This document shows, in pieces, positions 1 to 55,717 of a stretch of DNA of 55,717 bases (positions are counted from its first letter, which is position 1; the number at the start of each line of letters is the position of its first letter). Below the pieces are notes generated by a model, which was not told the origin of the DNA, ran no database searches, and saw only the letters and a program-made list of their open reading frames with translations. The stretch is from contig JANXBG010000010.1 in NCBI GenBank assembly GCA_025060715.1, positions 1-55,717 of the forward strand, given 5' to 3'. Position numbers and translations under genes: made by a program. Source of the stretch: Caldifarciminota bacterium. GTDB taxonomy: Bacteria; Hydrothermota; Tepidihabitantia; Tepidihabitantales; DTDR01.

Positions 1-282
1 ATATAATCCAAAACCATCAATGTATATTTTATTCAAATCTTTGTAAGAAGAATAGTTAGGTAGAAATATTCTTTTTTCAATCTTTTCCTTTTTAACAATT
101 TTTCCTTTTAAAAAGAAATTTATTTTATAAGAAAAGAAAGCGGTATCCCCTATTACCTTCTCGGGTTGAAGAGAAGTAAGAGGAAGAGAGTAATAAAATT
201 CAACAAAAGAAAAAGTATCCTCTGCCCAAAAGATTCCATAATCAAAAGATAGAATTTTCAAAAATAATAACAGAGAAATCAT
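1..282 (-). CDS. GWxTD-family protein, partial (C-terminus outside the window)
   Basis: Not in the ORF track because it runs off the left edge. Reading the minus strand from an ATG at 282 gives about 94 codons without a stop. The ATG overlaps the TGA of the upstream gene as ATGA, so the two are translationally coupled. The N-terminus has a short hydrophobic leader and then a segment (VEFYYSLPL) like the start of the beta-sandwich found in GWxTD-domain proteins of FCB-type bacteria. It is therefore probably a paralogue of the next gene. The family is extracytoplasmic and its function is poorly known. The C-terminal half, which would carry the GWxTD motif, lies outside the window. Confidence 0.6.
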   Translation of the reverse strand, partial: MISLLLFLKILSFDYGIFWAEDTFSFVEFYYSLPLTSLQPEKVIGDTAFFSYKINFFLKGKIVKKEKIEKRIFLPNYSSYKDLNKIYIDGFGLY

Positions 283-1322
283 TTCTCACTTACTAAAATA
301 TATTCACCAAATCCTCGCAAATCCACAAATAGGAATTCTTTATTATAGCGGTAATAATACCATTTAATATAAGGTTTTTTATCAATTTCGTAGGGAAAAT
401 TTTCTATATGATCAGGTTCGCCATATTGAAAATAGATTTTTGCCCGATCAGAAAAAGCTCCCTTATCACCCCGCCCAAAGTTCTTCTCACAATACTCAAT
501 CTTTAAAAAATACTCCTCTTCAGAAATATTTTTCTTTTTCCAAAACTCACGCCATTTCATCTCCCTCTCTCCTCTCTCTGCTTTTTTCAATTCCTCCATC
601 TCGGTAGGAGTGGCTACATAGATTAAATAAGAGATCTTTTTAAAATAATCTTTGTCCGAAAGATAAAAAGGTAAATCTAAAAAGAAAGAAAAACCCTTTT
701 TAATTTTCTTATTAAAAAATTCTATTTTATAATTTCCACTTTGCGAAAAGAGTAAAAAATCAGATAAGAAAATTTTTAAAGGATTTTTAAAAGTATCTTT
801 TTTTATAACCCTCTCCTCAGGATTGATTATCTGATAAAAAATTTCTTTTTCCATCTTATAGGGAGTAATTTGAAAGATTAAAGAATCCTTTATTGATAAT
901 CGGGCATTCTCTCTTTGATTACAGTTAATAAAAAGGGTTGGCTTATTAAGATCAATAATTAACTCCTCCACCCGCATCCTTTCCGAATTGAGATCTTTTA
1001 TTAAAATTTTTATCTTCTTTTTTAAACTTTTTGTAAAAATTTTAAAACTTAATTGACCAGTTTTTAATTTATTACTTAAGGCCTCTTCATAATTATCCAC
1101 AAAGATAGTATCAATTCTTTCTATTAATAAACTATCAACAATCAACTGAATAAAAAAACTACTGTAATAAATTTTGTCTCGATAAAAGAAAATCACACTA
1201 TTATAAGGGATTTTATATTCCAAATTGAAATAAAAGGTATCATAATTGTAAAAATAATTATAATCATAATTAATTTCTAAATCCGATTGATAAAAGATAA
1301 GAAGAGAAAAAAGAAATACCAT
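279..1322 (-). CDS. GWxTD-domain extracytoplasmic protein
   Basis: 347 residues. It starts with a short hydrophobic segment (MVFLFSLLIFY) that looks like an export signal, continues as a beta-rich region, and ends in the family signature. Near residue 290 the motif reads GAFSDRAKIYFQYGEPD, matching the G-W-x-T-D-R-x-x-Y-x-x-x-G-E-P-D pattern with W and T replaced. The C-terminus is rich in W, Y and E as in the family. Biochemical role unknown; members sit at the cell envelope of FCB bacteria. First gene of a unit with the partial paralogue downstream (ATGA overlap). A TTGACT-16-TATAAT promoter ends 8 nt before the ATG, so the mRNA should be leaderless or nearly so. Confidence 0.75.
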   Translation of the reverse strand: MVFLFSLLIFYQSDLEINYDYNYFYNYDTFYFNLEYKIPYNSVIFFYRDKIYYSSFFIQLIVDSLLIERIDTIFVDNYEEALSNKLKTGQLSFKIFTKSLKKKIKILIKDLNSERMRVEELIIDLNKPTLFINCNQRENARLSIKDSLIFQITPYKMEKEIFYQIINPEERVIKKDTFKNPLKIFLSDFLLFSQSGNYKIEFFNKKIKKGFSFFLDLPFYLSDKDYFKKISYLIYVATPTEMEELKKAERGEREMKWREFWKKKNISEEEYFLKIEYCEKNFGRGDKGAFSDRAKIYFQYGEPDHIENFPYEIDKKPYIKWYYYRYNKEFLFVDLRGFGEYILVSEK

Positions 1323-1330
1323 TATTAAAT

Positions 1331-1358
1331 ATTATAAATAATTTTCTTTTAAAGTCAA
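1331..1358 (-). promoter_or_regulatory. Promoter of the GWxTD operon, leaderless type
   Basis: Read on the minus strand: TTGACT, 16-nt spacer, TATAAT, then 8 nt to the ATG at 1322. The expected transcription start falls at or within two bases of the start codon, and no Shine-Dalgarno sequence fits in the gap. Confidence 0.75.
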
Positions 1359-1365
1359 AATAAAA

Positions 1366-1385
1366 TGCGACATACCTTTGTCACA
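1366..1385. promoter_or_regulatory. Inverted repeat, possible operator between divergent genes
   Basis: TGCGACA-tacctt-TGTCACA, two 7-bp half-sites with a 6-bp spacer and one mismatch. It lies just upstream of the -35 box of the GWxTD promoter and about 100 bp upstream of the kinase promoter. The same heptamer (TGCGACA and TGTGACA) occurs at 42843 and 42911 upstream of rimP. Binding protein unknown. Confidence 0.35.
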
Positions 1386-1467
1386 CCCCAAATAATCCAT
1401 CAAACTTTGGTAATATTTATTAAGTTATTGAAATTATATGACTTAAATATATTTTTAAAAATTAAAT

Positions 1468-1495
1468 TTGGCAAATTTTTTGCATATTTTATAAT
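1468..1495 (+). promoter_or_regulatory. Promoter of the histidine kinase; sigma-70 and sigma-54 readings overlap
   Basis: Two readings overlap. One is a sigma-70-like TTGGCA-16-TATAAT (1468-1473 and 1490-1495). The other is a sigma-54-like TGGCAAATTTTTTGCAT with GG and GC separated by exactly 10 nt (GG at 1470, GC at 1482). Either would give a short leader containing the AGGAGG Shine-Dalgarno at 1505-1510. The sequence alone does not decide. Confidence 0.5.
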
Positions 1496-1515
1496 AAACA
1501 GCAAAGGAGGAGTTT

Positions 1516-3393
1516 TTGGGCATAAAGAGGCCTTCCAAATTATTTTTACAAAAACTTTTTAAGATTTTAGATAATTTTCCAGAGTTATTTTATATTTCTG
1601 ATCCCGACACTTATGAGATTATTTATATGAATAAAAAATTAAAAGAACTTATTAAAAAATATAATATTTTTTATGATAAAAAAAATAACCTCTGTTATAA
1701 GATATTTCAAAATCTCTCTTCTCCATGTCCCTTTTGTTCCAATAAGTATCTTTATGAAAATCCCGATAAGCCTTATATTTGGATTCATAAAAATTTAAGG
1801 AATAATCGTTATTATAAATGTATTGACCAATTTTTAAAATTAAAAAATGGTAAGTATTTGAGAGTAGAATTTGCCTTTGATATTACCAATGAAATAAATA
1901 AAAATAAAATAATAAAAGAGTATTATAAAAGATATTATGACCTTTTTGAAAATGTTCCGGCGCCTATTTATATAACAAATGTGGAAGGAAAATTTATAAG
2001 AGTAAATAAAGCAATGAGTAGTTTATTTGGTTATACCAAAGAAGAATTTAGAAATATTAATGCCTTAAATCTTTATTATAATCCAGAAGATAGAAAAAAG
2101 TTTCAAAAGGATATTGAAAAAAAAGGTTATGTAGTAGATTATGAGGTAAAACTAAAAAGTAAAGATGGTAAAATTATAAACTCTCTCTTATCAGCAAGTG
2201 TGATAAAGGACCTTTTTGGAAAAATTGTTGGCTACCAAGGAATAATTAAAAATATAACTTTGGAAAAAGAATATAAAGAATTTCTTAAAGAGACAATTAA
2301 AAGGAAAGAAGAAAAAATAAAAAAATTAGCAGAAGAGAAGGATAGAGAGAGTAAAAAATGTGCTAATCTTCTTATTTATCAAAGTACCTTTGTTCATGAT
2401 TTTAATAATATTTTAGGAACTTTATTAAATAATTATTATCTTATTAAAAATTACTTAAAAGATAATAAATTTTCCGAGATTTACGAAATTTTAAAAAAAG
2501 GAGAAGAATTAATTATTAAAAGCAAAACCTTTATTAATTCTTTATTAAAATTAAGAGAAGAAGGCATAAAAGTTAAAAAATATGTCCCCTTAGCTTCTCT
2601 TATTGAAAGGGTGATAAATTCTTTTGAAAAAAAGAACGAAATTGTCGCAAATATAATTATACCGAAGGATTTAACGGTTTATGGTTATGAAAAACAATTG
2701 GAAATCCTCTTTTTCAATCTGATTAAAAATTCCTGGGAAGCAAAAAGGGAAGAAAAGATTAGAATTGAAATAACAACTGAATTAATCAGCGAGAAAGATA
2801 AAAATTATGTAAAAATCTCTTTCACTGATAATGGTCAAGGGATTAAGAAAGAAGAGTTAGATAAAATCTTTCAACCCTTTTATTCAACAAAAAATCAAAC
2901 AGGTATTGGTTTAAAAATTGTTTCCGAAATTATTAAAAATCATAATGGAAAAATTGAAGTAGAAAGCGAAGTAGATAAATATACCACCTTTCATATTTAT
3001 TTACCGATTTTAAAAGAAACCCCTCTTCCTTTTAAGAAAAAAATTATTTTGGTTGGTGAGGGAGAATTAATAAAGACAGTGAAAGAAATTTTAACCCTCT
3101 TTGACTATGATGTTTTTTATGCCCAAAATTGGGAAGAGGCATTAAAGATTTATTATCAGTTTAAAGAAAAAAAAGAAGCCTTTTTAGGGTTCTTTTATGA
3201 TTCCGGGCGAGAGGCATTAGAAGAAGATATAAAAGAATTTGATAGAATTCTCAATCTAGAACCTGATATAAATATATTCTATTCTTCTTATTTTGTTGAG
3301 CCTAAAGAGTTAATCACCAATAATAATATAATCATTTTAAAGAAACCTTACACTACTGAAGAGTTGATAAGAACAATATCTTGTGTTTCTTAA
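1516..3393 (+). CDS. PAS-PAS hybrid sensor histidine kinase with degenerate receiver
   Basis: 625 residues, TTG start chosen because AGGAGG lies 5 nt upstream. Domains in order: PAS 1 (about 15-125) with cysteines including PCPFC at 70-74; PAS 2 (about 140-250) with the usual NxEGKFI/FGYTKEE/DITxEK-like features; coiled coil (255-285); dimerisation helix with H294 in VHDFNN; HATPase (N401/N405, DNGQG at 438-442, G-rich TGIGLKIV); and a receiver-like domain (507-625). The receiver lacks the usual acidic pair at the end of strand 1 (VGEGE), but keeps a D in FFYDS and a KP near the end. No membrane segment, so a cytoplasmic sensor. No response regulator is adjacent. The NtrB-like kinase layout fits the overlapping sigma-54-like promoter, which is only suggestive. 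It overlaps the convergent glycosyltransferase by 4 bp. Confidence 0.88.
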   Translation: MGIKRPSKLFLQKLFKILDNFPELFYISDPDTYEIIYMNKKLKELIKKYNIFYDKKNNLCYKIFQNLSSPCPFCSNKYLYENPDKPYIWIHKNLRNNRYYKCIDQFLKLKNGKYLRVEFAFDITNEINKNKIIKEYYKRYYDLFENVPAPIYITNVEGKFIRVNKAMSSLFGYTKEEFRNINALNLYYNPEDRKKFQKDIEKKGYVVDYEVKLKSKDGKIINSLLSASVIKDLFGKIVGYQGIIKNITLEKEYKEFLKETIKRKEEKIKKLAEEKDRESKKCANLLIYQSTFVHDFNNILGTLLNNYYLIKNYLKDNKFSEIYEILKKGEELIIKSKTFINSLLKLREEGIKVKKYVPLASLIERVINSFEKKNEIVANIIIPKDLTVYGYEKQLEILFFNLIKNSWEAKREEKIRIEITTELISEKDKNYVKISFTDNGQGIKKEELDKIFQPFYSTKNQTGIGLKIVSEIIKNHNGKIEVESEVDKYTTFHIYLPILKETPLPFKKKIILVGEGELIKTVKEILTLFDYDVFYAQNWEEALKIYYQFKEKKEAFLGFFYDSGREALEEDIKEFDRILNLEPDINIFYSSYFVEPKELITNNNIIILKKPYTTEELIRTISCVS

Positions 3394-4493
3394 CTTTTTA
3401 AAAAATTAATGATAAACTGAGCAATTCTTTTGCGACCATTTATATCTTTAAATTTTTTTAAATTCTCTTTTAACTTATCTCCTAAATCGGTTAAAAGAAT
3501 TTTATCCAAATAAAAAATAATTTCTTTTATGTTTGGCGCATAAAAACCTAATCTATTTTTGGTGATAAATTGGATATTGCCAAGTTCCTGACCATAAAGA
3601 TAATGATAAATTATTATTGGCACTTGGGAAGCAATCGCTTCAGCCAAGGAGATGGATCCAGCCTTTAAAATTGCCACATCACTAATCGCAAAAAGTTCAG
3701 CAATTTTTTCCACATAAGAAAAAATTTTTATTCTCTTTTCTTTATCAAACATTTTTTTAAGTTGATTAAAAAGTTCTAAATTCCTTCCACAAACACAAAT
3801 TAAATAATAATCTCTTTTAGAATAGATTTCTTTCACAATTTTATTAATCTTACCCCAGCCTTCACTACCCCCAAGAATTAAAACCACTTTTTTATCTTTT
3901 TCAATTTGATATTTTCTTTTTAGTTCTTCTTTATTATAATCAAAATCAAATTCTTTTCTTAAAGGAATACCAAAATATTTTGGTAAATTATTTAATTTTT
4001 GATAATCTTTAAAGTAAGGAGAAGAAAAAGGATAGATTATCAAATCAGCCTCTTTTTGAAACCAACTGGTATGATATTTTAAAAATTCAATACCAATAAT
4101 AATAAATTTAATATCTTTATAAAATTTTTTAGCACTCAAAAAAGGGAAATGGTTTAAAAGAGGATGAACCGAAAGGATTGCCTTAATATCAGGATATTTT
4201 CTAAAAAAATCCTCTAAATAAGTGGGTGTGAAAAATTCAACAATTTTATTAAGATAATGATACCACCATTTAGGATAGGTAAAATACCATAAAAACCCCC
4301 AAAAGAAAGGAAAATCTTTTGTTATCTTAGAATAATTTTCTGGAAAATTACAAAAAGGTTTTTTTGTTGCCTCTAAAAAGAAATCGGGAAGATAACTTTC
4401 AATATTATATTTTTCTTTTAATTCTTCGGCTAATGCTCTTGCCACAGTCATATGACCACCACCTGTCTGGGAGGTAAAAAAAAGAATTTTCAT
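3390..4493 (-). CDS. GT28-type glycosyltransferase (MGDG synthase / UgtP-like)
   Basis: 367 residues. The N-terminus FFTSQTGGGHMTVARAL is the glycine-rich acceptor/nucleotide loop of the MGDG synthase and UgtP branch of GT28. The C-terminal half has LILGGSEGWGKI, a typical GT-B second domain start, and AILKAGSISLAEAIASQVPIII, the donor-sugar binding region. Probable role: transfer of a hexose from a nucleotide sugar to a diacylglycerol-type lipid at the inner face of the membrane; substrate is an inference. Monocistronic, with promoter TTGACA-16-TATTAA ending 7 nt before the ATG (leaderless). Tail-to-tail with the kinase. Confidence 0.8.
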   Translation of the reverse strand: MKILFFTSQTGGGHMTVARALAEELKEKYNIESYLPDFFLEATKKPFCNFPENYSKITKDFPFFWGFLWYFTYPKWWYHYLNKIVEFFTPTYLEDFFRKYPDIKAILSVHPLLNHFPFLSAKKFYKDIKFIIIGIEFLKYHTSWFQKEADLIIYPFSSPYFKDYQKLNNLPKYFGIPLRKEFDFDYNKEELKRKYQIEKDKKVVLILGGSEGWGKINKIVKEIYSKRDYYLICVCGRNLELFNQLKKMFDKEKRIKIFSYVEKIAELFAISDVAILKAGSISLAEAIASQVPIIIYHYLYGQELGNIQFITKNRLGFYAPNIKEIIFYLDKILLTDLGDKLKENLKKFKDINGRKRIAQFIINFLKS

Positions 4494-4500
4494 TTAATAA

Positions 4501-4528
4501 TTAATAACAAAATTTATTTATTTGTCAA
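4501..4528 (-). promoter_or_regulatory. Promoter of the GT28-type glycosyltransferase
   Basis: Minus strand: TTGACA, 16 nt, TATTAA, then 7 nt to the ATG at 4493. The -10 box is weaker than elsewhere but position and spacing match the other leaderless promoters. Confidence 0.6.
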
Positions 4529-4685
4529 TTTGTTTATATTGAAAAGTTTTTGACCTATTTTTTATATATCCCAAATTCTTATTATCATTCCATTTTCTTT
4601 AAAATTGGATTTTGGCAAACAGCTTTTTCTCTCCTTCTATTGGCATAAATATTAGTATACTTAACTGATAAACCCACAATAATAC

Positions 4686-4965
4686 CTATACCATATCCTA
4701 TACTGCCCCCTATTTGATAGAAAATAAAATCCCCTTGTCTTATCAATGTGGTACTAAGAAAATATCTAAAAGAATCCCTTATCTATTTTTTAACAAAAGA
4801 ATATATAACTTCCCTAATACCTCCTTTTTCTTTTTTTGGTAATAATATTGGAGATATAAGACCTTGATAATGCCACTAAAAACAAAGGAATATTTTCTTA
4901 TCTTATTAGCCATTATTTCTTCTTACTATATATATATAACGAAGAAAGAGCCCCAAAGGTTAGCA
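4686..4965. repeat. Dispersed 280-bp repeat, copy 1
   Basis: About 280 bp shared with 19343-19623 in the same orientation, with only a handful of differences (two or three transitions plus small indels in the TA run). It fills most of the 540-bp gap between the glycosyltransferase and the lolA-like gene. The minus strand translates over much of its length into a plausible membrane-protein fragment with a glycine-zipper-like stretch (QIGGSIGYGIGIIVGLS), interrupted by a TAG that both copies share. In copy 1 the frame continues past the repeat to a stop near 4588. It is therefore either the remnant of a gene or a non-autonomous element. No terminal repeats or transposase seen. Confidence 0.8.
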
Positions 4966-4997
4966 TTTTTTTAATATCTTTTTTAAACTCAAACAAT

Positions 4998-5025
4998 TTG
5001 ACTTTCTTATTTTAATTATTATAAT
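4998..5025 (+). promoter_or_regulatory. Promoter of the lolA-like operon, leaderless type
   Basis: TTGACT (4998-5003), 16 nt, TATAAT (5020-5025), 8 nt, ATG at 5034. This supports ATG 5034 over the TTG at 5031 used by the ORF track. Confidence 0.78.
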
Positions 5026-5033
5026 AAATTTTG

Positions 5034-5582
5034 ATGAAATATTTTCTTATTTTTCTTTTATTAACAATAATAAAAAACGAAAAAGCCTTATGGGAGAAAA
5101 TTAAAAATTTTTATCTTGATTTAAAAACTCTTTCGGGCGATTTTCTTCAAAGAGAATGTGATGAAGAAACAGGAATCTGCTTGGAATATCGGGGGAAATT
5201 TTATATCAAAAAACCTTACTATTTAAGATTAGAAATAAATGAACCAGAAAAATGGCTGGTAATTGCTGATAAAGAAAGTATTTATTTTTATTACCAAAAA
5301 GATTCCCTTTATCAAAAATTATCAGTAAATGAATTTAATCCCTTTTTAATCTTCTTCACCTTTACCACAGATACCATTCTTCCCAAAATAAAAGAAAAAA
5401 ATAAAATGTATTATTTTTTAGATTTTTCTTTTAAAGATTACCAATTAAGTTTAAGGGTAAAAAAGAAAGAACTTTTAATTGATAAGATTGACTATCAATG
5501 GGCAAAGAAAAAAATAGAAATCTTTCTTTATTCCCAAAAGTTAAATAAAACATTAGCTGATAATTTATTTATCAAAAAATAA
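5034..5582 (+). CDS. LolA-like outer-membrane lipoprotein carrier
   Basis: 182 residues after start correction. An N-terminal hydrophobic stretch (MKYFLIFLLLTII) suggests export to the periplasm. The remainder fits the LolA/LolB fold: LKTLSGDFLQ, then GKFYIKKPYYLRLEI (the strand pair where LolA has GxFxxxxPxxxRW), WLVIADKESIYFYY, and DFSFKDYQLSLRVKK near the end. Family role: shuttling lipoproteins across the periplasm to the outer membrane, which fits the lipoprotein and barrels encoded elsewhere in the window. First gene of lolA-like/thioesterase/rimO; the next start overlaps its stop. Confidence 0.75.
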   Translation: MKYFLIFLLLTIIKNEKALWEKIKNFYLDLKTLSGDFLQRECDEETGICLEYRGKFYIKKPYYLRLEINEPEKWLVIADKESIYFYYQKDSLYQKLSVNEFNPFLIFFTFTTDTILPKIKEKNKMYYFLDFSFKDYQLSLRVKKKELLIDKIDYQWAKKKIEIFLYSQKLNKTLADNLFIKK

Positions 5583-5974
5583 TGCTCATTAAATCAGGTG
5601 ATTACTGTTTTGCCTGTGGCGATAGAAACCCAATCGGTTTTCAATTAAAAATCATTGAAACTGAAAATGGGGTAAAAGCGGAGTTTATTCCTAAAAAGGA
5701 ATATGAAGGTTATCAAAATATTATTCATGGTGGAATCGTTGCTACTTTACTTGATGAAATGATTGCTTGGGCTTGCCGGAAAAAAGGCTATAACGCAGTA
5801 ACTGCTGAATTACAAATTCGTTATAAAAAACCAATGGTTTTAAATAAAAAATATTTCGCTTACGGTAAAATTAGTAAAAAATATTACCGATTAATTATTG
5901 GTGAAAGCGAAGTTTTTGATGAAGAAAAAACTCTTATTGCTTATGCCCAAGCAAAAATGTATCTAATCTCTTGA
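5582..5974 (+). CDS. Hotdog-fold thioesterase (PaaI/YigI-like)
   Basis: 130 residues, the usual length of a single hotdog domain. The N-terminus CFACGDRNPIGFQLKI is typical of the PaaI-like subgroup that begins with a CxxCG motif, and IHGGIVATLLDEMIAWA is the hotdog helix with the catalytic HGG..DE. The core ends in TAELQIRYKKPM. Probably hydrolyses an acyl-CoA, substrate unknown. Starts on the last base of the lolA-like stop and overlaps rimO by 4 bp, so it is translationally coupled in a three-gene operon. Confidence 0.82.
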   Translation: MLIKSGDYCFACGDRNPIGFQLKIIETENGVKAEFIPKKEYEGYQNIIHGGIVATLLDEMIAWACRKKGYNAVTAELQIRYKKPMVLNKKYFAYGKISKKYYRLIIGESEVFDEEKTLIAYAQAKMYLIS

Positions 5975-7260
5975 AAAAATTTTCCCTAATCTTTCTTGGT
6001 TGTCCAAAAAATCAAGTAGATTGCGAAAAAATTGTTTATTCGCTTTTAAAAGAAGGATATTTTATTACTACCAATTTAAAAGAAGCGGAAATTGTTATTT
6101 TAACTACTTGTGCTTTTATTAAACAAGGAGTTAAAGAATGTGAAAATTGGCTTAAAAAATTAATTGCTTTAAAGAAAAAAGGGGTTATTAAAAAAATAAT
6201 CCTTTATGGCTGTTTAGTAGAAAGGGAAAGAGAAGGATTAATAGAAAAATATCCGGAAGTAGATTGTTTTGTTGGTCTTGGTGGACTAAACAAAATTCCT
6301 CTTCTTATTAAAAAGAAAGAAAATTATTATTTGCCAAAAAATAAACAAGTTTTAATCAAAAATTTACCCCGAATTATTACTGAGCCTTTTTCCTATGTAA
6401 AAATTGCTGACGGTTGTAACAATTGCTGTTCTTATTGTTTAATACCGAAAATTCGAGGCAAATATCAATCAAGAGAAATTAAAGAAATAAAAGAGGAAGT
6501 TAAAGAATTGGTTGATTTAGGAATAAAGGAGATTATTTTAATCGCTCAAGATACCACCCTTTATGGCATTGATATTTACCAAAAACCTTCTTTAGCAAAA
6601 TTATTAAAGGAATTAATAAAAATAAAAAATTTAAAATGGTTAAGAATTCTTTATACCCATCCCGCCCATTATGATGATGAATTGATTAGGATTATAAAAG
6701 ATGAAGAAAAGATTGTAAAGTATCTTGATATTCCTATTCAACACGCTTCTAATAGAATTTTAAAATTAATGAACCGACCCTATACCCAAAAAGATTTAAT
6801 CAAACTTTTAGAGAAATTAAGAAAAATTCCCAATTTAGTATTAAGGACAACGGTAATGGTTGGCTTTCCTTACGAAGAAGAAAAAGATTTTTTAGAATTA
6901 TTATCCTTTATTAAGGATTTTAAATTTGAATATTTAGGTTGTTTCATCTATTCCCGAGAAGAAAATACCTTTGCTTATAACTTAGAAAAACAGATAAAAG
7001 AAAATATCAAAAAAGAACGATATCAAAAAATTATGGAAACGCAGCAGAAAATCACTTTTAATTTTCTTAATTCTTTAAAAGGGAAGATTTTTTTAACATT
7101 AATGGAAAATAAAAATCTTGGTCGGGCCTATTTTCAAGCACCCGAAATTGATGGTTATGTTATTTTTAATAAAAAAGATATAAAAATTGGTGAATTTGCT
7201 AATTGTAAAATTTTAGAAAGAAAAGGTTACGATTTGGTTGGTAAAATTATAGAAAAGTAA
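5971..7260 (+). CDS. rimO: Ribosomal protein S12 methylthiotransferase RimO
   Basis: 429 residues. N-terminal MTTase domain with the second iron-sulfur cluster cysteines (LGCPKNQVDCE, TTCAF, YGCL). Radical SAM core with DGCNNCCSYCLIPKIRGKYQSR (CxxxCxxC). C-terminal TRAM-like region ending GYDLVGKII. LGCPKNxVD is diagnostic of RimO rather than MiaB. It methylthiolates an aspartate of ribosomal protein S12 using SAM. Starts with TTG overlapping the upstream TGA. Its 3' end overlaps the convergent PBP4-like gene by 14 bp. Confidence 0.92.
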   Translation: MKKFSLIFLGCPKNQVDCEKIVYSLLKEGYFITTNLKEAEIVILTTCAFIKQGVKECENWLKKLIALKKKGVIKKIILYGCLVEREREGLIEKYPEVDCFVGLGGLNKIPLLIKKKENYYLPKNKQVLIKNLPRIITEPFSYVKIADGCNNCCSYCLIPKIRGKYQSREIKEIKEEVKELVDLGIKEIILIAQDTTLYGIDIYQKPSLAKLLKELIKIKNLKWLRILYTHPAHYDDELIRIIKDEEKIVKYLDIPIQHASNRILKLMNRPYTQKDLIKLLEKLRKIPNLVLRTTVMVGFPYEEEKDFLELLSFIKDFKFEYLGCFIYSREENTFAYNLEKQIKENIKKERYQKIMETQQKITFNFLNSLKGKIFLTLMENKNLGRAYFQAPEIDGYVIFNKKDIKIGEFANCKILERKGYDLVGKIIEK

Positions 7261-7981
7261 AAAACTCATTAAGAAACTGCCAGTAATTTTTTGGTGTTAT
7301 CTTATCATTAATTATTATTGAAAAGATATACTTTTTATCATTCTTAAAATAATAACCACTTAAAGAATAAACATTTTTTAAATAACCCGTTTTAGCAAAT
7401 ATTTGCTTTGGATAATTTAACAATCTCTTTTTCAAAGTTCCCTTTTTTCCGCTAACGGCTAAACTTTTTAAAAACTCTTTCTGATAAGGTGAGAAATAAA
7501 AATAAATCAAAAGATTTATTAAAGTCAAACTGGTCAGACGGTTCTTTTTAGAATAACCACTGCCATCAACAATTTTTAAATTCTCAATTGGTATTTTCTT
7601 TTCCTTTAAAAAGCTTTTAATAATTTTTTCACTACTTGTTTTCTTATATTTTCCAATTAGATAAAAAAGCAAATTGGCTAATTGGTTATTACTTTTACTA
7701 TTTAACTCAAAAAGAATGCGCTTTTTATAATATACTCTACTTGTATATCTCCTTAAATAATTTAAGAAATTTTTATTCCAATTTTCCAAAAGATAACCGC
7801 TTATTAAAAGTTTTAAGTTGGAAGCGGGAATTAAAGGTTTCTTCTCATTATAAGTATAAATAAATCTCTTTTCATTTATTGAATAGAGAACAATACTAAT
7901 TTTTTGGGGATTTAAATGATAACTTTTTATTAAATTTTTTATTTCTAAATTTAGATTGATTAGAATAAGAATAAAAACCAT
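7247..7981 (-). CDS. Short S13/PBP4-like D-Ala-D-Ala carboxypeptidase
   Basis: 244 residues, about half the usual length of PBP4 (about 450-480). All three active-site elements are present: SNLK in PASNLKLLISG (SxxK), DGSGYSKKN (SxN region), and KTG in FAKTGYLKNVYSLSGYY. The size suggests loss of the inserted domains II and III. A short N-terminal hydrophobic segment implies export. Function: trimming or cleaving peptidoglycan stem peptides in the periplasm. It follows mgtE by 9 nt in the same direction and is probably cotranscribed. All three motifs are intact, so I call it a gene rather than a fragment. Confidence 0.75.
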   Translation of the reverse strand: MVFILILINLNLEIKNLIKSYHLNPQKISIVLYSINEKRFIYTYNEKKPLIPASNLKLLISGYLLENWNKNFLNYLRRYTSRVYYKKRILFELNSKSNNQLANLLFYLIGKYKKTSSEKIIKSFLKEKKIPIENLKIVDGSGYSKKNRLTSLTLINLLIYFYFSPYQKEFLKSLAVSGKKGTLKKRLLNYPKQIFAKTGYLKNVYSLSGYYFKNDKKYIFSIIINDKITPKNYWQFLNEFFTFL

Positions 7982-7990
7982 ATTTAAGAA

Positions 7991-9334
7991 TTATTTTAAA
8001 ATAAGATAGGCAATAGTAAAATAGATTGCTAAACCGGTAAAATCAAGAATTGTTGTTAATACTGGGCTACTAATTATTGCTGGGTCTTGTTTCAGTTTAG
8101 TTAAAATTATTGGCAGTATTGTGCCGATTAAGTTTGCCCAAATACAGATTGCCAAAACTGCCAAACCAACAACAAAACTAATCCTTATATCTCTTCGTAA
8201 TAAAAAACTATAACCAAATAATAAAACAAATAGACCTAAACCTAAAAGCACACCAACCAAAATTTCCTTTTTAACAATTTGCCACCATTTTTTAAAATCC
8301 AATTCTCCTAAGGCGATTGCTCTCACAATTAAAGTTGCTGATTGGCTACTAGTATTGCCGCCGGTATCAATCAAAACAGGAATAAAAAAACTTAAAGCAA
8401 TAATTTTATGTAAGAGACCTTCAAAGGAAGCAATAATTGAACTGGATAAAAATCCAGCTATTGCCAAAAGTGAAAGCCAAACAATCCTTTTTTTAAAAAG
8501 AGAGATTATTGGCGTTGCAGTATAACTAAATTTTAAGGGAATAACTCCTGCCCTTTTATGTAAATCTTCAGTTGCCTCTTCTTCATAAACATCTAAAATA
8601 TCATCAACAGTAACTATTCCCAATAAAATATTTCTTTTATCAACTACTGGTAAGGCAATTAAATCATATCTTCGCATCATTCTAGCTGCTTCTTCTTGGT
8701 CTTCATAAGCATTTATAGCTATAAAATCCTTTTCCATAATTTCCGAAATCTTTTGTGAAGGTTCAGCTAATACCAAACGTCTTAAATGAACTTCCCCGAT
8801 CAATCTTCCTTCATCATCTACTACATATAAGATATTGAGGGTTTCAGCATCTTTACCAAATTTTCTTATATGTTCCAAACTATACTTTATTGTCCAATGT
8901 TCTTTCACTTTTACATAATCAGGCGTCATTAAACGGCCAACAGAATCTTTTGGGTAACCAAGCAATTCTAAAGCTTCTCTTCTTTCTTCGGGTGGCAGAA
9001 GGCTGATTAATTGAGAAACAATTTCACCCGGCAATTCTTCAAAAATTTCAGTTCGATCATCAGGCGGGACTTCTAAAAGAATTTCTTTCATTTTCTCACC
9101 CGATAGATTTTTTACTAAATGGACTTGAACCTCCCTTTCTAATTCTATAAAAACTTCAACTGCCAAATCCGTGGGTAAAAGCCGAAAAAGAACTAATCGC
9201 TCTTCATCTTTTAAACTTTCTAAAAGATCAGCAATATCGGGTGGCGGCCACATTGAAATCAACTCTTTCAATACTCGCCAGTCTTTATTCCTTATCGCTT
9301 CTTCAATCTCTGGTTTTAAAAGTTCTTTCAGCAT
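7991..9334 (-). CDS. mgtE: Magnesium transporter MgtE
   Basis: 447 residues with the canonical layout: MgtE N-domain of superhelical repeats (about 1-130; LPTDLAVEVFIELE, VPPDDRTEIFEELP), two CBS domains (about 135-255; VGRLMTPDYV, VDDILDVYEEEATED), then five membrane helices (about 275-447) containing the family signature IPVLIDTGGNTSSQSATLIVRA. It is a Mg2+ channel gated by cytosolic Mg2+ through the N and CBS domains. Promoter TTGAAA-16-TATTAT ends 8 nt before the ATG. The PBP4-like gene follows downstream. Confidence 0.95.
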   Translation of the reverse strand: MLKELLKPEIEEAIRNKDWRVLKELISMWPPPDIADLLESLKDEERLVLFRLLPTDLAVEVFIELEREVQVHLVKNLSGEKMKEILLEVPPDDRTEIFEELPGEIVSQLISLLPPEERREALELLGYPKDSVGRLMTPDYVKVKEHWTIKYSLEHIRKFGKDAETLNILYVVDDEGRLIGEVHLRRLVLAEPSQKISEIMEKDFIAINAYEDQEEAARMMRRYDLIALPVVDKRNILLGIVTVDDILDVYEEEATEDLHKRAGVIPLKFSYTATPIISLFKKRIVWLSLLAIAGFLSSSIIASFEGLLHKIIALSFFIPVLIDTGGNTSSQSATLIVRAIALGELDFKKWWQIVKKEILVGVLLGLGLFVLLFGYSFLLRRDIRISFVVGLAVLAICIWANLIGTILPIILTKLKQDPAIISSPVLTTILDFTGLAIYFTIAYLILK

Positions 9335-9342
9335 AAAAGAAA

Positions 9343-9370
9343 ATAATAATCAATAAAAATTATTTTTCAA
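9343..9370 (-). promoter_or_regulatory. Promoter of mgtE, leaderless type
   Basis: Minus strand: TTGAAA, 16 nt, TATTAT, 8 nt, ATG at 9334. No Shine-Dalgarno sequence. No Mg2+ riboswitch-like leader is possible with so short a leader. Confidence 0.65.
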
Positions 9371-9431
9371 TCTATTAAATATTAAAAACCGTTTCCAAAA
9401 CAGTCTTCTATACAGTTATAATATGACTTTT

Positions 9432-10610
9432 TTATAAACCAATATCAGCAGGAGCTCGCCCCAGTTTATGAAGAAGATCAATTATCTCTTTTATTTTTTT
9501 ATTTACATCCTCTCCTATTCCATCCCGATTAGGATAGATTTCATATAGAGAAGCATATTCTTTTGGTGTCAAATTAATCATTAAAGAATTGGCACCGGCA
9601 AGTAGGCCCTTTTTTAGCCCTTCCTTTTTATCTAAGGTTTGCATAGCAGTAGTAACTAAAATTTTACTATTGGGATAAAGAATTCTTGCTTGAGCAATAG
9701 TATCTAAAACTTTCTCCATCGGTGGTGGCGAAAAATCTTTTAGCGGTGTATCAGGATGGGGAATAAAAGGACCAAAAGAAAACATTTCAGCACCAAGTTC
9801 ATTAGTTAAAGTAAGGTTATTTAAAATATCTCCTTCCTCTTCACCCGGCAAACCAATCAAAAATCCAGTCATTATTAAATAACCTATATTTTTCAACTCT
9901 TTAATTAAATTAACCCTATCCTCTAATTTATGCCCTGGCCTCATTTTTTCATATATCTTCTCATTACTTGTCTCAAATCTCAAAAGAACACCCCTGGCAC
10001 CAAATTCATAAAGCTTTTCAAAAATTTCTATCTCCCTCTCACCGATACTTAATATCAAAAGACACGGACTCTCTTCCATTACCCTTCTTACAATATAAGA
10101 TAATTTATCAATATCATAATATAAGTCTTCTCCGGATTGAAATACTAAGGCTTTAAAATTTAATTTCTTTATTGCATAAAAAGCTAAATTAACTATTTCA
10201 TCTAATTCCATTCGGTATCTTTTTAATTTTTTATTATCCCTTCTTAAACCACAATAGAGACAGTTATTCCGACAATAATTAGAAAATTCAATTATTCCGT
10301 GAACACAACAGGAATTATCATGATATTCTTGACGAATTCTATTAGCAATCTTATATAAATCTTTAGAAGGATAAGTAACCCTTAAATCAATCTCTTTTAA
10401 TTTATGAAAAAATTCTTCCCAAACCTTTAATGTTTCAATTGCTTCTTCTTTAGGAATCTTTTGAATAACAAAACCTCCTTGAGCATAAACATAATCACCA
10501 ATTTTTAAATCATAAAAATCGTTTCTTACCTTTTTAATAATTCCAAAATATTCAATTTTGCAGATGTTGTTATCTATCTCAATAACTTTTCCTGGAATAG
10601 CATAACACAT
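9432..10610 (-). CDS. hydE: [FeFe]-hydrogenase maturase HydE with N-terminal HypC-like domain
   Basis: 392 residues, longer than a typical HydE (about 350). Residues 1-70 read as a HypC/HupF chaperone domain: MCYAIPGKVIEI with Cys2, GDYVYAQGGFVIQKIPKEEA, then ETLKVWEE. Residues 75-392 are HydE: IIEFSNYCRNNCLYCGLRRDN holds the radical SAM cysteines C113, C117, C120, followed by KRYRM, GLPGE and PNRDGIGEDVN. HydE makes part of the H-cluster diiron subsite. HypC acts in [NiFe]-hydrogenase maturation, so this fusion joins elements of two systems. It lies 2 nt after hydG, so they form an operon. HydF is not in the window. Confidence 0.88.
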   Translation of the reverse strand: MCYAIPGKVIEIDNNICKIEYFGIIKKVRNDFYDLKIGDYVYAQGGFVIQKIPKEEAIETLKVWEEFFHKLKEIDLRVTYPSKDLYKIANRIRQEYHDNSCCVHGIIEFSNYCRNNCLYCGLRRDNKKLKRYRMELDEIVNLAFYAIKKLNFKALVFQSGEDLYYDIDKLSYIVRRVMEESPCLLILSIGEREIEIFEKLYEFGARGVLLRFETSNEKIYEKMRPGHKLEDRVNLIKELKNIGYLIMTGFLIGLPGEEEGDILNNLTLTNELGAEMFSFGPFIPHPDTPLKDFSPPPMEKVLDTIAQARILYPNSKILVTTAMQTLDKKEGLKKGLLAGANSLMINLTPKEYASLYEIYPNRDGIGEDVNKKIKEIIDLLHKLGRAPADIGL

Positions 10611-10612
10611 AT

Positions 10613-12004
10613 TTAAAAATACAAATCCCTTTCGCCTTTTTTTATTCTTTCTATTCTTTTTATTGTCTCTTTTCTTACATTTTCATTATCAATTTTATTT
10701 AAATAGTATTCTACTACCTCATATCCTTTTTCGTATATCTCTTTTTTACCATTATTTTTAGCAAAATTTTCTAAATATTCAACAAAGGTTAAAATTCCAT
10801 TAGGTCGACAGAATTTATGGATTTCACCCGGTTTAGCAAGATTCATAAAATTTTCTCCAGTTCTTCCTATCCGATAACAGGCAGTGCAAAAACTGGGAAT
10901 TAATTTATCTTCTAAAATATCACTGATAACCTCTTCTAAATTTCTTAAATCATATACTTCAAATTGAACCTCTTCTTTAAGAAATTTTTTATAACCTCCA
11001 GGTGAAGTTCTTGAGCCAGCCGAAGTTTGAGAAATTCCTAATTTAAAAGCGATCTTTCTTATTTCGGGTCTCTCTCGGGTTGATAAAATCATTCCAGTAT
11101 AAGGAACCGCTACTCTTAATATAGCAATTATTTTCAAAAAATCTTCATCAGAAACAGGATAAGCGGGTTGATAAGTTACTGTTGGCGCCTCTCTAAATCT
11201 TGGAACCGATATAGTGTGAGGACCAATTCCAAGATGTTTATCCATAAATTGAGAATGGGAAACCAAAGAGAGCACCTCAAATCGCCAATCATAAAGTCCA
11301 AAAAGAACTCCAATCCCTAAATCATCAATCCCGCCTTCAAAAGCCCGAATATGAGCAGTTATCTGCCTTTCATAATCACTTTTTGGTCCTTTATGTAATT
11401 TCTTATACGTCTCATAATGATAGGTTTCTTGAAATAACTGATAAGTACCAATTTTTACTTCTTTTAATTTTTTATAATCCTCTTTGGTCGTTGCGGAAAT
11501 ATTCACATTCACTCTTCTAATATTTCCTTTTTCAGTTTTTACCGAATAAATTGTCTCTATTGCTGAAACAATATAATCAATCGGATTATTTATTGGGTCT
11601 TCACCACATTCTAATAATACCCTTTTATGACCCATTTCGATAATCCTTATGGTCTCTTCTTTTATCTCTTCCAAACTTAATTTCCTTCTTTTTAAAGGAT
11701 TTCTAATATGGAAATTACAATATTCACAATCATTAACACAAAAATCTGAAATATATAAAGGAGCGAAAAATACCAATCTTTCACCATAAATCTCATCTTT
11801 TATCTTTCCGGCAATATTAAAGAGTTCACTAATCAGTTCTTTATCTTTAAGATTTGTTAAATAGCCTACCTCTTCTAAAGAAAGCCCCTTTTTCTCTTTT
11901 GCTTTATTAAAAATTAATTCTATAGTCTTTCTATCAGGATTCTTTGTCTTTTCTAAAATTTGTAAAATCTTCTCTTCATCACAAATTTCTTTAATAACCT
12001 TCAT
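10613..12004 (-). CDS. hydG: [FeFe]-hydrogenase maturase HydG (tyrosine lyase)
   Basis: 463 residues, normal HydG length. The radical SAM cysteines C89, C93, C96 lie in CVNDCEYC, followed by NFHIRN. The C-terminal cluster follows the HydG-specific CX2CX22C spacing (C373, C376, C399), starting in FCTACYRIGRTGENFM. This distinguishes it from ThiH. The enzyme cleaves tyrosine to give the CO and CN ligands of the H-cluster. First gene of hydG-hydE; promoter TTGATT-16-TATAAT ends 6 nt before the ATG. It implies a fermentative or hydrogen-metabolising anaerobe; the hydrogenase itself is elsewhere. Confidence 0.95.
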   Translation of the reverse strand: MKVIKEICDEEKILQILEKTKNPDRKTIELIFNKAKEKKGLSLEEVGYLTNLKDKELISELFNIAGKIKDEIYGERLVFFAPLYISDFCVNDCEYCNFHIRNPLKRRKLSLEEIKEETIRIIEMGHKRVLLECGEDPINNPIDYIVSAIETIYSVKTEKGNIRRVNVNISATTKEDYKKLKEVKIGTYQLFQETYHYETYKKLHKGPKSDYERQITAHIRAFEGGIDDLGIGVLFGLYDWRFEVLSLVSHSQFMDKHLGIGPHTISVPRFREAPTVTYQPAYPVSDEDFLKIIAILRVAVPYTGMILSTRERPEIRKIAFKLGISQTSAGSRTSPGGYKKFLKEEVQFEVYDLRNLEEVISDILEDKLIPSFCTACYRIGRTGENFMNLAKPGEIHKFCRPNGILTFVEYLENFAKNNGKKEIYEKGYEVVEYYLNKIDNENVRKETIKRIERIKKGERDLYF

Positions 12005-12010
12005 TAATTA

Positions 12011-12038
12011 ATTATAAAATCTTAATTTTTAAAATCAA
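12011..12038 (-). promoter_or_regulatory. Promoter of hydG-hydE, leaderless type
   Basis: Minus strand: TTGATT, 16 nt, TATAAT, 6 nt, ATG at 12004. Confidence 0.75.
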
Positions 12039-12108
12039 GGTAATAAAAATGAATATTCTCCTCTTTTTAATTATTAAGATATAAGATTCAATTTGTTAAG
12101 TTTTTAAA

Positions 12109-14061
12109 CTATTTCAATATTATTAACCTTCCAGTGAAAATATTATTTTGGATAACAAAACGATAAAAGTAAATGCCCGTACCAATCTCAGATAAATTTA
12201 TTTCTAAATTATTCTTTCCTTTTTTACCAATATTGGAAAGTTCTTTTATTTTTCTACCTGTTCCATCATAAAGGAAGAAATTGAATCTCTCCTCTTTAGA
12301 AAGATTAAAGGTAAAAGAAATTTTATCTTTTTGGAGATTTTGTATTTTAAAAATAGGAATTATTTCTTTTAAAGAAAATTCTTGGACATTCGCCACTTTT
12401 TCATCCTTGACAATCATATCTTGGTCTTGAATTAAAGTAAGAGAAGTTGCGTTAGCACAGCTTAAATCAAAGAAATAATTTCCTGAACCACTATAAGAAG
12501 TAACATAAATCCGATAATTGCCAGTGGTTGTTGGACTATAACCAATATATTCTTGTCGAGTTGTTCCGGTAGAATAAGCTACTCGAGTTCCTGCTGGGTT
12601 ATAAAGATGTAAATCAAAATCGGGATATCCCGAACTCCAATTAGGTATTATTAAGGTTATTGCGATAGGGTAAGAAATAGAATTAACATTTACCTGCCAA
12701 ATATCGGTTCTTCCACTACCGCCGAGATATTCCGAAGCATAAATATGGGGTGGCACAATAGGACCGGTTCCACTGTAACCACCGGCAACTTTTATTGCCT
12801 CATAAGCTTGACATCTTCCAAAGCCATAATCAATATCTTTATTAGTTGGTCCCCAATCTTCGCAGGTGCTACTTAAAATATTCTTTATCTGAGTTGGTGT
12901 CAAATTGGGATTGGCATCTAACATCAAAGCTATCACTCCGGCAATAAAGGGGGTTGCCATACTTGTTCCACTGTAAGTAATATAACTATTTCTTGTTCCA
13001 CTTCTTGCTGCAGTGATATTCACACCGGGACCACATACATCAGGTTTTATTCGACCATCTGCAGTTGGACCACGGCTTGAGAAGTTAGCCAAATAAAAAC
13101 CTTTCTCGCCACAATCTGCCATCGCACCAACAGTTATCACTTTTTCAGCAGCGGCTGGGGAACCAATTGTATATCTTGCTGGGCCTGAATTTCCTGCGGC
13201 AACAACGGTAATAATTCCGTTATCCACAGCATTATTACAGGCCAAGGAAAGGGCATCTTGACCATTAGAACTACCAGAGATACCTAAACTAACTGAAAGA
13301 ATTTTTATATTATAAGTATTTTTATTTTGGACGACCCAATCAATACCAGCAATGATGGTTGATGTTGAACCGCTACCTAGGGAATTAAGAACTTTAACTC
13401 CTACTAAAGCCGCGCCATAAGCAACTCCCCGATAAGCAGCATTTGCTTGTCCTTCACCAGCAGCAATGGAAGCACAATGAGTTCCGTGGCCATTATCATC
13501 ATAAGGTGTTGGGCGGTTGTTAATGAAATCCTTCCAGCCAATTACTTTTCCACCATCTAAGTCATAATGGCCAATATCAATACCAGTATCAAGAATAGTA
13601 ATTACAATATCATTAGAAGAATAAGAATTCACATTACCATCTCTATCACCTTCAACCCCAAAGTCATTTCTTGCTTTTGTGACACCAAACCAAGAAGAAG
13701 CGGTTCCTAAAAAGGCATAGACTGGAGAATCGTATTCAATATGATGCACTACTTCTTCTTTTGCTAATTGTAAAATCTGCTCCTTTTTAAGAAGAGCAGC
13801 AAAACCAGGAATTATTTGATAACGATAGCGAATAGAAAAATCCCCAATCTTCGCTTTTAAATGGTCCACTAAAATATCCGATACCGCTTCCTTAAGTAAA
13901 ACAATTACCGGAATCTCCTTCTCTCTTTCTAAAAGATAATTTAGATTTTCAAAAAGTTTATCACCATTCACATCGTAAAGAAGATTTTTTTCTTGGGGGA
14001 TTTTAAAATTGCTGGCAAAAAAGAAGAGGGGTATAAAAAATAATAACAATATCTTTTTCAT
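12109..14061 (-). CDS. Secreted S8 subtilisin-like peptidase with PPC domain and sorting tail
   Basis: 650 residues. Signal peptide (MKKILLLFFIPLFFFAS), inhibitor-I9-like propeptide (about 45-115), and catalytic domain with D158 (TILDTG), H192 (GHGTHCAS), N291 (AAGNSG) and S367 (SGTSMATPFIAGV). A bacterial PPC domain follows (about 445-535; FDLHLYNPAG, GNYRIYVTSYSGSGNYFFDL). The C-terminal beta domain (about 565-650; YDGTGRKIKEL, GIYFYRFVI ... RLIILK) resembles type IX sorting domains. It should be exported and degrade extracellular protein. The leader carries a strong GGAGGAG Shine-Dalgarno. Promoter TTGACA-17-TATAAT. Confidence 0.93.
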   Translation of the reverse strand: MKKILLLFFIPLFFFASNFKIPQEKNLLYDVNGDKLFENLNYLLEREKEIPVIVLLKEAVSDILVDHLKAKIGDFSIRYRYQIIPGFAALLKKEQILQLAKEEVVHHIEYDSPVYAFLGTASSWFGVTKARNDFGVEGDRDGNVNSYSSNDIVITILDTGIDIGHYDLDGGKVIGWKDFINNRPTPYDDNGHGTHCASIAAGEGQANAAYRGVAYGAALVGVKVLNSLGSGSTSTIIAGIDWVVQNKNTYNIKILSVSLGISGSSNGQDALSLACNNAVDNGIITVVAAGNSGPARYTIGSPAAAEKVITVGAMADCGEKGFYLANFSSRGPTADGRIKPDVCGPGVNITAARSGTRNSYITYSGTSMATPFIAGVIALMLDANPNLTPTQIKNILSSTCEDWGPTNKDIDYGFGRCQAYEAIKVAGGYSGTGPIVPPHIYASEYLGGSGRTDIWQVNVNSISYPIAITLIIPNWSSGYPDFDLHLYNPAGTRVAYSTGTTRQEYIGYSPTTTGNYRIYVTSYSGSGNYFFDLSCANATSLTLIQDQDMIVKDEKVANVQEFSLKEIIPIFKIQNLQKDKISFTFNLSKEERFNFFLYDGTGRKIKELSNIGKKGKNNLEINLSEIGTGIYFYRFVIQNNIFTGRLIILK

Positions 14062-14089
14062 CTTCTCCTCCTTTTTAATAATTTAATCA

Positions 14090-14118
14090 ATTATAAATTA
14101 TTAATTTTTTTGTGTCAA
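14090..14118 (-). promoter_or_regulatory. Promoter of the S8 peptidase gene
   Basis: Minus strand: TTGACA (14113-14118), 17 nt, TATAAT (14090-14095). Expected start near 14083 gives a leader of about 22 nt with the GGAGGAG Shine-Dalgarno. The -35 box overlaps the GTG that the ORF track uses for the divergent gene. Confidence 0.7.
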
Positions 14119-15431
14119 TAAAAATAATACTTGAAAAAAATATTAAAATTGGCAAAATTAATAAAGTAGAATTAAAGGTTAATTTGTTTAAAAGGAATTT
14201 TCTTTTAATTTTACTTCTTATTTTAATTCGTTTCCTTTTTTTTATCCCTTTATTATCTAATGAAAATGCAATTCTTGAAGCGGTAAGCGATGGAAAAGAG
14301 TATTATGAACTTGCCAAAAATCTTGCTTTATCTTTTAATTACGAAAGAGAAGGAAAATTTGATACAAAAAGACCTCCCCTTTTTCCATTTTTGTTATCTT
14401 TATTTTATTTTATTTATCCCAAACCTTATATTGGTTTTATTTTCTACTTAATTTTATCAATAATTTTTTTGTTACTAATAAAGAAATATTGCCCAAAAGA
14501 AATCTTTTACCCTTTTGCCTTCTTATTTATCTTATCACCACAAATAAATTTTTATTCCCTTTTTCCGATTACCGACTTACTTTTTGGTATCTTTCTTTTT
14601 CTAACCTATCTCTTTTTAAAAAATAATAAAACTTCTCTTTCTTTAATCTTTTTCTCTTCTCTACCTTACATCAAACCTGTTGGTCTTCTTTTACCGCCCT
14701 TCTTAGCAGCCTATTATTTTGTTAAAAAAAGCTTTAAAAAAGCATTACTCTTTATTCTTATCCCCTATCTTTCTATTCTTCCTTGGTCTTTTTTAACTTA
14801 TAAAAAGATAAACCTTTTTACCTTTTCTACTTTACCTTATATTAATTTCTTTTCTTATTATCTACCAGTTGCCAAATCGTTAAAAGAGAAAATAAGTTAT
14901 GAAAGAGCAAAAGAATTAATGAATGAAGATTTAGAAAAGAATTTAAAAGAAAATTATACTGAAAAAGATTACTGGCAGACAATTAAAGAGATATCATTGA
15001 AAGAGTTTAAAAAGGCAACTTTTCATTTTTTTATCTCCCATTTTATTTTTTCTTTTAATACCTTAATTTCGCCAATCTCTTTTAAACCATTATTAATATA
15101 TTTAAACAAAAAAATAGAAAGACCAATCCAACAAGAAATCTTTGCTTCTTTTTTAAAAGGAAGAGTGATTGAAAGTATAAATATATTTTTAAAAGAAAGA
15201 TTATTTAAAATTGGCCTCTTTGGTAATTTTCTTCTTGTCTATTCTTTTATCTTTCTTCTTTTTATTCTAATCCAGTTTGTTAAAATAATTAGAAGAGAGA
15301 AACCCTTATTAGAACTTTTAATTATTTTTCCTTTAATCTTCTCAACCGGTGTAGTTGGCGAAGCACGATATCGGTTGTTGTTTGAAGTTATTATCTATTT
15401 CTTGATTGTAAAATCTTTTAAAAAAGATTAA
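14112..15431 (+). CDS. Membrane glycosyltransferase, ArnT/PMT-like (GT39/GT83 type)
   Basis: Up to 439 residues with about ten hydrophobic segments. After TM1 (RNFLLILLLILIRFLFFIPLL) comes a loop with DGKEYYELAKNLA, the position of the catalytic acidic residue in polyprenyl-phosphate-sugar-dependent transferases, and TKRPPLFPFLLSL, the RxPxYP-like motif. It ends with VVGEARYRLLFEVI, also typical. Likely transfers a lipid-linked sugar outside the cytoplasmic membrane; acceptor unknown. Start uncertain: the GTG at 14112 lies inside the -35 box of the divergent promoter, and a TTG just before FKRNFLL would give a more usual N-terminus. Confidence 0.75.
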   Translation: MSIKIILEKNIKIGKINKVELKVNLFKRNFLLILLLILIRFLFFIPLLSNENAILEAVSDGKEYYELAKNLALSFNYEREGKFDTKRPPLFPFLLSLFYFIYPKPYIGFIFYLILSIIFLLLIKKYCPKEIFYPFAFLFILSPQINFYSLFPITDLLFGIFLFLTYLFLKNNKTSLSLIFFSSLPYIKPVGLLLPPFLAAYYFVKKSFKKALLFILIPYLSILPWSFLTYKKINLFTFSTLPYINFFSYYLPVAKSLKEKISYERAKELMNEDLEKNLKENYTEKDYWQTIKEISLKEFKKATFHFFISHFIFSFNTLISPISFKPLLIYLNKKIERPIQQEIFASFLKGRVIESINIFLKERLFKIGLFGNFLLVYSFIFLLFILIQFVKIIRREKPLLELLIIFPLIFSTGVVGEARYRLLFEVIIYFLIVKSFKKD

Positions 15432-15456
15432 GTAATCGCTTTTACCGTTGATTTTG

Positions 15457-16451
15457 TTATTTTTCTAAGACATATTCAAATATTATCTTTTTTTGGCACC
15501 TCCTTCTCACTTGACCCTACGCTACGAACCTTATAAATGATATTTGTCCAATCCAATTCAGGAAGTCTCTTTTCACTATTATAATTGAAACCATTTAAAC
15601 CAAAAGAAACTATTAAATTATCACAATAAGGACATCTAATTGAAATCTCGCAATAAAAAATCTTTTATCTGTGGTAAACTAACTGAGATTTGATTAAGTG
15701 TCAAAAATCTTTTTATTTTTAGATAAGCTTTGCCTAAACACTGAAAGTTTTAACATTCTATTGGTTTTTTTCTAAATTCTTTACTAAACAAGTAATAGAG
15801 GTTTTATTTTCAAAAATCGTCATTTAATTTTTCCTCCTTGTCTAATCTAAAAGAGATTTATATTATAAAAGAAAGACTTTTAAAAAGTTCCCAAATCTTC
15901 GTTATTACAGAACCTTTGGATACAGAGTATAACGCCTTCAAGAGAAAGTTTTTTAATGGGCGCAGGCTCAGGATGAGGGATTTTATGGGGATCATTCTTT
16001 ACTACATAAAACTTCTTTTCTAAAATATAATAATTTCCCTCTTTTATCCATTTTTCATAACTTATTCTTAAAGGATATTCCTTTTTAATAACAATACTAT
16101 CTAAAATTCTTAAACGATTTTTAATTTCCGTATATGTGTATTTAACACTTTAATTTCTTCCTCTCGTCTAATAAATAGACTTTTTTCAAAATAGTTAATT
16201 AATAACTTTTCCATTTTGCCAAATTAAAAAACTTACAATTTATCCGAGTCATTTGAAGAAAGCTCCTAAAATAACATTAAATAAAACTTTTAATATTTAA
16301 ATAAAAACTTTTGAGCTAACTTTTCTAAAACTGCTTAAAAATAAATTGTTTAAATTTACTAATAACAAGAAATACCTTAAAAAACAGCAAAATCTCTTCT
16401 CGTCTTAGGAAGGACATTAAAAAGACAATTTTTAAGATTAAAAATTCCCAT
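15457..16451 (-). pseudogene. Multiply frameshifted gene with zinc-ribbon-like C-terminus
   Basis: The 1.16-kb gap holds no intact ORF, but the minus strand yields successive protein-like fragments in shifting frames, in order. They are MGIFNLKNCLFNVLPKTRRD (ATG at 16451); a lysine-rich block beginning MEKLLINYFEKSLFIRREEE near 16212; YTEIKNRLRILDSIVIKK; YEKWIKEGNYYILEKKFY; KNDPHKIPHPEPAP; SVITKIWELFKSLSF; a PIEC..CLGKAYLK block; and CEISIRCPYCDNLIVSFG, ending EYVLEK at 15457. At least five frameshifts or stops separate them. A promoter (TTGACA-17-TATACC, 8 nt to the ATG) survives. The original would have been about 330 residues with cysteine pairs like a zinc ribbon. Identity not recognised. 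It lies just downstream of the CARF pair on the same strand. Confidence 0.6.
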
Positions 16452-16459
16452 ATTATATG

Positions 16460-16488
16460 GGTATAGCACATTTTTGCCAAAATGTCAA
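16460..16488 (-). promoter_or_regulatory. Residual promoter of the decayed gene
   Basis: Minus strand: TTGACA, 17 nt, TATACC, 8 nt, ATG at 16451. It has the same geometry as the leaderless promoters of intact genes, which supports the reconstructed start of the pseudogene. Confidence 0.5.
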
Positions 16489-16594
16489 GCGAAATTTTTA
16501 ATATAAGTTTAAAATTAAACGACGAATAATCACTAAAATTTTACCTTTCTTATAACTCAACAATTTTCAATCGCCTTTTATATCAGTAATTCAT

Positions 16595-17899
16595 TTATTT
16601 TTTAACTTTTGGTAAATTATTTTTTAAAAAATTTATTTTTTTCTCAAAAGCGGTGTTAATACTAATTTCAATTTCGTTTTTGTCATTTTTTCTTAACATA
16701 ATTATATTATGCTCAAAACCCCTATGGGCAAAAAAATTTCTCTTATCAATATTATCTTTCTCTTTATCATTGAGGAGCTTGGCATAAGATTGATATTCTG
16801 AAGAAGGGTTTAATTTCTTTATATACTCAATCTCTACATCAATACTATTAGTTTCTATTGGAAATTTCTCTTTTGACCAAATTTTATTTTTTAATTTTTC
16901 AATTTCTTTTAAATTAATATCTTTCTTCTTAGTAAACCCATTAATATTTAATATCCAGGAAGCCAAAAAGCTTTTTATTAAATTTTCAAAATTAATATTA
17001 AATTTAAATTTTCTTTTAATATCCAATTTATTATTTTGATTTTTATCTATTGAAATCTTCTCTTCAAATATCTCTGATAGCTTGTTAATTTTCTCTTCCA
17101 AGTTATCAATTTGAGGTAAATAATATATCACAAAAACAGGAAGACAGTGCATAAAAGCAGAAAGAAAGAAGTATAAACTACCAGGAAATTTGTTATCCTT
17201 ACTACTTAATTCTCTTTTTTCATACCCATTAAGATGATTAACAAAAACTTCAAAAGGCTCAAGGATTCCTTTTTCATAAAAATAACCAATTAATTTAGGT
17301 AACACCTTCGTTCTTTCTATTATATTTACGTTTAACTCTGATGGTCTAGCAGTTCTGAGATAAGTATCAGAATTCAAAACAATTAAATTTATCTCAAAAG
17401 AATAGGCTAAAATTTGAAGAATTTCTCTCAAAGCCCGATAGGTCAAAACAGGTAAAAAATTTATTCCATGACTTATATCTAAAAATACTTCAATTTCTTT
17501 AGAAGATGGAGATTCTAACTCTTTCTTAAAGAAAAAGGCCAACTCTTTAAAAATCGCATAATAATAATCCATTGCATTACCAATAAATCTTGTTTTATTA
17601 AATTCTCCCACACCGTAAGAGATAATTATTTTATTAGAAGAAACTCCCAATTCTTGATCACAAAAATTTTTAATTATTTCTTTTGCCTTATTTTTTAAAT
17701 CTTTATAGGAGCTAATCAATTCATCTTTAATTTCCTCATCAGCAAGAGTATCAATGGATATGATCACTGTCTTATCTATTTTTTCTTTTTCTATTATCAA
17801 AGTTAAGGGATCCTTAGTTTCCTTCTGTGTATCTTTATAGTTATATTTTACTTTATCCCAATTTCGAGGATTTCCCCAAGTAGAAATTAAAATCTTCAT
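16595..17899 (-). CDS. csx1: Csx1-family CARF-HEPN ribonuclease (type III CRISPR accessory)
   Basis: 434 residues. The N-terminus ILISTWGNPRNWDKVKYNY is the classic start of the Csx1/MJ1666 family, and VFLDISHGINFLPVLTYRAL is its second CARF signature. The C-terminal HEPN domain has the RNase motif R-x4-H at RNFFAH (387-392). In characterised homologues, cyclic oligoadenylate made by Cas10 binds the CARF dimer and turns on non-specific RNA cleavage. Here there is no cas10, cas6, csm/cmr gene or CRISPR array in the window. It lies 96 nt downstream of the CARF-wHTH gene and is probably cotranscribed. Both motif sets are intact, so it is likely functional. Confidence 0.88.
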   Translation of the reverse strand: MKILISTWGNPRNWDKVKYNYKDTQKETKDPLTLIIEKEKIDKTVIISIDTLADEEIKDELISSYKDLKNKAKEIIKNFCDQELGVSSNKIIISYGVGEFNKTRFIGNAMDYYYAIFKELAFFFKKELESPSSKEIEVFLDISHGINFLPVLTYRALREILQILAYSFEINLIVLNSDTYLRTARPSELNVNIIERTKVLPKLIGYFYEKGILEPFEVFVNHLNGYEKRELSSKDNKFPGSLYFFLSAFMHCLPVFVIYYLPQIDNLEEKINKLSEIFEEKISIDKNQNNKLDIKRKFKFNINFENLIKSFLASWILNINGFTKKKDINLKEIEKLKNKIWSKEKFPIETNSIDVEIEYIKKLNPSSEYQSYAKLLNDKEKDNIDKRNFFAHRGFEHNIIMLRKNDKNEIEISINTAFEKKINFLKNNLPKVKK

Positions 17900-17995
17900 A
17901 AAAATATTTTTTTAACTCAAATCAAAACTTCTAAAATCTAAACATCTCTTAATCTTTAAAAATAATTTTTCAAATTTTTTTAAATTTTTCCACAT

Positions 17996-18826
17996 CTAAA
18001 TTTTTTTTAATTCTTCTAAGATAAATACTCCCTTTTCGGTTATTTTTATCCGATATTCTTTACCTGTTTCTTCATCCCTTTCCACTTCAACTAATTGATA
18101 GAGTTTTAATCTTTCTATCTCTTGAGGAAACTTTTGAAGAATCCGCTCATACTCCCCACCGCTACGCGGTTTTCTATCTTTAAGTTGTTCTAATAACTCT
18201 ATTTCTTTTCCTTTTGGTAAATAAAAAAGGGGCGGTAAAAATATTGTTCGGTTGAATTCTTCATGCATATAATAGATTTCACAATTCAAAAGAAAGCCGG
18301 CAAGGGCAGTAACCATCACATAAGCTTTAAAACCTCCCGTAGGATTGAAATATACTTTATAACCCTCCTCCTTCTTTCTTTTTGCAATACTAATAAGCCT
18401 ATCAAGAAGCAAAGAGATATCCTTCTGAAACTCATCTTTAGCATAATTCTCATCAAATATCTCAGCTTCATAAAAATAACCACTAACTTCAGAAGGAGGA
18501 TAAATTTTATAATTTTCTTCTTCTAAAAATTTTTCAATAACTTTTCGACAAAGTTGATTAGAAGCGGTGTTAGTTCCAAAAAGATAGACTGAAATATTAG
18601 AAGGTTCTTTATTTTCTACTACTCTTAAAAAAGTATTTAACTCTGCTGAATTCTCCTTTGGATTCTCTTTAAGAAAAGAGTATAATTTATTCACCTCTTT
18701 GGAATTATTTAAAATTTCTTTCCAATAACTCTCATCTCTTATTTTTATATCTTCCGGCAGTACTCCTCTTCTCTGAGCATTTTGGATTAAGGAAACTCCA
18801 CTACTTATTATATGAAATTCTTTCAT
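17996..18826 (-). CDS. CARF-wHTH protein, APE2256/Crn1-like (possible ring nuclease or regulator)
   Basis: 276 residues. CARF domain about 1-200: HIISSGVSLIQNA at the first strand, YLFGTNTASNQLC in the middle, FNPTGGFKAYVMVTALAG at 160-176 (the APE2256-family signature), then YYMHEEFNRTIFLPPL. A winged-helix-like end (about 220-276) contains RIKITEKGVFILEEL. This architecture is shared by Sulfolobus ring nucleases of the Crn1 type, which degrade cA4, and by CARF transcription regulators. A role in switching off or sensing the signal that drives the neighbouring Csx1 is an inference. Start supported by the AAGGAGG Shine-Dalgarno 5 nt upstream. Confidence 0.82.
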   Translation of the reverse strand: MKEFHIISSGVSLIQNAQRRGVLPEDIKIRDESYWKEILNNSKEVNKLYSFLKENPKENSAELNTFLRVVENKEPSNISVYLFGTNTASNQLCRKVIEKFLEEENYKIYPPSEVSGYFYEAEIFDENYAKDEFQKDISLLLDRLISIAKRKKEEGYKVYFNPTGGFKAYVMVTALAGFLLNCEIYYMHEEFNRTIFLPPLFYLPKGKEIELLEQLKDRKPRSGGEYERILQKFPQEIERLKLYQLVEVERDEETGKEYRIKITEKGVFILEELKKI

Positions 18827-18857
18827 TTAACCTCCTTTTTACTTTCAACTTTTCCTT

Positions 18858-18886
18858 ATTTTAATAAATTATAAATATTCTGTCAA
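18858..18886 (-). promoter_or_regulatory. Promoter of the CARF-csx1 operon
   Basis: Minus strand: TTGACA, 17 nt, TAAAAT. The start near 18851 gives a leader of about 25 nt with an AAGGAGG Shine-Dalgarno. It diverges from the RNase P RNA promoter, with the two -35 boxes 33 bp apart. Confidence 0.68.
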
Positions 18887-18919
18887 TCATTTTATGAATA
18901 ATGTGAATTTTATGTTTAA

Positions 18920-18948
18920 TTGACATTAAATAAAAATTTGATTATATT
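18920..18948 (+). promoter_or_regulatory. Promoter of the RNase P RNA gene
   Basis: TTGACA (18920-18925), 17 nt, TATATT (18943-18948), with the expected start at about 18955, the first base of the P1 helix. Confidence 0.75.
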
Positions 18949-18954
18949 TATTTT

Positions 18955-19304
18955 GGGTGGGGTGAAGCGGTCGCGGTAGGCTTTAAGCCTACTGAGGAAA
19001 CTCCGGACTCATGCCAACCCGGATACTTCGGGCAACCGAAGGCTATCTTGTCGTGAGACAAGATAGACGGAAAGTGTCACAGAAACGTAGACCGCCAACG
19101 GTCCCACTTCGTGTGGGATGCGGGCAAGGGTGAAACAGTGCGGTAAGAGCGCACTACCTTGTCTCGTAAGGGACAAGGTGGACAAACCCTATCCGGAGCA
19201 AGGTCAAATAGGGGCGAGAGGTTGGTTGGCCCTCGCTTGAGCCCCGGGTAGACCGCGTTAGATAAATGACCGCATAAACAGAATCCGGGTTATCACCCCA
19301 CCCC
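18955..19304 (+). ncRNA. rnpB: RNase P RNA, bacterial type A
   Basis: About 350 nt and GC-rich in an AT-rich setting. The ends pair as P1 (GGGTGGGGTGA with TCACCCCACCC). Conserved core elements are present: GAGGAAACTCCGGACTC near 18995 (CR-I), ACAGAAACGTAGACCGCC, GGCAAGGGTGAAACAGTGCGGTAAGAGCGCAC in the middle, AGGTCAAATAGGGG, and CAGAATCCGGGTTAT near the 3' end. It forms the catalytic RNA of the tRNA 5'-end processing enzyme, with a tRNA gene just downstream. Its own promoter starts transcription at the mature 5' end. Confidence 0.97.
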
Positions 19305-19342
19305 TCCCTTAATTTTTAATTCAAATAATACTCTTTAAGATA

Positions 19343-19623
19343 CTATACCATATCCTATACTGCCCCCTATTTGATAGAAAATAAAATCCCCTTGTCTTAT
19401 CAATGTGGTACTAAGAAAATATCTAAAAGAATCCCTTATCTATTTTTTAACAAAAGAATATATAACTTCCCTAATACCTCCTTTTTCTTTTTTTGGTAAT
19501 AATATTGGAGATGTAAGACCTTGATAATGCCACTAAAAGCAAAGGAGCATTTTCTTATTATCTTATTAGCCATTATTTCTTCTTACTATATATATAACGA
19601 AGAAAGAGCCCCAAAGGTTAGCA
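19343..19623. repeat. Dispersed 280-bp repeat, copy 2
   Basis: Same orientation and nearly the same sequence as 4686-4965. It sits between the RNase P RNA and tRNA-Pro genes, an insertion-like position. The shared segment ends abruptly at both sides (left boundary at CTATACCATATCC, right boundary after AGGTTAGCA), whereas copy 1 has extra decayed coding sequence beyond the left boundary. No target-site duplication is evident by eye. Confidence 0.8.
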
Positions 19624-19689
19624 CCTTTTTTTTAAAGTTTTTCTTTTAACTTTTCTTTCAAGGTTTTTTAATACCTCTACTGATACAGA

Positions 19690-19717
19690 TTGACAGATTT
19701 TAATATTTTATTAAAAT
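19690..19717 (+). promoter_or_regulatory. Promoter of tRNA-Pro and hpt
   Basis: TTGACA (19690-19695), 16 nt, TAAAAT (19712-19717). The start at about 19724 is only two bases before the tRNA, and no other promoter lies before hpt. Confidence 0.72.
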
Positions 19718-19725
19718 AAAAATAA

Positions 19726-19799
19726 CGGGGCGTAGCGCAGTGGCTTAGCGCGCTTGGTTCGGGACCAAGAGGTCGCTGGTTCAAATCCAGTCGCCCCGA
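19726..19799 (+). tRNA. tRNA-Pro (anticodon CGG)
   Basis: 74 nt cloverleaf: acceptor CGGGGCG/CGCCCCG, D-arm GCGC...GCGC, anticodon stem CTTGG/CCAAG around loop TTCGGGA (anticodon CGG, reading CCG), T-arm GCTGG-TTCAAAT-CCAGT, discriminator A. The first base C is typical of tRNA-Pro. CCA is not encoded. GC content far exceeds the surroundings. hpt starts 13 nt downstream. Confidence 0.95.
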
Positions 19800-19812
19800 C
19801 TTTTAATTATTT

Positions 19813-20346
19813 ATGAACGTTAAAGTTTTTAAATTAATCCCTGAAGAGGATATAAAAAATAAAGTAAAAGAATTAGCAGATAGAATAAGCAAAGATTATT
19901 TAAATAAAGAGTTAATTTTAATCGGTATTTTAAAAGGTGCTTTTGTCTTTCTTGCTGACTTAATGAGAAATCTTACTATCCCTTCTTCTTGTGATTTTAT
20001 TAAGGTAAGTAGTTATGGAAAATCTACCGAAAGTTCAGGTATTGTAAAAATTGTTGCTGATATCTCTATGCCCATTGAAGATAAAGATATTTTATTAGTA
20101 GAAGATATCGTTGATACTGGTTTAACCTTACAGTATCTGATAAATCATCTATCTTTAAAAAAGCCTAAATCAATTAAAATCTGTGCCTTATTAGATAAAC
20201 CTGAACGCCATAAGATTGAAATTCCTATTGACTATCTTGGCTTTACTATTCCTAACAAATTTGTTGTCGGTTATGGGATTGATTATGATGAAAAGTTTCG
20301 TTATCTTCCTTATATCGGTTATATTGAGATAAATGGAGAAGAATAA
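19813..20346 (+). CDS. hpt: Hypoxanthine phosphoribosyltransferase
   Basis: 177 residues, normal for the family. LLVEDIVDTGLTLQYLI holds the PRPP-binding motif, ILKGAFVFLADLMR the N-terminal loop, and FVVGYGIDYDEKFRYLPYIG the C-terminal purine-binding end. Converts hypoxanthine or guanine with PRPP to IMP or GMP. It begins 13 nt after the tRNA-Pro gene without its own promoter, so the mRNA 5' end is probably made by tRNA 3' processing. Overlaps the adenine deaminase gene by 14 bp; together they form a purine-salvage pair (adenine to hypoxanthine to IMP). Confidence 0.93.
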   Translation: MNVKVFKLIPEEDIKNKVKELADRISKDYLNKELILIGILKGAFVFLADLMRNLTIPSSCDFIKVSSYGKSTESSGIVKIVADISMPIEDKDILLVEDIVDTGLTLQYLINHLSLKKPKSIKICALLDKPERHKIEIPIDYLGFTIPNKFVVGYGIDYDEKFRYLPYIGYIEINGEE

Positions 20347-22075
20347 TCTCATCTCTTTAATAAAAGCAGCCAAAGGAGAAAAGAAAGGAAGTTTATTAAT
20401 CAAAAATTGTCAAATTTTAAATTTATTTACTGGTGAAATTGAGAAAAATAATATTTTGATTTATGATGAATATATTGCTGGTATTGGAAAAGAATATGAA
20501 AGAGCGGAAAAGATAATTGAAGCAGATAATTTATATGCCCTACCTGGTTTTATTGAAAGCCATATCCATATTGAAAGTTCCCTTTTATCCCTTTCGGAAT
20601 TTAGTTATTATGCTTTACTTTCGGGCACCACTACTTGTGTCTGCGATCCCCATGAGATAACTAATGTCTTAGGAGTAGATGGCATAAGATATTTTTTAAA
20701 AGAGAGTGAAAAATTATTACTTACTTTTTATTTCTATTTTCCCTCGTGTGTACCAGCAACCCCTTTTGAAGATTTGCCTTTTAAAATATCTTTTTCCTCT
20801 TTTATCAAGCTTTTAAAGAATAAAAGAATAATCGGTTTAGGAGAGGTAATGAATTTTTTAGGTGTTATAAATTGCGAGCAAGATTTGATTAATAAGATTT
20901 ATTATACAGAAAGGTTTAATAAAATAATTGATGGCCATTCACCTTTGCTTTCTTCTAAAAATCTTAATGCCTATCTTAGTGCCGGAATCTATTCCGACCA
21001 TGAGATAACCAATCTAGAAGAAGCAAAAGAGAAGTTGAAAAAAGGTATGTGGGTGATGATTAGAGAAGGAAGTGCCGCAAAAAATCTTTTAGATTTAAAA
21101 GAAATAATAAAAGGAGATTATATTGACCGATTAATATTGGTCTCGGATGATATCCATCCCGAAGAGCTTATCCTTTTAGGACATTTAAATCGGATATTAA
21201 AAAAAGCGGTAAGTTATAATATTCCTGTTCATTGGTTAGTAAGAATGGTCAGCTTTAATCCGGCAAACTTTTTCGGTTTTAAAAGATTAGGATTAATCGC
21301 TCCTGGTTATAAAGCTGATATTAATTTGGTAAATAATTTAAAAGAGTTTAAAACTATTTATCTTATTAAAAATGGAAAAGTTATCGTAGAAAAAGAAAAG
21401 GTTTTAAATATTAAAAAGGAAATTTCTCAAACCTATTTAGCAAAAAAAATCTATAAGACTATCAAAGTTAAAAAAATTAATGAGGAGTTATTAAAAATAG
21501 AAGAAAAAAGAAATAGATTAATTAGGGTTATCAAAATCATTCCTAACCAAATAATTACCGAAGAACTTTTAACCTATCCAAAAATTGAAAATAATTTAGT
21601 AGTGAGTGATAAAGAAAGGGATATATTAAAACTTCTCGTTATTAATCGGCATAAAAGAGAACCGCAAATAGGAATTGGTTTTGTTAATGGTTTCAATTTA
21701 AAAGAAGGAGCGATCGCCTCCTCAGTTTCCCACGATTCTCATCATATTATTGCTTGTGGAGTAGATGATAAAAGTATTCTTTTAGCAGTTAATAAAATTA
21801 TTGAAGAGAAAGGAGGGTTAGTAGTAAGTAATGAGAAAGAGATTTTAGGATTTTTACCTTTAAGAATTGCTGGCTTAATGTCCGATTTAAAAGCTGAGGA
21901 GGTTTCTTTACTTTTAAACAAATTACTTAACCTTACTAAAAAAATGGGCTGCCTTTTAGAAAATCCTTTTATTACCCTTTCTTTTCTTGCCTTACCAGTT
22001 ATTCCCGAATTGAAATTAACTGATAAAGGGTATTTTTCAACCAAAAATTGGCAGTTCGTTCCTTTGTGGAGTTAA
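20333..22075 (+). CDS. ade: Adenine deaminase
   Basis: 580 residues, the usual size. Amidohydrolase fold with metal-site motif ESHIHIESSLLS, TTTCVCDPHEITNVLG, DGHSPLLSSKNLNAYLSAG, EGSAAKNL and SDDIHPEEL, plus the C-terminal adenine-deaminase domain with SVSHDSHHIIACG and GGLVV. Converts adenine to hypoxanthine and ammonia, feeding Hpt encoded just upstream (14-bp overlap). The 3' end overlaps the next ORF. Confidence 0.93.
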   Translation: MEKNNLISLIKAAKGEKKGSLLIKNCQILNLFTGEIEKNNILIYDEYIAGIGKEYERAEKIIEADNLYALPGFIESHIHIESSLLSLSEFSYYALLSGTTTCVCDPHEITNVLGVDGIRYFLKESEKLLLTFYFYFPSCVPATPFEDLPFKISFSSFIKLLKNKRIIGLGEVMNFLGVINCEQDLINKIYYTERFNKIIDGHSPLLSSKNLNAYLSAGIYSDHEITNLEEAKEKLKKGMWVMIREGSAAKNLLDLKEIIKGDYIDRLILVSDDIHPEELILLGHLNRILKKAVSYNIPVHWLVRMVSFNPANFFGFKRLGLIAPGYKADINLVNNLKEFKTIYLIKNGKVIVEKEKVLNIKKEISQTYLAKKIYKTIKVKKINEELLKIEEKRNRLIRVIKIIPNQIITEELLTYPKIENNLVVSDKERDILKLLVINRHKREPQIGIGFVNGFNLKEGAIASSVSHDSHHIIACGVDDKSILLAVNKIIEEKGGLVVSNEKEILGFLPLRIAGLMSDLKAEEVSLLLNKLLNLTKKMGCLLENPFITLSFLALPVIPELKLTDKGYFSTKNWQFVPLWS

Positions 22076-22530
22076 AAAATAGGTTTTTTGTTGGAATAAT
22101 TGGCCCAAGTAAACCAAATAAGGAAATTTATCAATTGGCTTATAAAGTTGGAAAAGAAATTGGAAAAAGAAAATGGATTTTAATTTGCGGTGGTTTAAAA
22201 GGAGTAATGGAAGCAGCAGCCAAAGGAGCAAAAGAAGAAGGGACCTTAACAATCGGTATCTTACCACAAATAGATAAATCTTCCGCCAATCCTTATATTG
22301 ATATTCCCATTGCTACTGGTCTAAATGAAGCTAGAAATTTAGCAATTGTTTTAACAAGCGATATAATCATTGCTTTAGGTAAAGGATACGGAACGTTATC
22401 TGAAATTGCTTTTGCTTTAAAATATAATAAAAAAATCTTTGGTTTAAAAACTTGGAACAAAGACTTGCCAATTATTAAAGTGAAAAGCATTAAAGAGTTA
22501 ATTAAAAAAATTTCCAATCTTGCATATTAA
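22048..22530 (+). CDS. TIGR00725/LOG-like nucleotide-binding protein
   Basis: 160 residues. Rossmann-like fold of the LOG/MoCo-carrier superfamily: VGIIGPSKPN, ILICGGLKGVMEAAAKGAKEEG, TIGILP, and IIALGKGYGTLSEIAFALKYNK (PGGxGTxxE-like). Members include cytokinin-type nucleotide monophosphate hydrolases and molybdenum-cofactor carriers. The specific substrate here is unknown, but the purine-salvage neighbourhood makes a nucleotide ligand plausible. The TTG start overlaps ade by 28 bp; a GTG at 22066 is an alternative. Confidence 0.75.
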   Translation: MAVRSFVELKNRFFVGIIGPSKPNKEIYQLAYKVGKEIGKRKWILICGGLKGVMEAAAKGAKEEGTLTIGILPQIDKSSANPYIDIPIATGLNEARNLAIVLTSDIIIALGKGYGTLSEIAFALKYNKKIFGLKTWNKDLPIIKVKSIKELIKKISNLAY

Positions 22531-22548
22531 TTATTGAATAGGTATAAT
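22520..22548 (+). promoter_or_regulatory. Promoter of ptsH operon, leaderless GTG type
   Basis: TTGCAT (22520-22525), 17 nt, TATAAT (22543-22548), 5 nt, GTG at 22554. The -35 box overlaps the end of the preceding gene. Confidence 0.65.
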
Positions 22549-22553
22549 TATTA

Positions 22554-22817
22554 GTGAATGAAATGGTTAGAGAAAATGTAAAGGTAGAAATTGAAATCGG
22601 TTTGCACGCAAGACCGGCTGCGGAATTTGTAAAGATTGCCGAAAGATTTAAATCTAATATAAGGGTATGTAAAGATGGAATTTGGGTGAATGGCAAAAGT
22701 ATTTTATCTTTACTAACCTTAGCCGCCGAAAAAGGTAGTGAATTAATATTGGAGGCAGATGGGATAGACGAAAAAGAGGCGATAGCTGCTTTAAAAAAAT
22801 TCCTTTCAGCCAAATGA
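22554..22817 (+). CDS. ptsH: Phosphocarrier protein HPr
   Basis: 87 residues. GLHARPAAEFVKIA carries the active-site histidine that takes phosphate from enzyme I, and NGKSILSLLTLAAEKG carries the regulatory serine region phosphorylated by HPr kinase in many bacteria. Start: GTG at 22554 is 5 nt after the -10 box; an ATG at 22563 is the alternative. It overlaps ptsI by 4 bp. No EII components are in the window. Confidence 0.93.
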   Translation: MNEMVRENVKVEIEIGLHARPAAEFVKIAERFKSNIRVCKDGIWVNGKSILSLLTLAAEKGSELILEADGIDEKEAIAALKKFLSAK

Positions 22818-24568
22818 AAGAAAGAATTTTAAGAGGTATTCCGGTAAGTGGTGATTTTGGTTATGGAGATATAAAAATCTATTCACCGGAATTACCAATT
22901 ATTGAAAAAAAAGAAATTCTTCCTCACGAAATCCCTCAGGAATTAGAAAAGTTTGAAAGGGCAATAATTTTAAGTAAAGAGGATTTTGAAAAAATTTACC
23001 AAAAGGTGCGAGCCGAGATAGGAAAGGATATTGCCGAATTTATCCAAATCCAAATTGCTTTTCTTACTGATGAAACAGTACTAAAAGAGACAAAGGAATA
23101 TATTGAAAAAGAAAGGGTTATCGCGGAATATGCCTATTCCGAAGTGATTAAAAGATATTATCACAATTTGATAAACAAAGGAAAAACCGTTTTTATTGAT
23201 AAAGGTTTAGAAATTTTTGACGTCTGTTGTTATGTAATTGAAAAGTTAAAGGATAGTAAAAAAGGGTTTTCTCTTCTTCAGCCAAAAGAAAAATGTGTTA
23301 TCTTTGCTCAATCCCTAACACCGATGAATATGGCACTTTTAGATAAAAACTATATCTTAGGAATTGCCTTAGAAATGGGTGGAAAGACTTCTCATATATC
23401 AATAATGGCAAAAGCCAAAGAGATACCAACAGTAGTTGGTGTAGAAAAACTTTTACATTTTGGAGCCAATGTCCAAAAGGCGATTATTGATGGTAATCGG
23501 GGAATGGTCATCCTTTCGCCAACAGAAAAAAGAATAAGTCTTTATGAAAAAGAGAAAGAAGAATTAACAAAAAGAAGAAAATTAATAATTGCCAAAAAGG
23601 AGAGAGAAGCAAAAACTAAAGATGGGAAATATATTGATATCTCAGCAAATATTGAATTTGTTTATGAAGCAGTAATTGCCAAAGAATATGGAGCAAAAGG
23701 GATTGGACTTTTTAGAACCGAATATCTCTTCTTATCAAAGAGAAATTTACCAACCGAAGAGGAACAGTTCCAACTTTATAAAGAGGTCGCCGAAAAGATG
23801 AAGCCCTATTTTGTCATTATTAGAACCTTTGATTTAGGCGGCGATAAGATAATTCCCGGTTATTTTGAGAGTAATCCTTTTTTAGGTTGGCGGGGAATAA
23901 GATTCTGTTTAAGCAATTTAGATTTCTTTAAAACCCAATTAAAGGCGATCTTAAAAGCTTCAACAACCAGAAATATAAAAATAATGTTACCAATGGTAAG
24001 TAATATTGAAGAAGTGATAAAGACCAAAAAAATTTTAGAAGAACTAAAAGAGGAGTTAAGAAGAGAAAAAATTGATTTTGATGAAAATATTGAATTGGGA
24101 ATTATGGTAGAAACCCCCTCTTCTGTTTTGCTTTCTGATGTTTTAGCAAAATTATGCCATTTCTTTTCTATCGGTTCTAATGATCTAACCCAATATACCT
24201 TGGCTTGTGATCGCGGTAACGAGAAGGTTAGTTATCTTTTTAACCATTACCATCCAGCAGTTTTGAGATTAATAAAGGAAACAATAAAAAATGGTCATAA
24301 AAATGGTATTTGGGTTGGTTTATGTGGTGAATTAGCAGGAGAACCTTTGGGAATAATTCTTCTTATTGGTTTAGGAATTGATGAACTATCAATGGCACCT
24401 CATCTTATCCCCTATGCTAAAGAACTTATCTCCCTTTTAGATACTGATTTTTGTAAAGAACTTGCCGAAAAGGTGATAAACTTCTCTACGGTTCCTGAGG
24501 TGATAAAATACCTTAAAAAGAAAATTAAAAAAGAAGGTATCCTTTTAGAAAAATATACCTATGTTTGA
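22814..24568 (+). CDS. ptsI: PTS enzyme I (phosphoenolpyruvate-protein phosphotransferase)
   Basis: 584 residues, standard length. The N-domain holds the phosphohistidine motif GGKTSHISIMAKAKEIPTVVG. The PEP-binding C-barrel holds GIGLFRTEYLFL, GWRGIRFCL, MVETPSS, FSIGSNDLTQYTLACDR and the catalytic cysteine in GLCGELAGEPLG. It transfers phosphate from PEP to HPr. It sits directly before a sugar-phosphate isomerase and a sugar nucleotidyltransferase. Whether it feeds sugar uptake or a regulatory relay cannot be told here. Confidence 0.95.
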   Translation: MKERILRGIPVSGDFGYGDIKIYSPELPIIEKKEILPHEIPQELEKFERAIILSKEDFEKIYQKVRAEIGKDIAEFIQIQIAFLTDETVLKETKEYIEKERVIAEYAYSEVIKRYYHNLINKGKTVFIDKGLEIFDVCCYVIEKLKDSKKGFSLLQPKEKCVIFAQSLTPMNMALLDKNYILGIALEMGGKTSHISIMAKAKEIPTVVGVEKLLHFGANVQKAIIDGNRGMVILSPTEKRISLYEKEKEELTKRRKLIIAKKEREAKTKDGKYIDISANIEFVYEAVIAKEYGAKGIGLFRTEYLFLSKRNLPTEEEQFQLYKEVAEKMKPYFVIIRTFDLGGDKIIPGYFESNPFLGWRGIRFCLSNLDFFKTQLKAILKASTTRNIKIMLPMVSNIEEVIKTKKILEELKEELRREKIDFDENIELGIMVETPSSVLLSDVLAKLCHFFSIGSNDLTQYTLACDRGNEKVSYLFNHYHPAVLRLIKETIKNGHKNGIWVGLCGELAGEPLGIILLIGLGIDELSMAPHLIPYAKELISLLDTDFCKELAEKVINFSTVPEVIKYLKKKIKKEGILLEKYTYV

Positions 24569-25568
24569 TTTGATTTACCATTTTCCTGAACAATTAGAAG
24601 AGGCTTTCTCTCTTTCTTTTCAATTAATAAAAAAAAGAAAAGATTTTTTAGATAAAATTAATAATATAAATAAAATTATAATAACTGGAATGGGAGGCAG
24701 TGGCATTGCTGGTGATATTGTTTTTAGTCTATCCTATCCTTTTTTAAAACATCCTTTAATTGTAATAAAAGATTATCAACTACCATCTTTTAGTAACAAA
24801 AATTCTCTCTATTTTATCATAAGTTATTCCGGTGAAACAGAGGAAACAATTTTTAATTACAAGGAACTTAAAAAGAAAAACTTACCATTAATTGTAATAA
24901 CTTCTAACGGTAGTTTAAAGGAATTATCTAAAAAAAATGGTGATCTTTTATTTCTGCTGCCAGAAAACTATCCGCCTCGTCAGGCTTTAGCTTATTTAAC
25001 TATTCCGATTTTATTAACTTTAAGTTATTTAAAAATTATTCCTGATTTTAAAAAAGATATTGAAAAAACTATCCTTTATCTCAAAAAAATAAGAAAAAAA
25101 TTAAACGAAAAAGCAAAAGGAATTATAAAAATAATTGAAAATAAAATTCCTTATATTATTGTTGATTCCTATTCCTATCTACCGATTGCCTATCGTTGGA
25201 AAAATCAATTTAATGAGAATACAAAAATCTTAGCCTTTTATAATTATCTACCCGAACAAAATCATAATGAGATAAATGCTCTTCCTTTTTTAGAGGCTTT
25301 TAAAAATAATCTTTTTGTTTTTATTTTAAAAAATCCCAATTCCTATAAAAGAAATCTTTTAAGAATAATCTTTCTTTTAAAAATTTTAAAAGAGAAAAAG
25401 ATTGCCAATCTATTAATCAAACCTTTTAACAAAAATAATTTTTTAAATATCTTTTCATTAATTATGTTGGGTGATTTTATAAGTTATCATTGGGCATTAA
25501 AAAGAGAAATTGATCCTTTAAAGATTGAAGTAATAGATAAGTTAAAAAATTTTTTAAATAAGTTTTAA
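24561..25568 (+). CDS. Bifunctional phosphoglucose/phosphomannose isomerase (SIS family)
   Basis: 335 residues. Two SIS domains, with GMGGSGIAGDIV, YSGETEET and the C-terminal EQNHNEINALPFLE motif typical of the archaeal-type bifunctional PGI/PMI. Interconverts glucose-6-P or mannose-6-P with fructose-6-P. Overlaps ptsI by 8 bp and precedes the nucleotidyltransferase. A mannose-6-P supply would match the GDP-mannose genes at 47-49 kb, which is an inference. Confidence 0.87.
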   Translation: MFDLIYHFPEQLEEAFSLSFQLIKKRKDFLDKINNINKIIITGMGGSGIAGDIVFSLSYPFLKHPLIVIKDYQLPSFSNKNSLYFIISYSGETEETIFNYKELKKKNLPLIVITSNGSLKELSKKNGDLLFLLPENYPPRQALAYLTIPILLTLSYLKIIPDFKKDIEKTILYLKKIRKKLNEKAKGIIKIIENKIPYIIVDSYSYLPIAYRWKNQFNENTKILAFYNYLPEQNHNEINALPFLEAFKNNLFVFILKNPNSYKRNLLRIIFLLKILKEKKIANLLIKPFNKNNFLNIFSLIMLGDFISYHWALKREIDPLKIEVIDKLKNFLNKF

Positions 25569-25579
25569 AAGGAGAGAAT

Positions 25580-28020
<2,441 letters not shown>

Positions 28021-28024
<4 letters not shown>

Positions 28025-28794
28025 TTTAGTTTTTCTTTTATTATTTCAGCTACCTTTTTTCCCGAAAGTAACATACTGCTAAAAATCGGCCCCATACGCG
28101 GTCCACCAAAAACAGCATTCACTGCCATTCCACAGACAAAGAGATTATGATAAACTTCTTTAGTATTTTCAATAACAAATTTTTCGCCCATTTCCGCATT
28201 CATCAATTTTTCACCAATAATACCACCGGTGGTGGTGAAAAGCACTTTTCCCATCTTTTTTTCTAAAATCTTTACTAATTCACATCCGTGCCCGGTAGCA
28301 TCAACAACAAATTTTGAACGCATTGTCATCGGATCAATATGTAAATTGGCTAATATTACCGATGTCCAATTAATCACTACCCCTGAAACTTTTTCATTAT
28401 GAATCAATAGATCCTCTACTGTTATCAAATTAAAAATTTTTGCTCCCTTTTTGATAGTGTGATAAACCAATGCTCCCAAAGTTTCTAAAGCACACGCGAC
28501 ATAATAATTTTCTTCATATTTTTCACAACTAACACCAAATTCTGTTAAAATCTCTTTACCTTCTTCATCAACAACAATCTTATTAAACATCATTCCACCG
28601 CCAGTCAATCCGCCACCGGGTCTCAAATTCTTTTCTAAAATTACAACTTTTACTCCTGCTTTTGCTAAATAATATCCAGCAGATAGACCCGCAGGACCTG
28701 CACCGCAGATGAGCGCATCAGATTCTAGATATTTATTAAAATCCTTTAAATAACTTTCAATAATAGCTTTAGTTATTTTTATTTCATCCAGCAT
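28021..28794 (-). CDS. thi4: Thi4-type thiazole synthase, sulfide-dependent form
   Basis: 257 residues after start correction. FAD/NAD-binding motif ALICGAGPAGLSAGYYLAKAG, RPGGGLTGGGMMF, and NWTSVILANLHIDPMTM. In yeast Thi4 a cysteine donates its sulfur; here the corresponding region has histidine, as in archaeal enzymes that use free sulfide catalytically. Makes the ADP-thiazole precursor of thiamine from NAD and glycine. The ORF-track TTG start (28812) cannot be right if the promoter is real, because it would put the TATAAT box inside the gene. ATG at 28794 lies 6 nt after the -10 box. Confidence 0.9.
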
Positions 28795-28800
28795 ATTAGA

Positions 28801-28828
28801 ATTATAAATCAAAAATTTATAAAATCAA
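28801..28828 (-). promoter_or_regulatory. Promoter of thi4-comEA-like, leaderless type
   Basis: Minus strand: TTGATT (28823-28828), 16 nt, TATAAT (28801-28806), 6 nt, ATG at 28794. A TPP riboswitch is excluded because there is no leader. Confidence 0.75.
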
Positions 28829-28834
28829 TTTTTA

Positions 28835-28862
28835 TTGATAAAAAAAATCTTATTTTTATAAT
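28835..28862 (+). promoter_or_regulatory. Promoter of the TMEM165-like gene, leaderless type
   Basis: TTGATA (28835-28840), 16 nt, TATAAT (28857-28862), 5 nt, ATG at 28868. Its -35 box is only 6 bp from that of the divergent thi4 promoter. Confidence 0.75.
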
Positions 28863-28867
28863 AAGTT

Positions 28868-29146
28868 ATGAATATAAAAATGTTCTTTTTAGTTTTTTTA
28901 ACTATCTTTATGATGGAATTGGGGGATAAAACACAATTATCTATTCTTAATTTTGCTGCTTCTTTAAAATCTCCTTTTTTAGTCTTTTTGAGTGCTATCT
29001 TGGCTTTAGGAATAAGTACTCTTCTAGCAGTATTAATTGGCGATAATCTCTTTCGTTTAATTCCTTTAAAATTATTAAGATTTATTAGCGGTGGTATCTT
29101 TCTTCTTTTGGGAGTTCTAATAATTATTAGAGAAATTAGCCATTAA
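28868..29146 (+). CDS. TMEM165/GDT1 (UPF0016) family cation transporter, single-domain form
   Basis: 92 residues, three membrane helices, with the family motif ELGDKTQ at the end of the first helix. Most family members have two such halves (about 200 residues). A single half must pair as a homodimer, as is known for some bacterial members. Likely a Mn2+ or Ca2+/H+ exchanger of the cytoplasmic membrane. Monocistronic, with its 3' end overlapping the convergent glycosyltransferase by 11 bp. Confidence 0.85.
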   Translation: MNIKMFFLVFLTIFMMELGDKTQLSILNFAASLKSPFLVFLSAILALGISTLLAVLIGDNLFRLIPLKLLRFISGGIFLLLGVLIIIREISH

Positions 29147-30179
29147 TTTTTAGAAACTTTTCATAAATCTTAATTAACTTTTCAGCAATTTTATCCCAAG
29201 TATAATTATTTTTTATATGCTCTCTTAAAAGAGTATCTTTTTTCTTTCTTAAAACCAAAAATAATTTTTTTTCAATATCTTTTTTAGAATAAGGGTTTAG
29301 ATAAAAAGCATAATCTTTAAAATATTCCTTTGTACCACCATATTTAGTGATTAAAATTTTCGCACCTGCCAATCCAGCTTCTAAAGCAGATAAACCCGGA
29401 GTTTCATAATAAGAAGGCAACAAAAATACATCACAAGCAGCATATATAGATTTTAATAATTCTGATCCATTAGGTAATTCATCTATTAAATGAATATTTT
29501 TTGTTTTTTTTATCAATGATAAACATTTGTCACTATACTTATTTTTAATAATCTTACCAACTAATAAAGTAGGCACATCAATCTTTTTCAAAACTTCTAA
29601 ACATCTTAAAAGGTTTTTCCTTTCATAACCAATATGACCAACGTATAAAATAAAATCCTTTAATCCCAATTTTTCATAACACAATTGAGGAGAAGCAAAA
29701 TAAAAATCAATACTAACACCATTAGGTAAAACTTCTAATTTTTCCTCTTCCAAATTAAACATACCTTTTATTAACTTTTTTTCAGCAAAAGTATTGCAAA
29801 TAATCAAATTAACCCTTTTCACCATTTCCTTTAAGATTAAATGCTCATTATAAAACCCAAAATATTTATAAAAAAATTTAAATAAACCTATTGCTATTTT
29901 ATTAACGATTAGCGAATGTTGAGAGTAAAATACCGGCGTTAAAATAATTTTTTTATTAAAATTAACAATAATTTGAAAAAGATGATAAGTCTTTATTCCT
30001 GAACCAAAAAAATGAATAATATCATAATTTTTAAAATCCTCTTTGCCCAAAAAATTTTCGCAAAAAATCTTAACTTCCAACCCCAGTTTTCTGAGCTCTT
30101 CTTTTAAAGATATTACTTGGGTTTTTATTCCACCTTCAAAAAGATGAAAACCAGGAAAGGTAATAAAAAGAATTTTCAT
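29136..30179 (-). CDS. GT4-type glycosyltransferase
   Basis: 347 residues. GT-B fold: N-terminal LFITFPGFHLFEGGIKTQVISL, linker VLPNGVSIDF, and the C-domain ILYVGHIGYERKNLL, then VFLLPSYYETPGLSALEAGLAGAKILITKYGGTKEYF, the E-x7-E donor site of GT4 enzymes. Adds a sugar to a surface glycan, with donor and acceptor unknown. Last gene of the seven-gene operon starting at 37544; overlaps the deacetylase gene by 4 bp. Confidence 0.85.
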   Translation of the reverse strand: MKILFITFPGFHLFEGGIKTQVISLKEELRKLGLEVKIFCENFLGKEDFKNYDIIHFFGSGIKTYHLFQIIVNFNKKIILTPVFYSQHSLIVNKIAIGLFKFFYKYFGFYNEHLILKEMVKRVNLIICNTFAEKKLIKGMFNLEEEKLEVLPNGVSIDFYFASPQLCYEKLGLKDFILYVGHIGYERKNLLRCLEVLKKIDVPTLLVGKIIKNKYSDKCLSLIKKTKNIHLIDELPNGSELLKSIYAACDVFLLPSYYETPGLSALEAGLAGAKILITKYGGTKEYFKDYAFYLNPYSKKDIEKKLFLVLRKKKDTLLREHIKNNYTWDKIAEKLIKIYEKFLKING

Positions 30180-31537
30180 CTTCCTTTCCGAAAACGATGA
30201 AAAGACAAAATTAGACTTTTTACTTTTAAATAAAATTCTTTTTTTCTTGTATAACCAATCTTAGTCTCTATTTTTGGAAAATCTAATTTCTTTTCCTCAT
30301 AATTCTTCATTTTTTCTCTCTTTTGCCACCATTCAAAAAATTCTGTAAAATTCATTATTTTTATATTAGAGAGATTTTTAATAAAATCAAAAACTTCTTT
30401 AAAAACATCTGAAAATTCTAAAATTTTTTCTGGATGGTCATACAAAACAATTGGATAACCTTTCTCATAGGTTTTTAATATATATTCCTGATAATATTTG
30501 ATCATCTCTTTTTGCGATAAATTTAAAATTTTTAAACAGCCGATAGAAATGGGATGGATAGGAATTTGATAAACATAAGAAAATCTATTATTAACAATCG
30601 GCAAAATAGGTAAATCATCATAATCAAAACCAAATTCGGAAGAATAAGAAAAATGAAGGTCCTCCAAAACTTCATTTAAAGAATAATTCCAAATTCCAAA
30701 GGGAGCCGCAAAACCTTTGATCTCTATTCCTAATTCCATTAATTTTTTCTTGCCAATAAGCAGATTTTCCAAGTTTCTATCTTTATCTTTATAAACATAA
30801 TGATAATAAGAATGGAGCTGAATATCAAATTTTTCTCTATTTTTTTCTTTAAAAAAATCTAAAAATCTTTCGCTCGCTTTCACATCTACAAAAAAGGTAA
30901 ACTTAATATTCTCTTTATTTAAAAATTCAAAAACCTTTTCTACCTCTTTTCTTTTAGCAAAATCACCATCAACTCTAAAAAGAAATACGGAGTGATAATT
31001 GTCAGGAAAATAAGATAAAGAAAAATAAGGAATTTTATTTTTAAAAAAAATATTAATGAGTAAATTTATAACCAACCTTCTTAAAGCACCTTTATTTATC
31101 TTGTTAACAAATTCGTAAGGAAATTTTAAAAGAGAAAAGTAAAAATATTTTGCTTTTCTTTCGCTACTTTTTAATAAATTTTCTAAAGAAAAGGGAAGAT
31201 AAATTTTATTATCTAAAAAATAAACAATCTTTTTTTCCTTATTCAGCAAAAATAGATTATCAAAAATATCAATTATTTCAATCCCCCAATAAATTGGTTT
31301 CTCTTCCGGAAGAAAATATTTTAAATATCTTTTCTTTATTTTTATTTCTTTTAAATGATTTTCTAATTTAGTAATATCAAAAATCTCACCAATTTTTCTT
31401 TTTTGATAATAAACTTCAATATTACTTTTCAAATCCTCTTTTACAATTTTAAGCCCATAAGGCTGCTCAGTTTTTAATACTTCTAAAAACCCAAAATCTT
31501 TTTCATTTACTAAAATTTCTATTTCTTTATTTATCAT
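30176..31537 (-). CDS. Polysaccharide deacetylase-like (NodB fold) protein
   Basis: 453 residues after start correction. The ORF-track start at 31591 lies well inside the upstream gene; the ATG at 31537 overlaps the upstream TGA as ATGA, the rule in this operon. The NodB-like domain covers about 185-400: FRVDGDF holds the paired acidic residues, QLHSYYHYVY the zinc histidines, and GFAAPFGIWNYSLNEVL the R/APxG motif. The N-terminal 180 residues are not recognised. It may remove acetyl groups from the glycan built by this operon. No signal peptide seen. Confidence 0.75.
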   Translation of the reverse strand: MINKEIEILVNEKDFGFLEVLKTEQPYGLKIVKEDLKSNIEVYYQKRKIGEIFDITKLENHLKEIKIKKRYLKYFLPEEKPIYWGIEIIDIFDNLFLLNKEKKIVYFLDNKIYLPFSLENLLKSSERKAKYFYFSLLKFPYEFVNKINKGALRRLVINLLINIFFKNKIPYFSLSYFPDNYHSVFLFRVDGDFAKRKEVEKVFEFLNKENIKFTFFVDVKASERFLDFFKEKNREKFDIQLHSYYHYVYKDKDRNLENLLIGKKKLMELGIEIKGFAAPFGIWNYSLNEVLEDLHFSYSSEFGFDYDDLPILPIVNNRFSYVYQIPIHPISIGCLKILNLSQKEMIKYYQEYILKTYEKGYPIVLYDHPEKILEFSDVFKEVFDFIKNLSNIKIMNFTEFFEWWQKREKMKNYEEKKLDFPKIETKIGYTRKKEFYLKVKSLILSFHRFRKGR

Positions 31538-32907
31538 TTTAATAAATAATAATCCTTTTTTATTTCTTTTTGGAATACCATTAACAAACAAAAATAAGTA
31601 ATTAAAAATAACATAATTAAAATTATTAAAGGAAGATTTTTAAAGAAAAAAATTGGCAAAAGAGTTAAAAAAGCAAAAAGTAATGGTAAAGGAAAGGAAG
31701 ATAGAAGATTAAACTTATAAAAACTTTTTAAGGTTTGAAAGTTCAAAAAGAAAATCAAAGCTTCTGTTAATAAAAGCGAAAGAGCTGCTCCCAAATGAAA
31801 AAAGTTTTTCGTTAAAATAATTATTGTAAAAAGATTAAAAAGGGTTCCTCTTAAAATATTTTTAAAATATTGGCGGTCTTCTTTTATCGCAAGTAAACTT
31901 AAAGAGACAATTGAATTTAAAAAAGTAAATATAAAAAATCCCAAAAGAATTTGAAAAACCTCTTTTCCTAACAAATATTCTTGCGGAAAAAGAAAAAGGA
32001 ATAATTTATCGCTAATAATAAAAAGAAAAAAGGTGAAAGGCAATAAAAAAATTAAAACCAATCTTGTGATATTTTTTATAACTGCAAAATTTCCTTCTTC
32101 CAATTTTCTTGTCAAGAAAGGTAAAATAATTTGGTTAAAAATCCGATCAAAAATCATTAGTATTAAAAGAATCCGAAAACCAGCACTGTAATAACCTAAT
32201 TCCTTTTTCATTTTTAAAAGTCCTAAAAAAATTATACCCGAAAGAGTATAGATTTGAATCAAAATTTGGGCTCCCCCTAAGGGTAAAGTTTCTTTTAATA
32301 AAAAAAAATTTTTCTTAAAGTCTAATTTAATACTAATTTTATTAAATTTATGATGATAAAAATATAATAACATTAAAGAACCAAATAAATTTCCTAAAAT
32401 AAAAGAAAAAGGGATAAATAAAATTTCCTTTTTACTTTCTAAAAATATCAATAATAATAAAAAATATAGAAAATTGGTTAAAAAGCGATTCAAAGCACAA
32501 AATCCTATCTTCTCTTTTCCTAAAAAAAACCACTCTAAATTTATAGCGTCAAACAATATAAAAAATGAATAAATCAAAACCAATTTTTTTAAAATGATAT
32601 CTTCTTTTAAAATATGGATTAATAGAATTGACGATAGGAAAGCAAGAATTCCCAATAATAATCGGAAAGAAAAAATCTTATCAACGATTTCTTTGATACT
32701 CTTTTCTTGCGCAATTTTTCTTATTCCATAAATTAATAACCCAAAATTGGTTAAAAGAGAAAAATAACTAACATAGGTTAAAGCAAAATTTACTTCTCCA
32801 AAATTTATTAAATTAATCTTCCGGGTTAAATAAATTATTGCCAAAAAAGAAAAAAATCTTCCTAATATCTCACCAAAACTTAAAAAAAGGAAGTTTTTAG
32901 CAATCAT
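31534..32907 (-). CDS. Wzx-type polysaccharide flippase (MATE/MOP superfamily)
   Basis: 457 residues, about 12-14 hydrophobic helices. The N-terminus NFLFLSFGEILGRFFSFLAIIYLTRK followed by NFGEVNFALTYVSYFSLLTNFGLLIYGIRKIA is typical of O-antigen and teichuronic-acid flippases. Moves lipid-linked oligosaccharide across the cytoplasmic membrane. Overlaps the upstream glycosyltransferase by 11 bp and the downstream deacetylase by 4 bp. Confidence 0.88.
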   Translation of the reverse strand: MIAKNFLFLSFGEILGRFFSFLAIIYLTRKINLINFGEVNFALTYVSYFSLLTNFGLLIYGIRKIAQEKSIKEIVDKIFSFRLLLGILAFLSSILLIHILKEDIILKKLVLIYSFFILFDAINLEWFFLGKEKIGFCALNRFLTNFLYFLLLLIFLESKKEILFIPFSFILGNLFGSLMLLYFYHHKFNKISIKLDFKKNFFLLKETLPLGGAQILIQIYTLSGIIFLGLLKMKKELGYYSAGFRILLILMIFDRIFNQIILPFLTRKLEEGNFAVIKNITRLVLIFLLPFTFFLFIISDKLFLFLFPQEYLLGKEVFQILLGFFIFTFLNSIVSLSLLAIKEDRQYFKNILRGTLFNLFTIIILTKNFFHLGAALSLLLTEALIFFLNFQTLKSFYKFNLLSSFPLPLLFAFLTLLPIFFFKNLPLIILIMLFLITYFCLLMVFQKEIKKDYYLLK

Positions 32908-33844
32908 TAATAATTTCTTGCAAAATCTTTATGCTCTCTTGCCAGTTTTTTATTTTTAAATCTTTTAATTCCTTAATTCCTTTCTTTAAATCTTCATATT
33001 TTTCTAAAATTTCCCTTATTCCTCTTTTAATATCTTCTTCTTCATTTTTAACAAAAACCGTTCCTTTAAAAAAATACTTTTTTAAGACTTCTTTTTCTGA
33101 AGTTAAAAAAGGCTTTTCCGCTCCCACAGCATCATAACCACTTTGTAAAGTAGTATAATCACGAGTGGTAAGACCTATCACAAAATCTGCGGAAGCTAAT
33201 AATTCCTCATAATCTTCTTTTTTCAAATAGCCAGTAAAAATAATATTTTTAATTTCTTTAAATTTCCAATAATTGGAAAATTTTGAATAATCACCGGTTA
33301 AATAGAAATTTATGTTTTTCATTTCTTTACCAGCACTGATTAATTCTTTTATTGGTTCATCAGGACTAAAAGATAAAACTACCAAGGCTCTAACAACATT
33401 TTCTTTATGTTTTTCAAAAAATTTTTTTTCTAATATTCGGGGCGGAGGTTCAATTACCAATTTTCTTGCTGGATAATTTTTTATCAATTCCAAAAGTTTC
33501 TCATTGTGGATAACTAATCCTTTCGTTTTCTTTAAAAGATATTTCAAAACCTTTCGTTGTAACTGATGCCACCAATTATTTAAAAGAAAAATGTTAGAAT
33601 GAGAAATAACTATCACATTTTTTTTACAAAATAAAATTAAATAACTGAGATAAACAGGTGGAATTTCTAAGATTAAAAAATCATATTTTTTCTTTTTTAT
33701 AATTATTAAAGTTTTTAAAAAATTTAAAAAATAATTAAATTTATTTTTTATCGGTATTTTTACTAACTCTCCTTTTAGGTCATAAGTCAAAGATAAAACA
33801 TATTGACTATCCTTTTGCCAGGAAATTATTCCAATTTTTTTCAT
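32897..33844 (-). CDS. Glycosyltransferase (GT4-like)
   Basis: 315 residues. Short GT-B protein: N-half with LILEIPPVYLSYLILF and VISHSNIFLLNNWWHQLQR, C-half with FTGYLKKEDYEELLASADFVIGLTTRDYTTLQSGYDAVGAEKPFLTSE, a donor-site region. Similar in outline to short transferases in exopolysaccharide clusters. Overlaps the HDAC-family gene by 4 bp. Confidence 0.72.
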   Translation of the reverse strand: MKKIGIISWQKDSQYVLSLTYDLKGELVKIPIKNKFNYFLNFLKTLIIIKKKKYDFLILEIPPVYLSYLILFCKKNVIVISHSNIFLLNNWWHQLQRKVLKYLLKKTKGLVIHNEKLLELIKNYPARKLVIEPPPRILEKKFFEKHKENVVRALVVLSFSPDEPIKELISAGKEMKNINFYLTGDYSKFSNYWKFKEIKNIIFTGYLKKEDYEELLASADFVIGLTTRDYTTLQSGYDAVGAEKPFLTSEKEVLKKYFFKGTVFVKNEEEDIKRGIREILEKYEDLKKGIKELKDLKIKNWQESIKILQEIINDC

Positions 33845-34758
33845 TCATTAATTTTTTCTTCCCTTTCTTCTTTTAAAAGCTCCAGGCAGACTTTTGCGGT
33901 ATTAAAATGGATTTCTACCGTATCCATTATATTTAAAGCATATCCACCGCCTAAAACCACACCAACAGGAATATTATTATCTAAGGCATTTTTTATCACA
34001 ATTTTATCTCTTTCTATTAATCCTTCTTTTGTTAATCTTAACAATCCCAATTGATCGTCTTTATAAGGGTCGGCACCAGCAACATAGACAATCAATTCGG
34101 GCTTATGTTCTTTTATAATTTTCGGAACCGCTTCATTTAAATGGTTTAAGTAAACCTCATCGCCAGTAAAATCTAATAGACCAATATCCCAATCACTCTC
34201 TTCTTTAATGGGATATAAATTCTCTTGATGGATAGAAAAAGTAAACACCCTTTCATCCTTTTGAAAAATCTTGGCTGTACCATTTCCTTGATGCAAATCA
34301 CAATCGATCACTGCTACTCTTTCAATTAATCCTTCTTTTTGAAGTTTTCTTATCCCCACAGCAATATCGTTTATATAACAAAAACCTTCGGCATGCTCAG
34401 GAAAGGCATGATGAAAACCTCCACCGATATGAAAACCAATTTTCTCTTGTAGAGCAATTTTTAAAGCCAAAATTGTCCCTGAAGCAGCCAAAAAATAAGC
34501 CTGGACAATATCCCAAGTTAAAGGTAATTCACTTCTTATCGTTCGGTTAGTCCATTTTAAATTTAAAAGGTCATTAAGATATTCTTCAGTATGGACTAAC
34601 CGAATGTCCTCTAAATTTGGTTCGGGCGGTTCTATAAAATCTTCTTCTTTAGCTAAATTTTCATTAAGCAATCTTTCTTTTATCAACCGATATTTAACAG
34701 TCGGAAACACATGGATGCCAATATCGACTTCATATTTGTCCGAATAGATAAATTTCAT
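33841..34758 (-). CDS. Histone deacetylase superfamily hydrolase (AcuC/APAH-like)
   Basis: 305 residues. All active-site elements are present: GGGFHHAFPEHAEGFCYINDIAV (catalytic HH), VIDCDLHQGNGTA (metal DxH), VYVAGADPYKDDQLG (second metal aspartate) and GGGYAL (catalytic tyrosine). Bacterial relatives deacetylate acetyl-lysine, acetylpolyamines or acetoin-pathway proteins. Placement inside a glycan operon, four genes from a NodB-type deacetylase, suggests a small-molecule or protein acetyl substrate, an inference. Overlaps both neighbours by 4 bp. Confidence 0.9.
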   Translation of the reverse strand: MKFIYSDKYEVDIGIHVFPTVKYRLIKERLLNENLAKEEDFIEPPEPNLEDIRLVHTEEYLNDLLNLKWTNRTIRSELPLTWDIVQAYFLAASGTILALKIALQEKIGFHIGGGFHHAFPEHAEGFCYINDIAVGIRKLQKEGLIERVAVIDCDLHQGNGTAKIFQKDERVFTFSIHQENLYPIKEESDWDIGLLDFTGDEVYLNHLNEAVPKIIKEHKPELIVYVAGADPYKDDQLGLLRLTKEGLIERDKIVIKNALDNNIPVGVVLGGGYALNIMDTVEIHFNTAKVCLELLKEEREEKINE

Positions 34759-37544
34759 AACCCCTCCGTCGCTTCTTTTAATTTTCTTAAAATTAAAGGC
34801 GAACTTTCAAAAGGTATTTTGCTTTTTAAAATCTCTTTGATCTCTTTTTCTTTAAACAAAGAAAGCCCTTCAATCGCTAAACTTTTTAAAGATAAATTTT
34901 CCGTATCTAAATAAGAAATTAAAATATTTTTTACCTCTACTCTTTCTTTTAAATTCTTTAAAGTATCCAATTGGGGAATAATTCGGTTAATTGTTCTTAA
35001 AATATTGGCTTTAAAATTTTCATTTTTACTTTTTAATAAATTATCAAAAAGTTCTGGTAAAATAGAACTTCCGATTTCAGCTAAAGCAATCTCTGCACTT
35101 TGGCGAACAGTAAAAAGGGGGTCCTTTAACTTTGCTATTAAATACTTAGTTCCTCTTCTATCTTTTAATTTACCTAAGGCATAACAAGCAAAAATCCTTG
35201 TTGGTTCATCAGCGGAATTTAAATAATTGATAATTTCGGAAAATGCCGAAGTATCGCCAATCTCAGCAAAGGCGTTTAAAATCCATCTTGGTCTATTTCT
35301 TTTATCTTTTAGAGCCTTCGCTAAAAGAGGCAGAGCCTCTTTTGCTTTTATTTTCCCTAAAAGATAAATCACATTAGCCCTTACTTGAATATTATTATTA
35401 TCTATACTATCCATTAAATGGGGTTTAATAAGAGAAGGTAAAGAACAAGCCACCTCCTCAATTGCTCGCAACTCTAAGCTGTTTTTAGTTGACAATTTCT
35501 TCTTTACGATATATTCTATAGCCGCCTCTTTTCTTTTTATCAACTCCCTTCTTGCTTCTCTAACAATTCTTTTGGCACTACCTACTTCCCATTTAGAAGC
35601 ATACTTAAATAACTCTTCTATCTCCATCTTTTCTAAATCTTTTTCTAAGATATCCTCTTTTTCTATTTTTTCTTCTTTCTCTTTTAAATCATCAATTCCA
35701 TAAGCATAGATCCCACCAGTCCAAATACTTCCATCTTCACCCATCCCTTTTTTTCCGTAAATATCTTTTCCTTTTAAATCAATAAATAATCCTATCCCAC
35801 CAAAACCACGGGCTTGATTAGCAAAACCTTGGCCAAATTTTTCTTCCCGATTAAAATATAAATCATTACCATTTTTATCCAGAAAAAGCCCAAAAGAATT
35901 TGTCAAACCAATTCCTTGTCCCCCAGAAGCATAATAAAAATCATCGCCATCATTATCAATCAAAATCCCTACTGCTAAATCATGACCTTCTCCTTGGGAA
36001 GGACCTAAACGGGAATAATAAAAATCGTCACCATCATTATCAACCAAAATCCCGGCTGCTAAATGAATGCCAGCACCTTGTGCGTATTCGGTAGCGTAAT
36101 ATTTATCATTCCCTTCACCATCATATAACATCCCTAAAGAATACCAATAACTGCATCCTTGGCCAAAGACATCACTGTTATAAAAATCATTACCTTTCAT
36201 ATCGCAAAGAAGCCCAATTCCACCACTTGCTTCCGGTCTAAAACCAATAGCAAAACCTTGAGCAAAAGAGCGGTAATCCTTAGGTAAGAGAGGAATATGA
36301 AAATATTTTCCACCGGCATAATAAATATCGTTTCCCTCTAAATCAAAAAGTATTCCGTAACCAAAGGTAGAACCAAAAGCTTGACCAAAATTATAAATCC
36401 GATAATTATCATTTCCTGAAAAATCAAAAAGCATTCCTAAACCATAAAAACCAGAAGCACAAGAAAAAGTTTTTCCTTGATAAATATCGTTTCCTTCTAA
36501 ATCCCACAAAATTCCTACCCCTAAAACACCGGAAGCTAAGGAAAAATTTCCACTATAATAGACATCGTTACCTTTAAAATCAAAAAGAAAACCACTTCCT
36601 AAAATACCACTGGCAAAAGTAAAAATATTACTCTCATTACGATAATAATCATCGCCGGCTAAATCAACAATTAAAGAAGAAAATTTTTCTAATACTATCC
36701 CTTGATTTTTTACCAAATAACAATCATTACCATCTAAGTCAATAATTATCCGATATTCTTTATTATAAGAATTATTTTTCTTACCACCTAAGGCAATAGA
36801 AATCCCCTCTATTTCCAACTCTTCTAAATCTTTTTCTAAAGAGAGATTTCTTACTTCTTTCAAAAAACTTTCAATGCCAATAAGATAGGCTAAATTAGCC
36901 CGATATAAGTCTATCATCTCTACTTTTCTTAAAAGGGCAAATAAACTTTCCAATTCTATTTCTTTTGTAGTGTCATAAAAAATATTATTCTCCCTTAAAA
37001 TCGCACCGCGTAAATAATCATCATCACTTGCCTCTTCATCAGAAAATAGATAGGGAATTTCGGCAAGTAATGTATAAATCTCTTCTTCCTTTAGTTTACT
37101 AAAAGCTTTTTTATAATAATTATCACCCACAAGAAAAGAAGAAATTAGATAATAAAGATTTTTATTCTCCCCCTTTAAATTTTTTAAACTTTTTCCTTTA
37201 TCTTCAATTTCCTTTTTTATCTTTCCTATCTCTTTCTTTTCAGAAAATTCTTGAAAATCCTTTCTTTTTAATTGGTTTAATAAAAAGAGATAGGTTTTTA
37301 CAAGCGAATCTTTATTCGAATTTAAAAATAAAACATTCTCATCTAAATATTTTGGTGTTAATAAGGGCTTTTCAAATATTTGATCAATAATAAAAAGACG
37401 ATAAAGAGTATCCGTCGCCCATCTTTTTTCATAGCCTAATTCCTTCTCTTCTACTCCTAAAACTTCTAAACCCTTTTTTATATAATTTAAAGAAATAGAA
37501 TCTAAACTCTGCGAAAAAACAGAAAGAATAAATAAAAAAATCAT
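34755..37544 (-). CDS. Exported repeat protein: 12 'GND-Y' repeats followed by HEAT repeats
   Basis: 929 residues, first gene of the seven-gene operon. Parts: signal peptide (MIFLFILSVFSQS); helical domain (about 20-265); twelve repeats (about 268-600) with consensus GhLhDhxGNDhYY (h = hydrophobic), 26-27 residues apart where clearest (FLFDFKGNDVYY, ILWDLEGNDIYQ, MLFDFSGNDNYR, ILFDLEGNDIYY and others); a charged linker with EKEEKIEKEDILEK; and PBS-type HEAT repeats (about 680-900; VIYLLGKIKAKEALPLLAKAL, ACYALGKLKDRRGTKYLIAKL). The D-G-N-D cores resemble calcium-binding beta-solenoid turns, so a Ca-stabilised solenoid is inferred. Function unknown; probably periplasmic or surface. Promoter TTGACT-16-TATTCT ends 5 nt before the ATG. 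Confidence 0.8.
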   Translation of the reverse strand: MIFLFILSVFSQSLDSISLNYIKKGLEVLGVEEKELGYEKRWATDTLYRLFIIDQIFEKPLLTPKYLDENVLFLNSNKDSLVKTYLFLLNQLKRKDFQEFSEKKEIGKIKKEIEDKGKSLKNLKGENKNLYYLISSFLVGDNYYKKAFSKLKEEEIYTLLAEIPYLFSDEEASDDDYLRGAILRENNIFYDTTKEIELESLFALLRKVEMIDLYRANLAYLIGIESFLKEVRNLSLEKDLEELEIEGISIALGGKKNNSYNKEYRIIIDLDGNDCYLVKNQGIVLEKFSSLIVDLAGDDYYRNESNIFTFASGILGSGFLFDFKGNDVYYSGNFSLASGVLGVGILWDLEGNDIYQGKTFSCASGFYGLGMLFDFSGNDNYRIYNFGQAFGSTFGYGILFDLEGNDIYYAGGKYFHIPLLPKDYRSFAQGFAIGFRPEASGGIGLLCDMKGNDFYNSDVFGQGCSYWYSLGMLYDGEGNDKYYATEYAQGAGIHLAAGILVDNDGDDFYYSRLGPSQGEGHDLAVGILIDNDGDDFYYASGGQGIGLTNSFGLFLDKNGNDLYFNREEKFGQGFANQARGFGGIGLFIDLKGKDIYGKKGMGEDGSIWTGGIYAYGIDDLKEKEEKIEKEDILEKDLEKMEIEELFKYASKWEVGSAKRIVREARRELIKRKEAAIEYIVKKKLSTKNSLELRAIEEVACSLPSLIKPHLMDSIDNNNIQVRANVIYLLGKIKAKEALPLLAKALKDKRNRPRWILNAFAEIGDTSAFSEIINYLNSADEPTRIFACYALGKLKDRRGTKYLIAKLKDPLFTVRQSAEIALAEIGSSILPELFDNLLKSKNENFKANILRTINRIIPQLDTLKNLKERVEVKNILISYLDTENLSLKSLAIEGLSLFKEKEIKEILKSKIPFESSPLILRKLKEATEGL
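35750..36750 (-). repeat. Coding repeat array (12 units of the GND-Y motif)
   Basis: Lies inside the preceding gene. Unit length is about 78-81 nt in the regular part and longer where loops are inserted. Conservation is at the protein level, mainly the GND/GDD core and tyrosine; DNA identity between units is moderate, so the array is old and under selection. Confidence 0.75.
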
Positions 37545-37549
37545 AGAAA

Positions 37550-37577
37550 AGAATAATAAAAATTATTTTTAAGTCAA
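37550..37577 (-). promoter_or_regulatory. Promoter of the seven-gene glycan/export operon
   Basis: Minus strand: TTGACT (37572-37577), 16 nt, TATTCT (37550-37555), 5 nt, ATG at 37544. Confidence 0.62.
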
Positions 37578-37800
37578 ATATTTAAAAAGTAAATGTGTTA
37601 AAACAAAATCCCTATGTTTAACTCTTTGTGTCCAAATTTTTTTAATCAAAATTAAATTTTAAGATGTTAAAAAGTGTCCTCTCAGGAGAAAAATTTTTAA
37701 ATGGAATTTTCTTATAAGTCTTTAAATATCAAATACTTATTATAAATTTAGGTTAAAGATAGGGAACGATACCCAGTATGGTCTTCTCTTCGTCTTTGGA

Positions 37801-37944
37801 AGCGTCTTAATCATCCTTTTTGTAAATGTTTTATTATTAATTTTTAAAAACGTATTATCGTTCATTTTTATAAGTGTTTTGTTTATAATCTTAATAAGTG
37901 TATTATTAATAATTTACCGAAGCGTATTAGTGATAGGCTCCCTG
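37801..37944. repeat. Tandem array of six 24-bp units
   Basis: Six consecutive units of exactly 24 bp with consensus near ARYGTWTTATTWATMATTTTWATA, diverged but phase-perfect (units start at 37801, 37825, 37849, 37873, 37897, 37921). Because 24 is a multiple of 3, both strands translate as octapeptide repeats: plus FGSVLIIL-FVNVLLLI-FKNVLSFI, minus NTLIKIIN-KTLIKMND-NTFLKINN. Neither frame has a convincing start. It lies in the 467-bp gap 37545-38011; apart from the operon promoter I see nothing else there. Confidence 0.75.
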
Positions 37945-38011
37945 GGGTCTATAGGTATTAATCTTAGGTAGAAAAACAAACTTGATTTTTTACAGGTAAG
38001 ATTATATTCCC

Positions 38012-38989
38012 TTAAATATGGAATTCAATAATGTCACCATCTTTTAGTATATGATTTTTCTCAACCCTTTGTCCAAAAAAATTTTTATTATCCCATAAAC
38101 GGGCATATTTAAGATTCCTATAAAAATCCTTATGTAAAGCTTTTGCTGCTTCTAAAACATTAGAATTTTTTTTCAAAATAATCGGCTCTTCCAATTCTGG
38201 TGGTTTTCCGGGCGGTTTAGTATAAACTCTGATAATTTCTAAACTTTCAAACAAAAGTCTTTTTAAATCTTCAATATTTTTCTTTTCTTTCACTGAAATG
38301 GCGATGATTTTAAGTTCTTCATTTGGTAAATAATTTCTTATAAATTCCAAAAAAAGATTGTATCTAAAATCACTATTTTCACAATCAAGTTTATTGCCAC
38401 AAAAAATTATTTTCTTATAATTAGCCTCATCTTTTTTGAAAATATTCACCTTTCCTTCTTCCAAAATTTTAAAATTTTCTTCACACTCTTCTAAAAGAGA
38501 ATCTTGGCTTAAATCAAAAAGATATAAAAGGACATCAGCAGACCTCAAAAGATGGAAATACCAAGGGGGTAAATTTGGTTTTAATGGAGGACAATCAATT
38601 AATTGGATTTGAATATTCTCATATCTCATCATTCCAGCAATAGGAGTTTTGGTACTAAAAGGATATTCAGCAATTTCGGTATTTGCATTTGTCAAAAGTT
38701 TTACCAAAGAGGATTTTCCTGAATTGGGACTACCAAAAACAGCAATTTGACCGGCTCCCTGTTTCTCAAAATGATACCAAACCGTCCGACTTATTTTTGG
38801 CTTTTTCCCTAGCTCTTTTCGTAATTTAGAAATCTTTGTTTTGATCTCTTTTTGTAATTTTTCAGTTCCTTTATGCTTAGGAACAACCGCTAACATTTCT
38901 TTTAAATAATATAATTTCTCTTCAATTGTCCTTGCCTGCCGATATTTTTCTTCTACCTCAAAATATTGAGGTGGCAGATTTGCTGGCAT
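38012..38989 (-). CDS. DRG/Obg-like GTPase with C-terminal TGS domain
   Basis: 325 residues. A basic N-terminal helical segment (about 30-70) is followed by a GTPase: G1 GSPNSGKSS, G2 region EYPFSTKTPIAGMM, G3 IDCPPL, G4 NKLD. The end (about 250-325) is a TGS domain: RVYTKPPGKPPELEEPIILK, VLEAAKALHKDFYRNLKYARLW, KDGDIIEFHI. This layout is the archaeal/eukaryotic DRG type, which binds ribosomes, and is present in some bacterial lineages. Monocistronic; promoter TTGACT-17-TAAAAT ends 5 nt before the ATG. Confidence 0.88.
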   Translation of the reverse strand: MPANLPPQYFEVEEKYRQARTIEEKLYYLKEMLAVVPKHKGTEKLQKEIKTKISKLRKELGKKPKISRTVWYHFEKQGAGQIAVFGSPNSGKSSLVKLLTNANTEIAEYPFSTKTPIAGMMRYENIQIQLIDCPPLKPNLPPWYFHLLRSADVLLYLFDLSQDSLLEECEENFKILEEGKVNIFKKDEANYKKIIFCGNKLDCENSDFRYNLFLEFIRNYLPNEELKIIAISVKEKKNIEDLKRLLFESLEIIRVYTKPPGKPPELEEPIILKKNSNVLEAAKALHKDFYRNLKYARLWDNKNFFGQRVEKNHILKDGDIIEFHI

Positions 38990-38994
38990 ATTTC

Positions 38995-39023
38995 ATTTTA
39001 CCAAAAATTTTCAAAATAGTCAA
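38995..39023 (-). promoter_or_regulatory. Promoter of the TGS GTPase gene, leaderless type
   Basis: Minus strand: TTGACT (39018-39023), 17 nt, TAAAAT (38995-39000), 5 nt, ATG at 38989. Confidence 0.7.
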
Positions 39024-39284
39024 GATAAAATATTTTTAAAATAAAATTATCTTTTTGCTACTTTACTTTTATATTAACCCCTTAACTAATTACCCTATAG
39101 AAATAACTCTATATCCCTATAAGTCTTTAATTATCAATAACTTACTATGTATCCTCCTTTCCATCCAATTGGTATCTTATTATTACTTTTCTTAGGATTT
39201 TTGAGAGATTTTGAGTTATACACTCTTTTTATTTACCGAAGATTAATTCTCTATTACTATATTACTGCTTCCATAAAGTTGTGA
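39024..39284. other. Intergenic stretch with a fragment resembling 37705-37745
   Basis: No ORF or RNA gene seen. The segment around 39117-39150 (TATAAGTCTTTAATTATCAATAACTTACTA) resembles the one around 37710-37743 on the other side of the GTPase gene (TATAAGTCTTTAAATATCAAATACTTATTA), and TTTACCGAAG occurs in both gaps (near 37912 and 39232). They may be remnants of a common repeat. Confidence 0.4.
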
Positions 39285-40421
39285 TTAACTATTAATGGAA
39301 AAATTATAGCCAAAAGATAATTTAAAATAAAAACCTTTGGCATTAAGCAAAAATCCTTTATAATATTCTTGAAATACTAAAAAATCAAATCTTTTTATAG
39401 TTATACCTAAACCTATTCCAATTTCTGAGGAAAAATTTTCTAAAGAAGTATTTTTACTACTTAGTAAATAAAGATTTAAAGAATTAATAATCCATAAAAA
39501 ATTAAAAGGTTGGTAATAGGATTCAAAAGAAAATTTAAAAAACTCATTTATTGCCCAAGATATACTGGGCTTAATTTTTAAATAATCTTTTATCTTATTT
39601 TCTAAAAATAAATTAATCTTCATCGGCAAAGGGTTATTAACAAATCCAATTGTTTCTTTTTCCTCTTTCATAAAAGAATAATAATTACCCGCATTTATTT
39701 TACTAAAATTTAAAGAATCAATTATTAAAATAATTTTACCTATTTTATTTTCTTTTTGCCAAAAAATCTTATTTCCTAAATTTTCCATTATGATTTTGAA
39801 CACAAGGTTCTCTTTTACTCTTTTACCAAAGCCAATATCAAAACCAAAACCCTGACCACCTAAACTTCTTTGATAATTTATTTCATTATACAGGTTAAGA
39901 AAATTTTGAGTAGTTAAAAGGGTAAGGTAGTTATTTTCGGTTTTAAAGTAATAATGTCCTTTTAAATAACTTATCCCTAAACCCAGTTGCCAATTTCTTT
40001 TAAAATAAAAATTAAAGGTATTTTTAAATTGGGAAAAGGTAAAAAGCTCTCCTTTACTTTCTTTTAATTGATAAATCTGATTTAACTTATTGCCAAAAAG
40101 AAGTAGTTCAAAAATTTCTTTTTCAATCTTACCCTTGGTCCTTAAATTAAAAGAGCCAGAGAAATTCCAAAAATTATAAGAAATAGATAAAAAAGATAAA
40201 AACGCCTCACCCGATAATTTTAAACCTTCTTTCGGAATAAGTTTTAAGAAAGTTTCCTTATCCTCTTTGTTTAAATATTTTCCATTATAATAATTATAAT
40301 CTTTGCCAGTAAAAGCATTATTATAAAGATTGAGATTAATACACAAAATTTGATAATAAGCCTTTTTATCGGAAGAAAAATCTATAAAACTTAAAGATGT
40401 TAAAATCAAAAAAACACTCAT
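39285..40421 (-). CDS. Predicted outer-membrane beta-barrel protein
   Basis: 378 residues. N-terminal hydrophobic segment (MSVFLILTSLSFI) with no clear cleavage site, then alternating polar/hydrophobic strands with aromatic girdles (GIGLGITIKRFDFLVFQEYYKGFLL, GFYFKLSFGYNFSINS), ending in a barrel-like strand. The overall look recalls PorV/PorQ or UPF0164-type barrels of FCB bacteria, but I cannot assign a family. It follows the lipoprotein gene by 3 nt, so the two probably work together at the outer membrane. Confidence 0.6.
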   Translation of the reverse strand: MSVFLILTSLSFIDFSSDKKAYYQILCINLNLYNNAFTGKDYNYYNGKYLNKEDKETFLKLIPKEGLKLSGEAFLSFLSISYNFWNFSGSFNLRTKGKIEKEIFELLLFGNKLNQIYQLKESKGELFTFSQFKNTFNFYFKRNWQLGLGISYLKGHYYFKTENNYLTLLTTQNFLNLYNEINYQRSLGGQGFGFDIGFGKRVKENLVFKIIMENLGNKIFWQKENKIGKIILIIDSLNFSKINAGNYYSFMKEEKETIGFVNNPLPMKINLFLENKIKDYLKIKPSISWAINEFFKFSFESYYQPFNFLWIINSLNLYLLSSKNTSLENFSSEIGIGLGITIKRFDFLVFQEYYKGFLLNAKGFYFKLSFGYNFSINS

Positions 40422-40424
40422 TAA

Positions 40425-42329
40425 TTATCTCTTAATTGACCTTACTATCTCTTTTGTCTTTACTTTTAATATCGCATAAGATTTAAAACTCAAAAAATCC
40501 TTTGATCTTAAAAAGACTGTATCACTTTCCGGAAGATTAATTTTTAACTGTGTTTTTAATTTTTCCTTTTTAAAAATTTCTAATTGATTTTCTTTTATCT
40601 CCAAAATTATTTCGCTTCTTTTTTCTTTTTCGCAACAACCCTTTTCGGAAACCACTCCGCTTACTAAACTGAAAGGAAGTATAATAGAATCCTCTTCAGA
40701 TTTTATAACCAATGAACCATCAAAACCGATAGGGAAATGATTAACTGCTTCAATAATCAACTCTCCACCTACTAAATTTTTATTAATTTCTTCTCCTTTT
40801 TCTTTACTTAAAAAGATTTCTTTTTCGTAAGCAATAAAGGTGTCTTTACTAAAGGAAAATTTCAAAGGTAATTCAAATGAGGCATTTAACAGAAAGAAGT
40901 CTTTTTCTTCAATTTTTCCTTGTCCATTAATTCTTCCGGAATAATTAAATTTTAAAATTTTGGGACCATTATTTATCAAATTGGTAGCATCAATTCTTTC
41001 ATTTACTCTGATTAAAGGTTCTCCATTTCTTAAAGGAAGATTAATTTCTCTATGAAGAGAACAAATTTCTCCGTTACGGTTAATACTCTTTCCATTTAAA
41101 AAGATAGTTATCGGGGCTTTTACATTGGAAATAATCTCTAAGAATATTTCTCCCTTTTCAAATTTTATTCCTTTGGGATTACCTAAAAAATTTATTATTA
41201 AAGAATCTTGGTTATTCAAAAAATAAAGCGGCGATAAGAAATTACCTTCAATTTTTTTAAATTTTAAATCTCTTATCTGACCATTAAAGGAAAAATAATC
41301 TTGCCTATTGACACTAAAGAAATTTTGAGAATCACTAATTTGGGCATTTATTTCTATTAACAAAAGGAATCCTTTATTATCTGGAAAATTTTGTCTTATA
41401 ATTTTCTCTCTTAAAGGGAGAGAAATTTTTTTATAACTATAAGCAAAAATATTAAAACTATCTTCATAATCTATTTCTTCTATTTTTAAAAAGATTAATA
41501 AAGGAAAGGAAAATCGATTAACAAAATTTAATTCCAAATAACCTTCCTTTATTTCGCCATAATATAAATCAAAATCAGAAAAATTTATATAATAATTGCA
41601 AGTATTATTTAAAAAAGTTTTTTTAAATTTTAATTTACCTTCCCTTAATTTGACATTAATAAATTTTAATATCAATTTTAAATAATCGTTTTTTCTCACG
41701 AATAAAGACTCCTCGGTGAAAATCTCATAGGTTAATAAAATATTAATTGGTGAAGAAATGAATATATTATTGATAGCACCGTAATGCTCCTTTTGAGAAT
41801 TGGGTTCTACATTTCCTAAATCAAAATCAACATTACCTAAATTAACCTTAAAATATTTAAAATTTATAGGTGAAGGGTTTTCAATTTTTAAAATTAAAAG
41901 GGCTTCTTCTATAAAACCGTAATGAAAATCATCTATACTTATCAGTTTTTCTAAATCTCTTGAGTAACGGGCCGGTGGTAAGATAATAAAACTATCAGGA
42001 AACAATATTCCTAAAATTTCTTCAACATTAATAATTATCTCACTAAAAAATGTATCACAAACTTTAAAATTGTTTAAATAATATACCGAATCAAATCTAT
42101 CAATATTAAAATTAATTTTTGTTATTGGTAAAATTGTGTCAAAATCAGTTTTATAAAAGAAATTTAAGGTTGAATCAGAATTAAAAATAAAATAATGAGT
42201 GTCTAATAAAGAAAAAAGGGTAACTTTTTTTTCTAATAAGGGAATTGTTATCTCTGTATCCCATTCCGGAAGTTTTGGTTTTTCTAAACAAAAGAAAAAG
42301 AAAATTACAAAAAATAAGAGTTTTTTCAA
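40425..42329 (-). CDS. Large predicted lipoprotein, beta-rich
   Basis: 634 residues. TTG start supported by AAAGGAGGTG upstream. A signal peptide MKKLLFFVIFFFFC ends in a cysteine that fits a lipobox, followed by LEKPKLPEWDTEITIPLLEKKVTL, an opening seen in secreted FCB-type proteins. The rest is beta-rich with repeated short strands (INFNIDRFDSVYYLNNF, ILKIENPSPINFKYF). No catalytic motif seen; function unknown. First gene of a two-gene unit with the barrel. Its upstream region is the structured block at 42364-42644, which would form a long leader if the weak promoter at 42676-42705 is used. Confidence 0.65.
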   Translation of the reverse strand: MKKLLFFVIFFFFCLEKPKLPEWDTEITIPLLEKKVTLFSLLDTHYFIFNSDSTLNFFYKTDFDTILPITKINFNIDRFDSVYYLNNFKVCDTFFSEIIINVEEILGILFPDSFIILPPARYSRDLEKLISIDDFHYGFIEEALLILKIENPSPINFKYFKVNLGNVDFDLGNVEPNSQKEHYGAINNIFISSPINILLTYEIFTEESLFVRKNDYLKLILKFINVKLREGKLKFKKTFLNNTCNYYINFSDFDLYYGEIKEGYLELNFVNRFSFPLLIFLKIEEIDYEDSFNIFAYSYKKISLPLREKIIRQNFPDNKGFLLLIEINAQISDSQNFFSVNRQDYFSFNGQIRDLKFKKIEGNFLSPLYFLNNQDSLIINFLGNPKGIKFEKGEIFLEIISNVKAPITIFLNGKSINRNGEICSLHREINLPLRNGEPLIRVNERIDATNLINNGPKILKFNYSGRINGQGKIEEKDFFLLNASFELPLKFSFSKDTFIAYEKEIFLSKEKGEEINKNLVGGELIIEAVNHFPIGFDGSLVIKSEEDSIILPFSLVSGVVSEKGCCEKEKRSEIILEIKENQLEIFKKEKLKTQLKINLPESDTVFLRSKDFLSFKSYAILKVKTKEIVRSIKR

Positions 42330-42363
42330 CCCACACCTCCTTTATTTTTAAGCCTTATAAATT

Positions 42364-42660
42364 AAAAAGGGCAACCGGTATACTGGGCCCGTTCATCTTG
42401 CCTCTAAATAATATTAAGAGGTGGCATCCTCTACTTTATTGAACGGTCGCTCAGTAATACCAGCGCCCTTTTTCATCCCTTCCTCCCCCAAATTTTACGG
42501 GGGCCTAAAAATGAGGACTGGGCTATGAACTCAAAAGGGAGGTTAATTTTAGACCCCCGAATATTATTGGGATGTAGTGCGTATCCTCTAGAAACCGAAT
42601 TTTATATCTTCCGCCCTTCCGAAATACTCGCACTACATCCCAATCAATGTGGTAAGGAGG
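42364..42660. ncRNA. GC-rich structured block, candidate leader RNA or small RNA (family not recognised)
   Basis: Much more GC-rich than its surroundings and full of complementary segments. Hairpin 1, 42364-42473: AAAAAGGGC/GCCCTTTTT at the base, then ACCGGTATACTG with CAGTAATACC, CCGTTCA with TGAACGG, and CCTCT/AGAGG at the tip. It has T-runs on both sides, so it could terminate transcription in either direction. Middle: GGGGGCCTAAAA (42499-42510) can pair with CCCCC at 42485-42489 or with TTTTAGACCCCC at 42547-42558, but not both. Hairpin 3: perfect 16-bp ATTGGGATGTAGTGCG (42566-42581) against 42629-42644. It could be the leader of the minus-strand lipoprotein gene or an independent RNA. 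No known riboswitch, SRP, 6S or tmRNA consensus recognised. Confidence 0.6.
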
Positions 42661-42666
42661 TGAAAA

Positions 42667-42759
42667 ATGCGAGTAATTTTATCTTTTTTCTTGCCCGATT
42701 TTCAAAGAACTCTTTTGTTTTCTCTTAACTTTAAATCAAAAACTATGCCAAAAAAATAA
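42667..42759 (+). CDS. Possible 30-residue peptide
   Basis: ATG 6 nt after a strong AAGGAGG, giving MRVILSFFLPDFQRTLLF and ending KTMPKK. It is too short for the track at this frame, and is hydrophobic then basic. It begins right after the third hairpin of the structured block, so it could be a leader peptide or a chance ORF. It overlaps the weak minus-strand promoter candidate. No family recognised. Confidence 0.25.
   Translation: MRVILSFFLPDFQRTLLFSLNFKSKTMPKK
42676..42705 (-). promoter_or_regulatory. Possible promoter for the lipoprotein operon
   Basis: Minus strand: TTGAAA (42700-42705), 18 nt, TAAAAT (42676-42681). It would start transcription near 42669 and produce a leader of about 340 nt through all three hairpins before the Shine-Dalgarno of the lipoprotein gene. 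The spacing is longer than elsewhere, so this is weak. Confidence 0.3.
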
Positions 42760-42969
42760 AAATAAAAAACCATAAAAACCTTAATTTTCAATGTTTTTAA
42801 AAAGCTTTTAATTATTTATTTAAAAAAACTTTCTATTAAAAATGCGACAAAATAAGCTTAAAATAAATAATGATCATTTAAATCATATAATTTCAATGAC
42901 TTACAAAAAATGTGACATTATTAATTTTATATTTTTTGTTTTATATTTTTTGTTTATTTATAAAATATA

Positions 42970-42997
42970 TTGACTTTTGTTTTAACTATGTTATAAT
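42970..42997 (+). promoter_or_regulatory. Promoter of rimP-nusA-infB, leaderless type
   Basis: TTGACT (42970-42975), 16 nt, TATAAT (42992-42997), 7 nt, ATG at 43005. It rules out the upstream start at 42912 used by the ORF track. Two TGYGACA heptamers lie upstream at 42843 and 42911. Confidence 0.78.
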
Positions 42998-43004
42998 TAT
43001 TTTT

Positions 43005-43475
43005 ATGGAAGAAAAATTACCGAAAGAAGTATATGACTTAATTTTTAAAACGGTAAATGAAATGGGATTGGAGTTGTATGATGTAGAATATGACGGAAGA
43101 AATTTGCGAGTTTATATTGATAAGGCTGGTGGGGTAACAATTAATACTTGTGAAGAAGTATCTAATCTATTATCTTTAAGATTAGATGCTTTAGATTTAA
43201 TCCCTCATTCTTATGTGTTAGAAGTTTCTTCTCCGGGTGTAGAAAGAAAATTAAAAAATGTTGAACATTTTAAAAAAGTAATTGGTAAAAAGATAATTAT
43301 TCAGAAAGATAATGAATATATCTATGGTGAACTTCTAAAGGCTGATGAAAAATCAATCACTTTAAAAGTTTTGGAAGGTAGTAATTTAAAAGCTGGAGAG
43401 ATTGTAAATATTAATTATATAGAAATAAAAAAAGCAGAAGTAAAGGTAACTACTCAGGAATTGTTTAAAAAATGA
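43005..43475 (+). CDS. rimP: Ribosome maturation factor RimP
   Basis: 157 residues after start correction, normal for RimP. MGLELYDVEYDGRNLRVYIDKAGGVTINTCEEVSNLLS is the N-terminal domain, YVLEVSSPGVERKLKN the diagnostic motif, and the C-terminal SH3-like domain follows. Acts in 30S subunit assembly. The standard rimP-nusA-infB order supports the call; it overlaps nusA by 4 bp. Confidence 0.94.
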   Translation: MEEKLPKEVYDLIFKTVNEMGLELYDVEYDGRNLRVYIDKAGGVTINTCEEVSNLLSLRLDALDLIPHSYVLEVSSPGVERKLKNVEHFKKVIGKKIIIQKDNEYIYGELLKADEKSITLKVLEGSNLKAGEIVNINYIEIKKAEVKVTTQELFKK

Positions 43476-44752
43476 AAAAAGAAGAATTTTTAGCTTATCT
43501 TAGTGAAATTGCCCGAAAAAGAAATGTTGATATTTTATATGTTAATGAGGCTTTAAAAGAAAGTTTACTTGTAGGGCTTAAAAAAAGATATGGCCAAGAT
43601 TCAGAACCAGAGGTAGAAATTGATTTAGAAAAAGGGGAAATCAAAATTTTCTTAAACAAAACAGTAGTAGATGTACCAACAAAATTAGGTAAAGAGATTT
43701 CTTTAGAAGAAGCAAAAGCTTTAAAACCCGATGCCCAGATTGGAGAAAAAATAAAAGTACCTTTACCTTTGGAAGAAGTCGGTCGTTCTACTATTCAGAA
43801 AGCAGCTGATGAATTGGTTAATCGTCTCCGTTCTGTTGAAAAAAACAAATTATATGAAGAATTTAAAAAGAAAGAGAAAGAAATCATCTCAGGCACCATT
43901 TACCAAATTGCTAAAGAGAAAGTTATCGTTAATTTAGGAGCTGTTGAGGGATATCTTTTACCCCAGGATTATTTAAAATCTGACCGATTAAAACAAGGAG
44001 CAGTGATTAAAGCCTATGTAGTGAAAGTAGAAAAAACCCCTTTGGGACCAAGAGTTCATTTATCCCGAACTCACCAAGAATTTGTAAAAAAACTTTTAGC
44101 AAAAGAAGTTCCAGAAATTCAACAGAATATAGTTCAGATAAAAGCTATTGCCCGAATACCCGGAGTGCGAACAAAAATTGCTGTCCACTCCGAAGATGAA
44201 AAAATAGACCCAGTAGGCGCCTGTGTCGGTTTCAAACGGTCAAGGATTGAAAATGTTCTAAAAGAATTGGGTGAAGAGAAAATCGATATTATCCAATGGT
44301 CCAAGGAATTAAAAATCTTTATCGCTCGGGCCTTAAGTCCGGCAAAGGTAAAAGAAGTGATAAAAGAAAATGATAAATATACGGTAATTGTTTCCGATAG
44401 CGATTATCCCATTGCAGTTGGGAAAAAAGGTAATAATGTTAATTTAGCTAGTCGGCTAACTGGTGTCAATATTGAAATATTAAAATTGAGTGAATATTTA
44501 GATAGACAGATAAAAGAAAAGGCAAAAACAATTTCTTTAAAAGAGTTAGATCTTTCTAATATTCTTTTAGAAAAATTGGCTGAAAACCAAATTTTGAGCG
44601 CCTTTGATTTATTAACCCTTCCTGATGAAAATATAAGTAAAATTATTAATTATGATATAGAACAAGTTAAAAAATTAAAGAAAGATATTGAAGAAAAAAT
44701 AAAGGAAAAATTCTTTTCTCAAGAATACCAACAAGAGGAAAGTGGAACTTAA
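43472..44752 (+). CDS. nusA: Transcription termination/antitermination factor NusA
   Basis: 426 residues. N-terminal RNA-polymerase-binding domain (1-125), S1 domain (about 133-200; SGTIYQIAKEKVIVNLGAVEGYLLPQDYL), two KH domains (about 205-345; RIPGVRTKIAVHSEDEKIDPVGACVGFKRSRIENVLKELGEEKIDI, VGKKGNNVNLASRLTGVNIEI), and one short HhH-like end (LAENQILSAFDLLTL). Binds RNA polymerase and nascent RNA to control pausing and termination. Confidence 0.95.
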   Translation: MKKEEFLAYLSEIARKRNVDILYVNEALKESLLVGLKKRYGQDSEPEVEIDLEKGEIKIFLNKTVVDVPTKLGKEISLEEAKALKPDAQIGEKIKVPLPLEEVGRSTIQKAADELVNRLRSVEKNKLYEEFKKKEKEIISGTIYQIAKEKVIVNLGAVEGYLLPQDYLKSDRLKQGAVIKAYVVKVEKTPLGPRVHLSRTHQEFVKKLLAKEVPEIQQNIVQIKAIARIPGVRTKIAVHSEDEKIDPVGACVGFKRSRIENVLKELGEEKIDIIQWSKELKIFIARALSPAKVKEVIKENDKYTVIVSDSDYPIAVGKKGNNVNLASRLTGVNIEILKLSEYLDRQIKEKAKTISLKELDLSNILLEKLAENQILSAFDLLTLPDENISKIINYDIEQVKKLKKDIEEKIKEKFFSQEYQQEESGT

Positions 44753-44756
44753 TTTT

Positions 44757-46790
44757 ATGAAAACCGAACGTCTTAAGGTAAATGAAGTGGCCAAAAAACT
44801 TAATCTTTCACCAAAGGCAGTAGTTAATTTGTTAAAGGAATTAGGATTTAAAGAAAGGGGATATACTTCCTTTGTAACCACAGAAGAATATGAAGCGATA
44901 AAAAAGAAAATTAAAGAGGAGGAAAAATTATACTCTACTAAAATTGAAAAAAAGGAAGACCTAAAAGAAAAAAGAAAAGAACCACCAATTAACCAGGAAA
45001 GGGAAATAAAGAAAACAATAAAAACTAAAAAAGTTGAAAAAAAAGAAATAAAATCTCCAGAAAAGAATAAAATTGAAGTTTTTCCTTTTATGACTGTTTC
45101 CGAATTAGCTAATGCTTTTGATGTCCTACCGGCAGATATTATTAAAGCTTGCCTAAAATTAGGGTTAGTTGCTACTATCAATCAACGGTTAGATTTAGAT
45201 ACTATTTATCTTTTGGCTGATGAATTTAAAAAAGAGATTATTATAAAAGAAGAATTACCTACAGAAAAAAAACTAATTGAAGCTCCTTTATTACCCCGAC
45301 CACCGGTGGTGACAGTGATTGGCCATGTAGATCACGGGAAAACAACTCTATTAGATTATATTAGAAAAACAAAAATTGCGGAAAAAGAAGTTGGCAGAAT
45401 TACTCAGCACGTGGGAGTTTCAGTGGTTAATTATAAAAACGAAAAGATTATCTTTCTTGATACTCCAGGACACGAAGCTTTTACTGCAATGAGAGTAAGA
45501 GGGATACAAGTAACTGATATTGCTATTTTAGTAGTAGCTGCTAATGAAGGAGTAAAACCGCAAACGGAAGAAGCAATAAATCATGTACGGGCAGCAGGAG
45601 TGCCAATTATTGTTGCCATTACTAAAATCGACCTTCCTGATGCCAATCCTCAGAAAGTGAAATCTCAATTGGCCAATTATGGAATTCGAGTTGAAGAATA
45701 TGGCGGAGATGTTATTGCTGTTGAAACTTCTGCTTATACCGGCTATGGTATTGACGATCTATTAGATGCTATTCTTTTAGTGAGTCACATTCAAAATCTT
45801 AAAGCTCCCTTTGAAGGTTTAGGAAAAGGTGTAGTGATTGATAGCCGGGTTGACAAAGGAAGAGGAATTGTTGCCACAATATTGACTAAGGAAGGAAGAA
45901 TTGAAAGAGGAAACTTCTTTGTCTGTGGGGATACTTATGGTAAAGTAAGAGAAATTTTTGATGTATTACCTGATAGATTTAAAAGAATTGAATTTAGTGA
46001 CCCTGCCCATCCTTGCCAAATTATTGGGTTTTCAGAAATTCCTGAACCTGGAGAAAAGTTTATTGTGGTAGAGAATGAAAAGATTGCTCGAGAATATGCC
46101 CAAAAGAGAAAAATACAAAAACAGAGTGAAAAATTAAAATTACAAAAAAGATTGACCTTACAATTAATCCAAGAGAAAATTCAGAAAGGAGAGACGAAAG
46201 AGTTAAAAATTGTTTTAAAGGCTGATGTAATGGGTTCCCTAGAGGCAATAAAAAGTGCTTTAGAAGAGTTATCCTTAGAAGAAGTGAAAATTAAAATCAT
46301 TCATGCTGGTGTAGGACCGATCACTAAATCTGATGTGTTATTAGCGGCTGCATCCGAAGCAATTGTAGTGGGCTATCACGTTAACCCTTTAGGAGAAGCT
46401 AAAGAAGTAGCTGAGCAACAAAAGATTGAAATTAGAACCTACAAAATTATCTATCAGGCAATAGATGACATTCGAGCAGCAATGTTAGGTCTTTTAGAAG
46501 AAGAGAAAAAAGAGGTATTAGTTGGCAAAGCAATTGTGCGTAAGGTATTTAATATAAAAGGAATAGGGTTAGTAGCCGGTTCTTTTGTTTTAGAGGGGAA
46601 AATAATAAAAGATGGCATTGTTAAAGTTTTAAGAAAGGGAGCAGAAATTTTTAAAGGAAAAATAACTTCTTTAAAGAGATTTAAAGAAGATGTAAAAGAA
46701 GTTGAAGCAAATTATGAATGCGGAATTGGTATTAGTGGAATTGAAGACTTACAAGAAGAAGATCTATTAGAGTGTTATATTGAAGAATAG
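44757..46790 (+). CDS. infB: Translation initiation factor IF-2
   Basis: 677 residues from ATG 44757; the ORF-track GTG at 44742 would overlap nusA by 11 bp, and the ATG gives the usual [14 protein letters not shown] start. Two IF2_N helical modules (about 1-50 and 110-160) flank a lysine-rich linker. G domain with [24 protein letters not shown] and ITKID, then domains II-IV. Positions fMet-tRNA on the 30S subunit. If many mRNAs are leaderless here, IF-2 would be important for their initiation on 70S ribosomes, an inference. Confidence 0.95.
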
Positions 46791-47075
46791 ATGACTGTTA
46801 GCTTGTTAATCGTTGATTGCCTCTATAAAAATAGTCATTCTTTAAAAGAAAAAAGAAGATTTATTAACTCTTTGTTTAGTAGATTGAAGAAAGAGTTTAA
46901 TGTCTCCGTATTAGAAATAGATTACCAAGACTTATGGCAACGTTCAAAGTTGGCAATCTGTTTTATAAATAACTCAACGGACTCCTCTTTAAAAACCCAA
47001 AGTAGTTTATTAAAATTTTTAGAAAATTATCCTAATTTAACAATTTTAGACCATCAATATCAAAAATTGTATTAA
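46791..47075 (+). CDS. DUF503 / YlxP-like protein
   Basis: 94 residues. MTVSLLIVDCLYKNSHSLKEKRRFINSLFSRLKKEFNVSV is the DUF503 signature (LKxKR-x5-L-x5-FNVSVAE). Usually encoded next to infB and rbfA, as here; suspected ribosome-biogenesis role, mechanism unknown. Starts directly after the infB stop. It lacks the typical C-terminal extension, consistent with the compact genome. Confidence 0.85.
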   Translation: MTVSLLIVDCLYKNSHSLKEKRRFINSLFSRLKKEFNVSVLEIDYQDLWQRSKLAICFINNSTDSSLKTQSSLLKFLENYPNLTILDHQYQKLY

Positions 47076-47076
47076 A

Positions 47077-47475
47077 ATGTATTATACTTTAAAAATCAAC
47101 ACACCAAAAAGAATTGCCTTTGTTGATATTACTGAAAAAGTTGAAGAAATAATAAGCAAAAGTGAAATAAATTCAGGTATCTGTTATCTTTATGTACCCC
47201 ATACTACTTGTGGAATAACTATTAACGAAAATTATGACCCCTCTGTAATTAGTGATATTAACAATGTTTTATCCCTTTTAATTCCTAAAAGCGGAACCTA
47301 TGAACATACTGAAGGTAATGCTGATGCCCATATCAAAACTTCTCTCATTAACTCTTTTGCAATTCTTTTTTTTGAGAATAAAAAAATCCTTTTAGGCACT
47401 TGGCAAGGAGTTTTTTTATGTGAATTTGATGGACCAAGAGAAAGAAAAGTTTATATTAAAATTCTCCCTTGTTAA
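47077..47475 (+). CDS. YjbQ/UPF0047 family protein
   Basis: 132 residues. CYLYVPHTTCGITINENYDPSV, GNADAHIKTSLINS and LGTWQGVFLCEFDGPRERKVYIKI are the complete family signatures (HTTxxxxxNE, H-x3-S, GTWQ-x-EFDGPR). Some members have weak thiamine-phosphate synthase activity; the physiological role is unclear. Starts 1 nt after the DUF503 stop and ends the rimP operon, overlapping the convergent epimerase gene by 4 bp. Confidence 0.92.
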   Translation: MYYTLKINTPKRIAFVDITEKVEEIISKSEINSGICYLYVPHTTCGITINENYDPSVISDINNVLSLLIPKSGTYEHTEGNADAHIKTSLINSFAILFFENKKILLGTWQGVFLCEFDGPRERKVYIKILPC

Positions 47476-48398
47476 ACTATCTTTCGGTAATAATTGAGCA
47501 TTTTTGTTAAAGTATCCCTGATTTCTAATCGTGGTTCGAAATTTGTTAGGTTTTTAAATTTAGTATTATCACCAGAAAGAAAAAAAATATCCTTTTTTCT
47601 TTCTCTCTCCTGAGAAAAAACTATTCTAATCTCTTTATCTGTTTGACTTAATAAAAATTCTAAAGCTTCTCTTAACTTTATTGGCTTACCATTAGTAATA
47701 TTATAAATCTCCCCTTTTTTACCATAAATAAAAGCAAGATAGTAAGCTTCCACAATATCTTCCACTGCTAAATAATCTCTTTCTACTTCTAAATTACCTA
47801 CCTCTAAAATCGGCGGTATTTTATTTTTTTCTATCTCAGCAATTTTTTTACAGCAATAAGGAAAAAAGAAACTTTCCTTTTGACCAATTCCAGTATGACT
47901 AAAAGGCCTTAAAATTAAAGCGTCAATATCATAAACTGTTACATAATACTGAACAATCTTTTCAGCAAAATATTTACTTAAAGCATAAGGACTTATCGGA
48001 TTTAACTCATCATCCTCTTTGGCTTTTCTCCTTTCTGCTATTTCACCGTAAACTTCCGCAGTAGAAATATAAATGAAACGAACTTTAAGATTTAATTCTT
48101 TTATTGCCCAAAGAAGATTTAAAGTTCCTAAAGTATTTACTTCATAAGTTAAATATTCTTCTTTATAAGATAATGCTACTGAAGTCTGGGCAGCAAGATG
48201 AAAAATCCCTTCAGGTTTTAACTTTTCTAACAATTTTATGATTTCCTCTTTTTTTCTAATATCCAAAAAAAATTGGTTATCTTTTATTTCGTTAGGTAAA
48301 GCATAATAAGTTCCAAAAACTTCATAACCTTTATTAATTAAAAAATTAAAAAGATATCCTCCCGCAAACCCTTCACTTCCCGTTATCAAAATCTTCAT
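47472..48398 (-). CDS. NAD-dependent epimerase/dehydratase, probable GDP-4-keto-6-deoxy-mannose reductase (RMD-like)
   Basis: 308 residues. Extended SDR: ILITGSEGFAGGYLFNFL (GxxGxxG), HLAAQTSVALSY, STAEVYGE, and YALSKYFAEK (YxxxK). Gene order directly after gmd suggests it reduces the Gmd product to GDP-rhamnose or a related deoxysugar; substrate is inferred from context only. Last gene of the minus-strand run beginning at 54560. Confidence 0.8.
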   Translation of the reverse strand: MKILITGSEGFAGGYLFNFLINKGYEVFGTYYALPNEIKDNQFFLDIRKKEEIIKLLEKLKPEGIFHLAAQTSVALSYKEEYLTYEVNTLGTLNLLWAIKELNLKVRFIYISTAEVYGEIAERRKAKEDDELNPISPYALSKYFAEKIVQYYVTVYDIDALILRPFSHTGIGQKESFFFPYCCKKIAEIEKNKIPPILEVGNLEVERDYLAVEDIVEAYYLAFIYGKKGEIYNITNGKPIKLREALEFLLSQTDKEIRIVFSQERERKKDIFFLSGDNTKFKNLTNFEPRLEIRDTLTKMLNYYRKIV

Positions 48399-49349
48399 CT
48401 AAACTCTTTCCCGCCAGTAATTGAGTAAATCCTCTAAGGTCTTTTCAATTGGTATCTCAGGTTGCCAACCACATTCTTCTTTTATTTTTGTAGCATCACC
48501 AATCAATAGCTCCACATCTGAGGGTCTTAACCTCCTTTCATCTATCTTCACTTCTACCTTAACTTTACTTTTTTCCAAATAAAAATCTAAAATCTCTTTT
48601 ATTTTATAACCTTTTCCGGAAGCGATATTATAAACTTCACCAACTCTTCCTCTAGTTAATACTAAATAGTACCCTCTCACCACATCCCGGACATCAGTAA
48701 AATCTCTTACTGCTTGGAGATTACCAACATAAATAATTGGCTCTCTTTTTCCTTTTTCAATTTCAGCGATCTGTTTTGCAAAATTAGAAGTAACAAAAAC
48801 CTCTCCCCTTCTTGGTCCTTCGTGATTAAAAGCCCTGGTTCTTATAATTTTCAGATTATAACTTTTATAATATTGATAACCCAGTAAATCTTGAGCCACT
48901 TTACTTACTCCATAAGGGCTTAAAGGTCTCAAAGGATTTGTCTCTTTGATGGGTATCTCATTCTCGTATACTAAGCCATATTCTTCGGAAGAACCAGCAA
49001 TATGAATTAGAGTATCCATCTTTAAATTTTTTACCGCTTCTAAGATATTTATTTGACTTATCACATTGGTAATTATTGTTTCCGAAGGGCAAGCCCAAGA
49101 CATCGGTACATAACTTTGAGCGGCTAAGTGAAAAATCATATCTGGTTTAATCTCTTTTATTAAATTATAAACTGCGGTAGCATCTTTTAAATCGCATTCA
49201 TAGAGTTTGAGTTTTTCTTTAATATGAATAATATTTTCCATCCGACTACGCCAACGATAAGTACCGTAAACTTCGTAGTTTTTTGATAAAAGATATTCAG
49301 CTAAATGACTACCGACAAAACCAGTAATACCGGTAATCAACGCTTTCAT
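48399..49349 (-). CDS. gmd: GDP-mannose 4,6-dehydratase
   Basis: 316 residues. Extended SDR with ALITGITGFVGSHLAEYLL, GTYRWRSRMENI, HLAAQSYVPMSW, AGSSEEYG, YGVSKVAQDLL and RAFNHEGPRRGEVFVTSNFAKQIAEI, the last typical of Gmd. Makes GDP-4-keto-6-deoxy-D-mannose. Shine-Dalgarno GGAGG lies in the 8-nt gap after rpmB. With the sugar-phosphate isomerase at 24.6 kb it suggests a deoxyhexose in the surface glycan. Confidence 0.87.
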   Translation of the reverse strand: MKALITGITGFVGSHLAEYLLSKNYEVYGTYRWRSRMENIIHIKEKLKLYECDLKDATAVYNLIKEIKPDMIFHLAAQSYVPMSWACPSETIITNVISQINILEAVKNLKMDTLIHIAGSSEEYGLVYENEIPIKETNPLRPLSPYGVSKVAQDLLGYQYYKSYNLKIIRTRAFNHEGPRRGEVFVTSNFAKQIAEIEKGKREPIIYVGNLQAVRDFTDVRDVVRGYYLVLTRGRVGEVYNIASGKGYKIKEILDFYLEKSKVKVEVKIDERRLRPSDVELLIGDATKIKEECGWQPEIPIEKTLEDLLNYWRERV

Positions 49350-49357
49350 TAATCCTC

Positions 49358-49546
49358 CTATGCTTTAACTACTTTATTGCTTTTAATACAGCGAGTACAA
49401 ACCCAGGTTTTTTTTACCTTTTTCCCAACTTTGATTTTTATCTTTTGTAAATTGGGATTAAATCTTCTTTTAGTCACATTATGAGCGTGACTAATATTAT
49501 GCCCCACTATTGGGGTTTTTCCACAAATTTCACATCTTCTTCCCAT
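49358..49546 (-). CDS. rpmB: 50S ribosomal protein L28
   Basis: 62 residues, normal. [38 protein letters not shown] is the standard L28 start, with a zinc-type C-x2-C here and a second pair WVCTRCIKS near the end (a four-cysteine form). Its first 40 nt lie inside the 3' end of ribF in another frame, with its Shine-Dalgarno (GGGAGAG) inside ribF too. Confidence 0.95.
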
Positions 49547-50472
49547 AATCTCTCCCTTTTAAATATTTTAATACTTTCTTCAATATCTTCCCTTATTCTC
49601 TCCTTTAACTTTTCTACATTTTCAAATCTTAATTCCGGTCTTATTTTTTGAATAAAAAATATCTCTATCTCTTTATTTAAAATATTCTTTTTAAAATTTA
49701 AAATATGAACCTCAATACTTTTCTCCCCTTCACCAAAAGTTGGTCGCTCACCAATATTTACTATTCCTAAATAAACTCTATCCTCTCCTTCAATTGCCAC
49801 TTTACAAGCATAAACGCCATCTTGAGGAATTAATTTATTTTTCTCTAACAATTCTAAATTAGCCGTAGGATAACCAATTAAACTTCCTCTTCCCTTTCCT
49901 TGAATAACTTTTCCTCTTAAGGAATATTCTCTACCCAAAAGCAAATTAGCAATCCTAATATTTCCTAATATCAATTTTTCTCTAATAGTAGTGCTCTTTA
50001 CCTCAATTCCTGTTTTTTTAATTGGAAAAACAACTTCAATTAATATTCCCTCTTTTTCACAAAAATTCTTCAAAAGTTTCACATCTCCTTTTCTTTCTCT
50101 ACCAAACCGAAAGTCGCTACCAATTACAATTTTTTTAAAGGATAAATCCTCTTTTAATTTATTTAAAAACTCTAAAGGTTCTAAATTAGCAAAGGTGGCA
50201 TCAAAATTATATACAAAGATAAAATCAATATCAAAATTCTTTAAAACTTTTACTTTTTCCTCAAAAGGGGTTAAAAGGAAATTAAAATCAGGATGAAAAT
50301 ATACATAAGGTAATGGCTCAAAGGTAACTAACCCTGAGAGAGTTTTTAACTCTTTTTTACTTATTATTAATTTTTCAATAATCACCTGATGAGCAAAATG
50401 GACACCATCAAAACTTCCAATAGTAATAACGCTATTCTTTATACTTTCTTCTTTCTCTTTAATTATCTTCAT
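49507..50472 (-). CDS. ribF: Bifunctional riboflavin kinase / FAD synthetase
   Basis: 321 residues. N-terminal FAD synthetase domain: [58 protein letters not shown]-terminal riboflavin kinase: [45 protein letters not shown]. Makes FMN and FAD. Overlaps truB by 14 bp and rpmB by 40 bp. The last 13 residues are encoded in the rpmB overlap. Confidence 0.95.
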
Positions 50473-51328
50473 AAATCAACCTTAAAAATTTTATAAATTT
50501 ATCTTCCTTCTCACCAATAATCAAAATTTTTTCATCCTCGGAAATAATTTTACAATAACCTGAATTATCATCCTCGCAAAAAATTCTTTTTTCTCTTTTA
50601 AACTCTTCAATCTTTTTTTTGTTATAAAAATATTCTCTAAAGGAATACAAAGCATCTCTTATAGAAATCAAATTTTTTTTAATATTTTCTAAAGAAAGTT
50701 CCCAAAGATTTAAACAATCTTCAATTTGCCATTTACCAATCCTAATCCTTTTTAAACCAGCTAAAGTACCTCCGCAACCAATCTTTCTACCAATATCCCT
50801 CGCCAAAGAACGTAAATAAAACCCCCTTCCCACCACTGCTTTTATTAAAAGAGTATCTCTAAAGTAATCAATTAATTCAATCTGATAACATTCCACTAAC
50901 CTTTCTTTAACAACTACTTCTTTATTCTTTCTTGCTCTTAAATAACTTGGCTCGCCATTAATTTTAATCGCTGAATATACCGGCGGTTCTTGGATAATCT
51001 TTCCGACAAAATCTTTTAATATCTCTAAAACCTCCTCTCTCTTTAACTTCGGTACCTTCTTTTTTGCTATCACTTTACCTGTTATATCATCAGTATCAGT
51101 TTCTATCCCTAATTTAATCACTCCAATATATTCTTTTTCATAGTCCATTAAGAAATTACTTATTTTGGTTGCTTCGTTAAACAACAAAATAACAACTCCA
51201 CAAGCCAACGGATCTAAAGTTCCCGAATGGCCAATTTTAAAATCCTCAACAATCTGATTTTTCACAATTCTAATCAAATCATAAGAAGAAAGCCCAACTT
51301 CCTTATTCACTAATACTATCCCTCTCAT
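50459..51328 (-). CDS. truB: tRNA pseudouridine-55 synthase TruB
   Basis: 289 residues. GIVLVNKEVGLSSYDLIRIVKN, catalytic aspartate in GHSGTLDPLACGVVILLF, YIGVIKLGIETDTDD, PPVYSAIKINGEPSYLRAR, and RGFYLRSLARDIGRKIGCGG. Makes pseudouridine 55 in the T-loop of tRNAs. Overlaps rbfA by 26 bp and ribF by 14 bp. Confidence 0.95.
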   Translation of the reverse strand: MRGIVLVNKEVGLSSYDLIRIVKNQIVEDFKIGHSGTLDPLACGVVILLFNEATKISNFLMDYEKEYIGVIKLGIETDTDDITGKVIAKKKVPKLKREEVLEILKDFVGKIIQEPPVYSAIKINGEPSYLRARKNKEVVVKERLVECYQIELIDYFRDTLLIKAVVGRGFYLRSLARDIGRKIGCGGTLAGLKRIRIGKWQIEDCLNLWELSLENIKKNLISIRDALYSFREYFYNKKKIEEFKREKRIFCEDDNSGYCKIISEDEKILIIGEKEDKFIKFLRLIYEDN

Positions 51329-51665
51329 CTTTTTTCAACTCTCTAAGTAATTTATCAATTCTATTTTGCCTTTTTAATTCCTCATCCAGTTCAAATTTTA
51401 AATCGGGCATATATTTCAAAACAATTTTGTTTGATAATCTTTCTTTAATATAACCTTTGCTATCATTTAAAATCTTTTTTGCTTTTAACTCTTTTTCTTC
51501 GTTCCCATAACAGGTAAAATAGACTGTTGCCTTTTTTAAATCCTTTGTCATCTTTACTGCGGTAATTGTAATAAAACCAAGATGGGGATTATCAAACTCT
51601 TTTAAAATAATTTCGGCAATTGTCTCTTTTAAAAGTTCGCTTACCCTTTTAACTCGGTCTTTCAT
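51303..51665 (-). CDS. rbfA: Ribosome-binding factor A
   Basis: 120 residues. RVKRVSELLKETIAEIIL at the N-terminus, FITITAVKMTKDLKKATVYFTCYG, and LKYMPDLKFELDEELKRQNRIDKLL with the usual RbfA end. A KH-like factor for late 30S maturation. In many bacteria it follows infB-ylxP; here that block is split, with rbfA-truB-ribF on the opposite strand converging on it. Lies 18 nt after the activator ATPase gene. Confidence 0.93.
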   Translation of the reverse strand: MKDRVKRVSELLKETIAEIILKEFDNPHLGFITITAVKMTKDLKKATVYFTCYGNEEKELKAKKILNDSKGYIKERLSNKIVLKYMPDLKFELDEELKRQNRIDKLLRELKKDERDSISE

Positions 51666-51683
51666 TATAGGTAATCTCCTATT

Positions 51684-52637
51684 CTATCCACCCGACCATT
51701 TGCCACATCTATCACCATATATATCTATCAGTTCTTCATTACGATAAGTATGGATTATTTCGCAACGATTAGCACAACCATCACATTCTATGGCCTTTGT
51801 CTCAAAATTATAATTTGATATCTCAAAACCATAAAATTTGCTTTCATATCCATTAGTCTCTTCTTTGGCTAAAATGGCAGCCCCTATCGCTCCCATCACC
51901 AAAAAATATTCGGGAACAATTATCTCCTCTTTCAATTCTCTCTTAAAGGCTTCTCTCACTCCAACATTTGCTGCTACGCCACCTTGAAACAGAATCAAAG
52001 GTTTTATCTCTTTTCCTTTGGCAACAACATTTAAATAGTTCCTCACAATCGCATCACAAAGCCCAGCAATAATACTTTCAATTGGAAAACCTAATTGGGC
52101 CTTATGAATCATATCACTTTCGGCAAATACTGTACACCGACCAGCAATATTAACTTTGGTCTTCGCTTTTAACGCTAATTTGCCAAACTCTTCAATCGGT
52201 ATTCCTAATCTTTGGGCTTGATGGTCAAGAAAAGAACCAGTACCCGCAGCACAAACAGTATTCATCGCAAAATCCACAGGAATCCCATTTCGCAAAATTA
52301 TTATCTTTGAATCCTGACCTCCAATCTCAATCACTGTTTGACAATTGGGATAAAAATGAGATGCCGCCACAGCATGGGCAATTATCTCATTTTTGACAAT
52401 ATCAGCACCAACTATCACACTCGCTAACCTCCTCCCACTACCCGTAGTACCAACACCTCCAAATTTTACATTATTACCAATCCTTTCTTTAAATATTCTT
52501 ATCAAATTTAAAACCGCCTCAACCGGTCTACCTCTTGTTCTTAAATATTCATAAGTAATCACATTAAAATTATTATCTAAAACAACCCCTTTGGTTGAAA
52601 TAGAACCAACATCAATTCCAATATATACTGTTGCCAT
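51684..52637 (-). CDS. 2-hydroxyacyl-CoA dehydratase activator-type ATPase (BcrA/BadF/HgdC family)
   Basis: 317 residues. ASKHA ATPase: VYIGIDVGSISTKGVVLD, GVGTTGSGRRLA, EIGGQDSKII, and the iron-sulfur cluster cysteines in NTVCAAGTGSFLDHQAQRLG and IAGRCTVFAESDMIHKAQ. An unusual extra C-terminal segment, ECDGCANRCEI, has further cysteines. In known systems it uses ATP to inject an electron into a dehydratase. Overlaps the next upstream gene by 26 bp; together the three genes match a larger single protein seen in other bacteria. Confidence 0.88.
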   Translation of the reverse strand: MATVYIGIDVGSISTKGVVLDNNFNVITYEYLRTRGRPVEAVLNLIRIFKERIGNNVKFGGVGTTGSGRRLASVIVGADIVKNEIIAHAVAASHFYPNCQTVIEIGGQDSKIIILRNGIPVDFAMNTVCAAGTGSFLDHQAQRLGIPIEEFGKLALKAKTKVNIAGRCTVFAESDMIHKAQLGFPIESIIAGLCDAIVRNYLNVVAKGKEIKPLILFQGGVAANVGVREAFKRELKEEIIVPEYFLVMGAIGAAILAKEETNGYESKFYGFEISNYNFETKAIECDGCANRCEIIHTYRNEELIDIYGDRCGKWSGG

Positions 52638-53685
52638 TTCTCTTTCTCCTTTTTAACAACTCTAAAAATGCCTCAACCCTTGTTAAAATTCCTGTTTTAG
52701 AAGTATGCTCATCAAAAGATAGTGAAAGAATTGGAATATTGTAATCCTCACTAATTTTTTCTAAAGAATGGAGAACAATATTTTCGGGCATACAAGTAAA
52801 AGGAAAAATATGAATTATCCCATCAACCCCTTTCTTAATAAAATCAATTGTCTCACCAATCGTATGAATAGCCTCACCGCCCGGTGAAACTGCTAAATAT
52901 TTTTTTGCATAATAATATATTTTTAAAAACTCTTTTTCTATTTTCAAAAGATGTTTTAAACGGCTATAAAGACTTCTTTTGGATAATACCAAAACCCCTA
53001 ATTTACCAAGTTCTTTTTCCAATTCTTGATTTGCAAAATCTTCTAACAAAAAATAGATTTCTCCAACCAAACCCACTTTCAATTTTATTCTATTTTCCTT
53101 TAACCAATTTTTTCTAATTCTTTTTAACTCTTTATTTAAAATATTTATCTCTTTTATTCTTTTAGCATTCTCAATTTTCTTTAAATATTCTTTCTCAAAT
53201 TCCAAAGACCTTTGATAATCTATTGCCCTTATTACTCTCAAACAATTTTTAAAATTTTCGCAAAGTTCGCTTTTTTTTATCATTAAATAGAGCGCCTTTA
53301 AAACCTGAGTGGGAGAAACAGCAAAAATTTGTGGCATTTTTTCAAAAATAAACTCATAAGGAGAATATTGAGAAACTGGGTAAAACCTAAATTGATAGCC
53401 CAGTTCTTTTAAAATCCTTTCTTGTAAATAATGATAATAACCAAACCGACATTTCCGAGCACCAGCCGCCATAAATAAAGTATCAGCACCTTTCTCTAAA
53501 GCCTCAATGAAATTTCCTAAAGTAATTTTAAAAGGTAAGCAAACCATTTCTGGAGAATATTTTGCTCCTAATTCTAAGGTTCTTTTGGTTAAAGGTGGTG
53601 GTAAACAAACCTCCGCTCCCAAAGCAGTAAGAAAATCCTTTAAGGCAAAGGTATGATAACCAATATAAGGAAATGCTGCCTTCAT
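52612..53685 (-). CDS. 2-hydroxyacyl-CoA dehydratase-like (DUF2229-type) subunit
   Basis: 357 residues. AAFPYIGYHTFALKDFLTALGAEVCLPPPLTKRTLELGAKYSPEMVCLPFKITLGNFIEAL is the DUF2229-type domain with conserved cysteine, followed by AGARKCRFGYYHYLQERIL. The end IIHIFPFTCMPENIVLHSLEKIS ... LSLSFDEHTSKTGILTRVEAF matches the dehydratase D-component fold. Probably binds an iron-sulfur cluster. Start overlaps the stop of the upstream paralogous gene by one base. Confidence 0.8.
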   Translation of the reverse strand: MKAAFPYIGYHTFALKDFLTALGAEVCLPPPLTKRTLELGAKYSPEMVCLPFKITLGNFIEALEKGADTLFMAAGARKCRFGYYHYLQERILKELGYQFRFYPVSQYSPYEFIFEKMPQIFAVSPTQVLKALYLMIKKSELCENFKNCLRVIRAIDYQRSLEFEKEYLKKIENAKRIKEINILNKELKRIRKNWLKENRIKLKVGLVGEIYFLLEDFANQELEKELGKLGVLVLSKRSLYSRLKHLLKIEKEFLKIYYYAKKYLAVSPGGEAIHTIGETIDFIKKGVDGIIHIFPFTCMPENIVLHSLEKISEDYNIPILSLSFDEHTSKTGILTRVEAFLELLKRRKRNGNSIYWN

Positions 53686-54560
53686 TATCTTTTCTTCCTT
53701 TTAATCATCTCACAAAAGGCCTCTATTCTTGTTATTATCCCCTCTTTTCCCGAATGTTCATCAAAAATAATTGTTAAAAAAGGAATTCCCTTCTCTTTCG
53801 CTTCTTTTGCCATCATTTCACCAATTAAAGAATCAGGACCACAAGCAAAAGAAAAGAAGAAACATATACCATCAACCTTATCTAAATAATATTTAAAAGC
53901 ATTATACAGTTCCCTTTCAAAGGCCCAACGGATATTTTTCGCAAAACCTTCTTTTCTTTTTAAAATTTTCTCATCTAAATCATCCTTTAAATAAACAGAA
54001 AAACCCTCTTTTTTAAAAGTCTCAATCAGAAAACTGCCAATCTCTTCATCATAAATATTATAAAAATGGCTAATGATCGCTATTTTCAAATTTTTATTAT
54101 CAAAAACCAATTCTTTCTTTTCCTCTTTTCTTCTTGCCTTCAAATAGGCAGAAACTATCTTTAAAGGATTTTTCCTAAATTTCAAACCTAAGAAAAATAA
54201 AGGTAAAAAGAAATTTCCCTTTATCGTTGGCGAAATCACTTTCTCTTTACCACACAGATATAAAGCAATCGTTGGCAAACCCATCATCTTAGGACAGGTA
54301 TAAAGTCTTCCATAAGGATAAATAATCTTCGGAACAAAAAGATAATCTACCTTATCTTTCAAATAAAGCAAATGGCCACAAGCAACTTTTAAAGGCAAAC
54401 AAACTTCTGAAGAAGAATTTTTTACTCCTAAATCAATTAACTCTCTATTAGTTTTTGGTGATAAAAGATATTCAATACCCAAATGTTTAAAAAAATTTAC
54501 AAACAAAAAACCATAACGATAATAAAGCAAAGCCCGAATAATCCCTATTTTCCCTCTCAT
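53685..54560 (-). CDS. 2-hydroxyacyl-CoA dehydratase-like protein (paralogue of the next gene)
   Basis: 291 residues from ATG 54560; the TTG at 54563 is just upstream. Same plan as the following gene: IGIIRALLYYRYGFLFVNFFKHLGIEYLLSPKTNRELIDLGVKNSSSEVCLPLKVACGHLLYL, then SFACGPDSLIGEMMAKEAKEKGIPFLTIIFDEHSGKEGIITRIEAFCEMI. Shared EHSGKxGxxTRxEAF ends show the two are related. First gene of the ten-gene minus-strand run. Promoter TTGACT-16-TAAAAT lies 6 nt before the ATG. Confidence 0.8.
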   Translation of the reverse strand: MRGKIGIIRALLYYRYGFLFVNFFKHLGIEYLLSPKTNRELIDLGVKNSSSEVCLPLKVACGHLLYLKDKVDYLFVPKIIYPYGRLYTCPKMMGLPTIALYLCGKEKVISPTIKGNFFLPLFFLGLKFRKNPLKIVSAYLKARRKEEKKELVFDNKNLKIAIISHFYNIYDEEIGSFLIETFKKEGFSVYLKDDLDEKILKRKEGFAKNIRWAFERELYNAFKYYLDKVDGICFFFSFACGPDSLIGEMMAKEAKEKGIPFLTIIFDEHSGKEGIITRIEAFCEMIKRKKR

Positions 54561-54566
54561 CAATTA

Positions 54567-54594
54567 ATTTTAAAAATAAAATTTAAATAGTCAA
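54567..54594 (-). promoter_or_regulatory. Promoter of the dehydratase/rbfA-truB-ribF-rpmB run
   Basis: Minus strand: TTGACT (54589-54594), 16 nt, TAAAAT (54567-54572), 6 nt, ATG at 54560. I see no strong internal promoter before rbfA, so ribosome-assembly genes may depend on it. Confidence 0.7.
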
Positions 54595-54617
54595 TTTATA
54601 ATACAATTTATAACAAT

Positions 54618-55076
54618 TTATAGTATCTCCAAAGATAACTTCACACCTCCTTGGAGATAAAAAAGGGTTTTATCTTCATCATTTTTAAAATATTTCAATC
54701 CTCCTTCTAAATAACCTTTTAAAAGGCCAAATTCTTTTTCTAAACCAATACCACCTTTCAAATTAATAGATGTCTTATCATTGAAACCGAATGAAAAACC
54801 AAGGGGAATATAAACTTGAAAAAGAACAGGCAAAGGAATTTTAGCAATCATATCGTTATCAATCCCTGTTCCCAATCTTATATTTTTATCTTTAAAATTA
54901 AAAGTCAAGAGGGTAAGACGATAATCTAAAAAGGAGAAAAGAGGAAAAAGAGCATCGCCCTTTATTTGTAAATAAGCATCATTACCCAAATTTTCTAAAC
55001 CTGCTCCAACACCTAAGGTTAAAGCCGATAAATTAGTGATAAATAAAAAACTTAATACCAAAATCAACTTCTTCAT
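54618..55076 (-). CDS. Small predicted outer-membrane beta-barrel protein
   Basis: 152 residues. Signal peptide MKKLILVLSFLFITNLSA, then about eight amphipathic strands (LTLGVGAGLENLGNDAYLQIKG, LPVLFQVYIPLGFSFGF, FYLQGGVKLSLEIL) with glycine- and aromatic-rich turns. The size suits an 8-strand barrel. Function unknown. Shine-Dalgarno AAGGAGGAAG before the ATG. Confidence 0.6.
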   Translation of the reverse strand: MKKLILVLSFLFITNLSALTLGVGAGLENLGNDAYLQIKGDALFPLFSFLDYRLTLLTFNFKDKNIRLGTGIDNDMIAKIPLPVLFQVYIPLGFSFGFNDKTSINLKGGIGLEKEFGLLKGYLEGGLKYFKNDEDKTLFYLQGGVKLSLEIL

Positions 55077-55106
55077 TTCTTCCTCCTTTTAAAAAAAGAA
55101 TAATAA

Positions 55107-55134
55107 ATTTTAACCATTTTTAAATATTAGTCAA
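55107..55134 (-). promoter_or_regulatory. Promoter of the small barrel gene
   Basis: Minus strand: TTGACT (55129-55134), 16 nt, TAAAAT (55107-55112). The leader is about 25 nt and contains the AAGGAGG Shine-Dalgarno. Lies immediately after the stop of the LVIVD gene. Confidence 0.65.
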
Positions 55135-55135
55135 T

Positions 55136-55717
55136 TTACTTTAAAATCAATATCTTTTCCTTTCCTTTTTCGGCTATTTTAAAATAGATGCCTTTTTTTA
55201 GTTTTCCTTCATTTATAAGTTTGCCAGTGATGTCGTAGAGTTTTTTGGTTTTTAAAGATTTTTCTTTTGTTATTATTTTTGGTTTTTCTTCGTTAACATT
55301 TGGAGTACCGCCATAAAATTGATAAATCTGTAAACCAGCCTCATCATCAGCAACATAACAATAGGAGCCAGAAACATAAATACCATAAGCCCAGCCCGGT
55401 GTATCATAATAACCAACTTCATAAGGAGAATTTGGATTTGTTATGTCTATTATCCTTAAACCAGCCTCATCATCAGCAACATAACAATAAGAACCTGAAA
55501 CATAAACACCCAAAGCATAGCCTGGTGTATCATAATAGCCAACTTCATAAGGAGAACTTGGATTTCTTATATCTATTATCCTTAAACCAGCATAATCATC
55601 AGCAACATAACAATAGGAGCCAGAGACATAAACATCCCAAGCCCAGCCCGGTGTATTATAATAACCAACTTCAAAAGGAGAACTTGGATTTGTTATATCT
55701 ATTATCCTTAAACCAAT
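55136..55717 (-). CDS. LVIVD-repeat beta-propeller protein with sorting tail, partial (N-terminus outside the window)
   Basis: The track gives only 125 codons from an internal TTG, but the frame stays open to the window edge (194 codons). It consists of 42-residue repeats of the form [25 protein letters not shown]...[15 protein letters not shown], the LVIVD pattern found in secreted beta-propellers. The C-terminal [21 protein letters not shown]...EKILILK looks like a type IX sorting-like tail, as in the S8 peptidase. Probably a secreted or surface protein. Confidence 0.8.
55325..55717 (-). repeat. 126-bp coding tandem repeat
   Basis: GGAGAA-TTGGATT recurs at 55425, 55551 and 55677, exactly 126 bp apart. 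The DNA of the units is nearly identical, not only the protein, so the array has expanded or been homogenised recently. It continues beyond the window. Confidence 0.85.

Follow-up and report, generated by a model that had tools for sequence, protein, structure and literature searches.

A GC-rich intergenic block in a 55,717-nt stretch of DNA from a Caldifarciminota bacterium (the window, meaning the whole stretch that was analysed) is the core of a predicted structured leader RNA read on the minus strand, here named X. Comparison among related genomes suggests that X is quite probably a dual-function leader, acting in cis on the lipoprotein operon that it precedes and in trans as an antisense RNA on co-regulated mRNAs.

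Results and discussion

A structured block within a larger minus-strand unit

Positions 42364-42660 had been singled out in an original prediction for three foldable elements, all of which are present. The 110-nt hairpin spans 42364-42473 and is closed by the arms AAAAAGGGC and GCCCTTTTT. The G-rich segment has alternative partners, as GGGGG can pair either with its own CCCCC arm or with CCTCCCCC, a tract close by at about 42480-42489. The perfect 16-bp stem joins 42566-42581 to 42629-42644. Fold z values are -5.39 for the plus strand and -5.71 for the minus strand (about -5.5 overall), and none of 100 dinucleotide shuffles of either strand folded as well. Together with compensatory changes in the 110-nt hairpin (HP3), these values bear out the proposal that the block is a functional structured RNA. 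The congeners G001 and G002 retain the block at about 80% identity, flanked by the same genes. The promoter, boxA and synteny seen in comparison with related genomes are all on the minus strand, and this comparison fixes the RNA strand as minus.

The functional unit exceeds the block: it begins at a sigma-54 promoter at 42736-42751, preceded by activator sites that reach 42917, and ends at the lipoprotein ribosome-binding site (RBS) at about 42334. The original prediction had missed both this promoter unit, with its upstream activator sites (UAS) and boxA, and an antisense loop directed against trans-encoded mRNAs. The features, including the regulator gene considered below, are as follows.

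42843-42917, minus strand: pair of TGTCRCA activator sites (TGTCACA ... TGTCGCA), about 68 bp apart, the probable UAS of the sigma-54 promoter
42736-42751, minus strand: sigma-54 (-24/-12) promoter TTGGCATAGTTTTTGA, 100% conserved in three congeners, predicted start near 42725
42699-42710, minus strand: boxA antitermination-type element GTTCTTTGAAAA, found in 9/9 X loci
42655-42673, minus strand: 5' strand of the long-range helix P1, carrying an anti-Shine-Dalgarno (anti-SD) sequence, CTCGCATTTTTCACCTCCT; predicted from the fold, with compensatory changes in family f3
42566-42644, minus strand: HP1, the perfect 16-bp stem with a variable loop
42498-42559, minus strand: HP2, a C-rich/G-rich stem-loop whose large loop is the predicted antisense element
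42512-42546, minus strand: HP2 loop UUAACCUCCCUUUUGAGUUCAUAGCCCAGUCCUCA, antisense over 23 nt to the SD of Y (contig C22) and over 22 nt to the SD and AUG of a GH123-like gene (contig C44)
42471-42489, minus strand: purine-rich tract GGGGGAGGAAGGGATGAAA, which forms the 3' strand of P1 and could pair instead with the C-rich strands of HP2
42364-42473, minus strand: HP3, the 110-nt hairpin with terminator-like end GCCCTTTTT, supported by covariation and matched by covariance model R1
42334-42343, minus strand: lipoprotein Shine-Dalgarno (SD) sequence AAAGGAGGTG, about 20 nt after HP3
40425-42329, minus strand: lipoprotein gene downstream of X, 634 aa, no Pfam or NCBIfam match
39285-40421, minus strand: gene for a barrel-like outer-membrane protein, second in the operon, 378 aa, no Pfam or NCBIfam match
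L032:5595-10880 (G000:C22): Ser/Thr kinase-AAA-TPR-GAF-sigma54 activator-Fis fusion, 1,761 aa

Promoter, activator sites and boxA

The pattern TGTCRCA-N50-80-TGTCRCA precedes X in each of the three congeners and the micropeptide gene Y in two of them. A genome-wide search of three genomes for the paired sites returned X and Y and, besides these, only a CRISPR array and a CDS. Upstream of 18 X and Y promoters, 26 TGTCRCA sites were observed against 0.69 expected from composition; no exact site was found in the X and Y regions of G003, where just 67 nt upstream of X were covered. Consensus-like sigma-54 sites (for example CTGGCACAACCGGTGC and TTGGCACGGGTGATGC) occupy the matching position in six further genomes.

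The boxA of X, GTTCTTTGAAAATCGGG, matches that of the 16S leader of the same genome, GCTCTTTGAAAATTGGG (L009, about 1450). The 1.5 kb following this 16S gene (L009; G000:C55) hold no obvious 23S gene, and the two may be unlinked. Elsewhere in the genome, a boxA-like GTTCTTTGAAAATTAGG occurs at one side of a short CRISPR array with the repeat GTCGCAATCCTTTTTTAATCAAGGTGAAC (G000 contig C5, about 41.3-41.8 kb; L043).

Architecture and covariation

The predicted RNA, which runs from near 42725 into the 634-aa lipoprotein gene, is about 395 nt long in the window's genome and about 670-890 nt in other families. P1 in family f3 begins a fixed 22-24 nt past boxA, its 3' strand lies 60-71 nt past the HP2 loop, and its pairs show compensatory changes. 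Across the genomes of families f2 and f3 the HP2 loop is near-invariant, as is an apical motif of HP3; in the predicted fold this loop is partly paired (mean unpaired probability 0.34).

Covariation in homologues, the check proposed at the outset, favours HP3. In its basal helix, 7 of 16 pairs show a compensatory change and 93% of cells are paired. For a set of nine sequences from related genomes the covariation score is 0.344 against 0.166 +/- 0.035, the signal is destroyed by sliding the partner, and 0 of 500 shuffles reach it, a count that is not a probability because nine kindred sequences are a small set.

The expectation of a riboswitch-like or attenuator-like element held in part. X is a leader immediately before the lipoprotein SD, whose RBS lies within tens of nucleotides of the HP3 end, and it combines mutually exclusive pairings with a terminator-like hairpin, as predicted. 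HP3 is followed by a U-tract (a GCCC-T5 hairpin end) in the window's genus and G003 but not in family f3, which means that attenuation of the classic type is not conserved. The comparison yielded no sign of a ligand or of a riboswitch, and X matches no aptamer in Rfam.

Within the HP3 linker (window 42430-42489, minus strand) a strong SD-like GGGGGAGGAAGGG is followed by ATGAAAAAGGGC, a possible 20-codon sORF. The sense sORF of this linker, MKKGAG..., was set aside because a stop shortens the frame in G001. The apical sequence of HP3 was also considered as a further antisense seed and rejected, its matches being X itself and a 15-nt match inside a CDS.

Downstream operon and distribution

Given an RBS about 20 nt past HP3, the simplest view of X is that it leads the lipoprotein/barrel operon; the original prediction and the look of the 378-aa sequence suggest a barrel-like protein. 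Covariance model R1, covering HP2 and HP3, finds homologues in G003 (E 6e-9) and G016 (E 1e-5), and a 15-nt loop pattern locates X also in G004, G007, G017 and G019. X is thus carried by nine genomes in three families, that of the window and eight others of the same order. Outside the genus, each locus has boxA, a consensus-like sigma-54 site and then, directly 3', an orthologue of the lipoprotein with 22-26% identity (E 1e-12 to 2e-56). With an HP2 loop that hardly varies across families f2 and f3, X is more strongly conserved than the lipoprotein it precedes. X was not detected in G005, G006 or G010; a scan of named genomes gave no other match than G001's own record and one in Clostridia judged to be chance, and viral contigs gave none.

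Complementarity to translation starts

Searching the window's own genome with the block, by pattern searches and in fetched stretches, returned the block itself, one AT-rich 45-nt match judged to be chance, and three short matches, all of them translation starts of other genes and antisense to X. No repeat or mobile signature was seen, and a mobile or repeat origin, against which the original prediction had cautioned, was rejected. The first match, ATGAACTCAAAAGGGAGGTTAAT on C22, covers the SD of the 16-codon Y mRNA, which ends in a terminator-like hairpin, and is perfectly complementary to the HP2 loop over 23 nt. The second, TGAGGACTGGGCTATGAACTCA on C44, covers the SD and ATG of a 589-aa secreted GH123-domain protein and is perfectly complementary to the same loop over 22 nt. 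The third, AGGAGGTGAAAAATGCGAG on C5, lies at the start of a 1,468-aa secreted Kelch/CARDB protein and matches the P1 strand perfectly over 19 nt; it is a weak candidate site, noted in the window's genome. Complementarity scores for Y, C44 and C5 are 54, 55 and 49, whereas none of the other starts examined scored above 27.5. The Y site is kept in three of three congeners, and the GH123-like site is kept in G002, where its single change is G:U-compatible. The GH123-like gene was not found in G001, though the HP2 loop is kept there.

The z values of the X:Y complementarity are 16.6, 11.8 and 9.1 in the three congeners, 7.9 in G016 and 3.3 in G003. They derive from an ungapped complementarity score with shuffles, used in place of RNAduplex energies; the latter, taken alone, failed to discriminate and were dropped, since in GC-rich genomes X is so long that large loops let it pair with any sequence. 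From its X loop, the Y leader of G003 (the second family) was forecast before inspection to be CCCAAGAAGGAGGCTA, and CCCAAGAAAGGAGGCT was seen at the SD. The pairing comprises 7+8 bp with one bulge of 1 nt, the extra base because of which a one-substitution pattern search had missed it. The Y leader of G016, from the third lineage, matches by 17 bp another X hairpin, between promoter and boxA. Significant complementarity beyond the SD core was not found in G004, G007 or G019; sequence complementarity between X and Y is accordingly present in 5/8 genomes and absent in 3/8. For G017, the predicted Y leader would contain a sequence close to GAATCGCCAAACGGAGGAACC, which is the complement of the HP0 loop of its X.

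Because the HP2 loop is near-invariant in families f2 and f3 although G004, G007 and G019 lack an X:Y match, it must have another, older partner. This could perhaps be an RNA, a protein or, as a weak candidate, X's own purine-rich GGAAGGAGGG. Pairing of both loop types with 16S rRNA was near chance, and this partner was rejected.

The Y micropeptide and its putative regulator

Y lies directly 3' of the 1,761-aa regulator, which has Pkinase, AAA, TPR, GAF, sigma-54-activator and Fis domains. A separate sigma-54-like promoter, equipped with TGTCRCA sites, serves Y. The Y transcript is predicted to start at GAACUCAAAAGGGAGG, and the segment that matches X would be its 5' end. The regulator has full-length orthologues in G003, G004, G007, G016, G019 and G009, each with a sigma-54-like promoter and a Y-like gene behind it; no full-length orthologue was found in G005, G006 or G010, the same genomes in which X was not detected. 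From this adjacency and co-occurrence we infer that the regulator binds the TGTCRCA activator sites. In several relatives the regulator gene itself has a sigma-70-like promoter closely preceded by two TGTCGCA sites, an arrangement that suggests autoregulation.

The Y peptides are Pro-rich (MFVRFVPPPPLPVPPK, MDAPIVPILPPPRPAPPVK, MDGYPIPPKPGPLPDPPSQG), and most of the codon differences between the congeners are synonymous. The Y of G003 (L071, G003:C14) has a signal-peptide-like start and four near-identical PHPPKPVPP repeats, (V/A)DGIPHPPKPVPPTQ, looking like a multi-copy peptide precursor. Between the Y stop codon and the terminator, TCTCCGATAGATAG is invariant in three congeners (L013/L011/L015). 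Rfam models gave nothing relevant on the Y loci.

A model for X and its alternatives

The conserved structure, promoter, activator sites, boxA, operon linkage and complementarity described above suggest how X may operate. The kinase-fused sigma-54 activator probably binds the paired TGTCRCA sites and switches on transcription of X, together with its operon, and of Y. BoxA would let the polymerase traverse the long untranslated leader, which is predicted to fold as P1-HP1-HP2-HP3. In the window's genus, the HP2 loop would pair with the extreme 5' end and SD of Y or, alternatively, with the SD and AUG of the GH123-like protein, and such pairing should block ribosome loading and so repress translation of Y and of the secreted GH123-like protein. 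As the purine-rich strand of X can hide the HP2 loop, target pairing and the folding of X (termination at HP3 or read-through) may be coupled. The agent acting in trans might be terminated X or the whole mRNA, and target pairing might itself alter termination at HP3.

X could instead be purely a cis-acting riboswitch or attenuator of the lipoprotein-barrel operon, its antisense matches being by-products of sequence capture. The order-wide synteny with the lipoprotein would fit, as would the aptamer-like near-invariance, in families f2 and f3, of the HP2 loop and of the motif at the apex of HP3, the alternative pairings and the terminator-like HP3 of the window's genus and G003. We nevertheless regard this as unlikely: two perfect antisense matches both fall on translation starts and are conserved among congeners with G:U-compatible changes, the match to Y is made by a different hairpin in a third lineage, and neither a U-tract in f3 nor an Rfam aptamer match supports it. 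A plus-strand element, such as a terminator or the 5'UTR of rimP-nusA-infB, or a chance structure is very improbable. The divergent rimP and the folding of the plus strand are outweighed by a promoter, boxA and synteny that are all on the minus strand; plus-strand ORFs in the block were rejected, as their reading frame is not conserved, and covariation excludes a chance structure.

Two further readings concern the relation between X and Y. In a system resembling type I toxin-antitoxin pairs, Y would encode a toxic Pro-rich peptide akin to ribosome-binding proline-rich antimicrobial peptides, X would be the RNA antitoxin, and the lipoprotein and barrel would serve export or immunity. The antisense element does cover the SD of a micropeptide mRNA, the peptides MFVRFVPPPPLPVPPK and MDAPIVPILPPPRPAPPVK are Pro-rich, and the G003 precursor has its signal-peptide-like start and four PHPPKPVPP repeats. 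Known type I toxins, however, are mostly hydrophobic membrane peptides, X and Y are apparently co-induced by one regulator, and their pairing is absent in three genomes, all of which renders this reading rather improbable. The roles might also be reversed, with the 5' end of Y displacing the purine-rich strand, opening X and activating the lipoprotein operon. The prediction that Y begins with the X-matching segment, and the internal competitors of the HP2 loop, would accord with such a role; but the pairing covers Y's own SD, the Y ORF is conserved at the codon level and the GH123-like target would be left unexplained, and we consider the proposal quite improbable.

Relation to known RNAs

Covariance models of Rfam 15, run on the window and the other X loci as the original prediction had advised, place X above the gathering threshold nowhere; the best sub-threshold scores are those of SorX (22.8 vs 46.6) and L20_leader (20 vs 58.7). 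Judged on its sequence, X is a member of none of the RNA families compared. In the window, Rfam confirmed the genes of a class A RNase P RNA (18955-19307) and of a tRNA (19726-19799).

The Qrr RNAs of Vibrio are sigma-54-dependent trans-acting sRNAs that pair with translation starts. GlmY of enterobacteria is likewise a sigma-54-dependent sRNA (PMC6075780). X shares with them, as far as sequence can tell, structure and a -24/-12 promoter with upstream activator sites and, with Qrr, complementarity to translation starts. Unlike them, it leads into an operon, far exceeds them in length, bears a boxA, offers perfect pairings of 20-23 nt and has a kinase-fused activator as its likely regulator; Rfam shows no relation in sequence. 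The SreA riboswitch of Listeria is a 5'UTR that also acts in trans. A second such 5'UTR is Rli51 (PMC11394854). X resembles both as an mRNA leader with complementarity to other mRNAs, and riboswitches generally in its 5' leader position and conserved structured core, but differs from SreA and Rli51 in its sigma-54/boxA control, order-wide conservation and co-regulated micropeptide target.

BoxA elements occur in untranslated RNAs such as rRNA leaders (PMC4807359) and CRISPR leaders (PMC7862264). Like these, X is a long untranslated RNA with a boxA close to its 5' end, and this boxA matches that of the organism's rRNA; unlike them, X leads a protein operon under sigma-54. In the type I toxin-antitoxin systems IstR/TisB and SR6/YonT, an antisense RNA acts on a small-peptide mRNA (PMC8309996, PMC5848175). 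X is similarly complementary to a small-peptide mRNA, in five of eight genomes, but the Pro-rich Y peptide is no hydrophobic membrane toxin, and X is an operon leader that is apparently co-induced with Y.

Conclusions

More broadly, we tentatively propose an order-wide module, a reading that is plausible but somewhat doubtful, in which a kinase-fused sigma-54 activator would drive both a Pro-rich micropeptide, secreted or ribosome-active, and a boxA-protected leader. The leader would serve as the 5'UTR of an outer-membrane operon and as an antisense RNA on the micropeptide and secreted proteins, with the loop carried on different hairpins in different families. If the dual-function reading is true, X would represent a new family of structured RNAs, more strongly conserved than the protein encoded downstream. 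It would join signalling by Ser/Thr kinases, control by sigma-54, boxA-mediated antitermination across an untranslated leader and antisense repression in trans, four features that are usually studied separately. It would also supply concrete pairings of 20-23 nt and point to a family of Pro-rich micropeptides.
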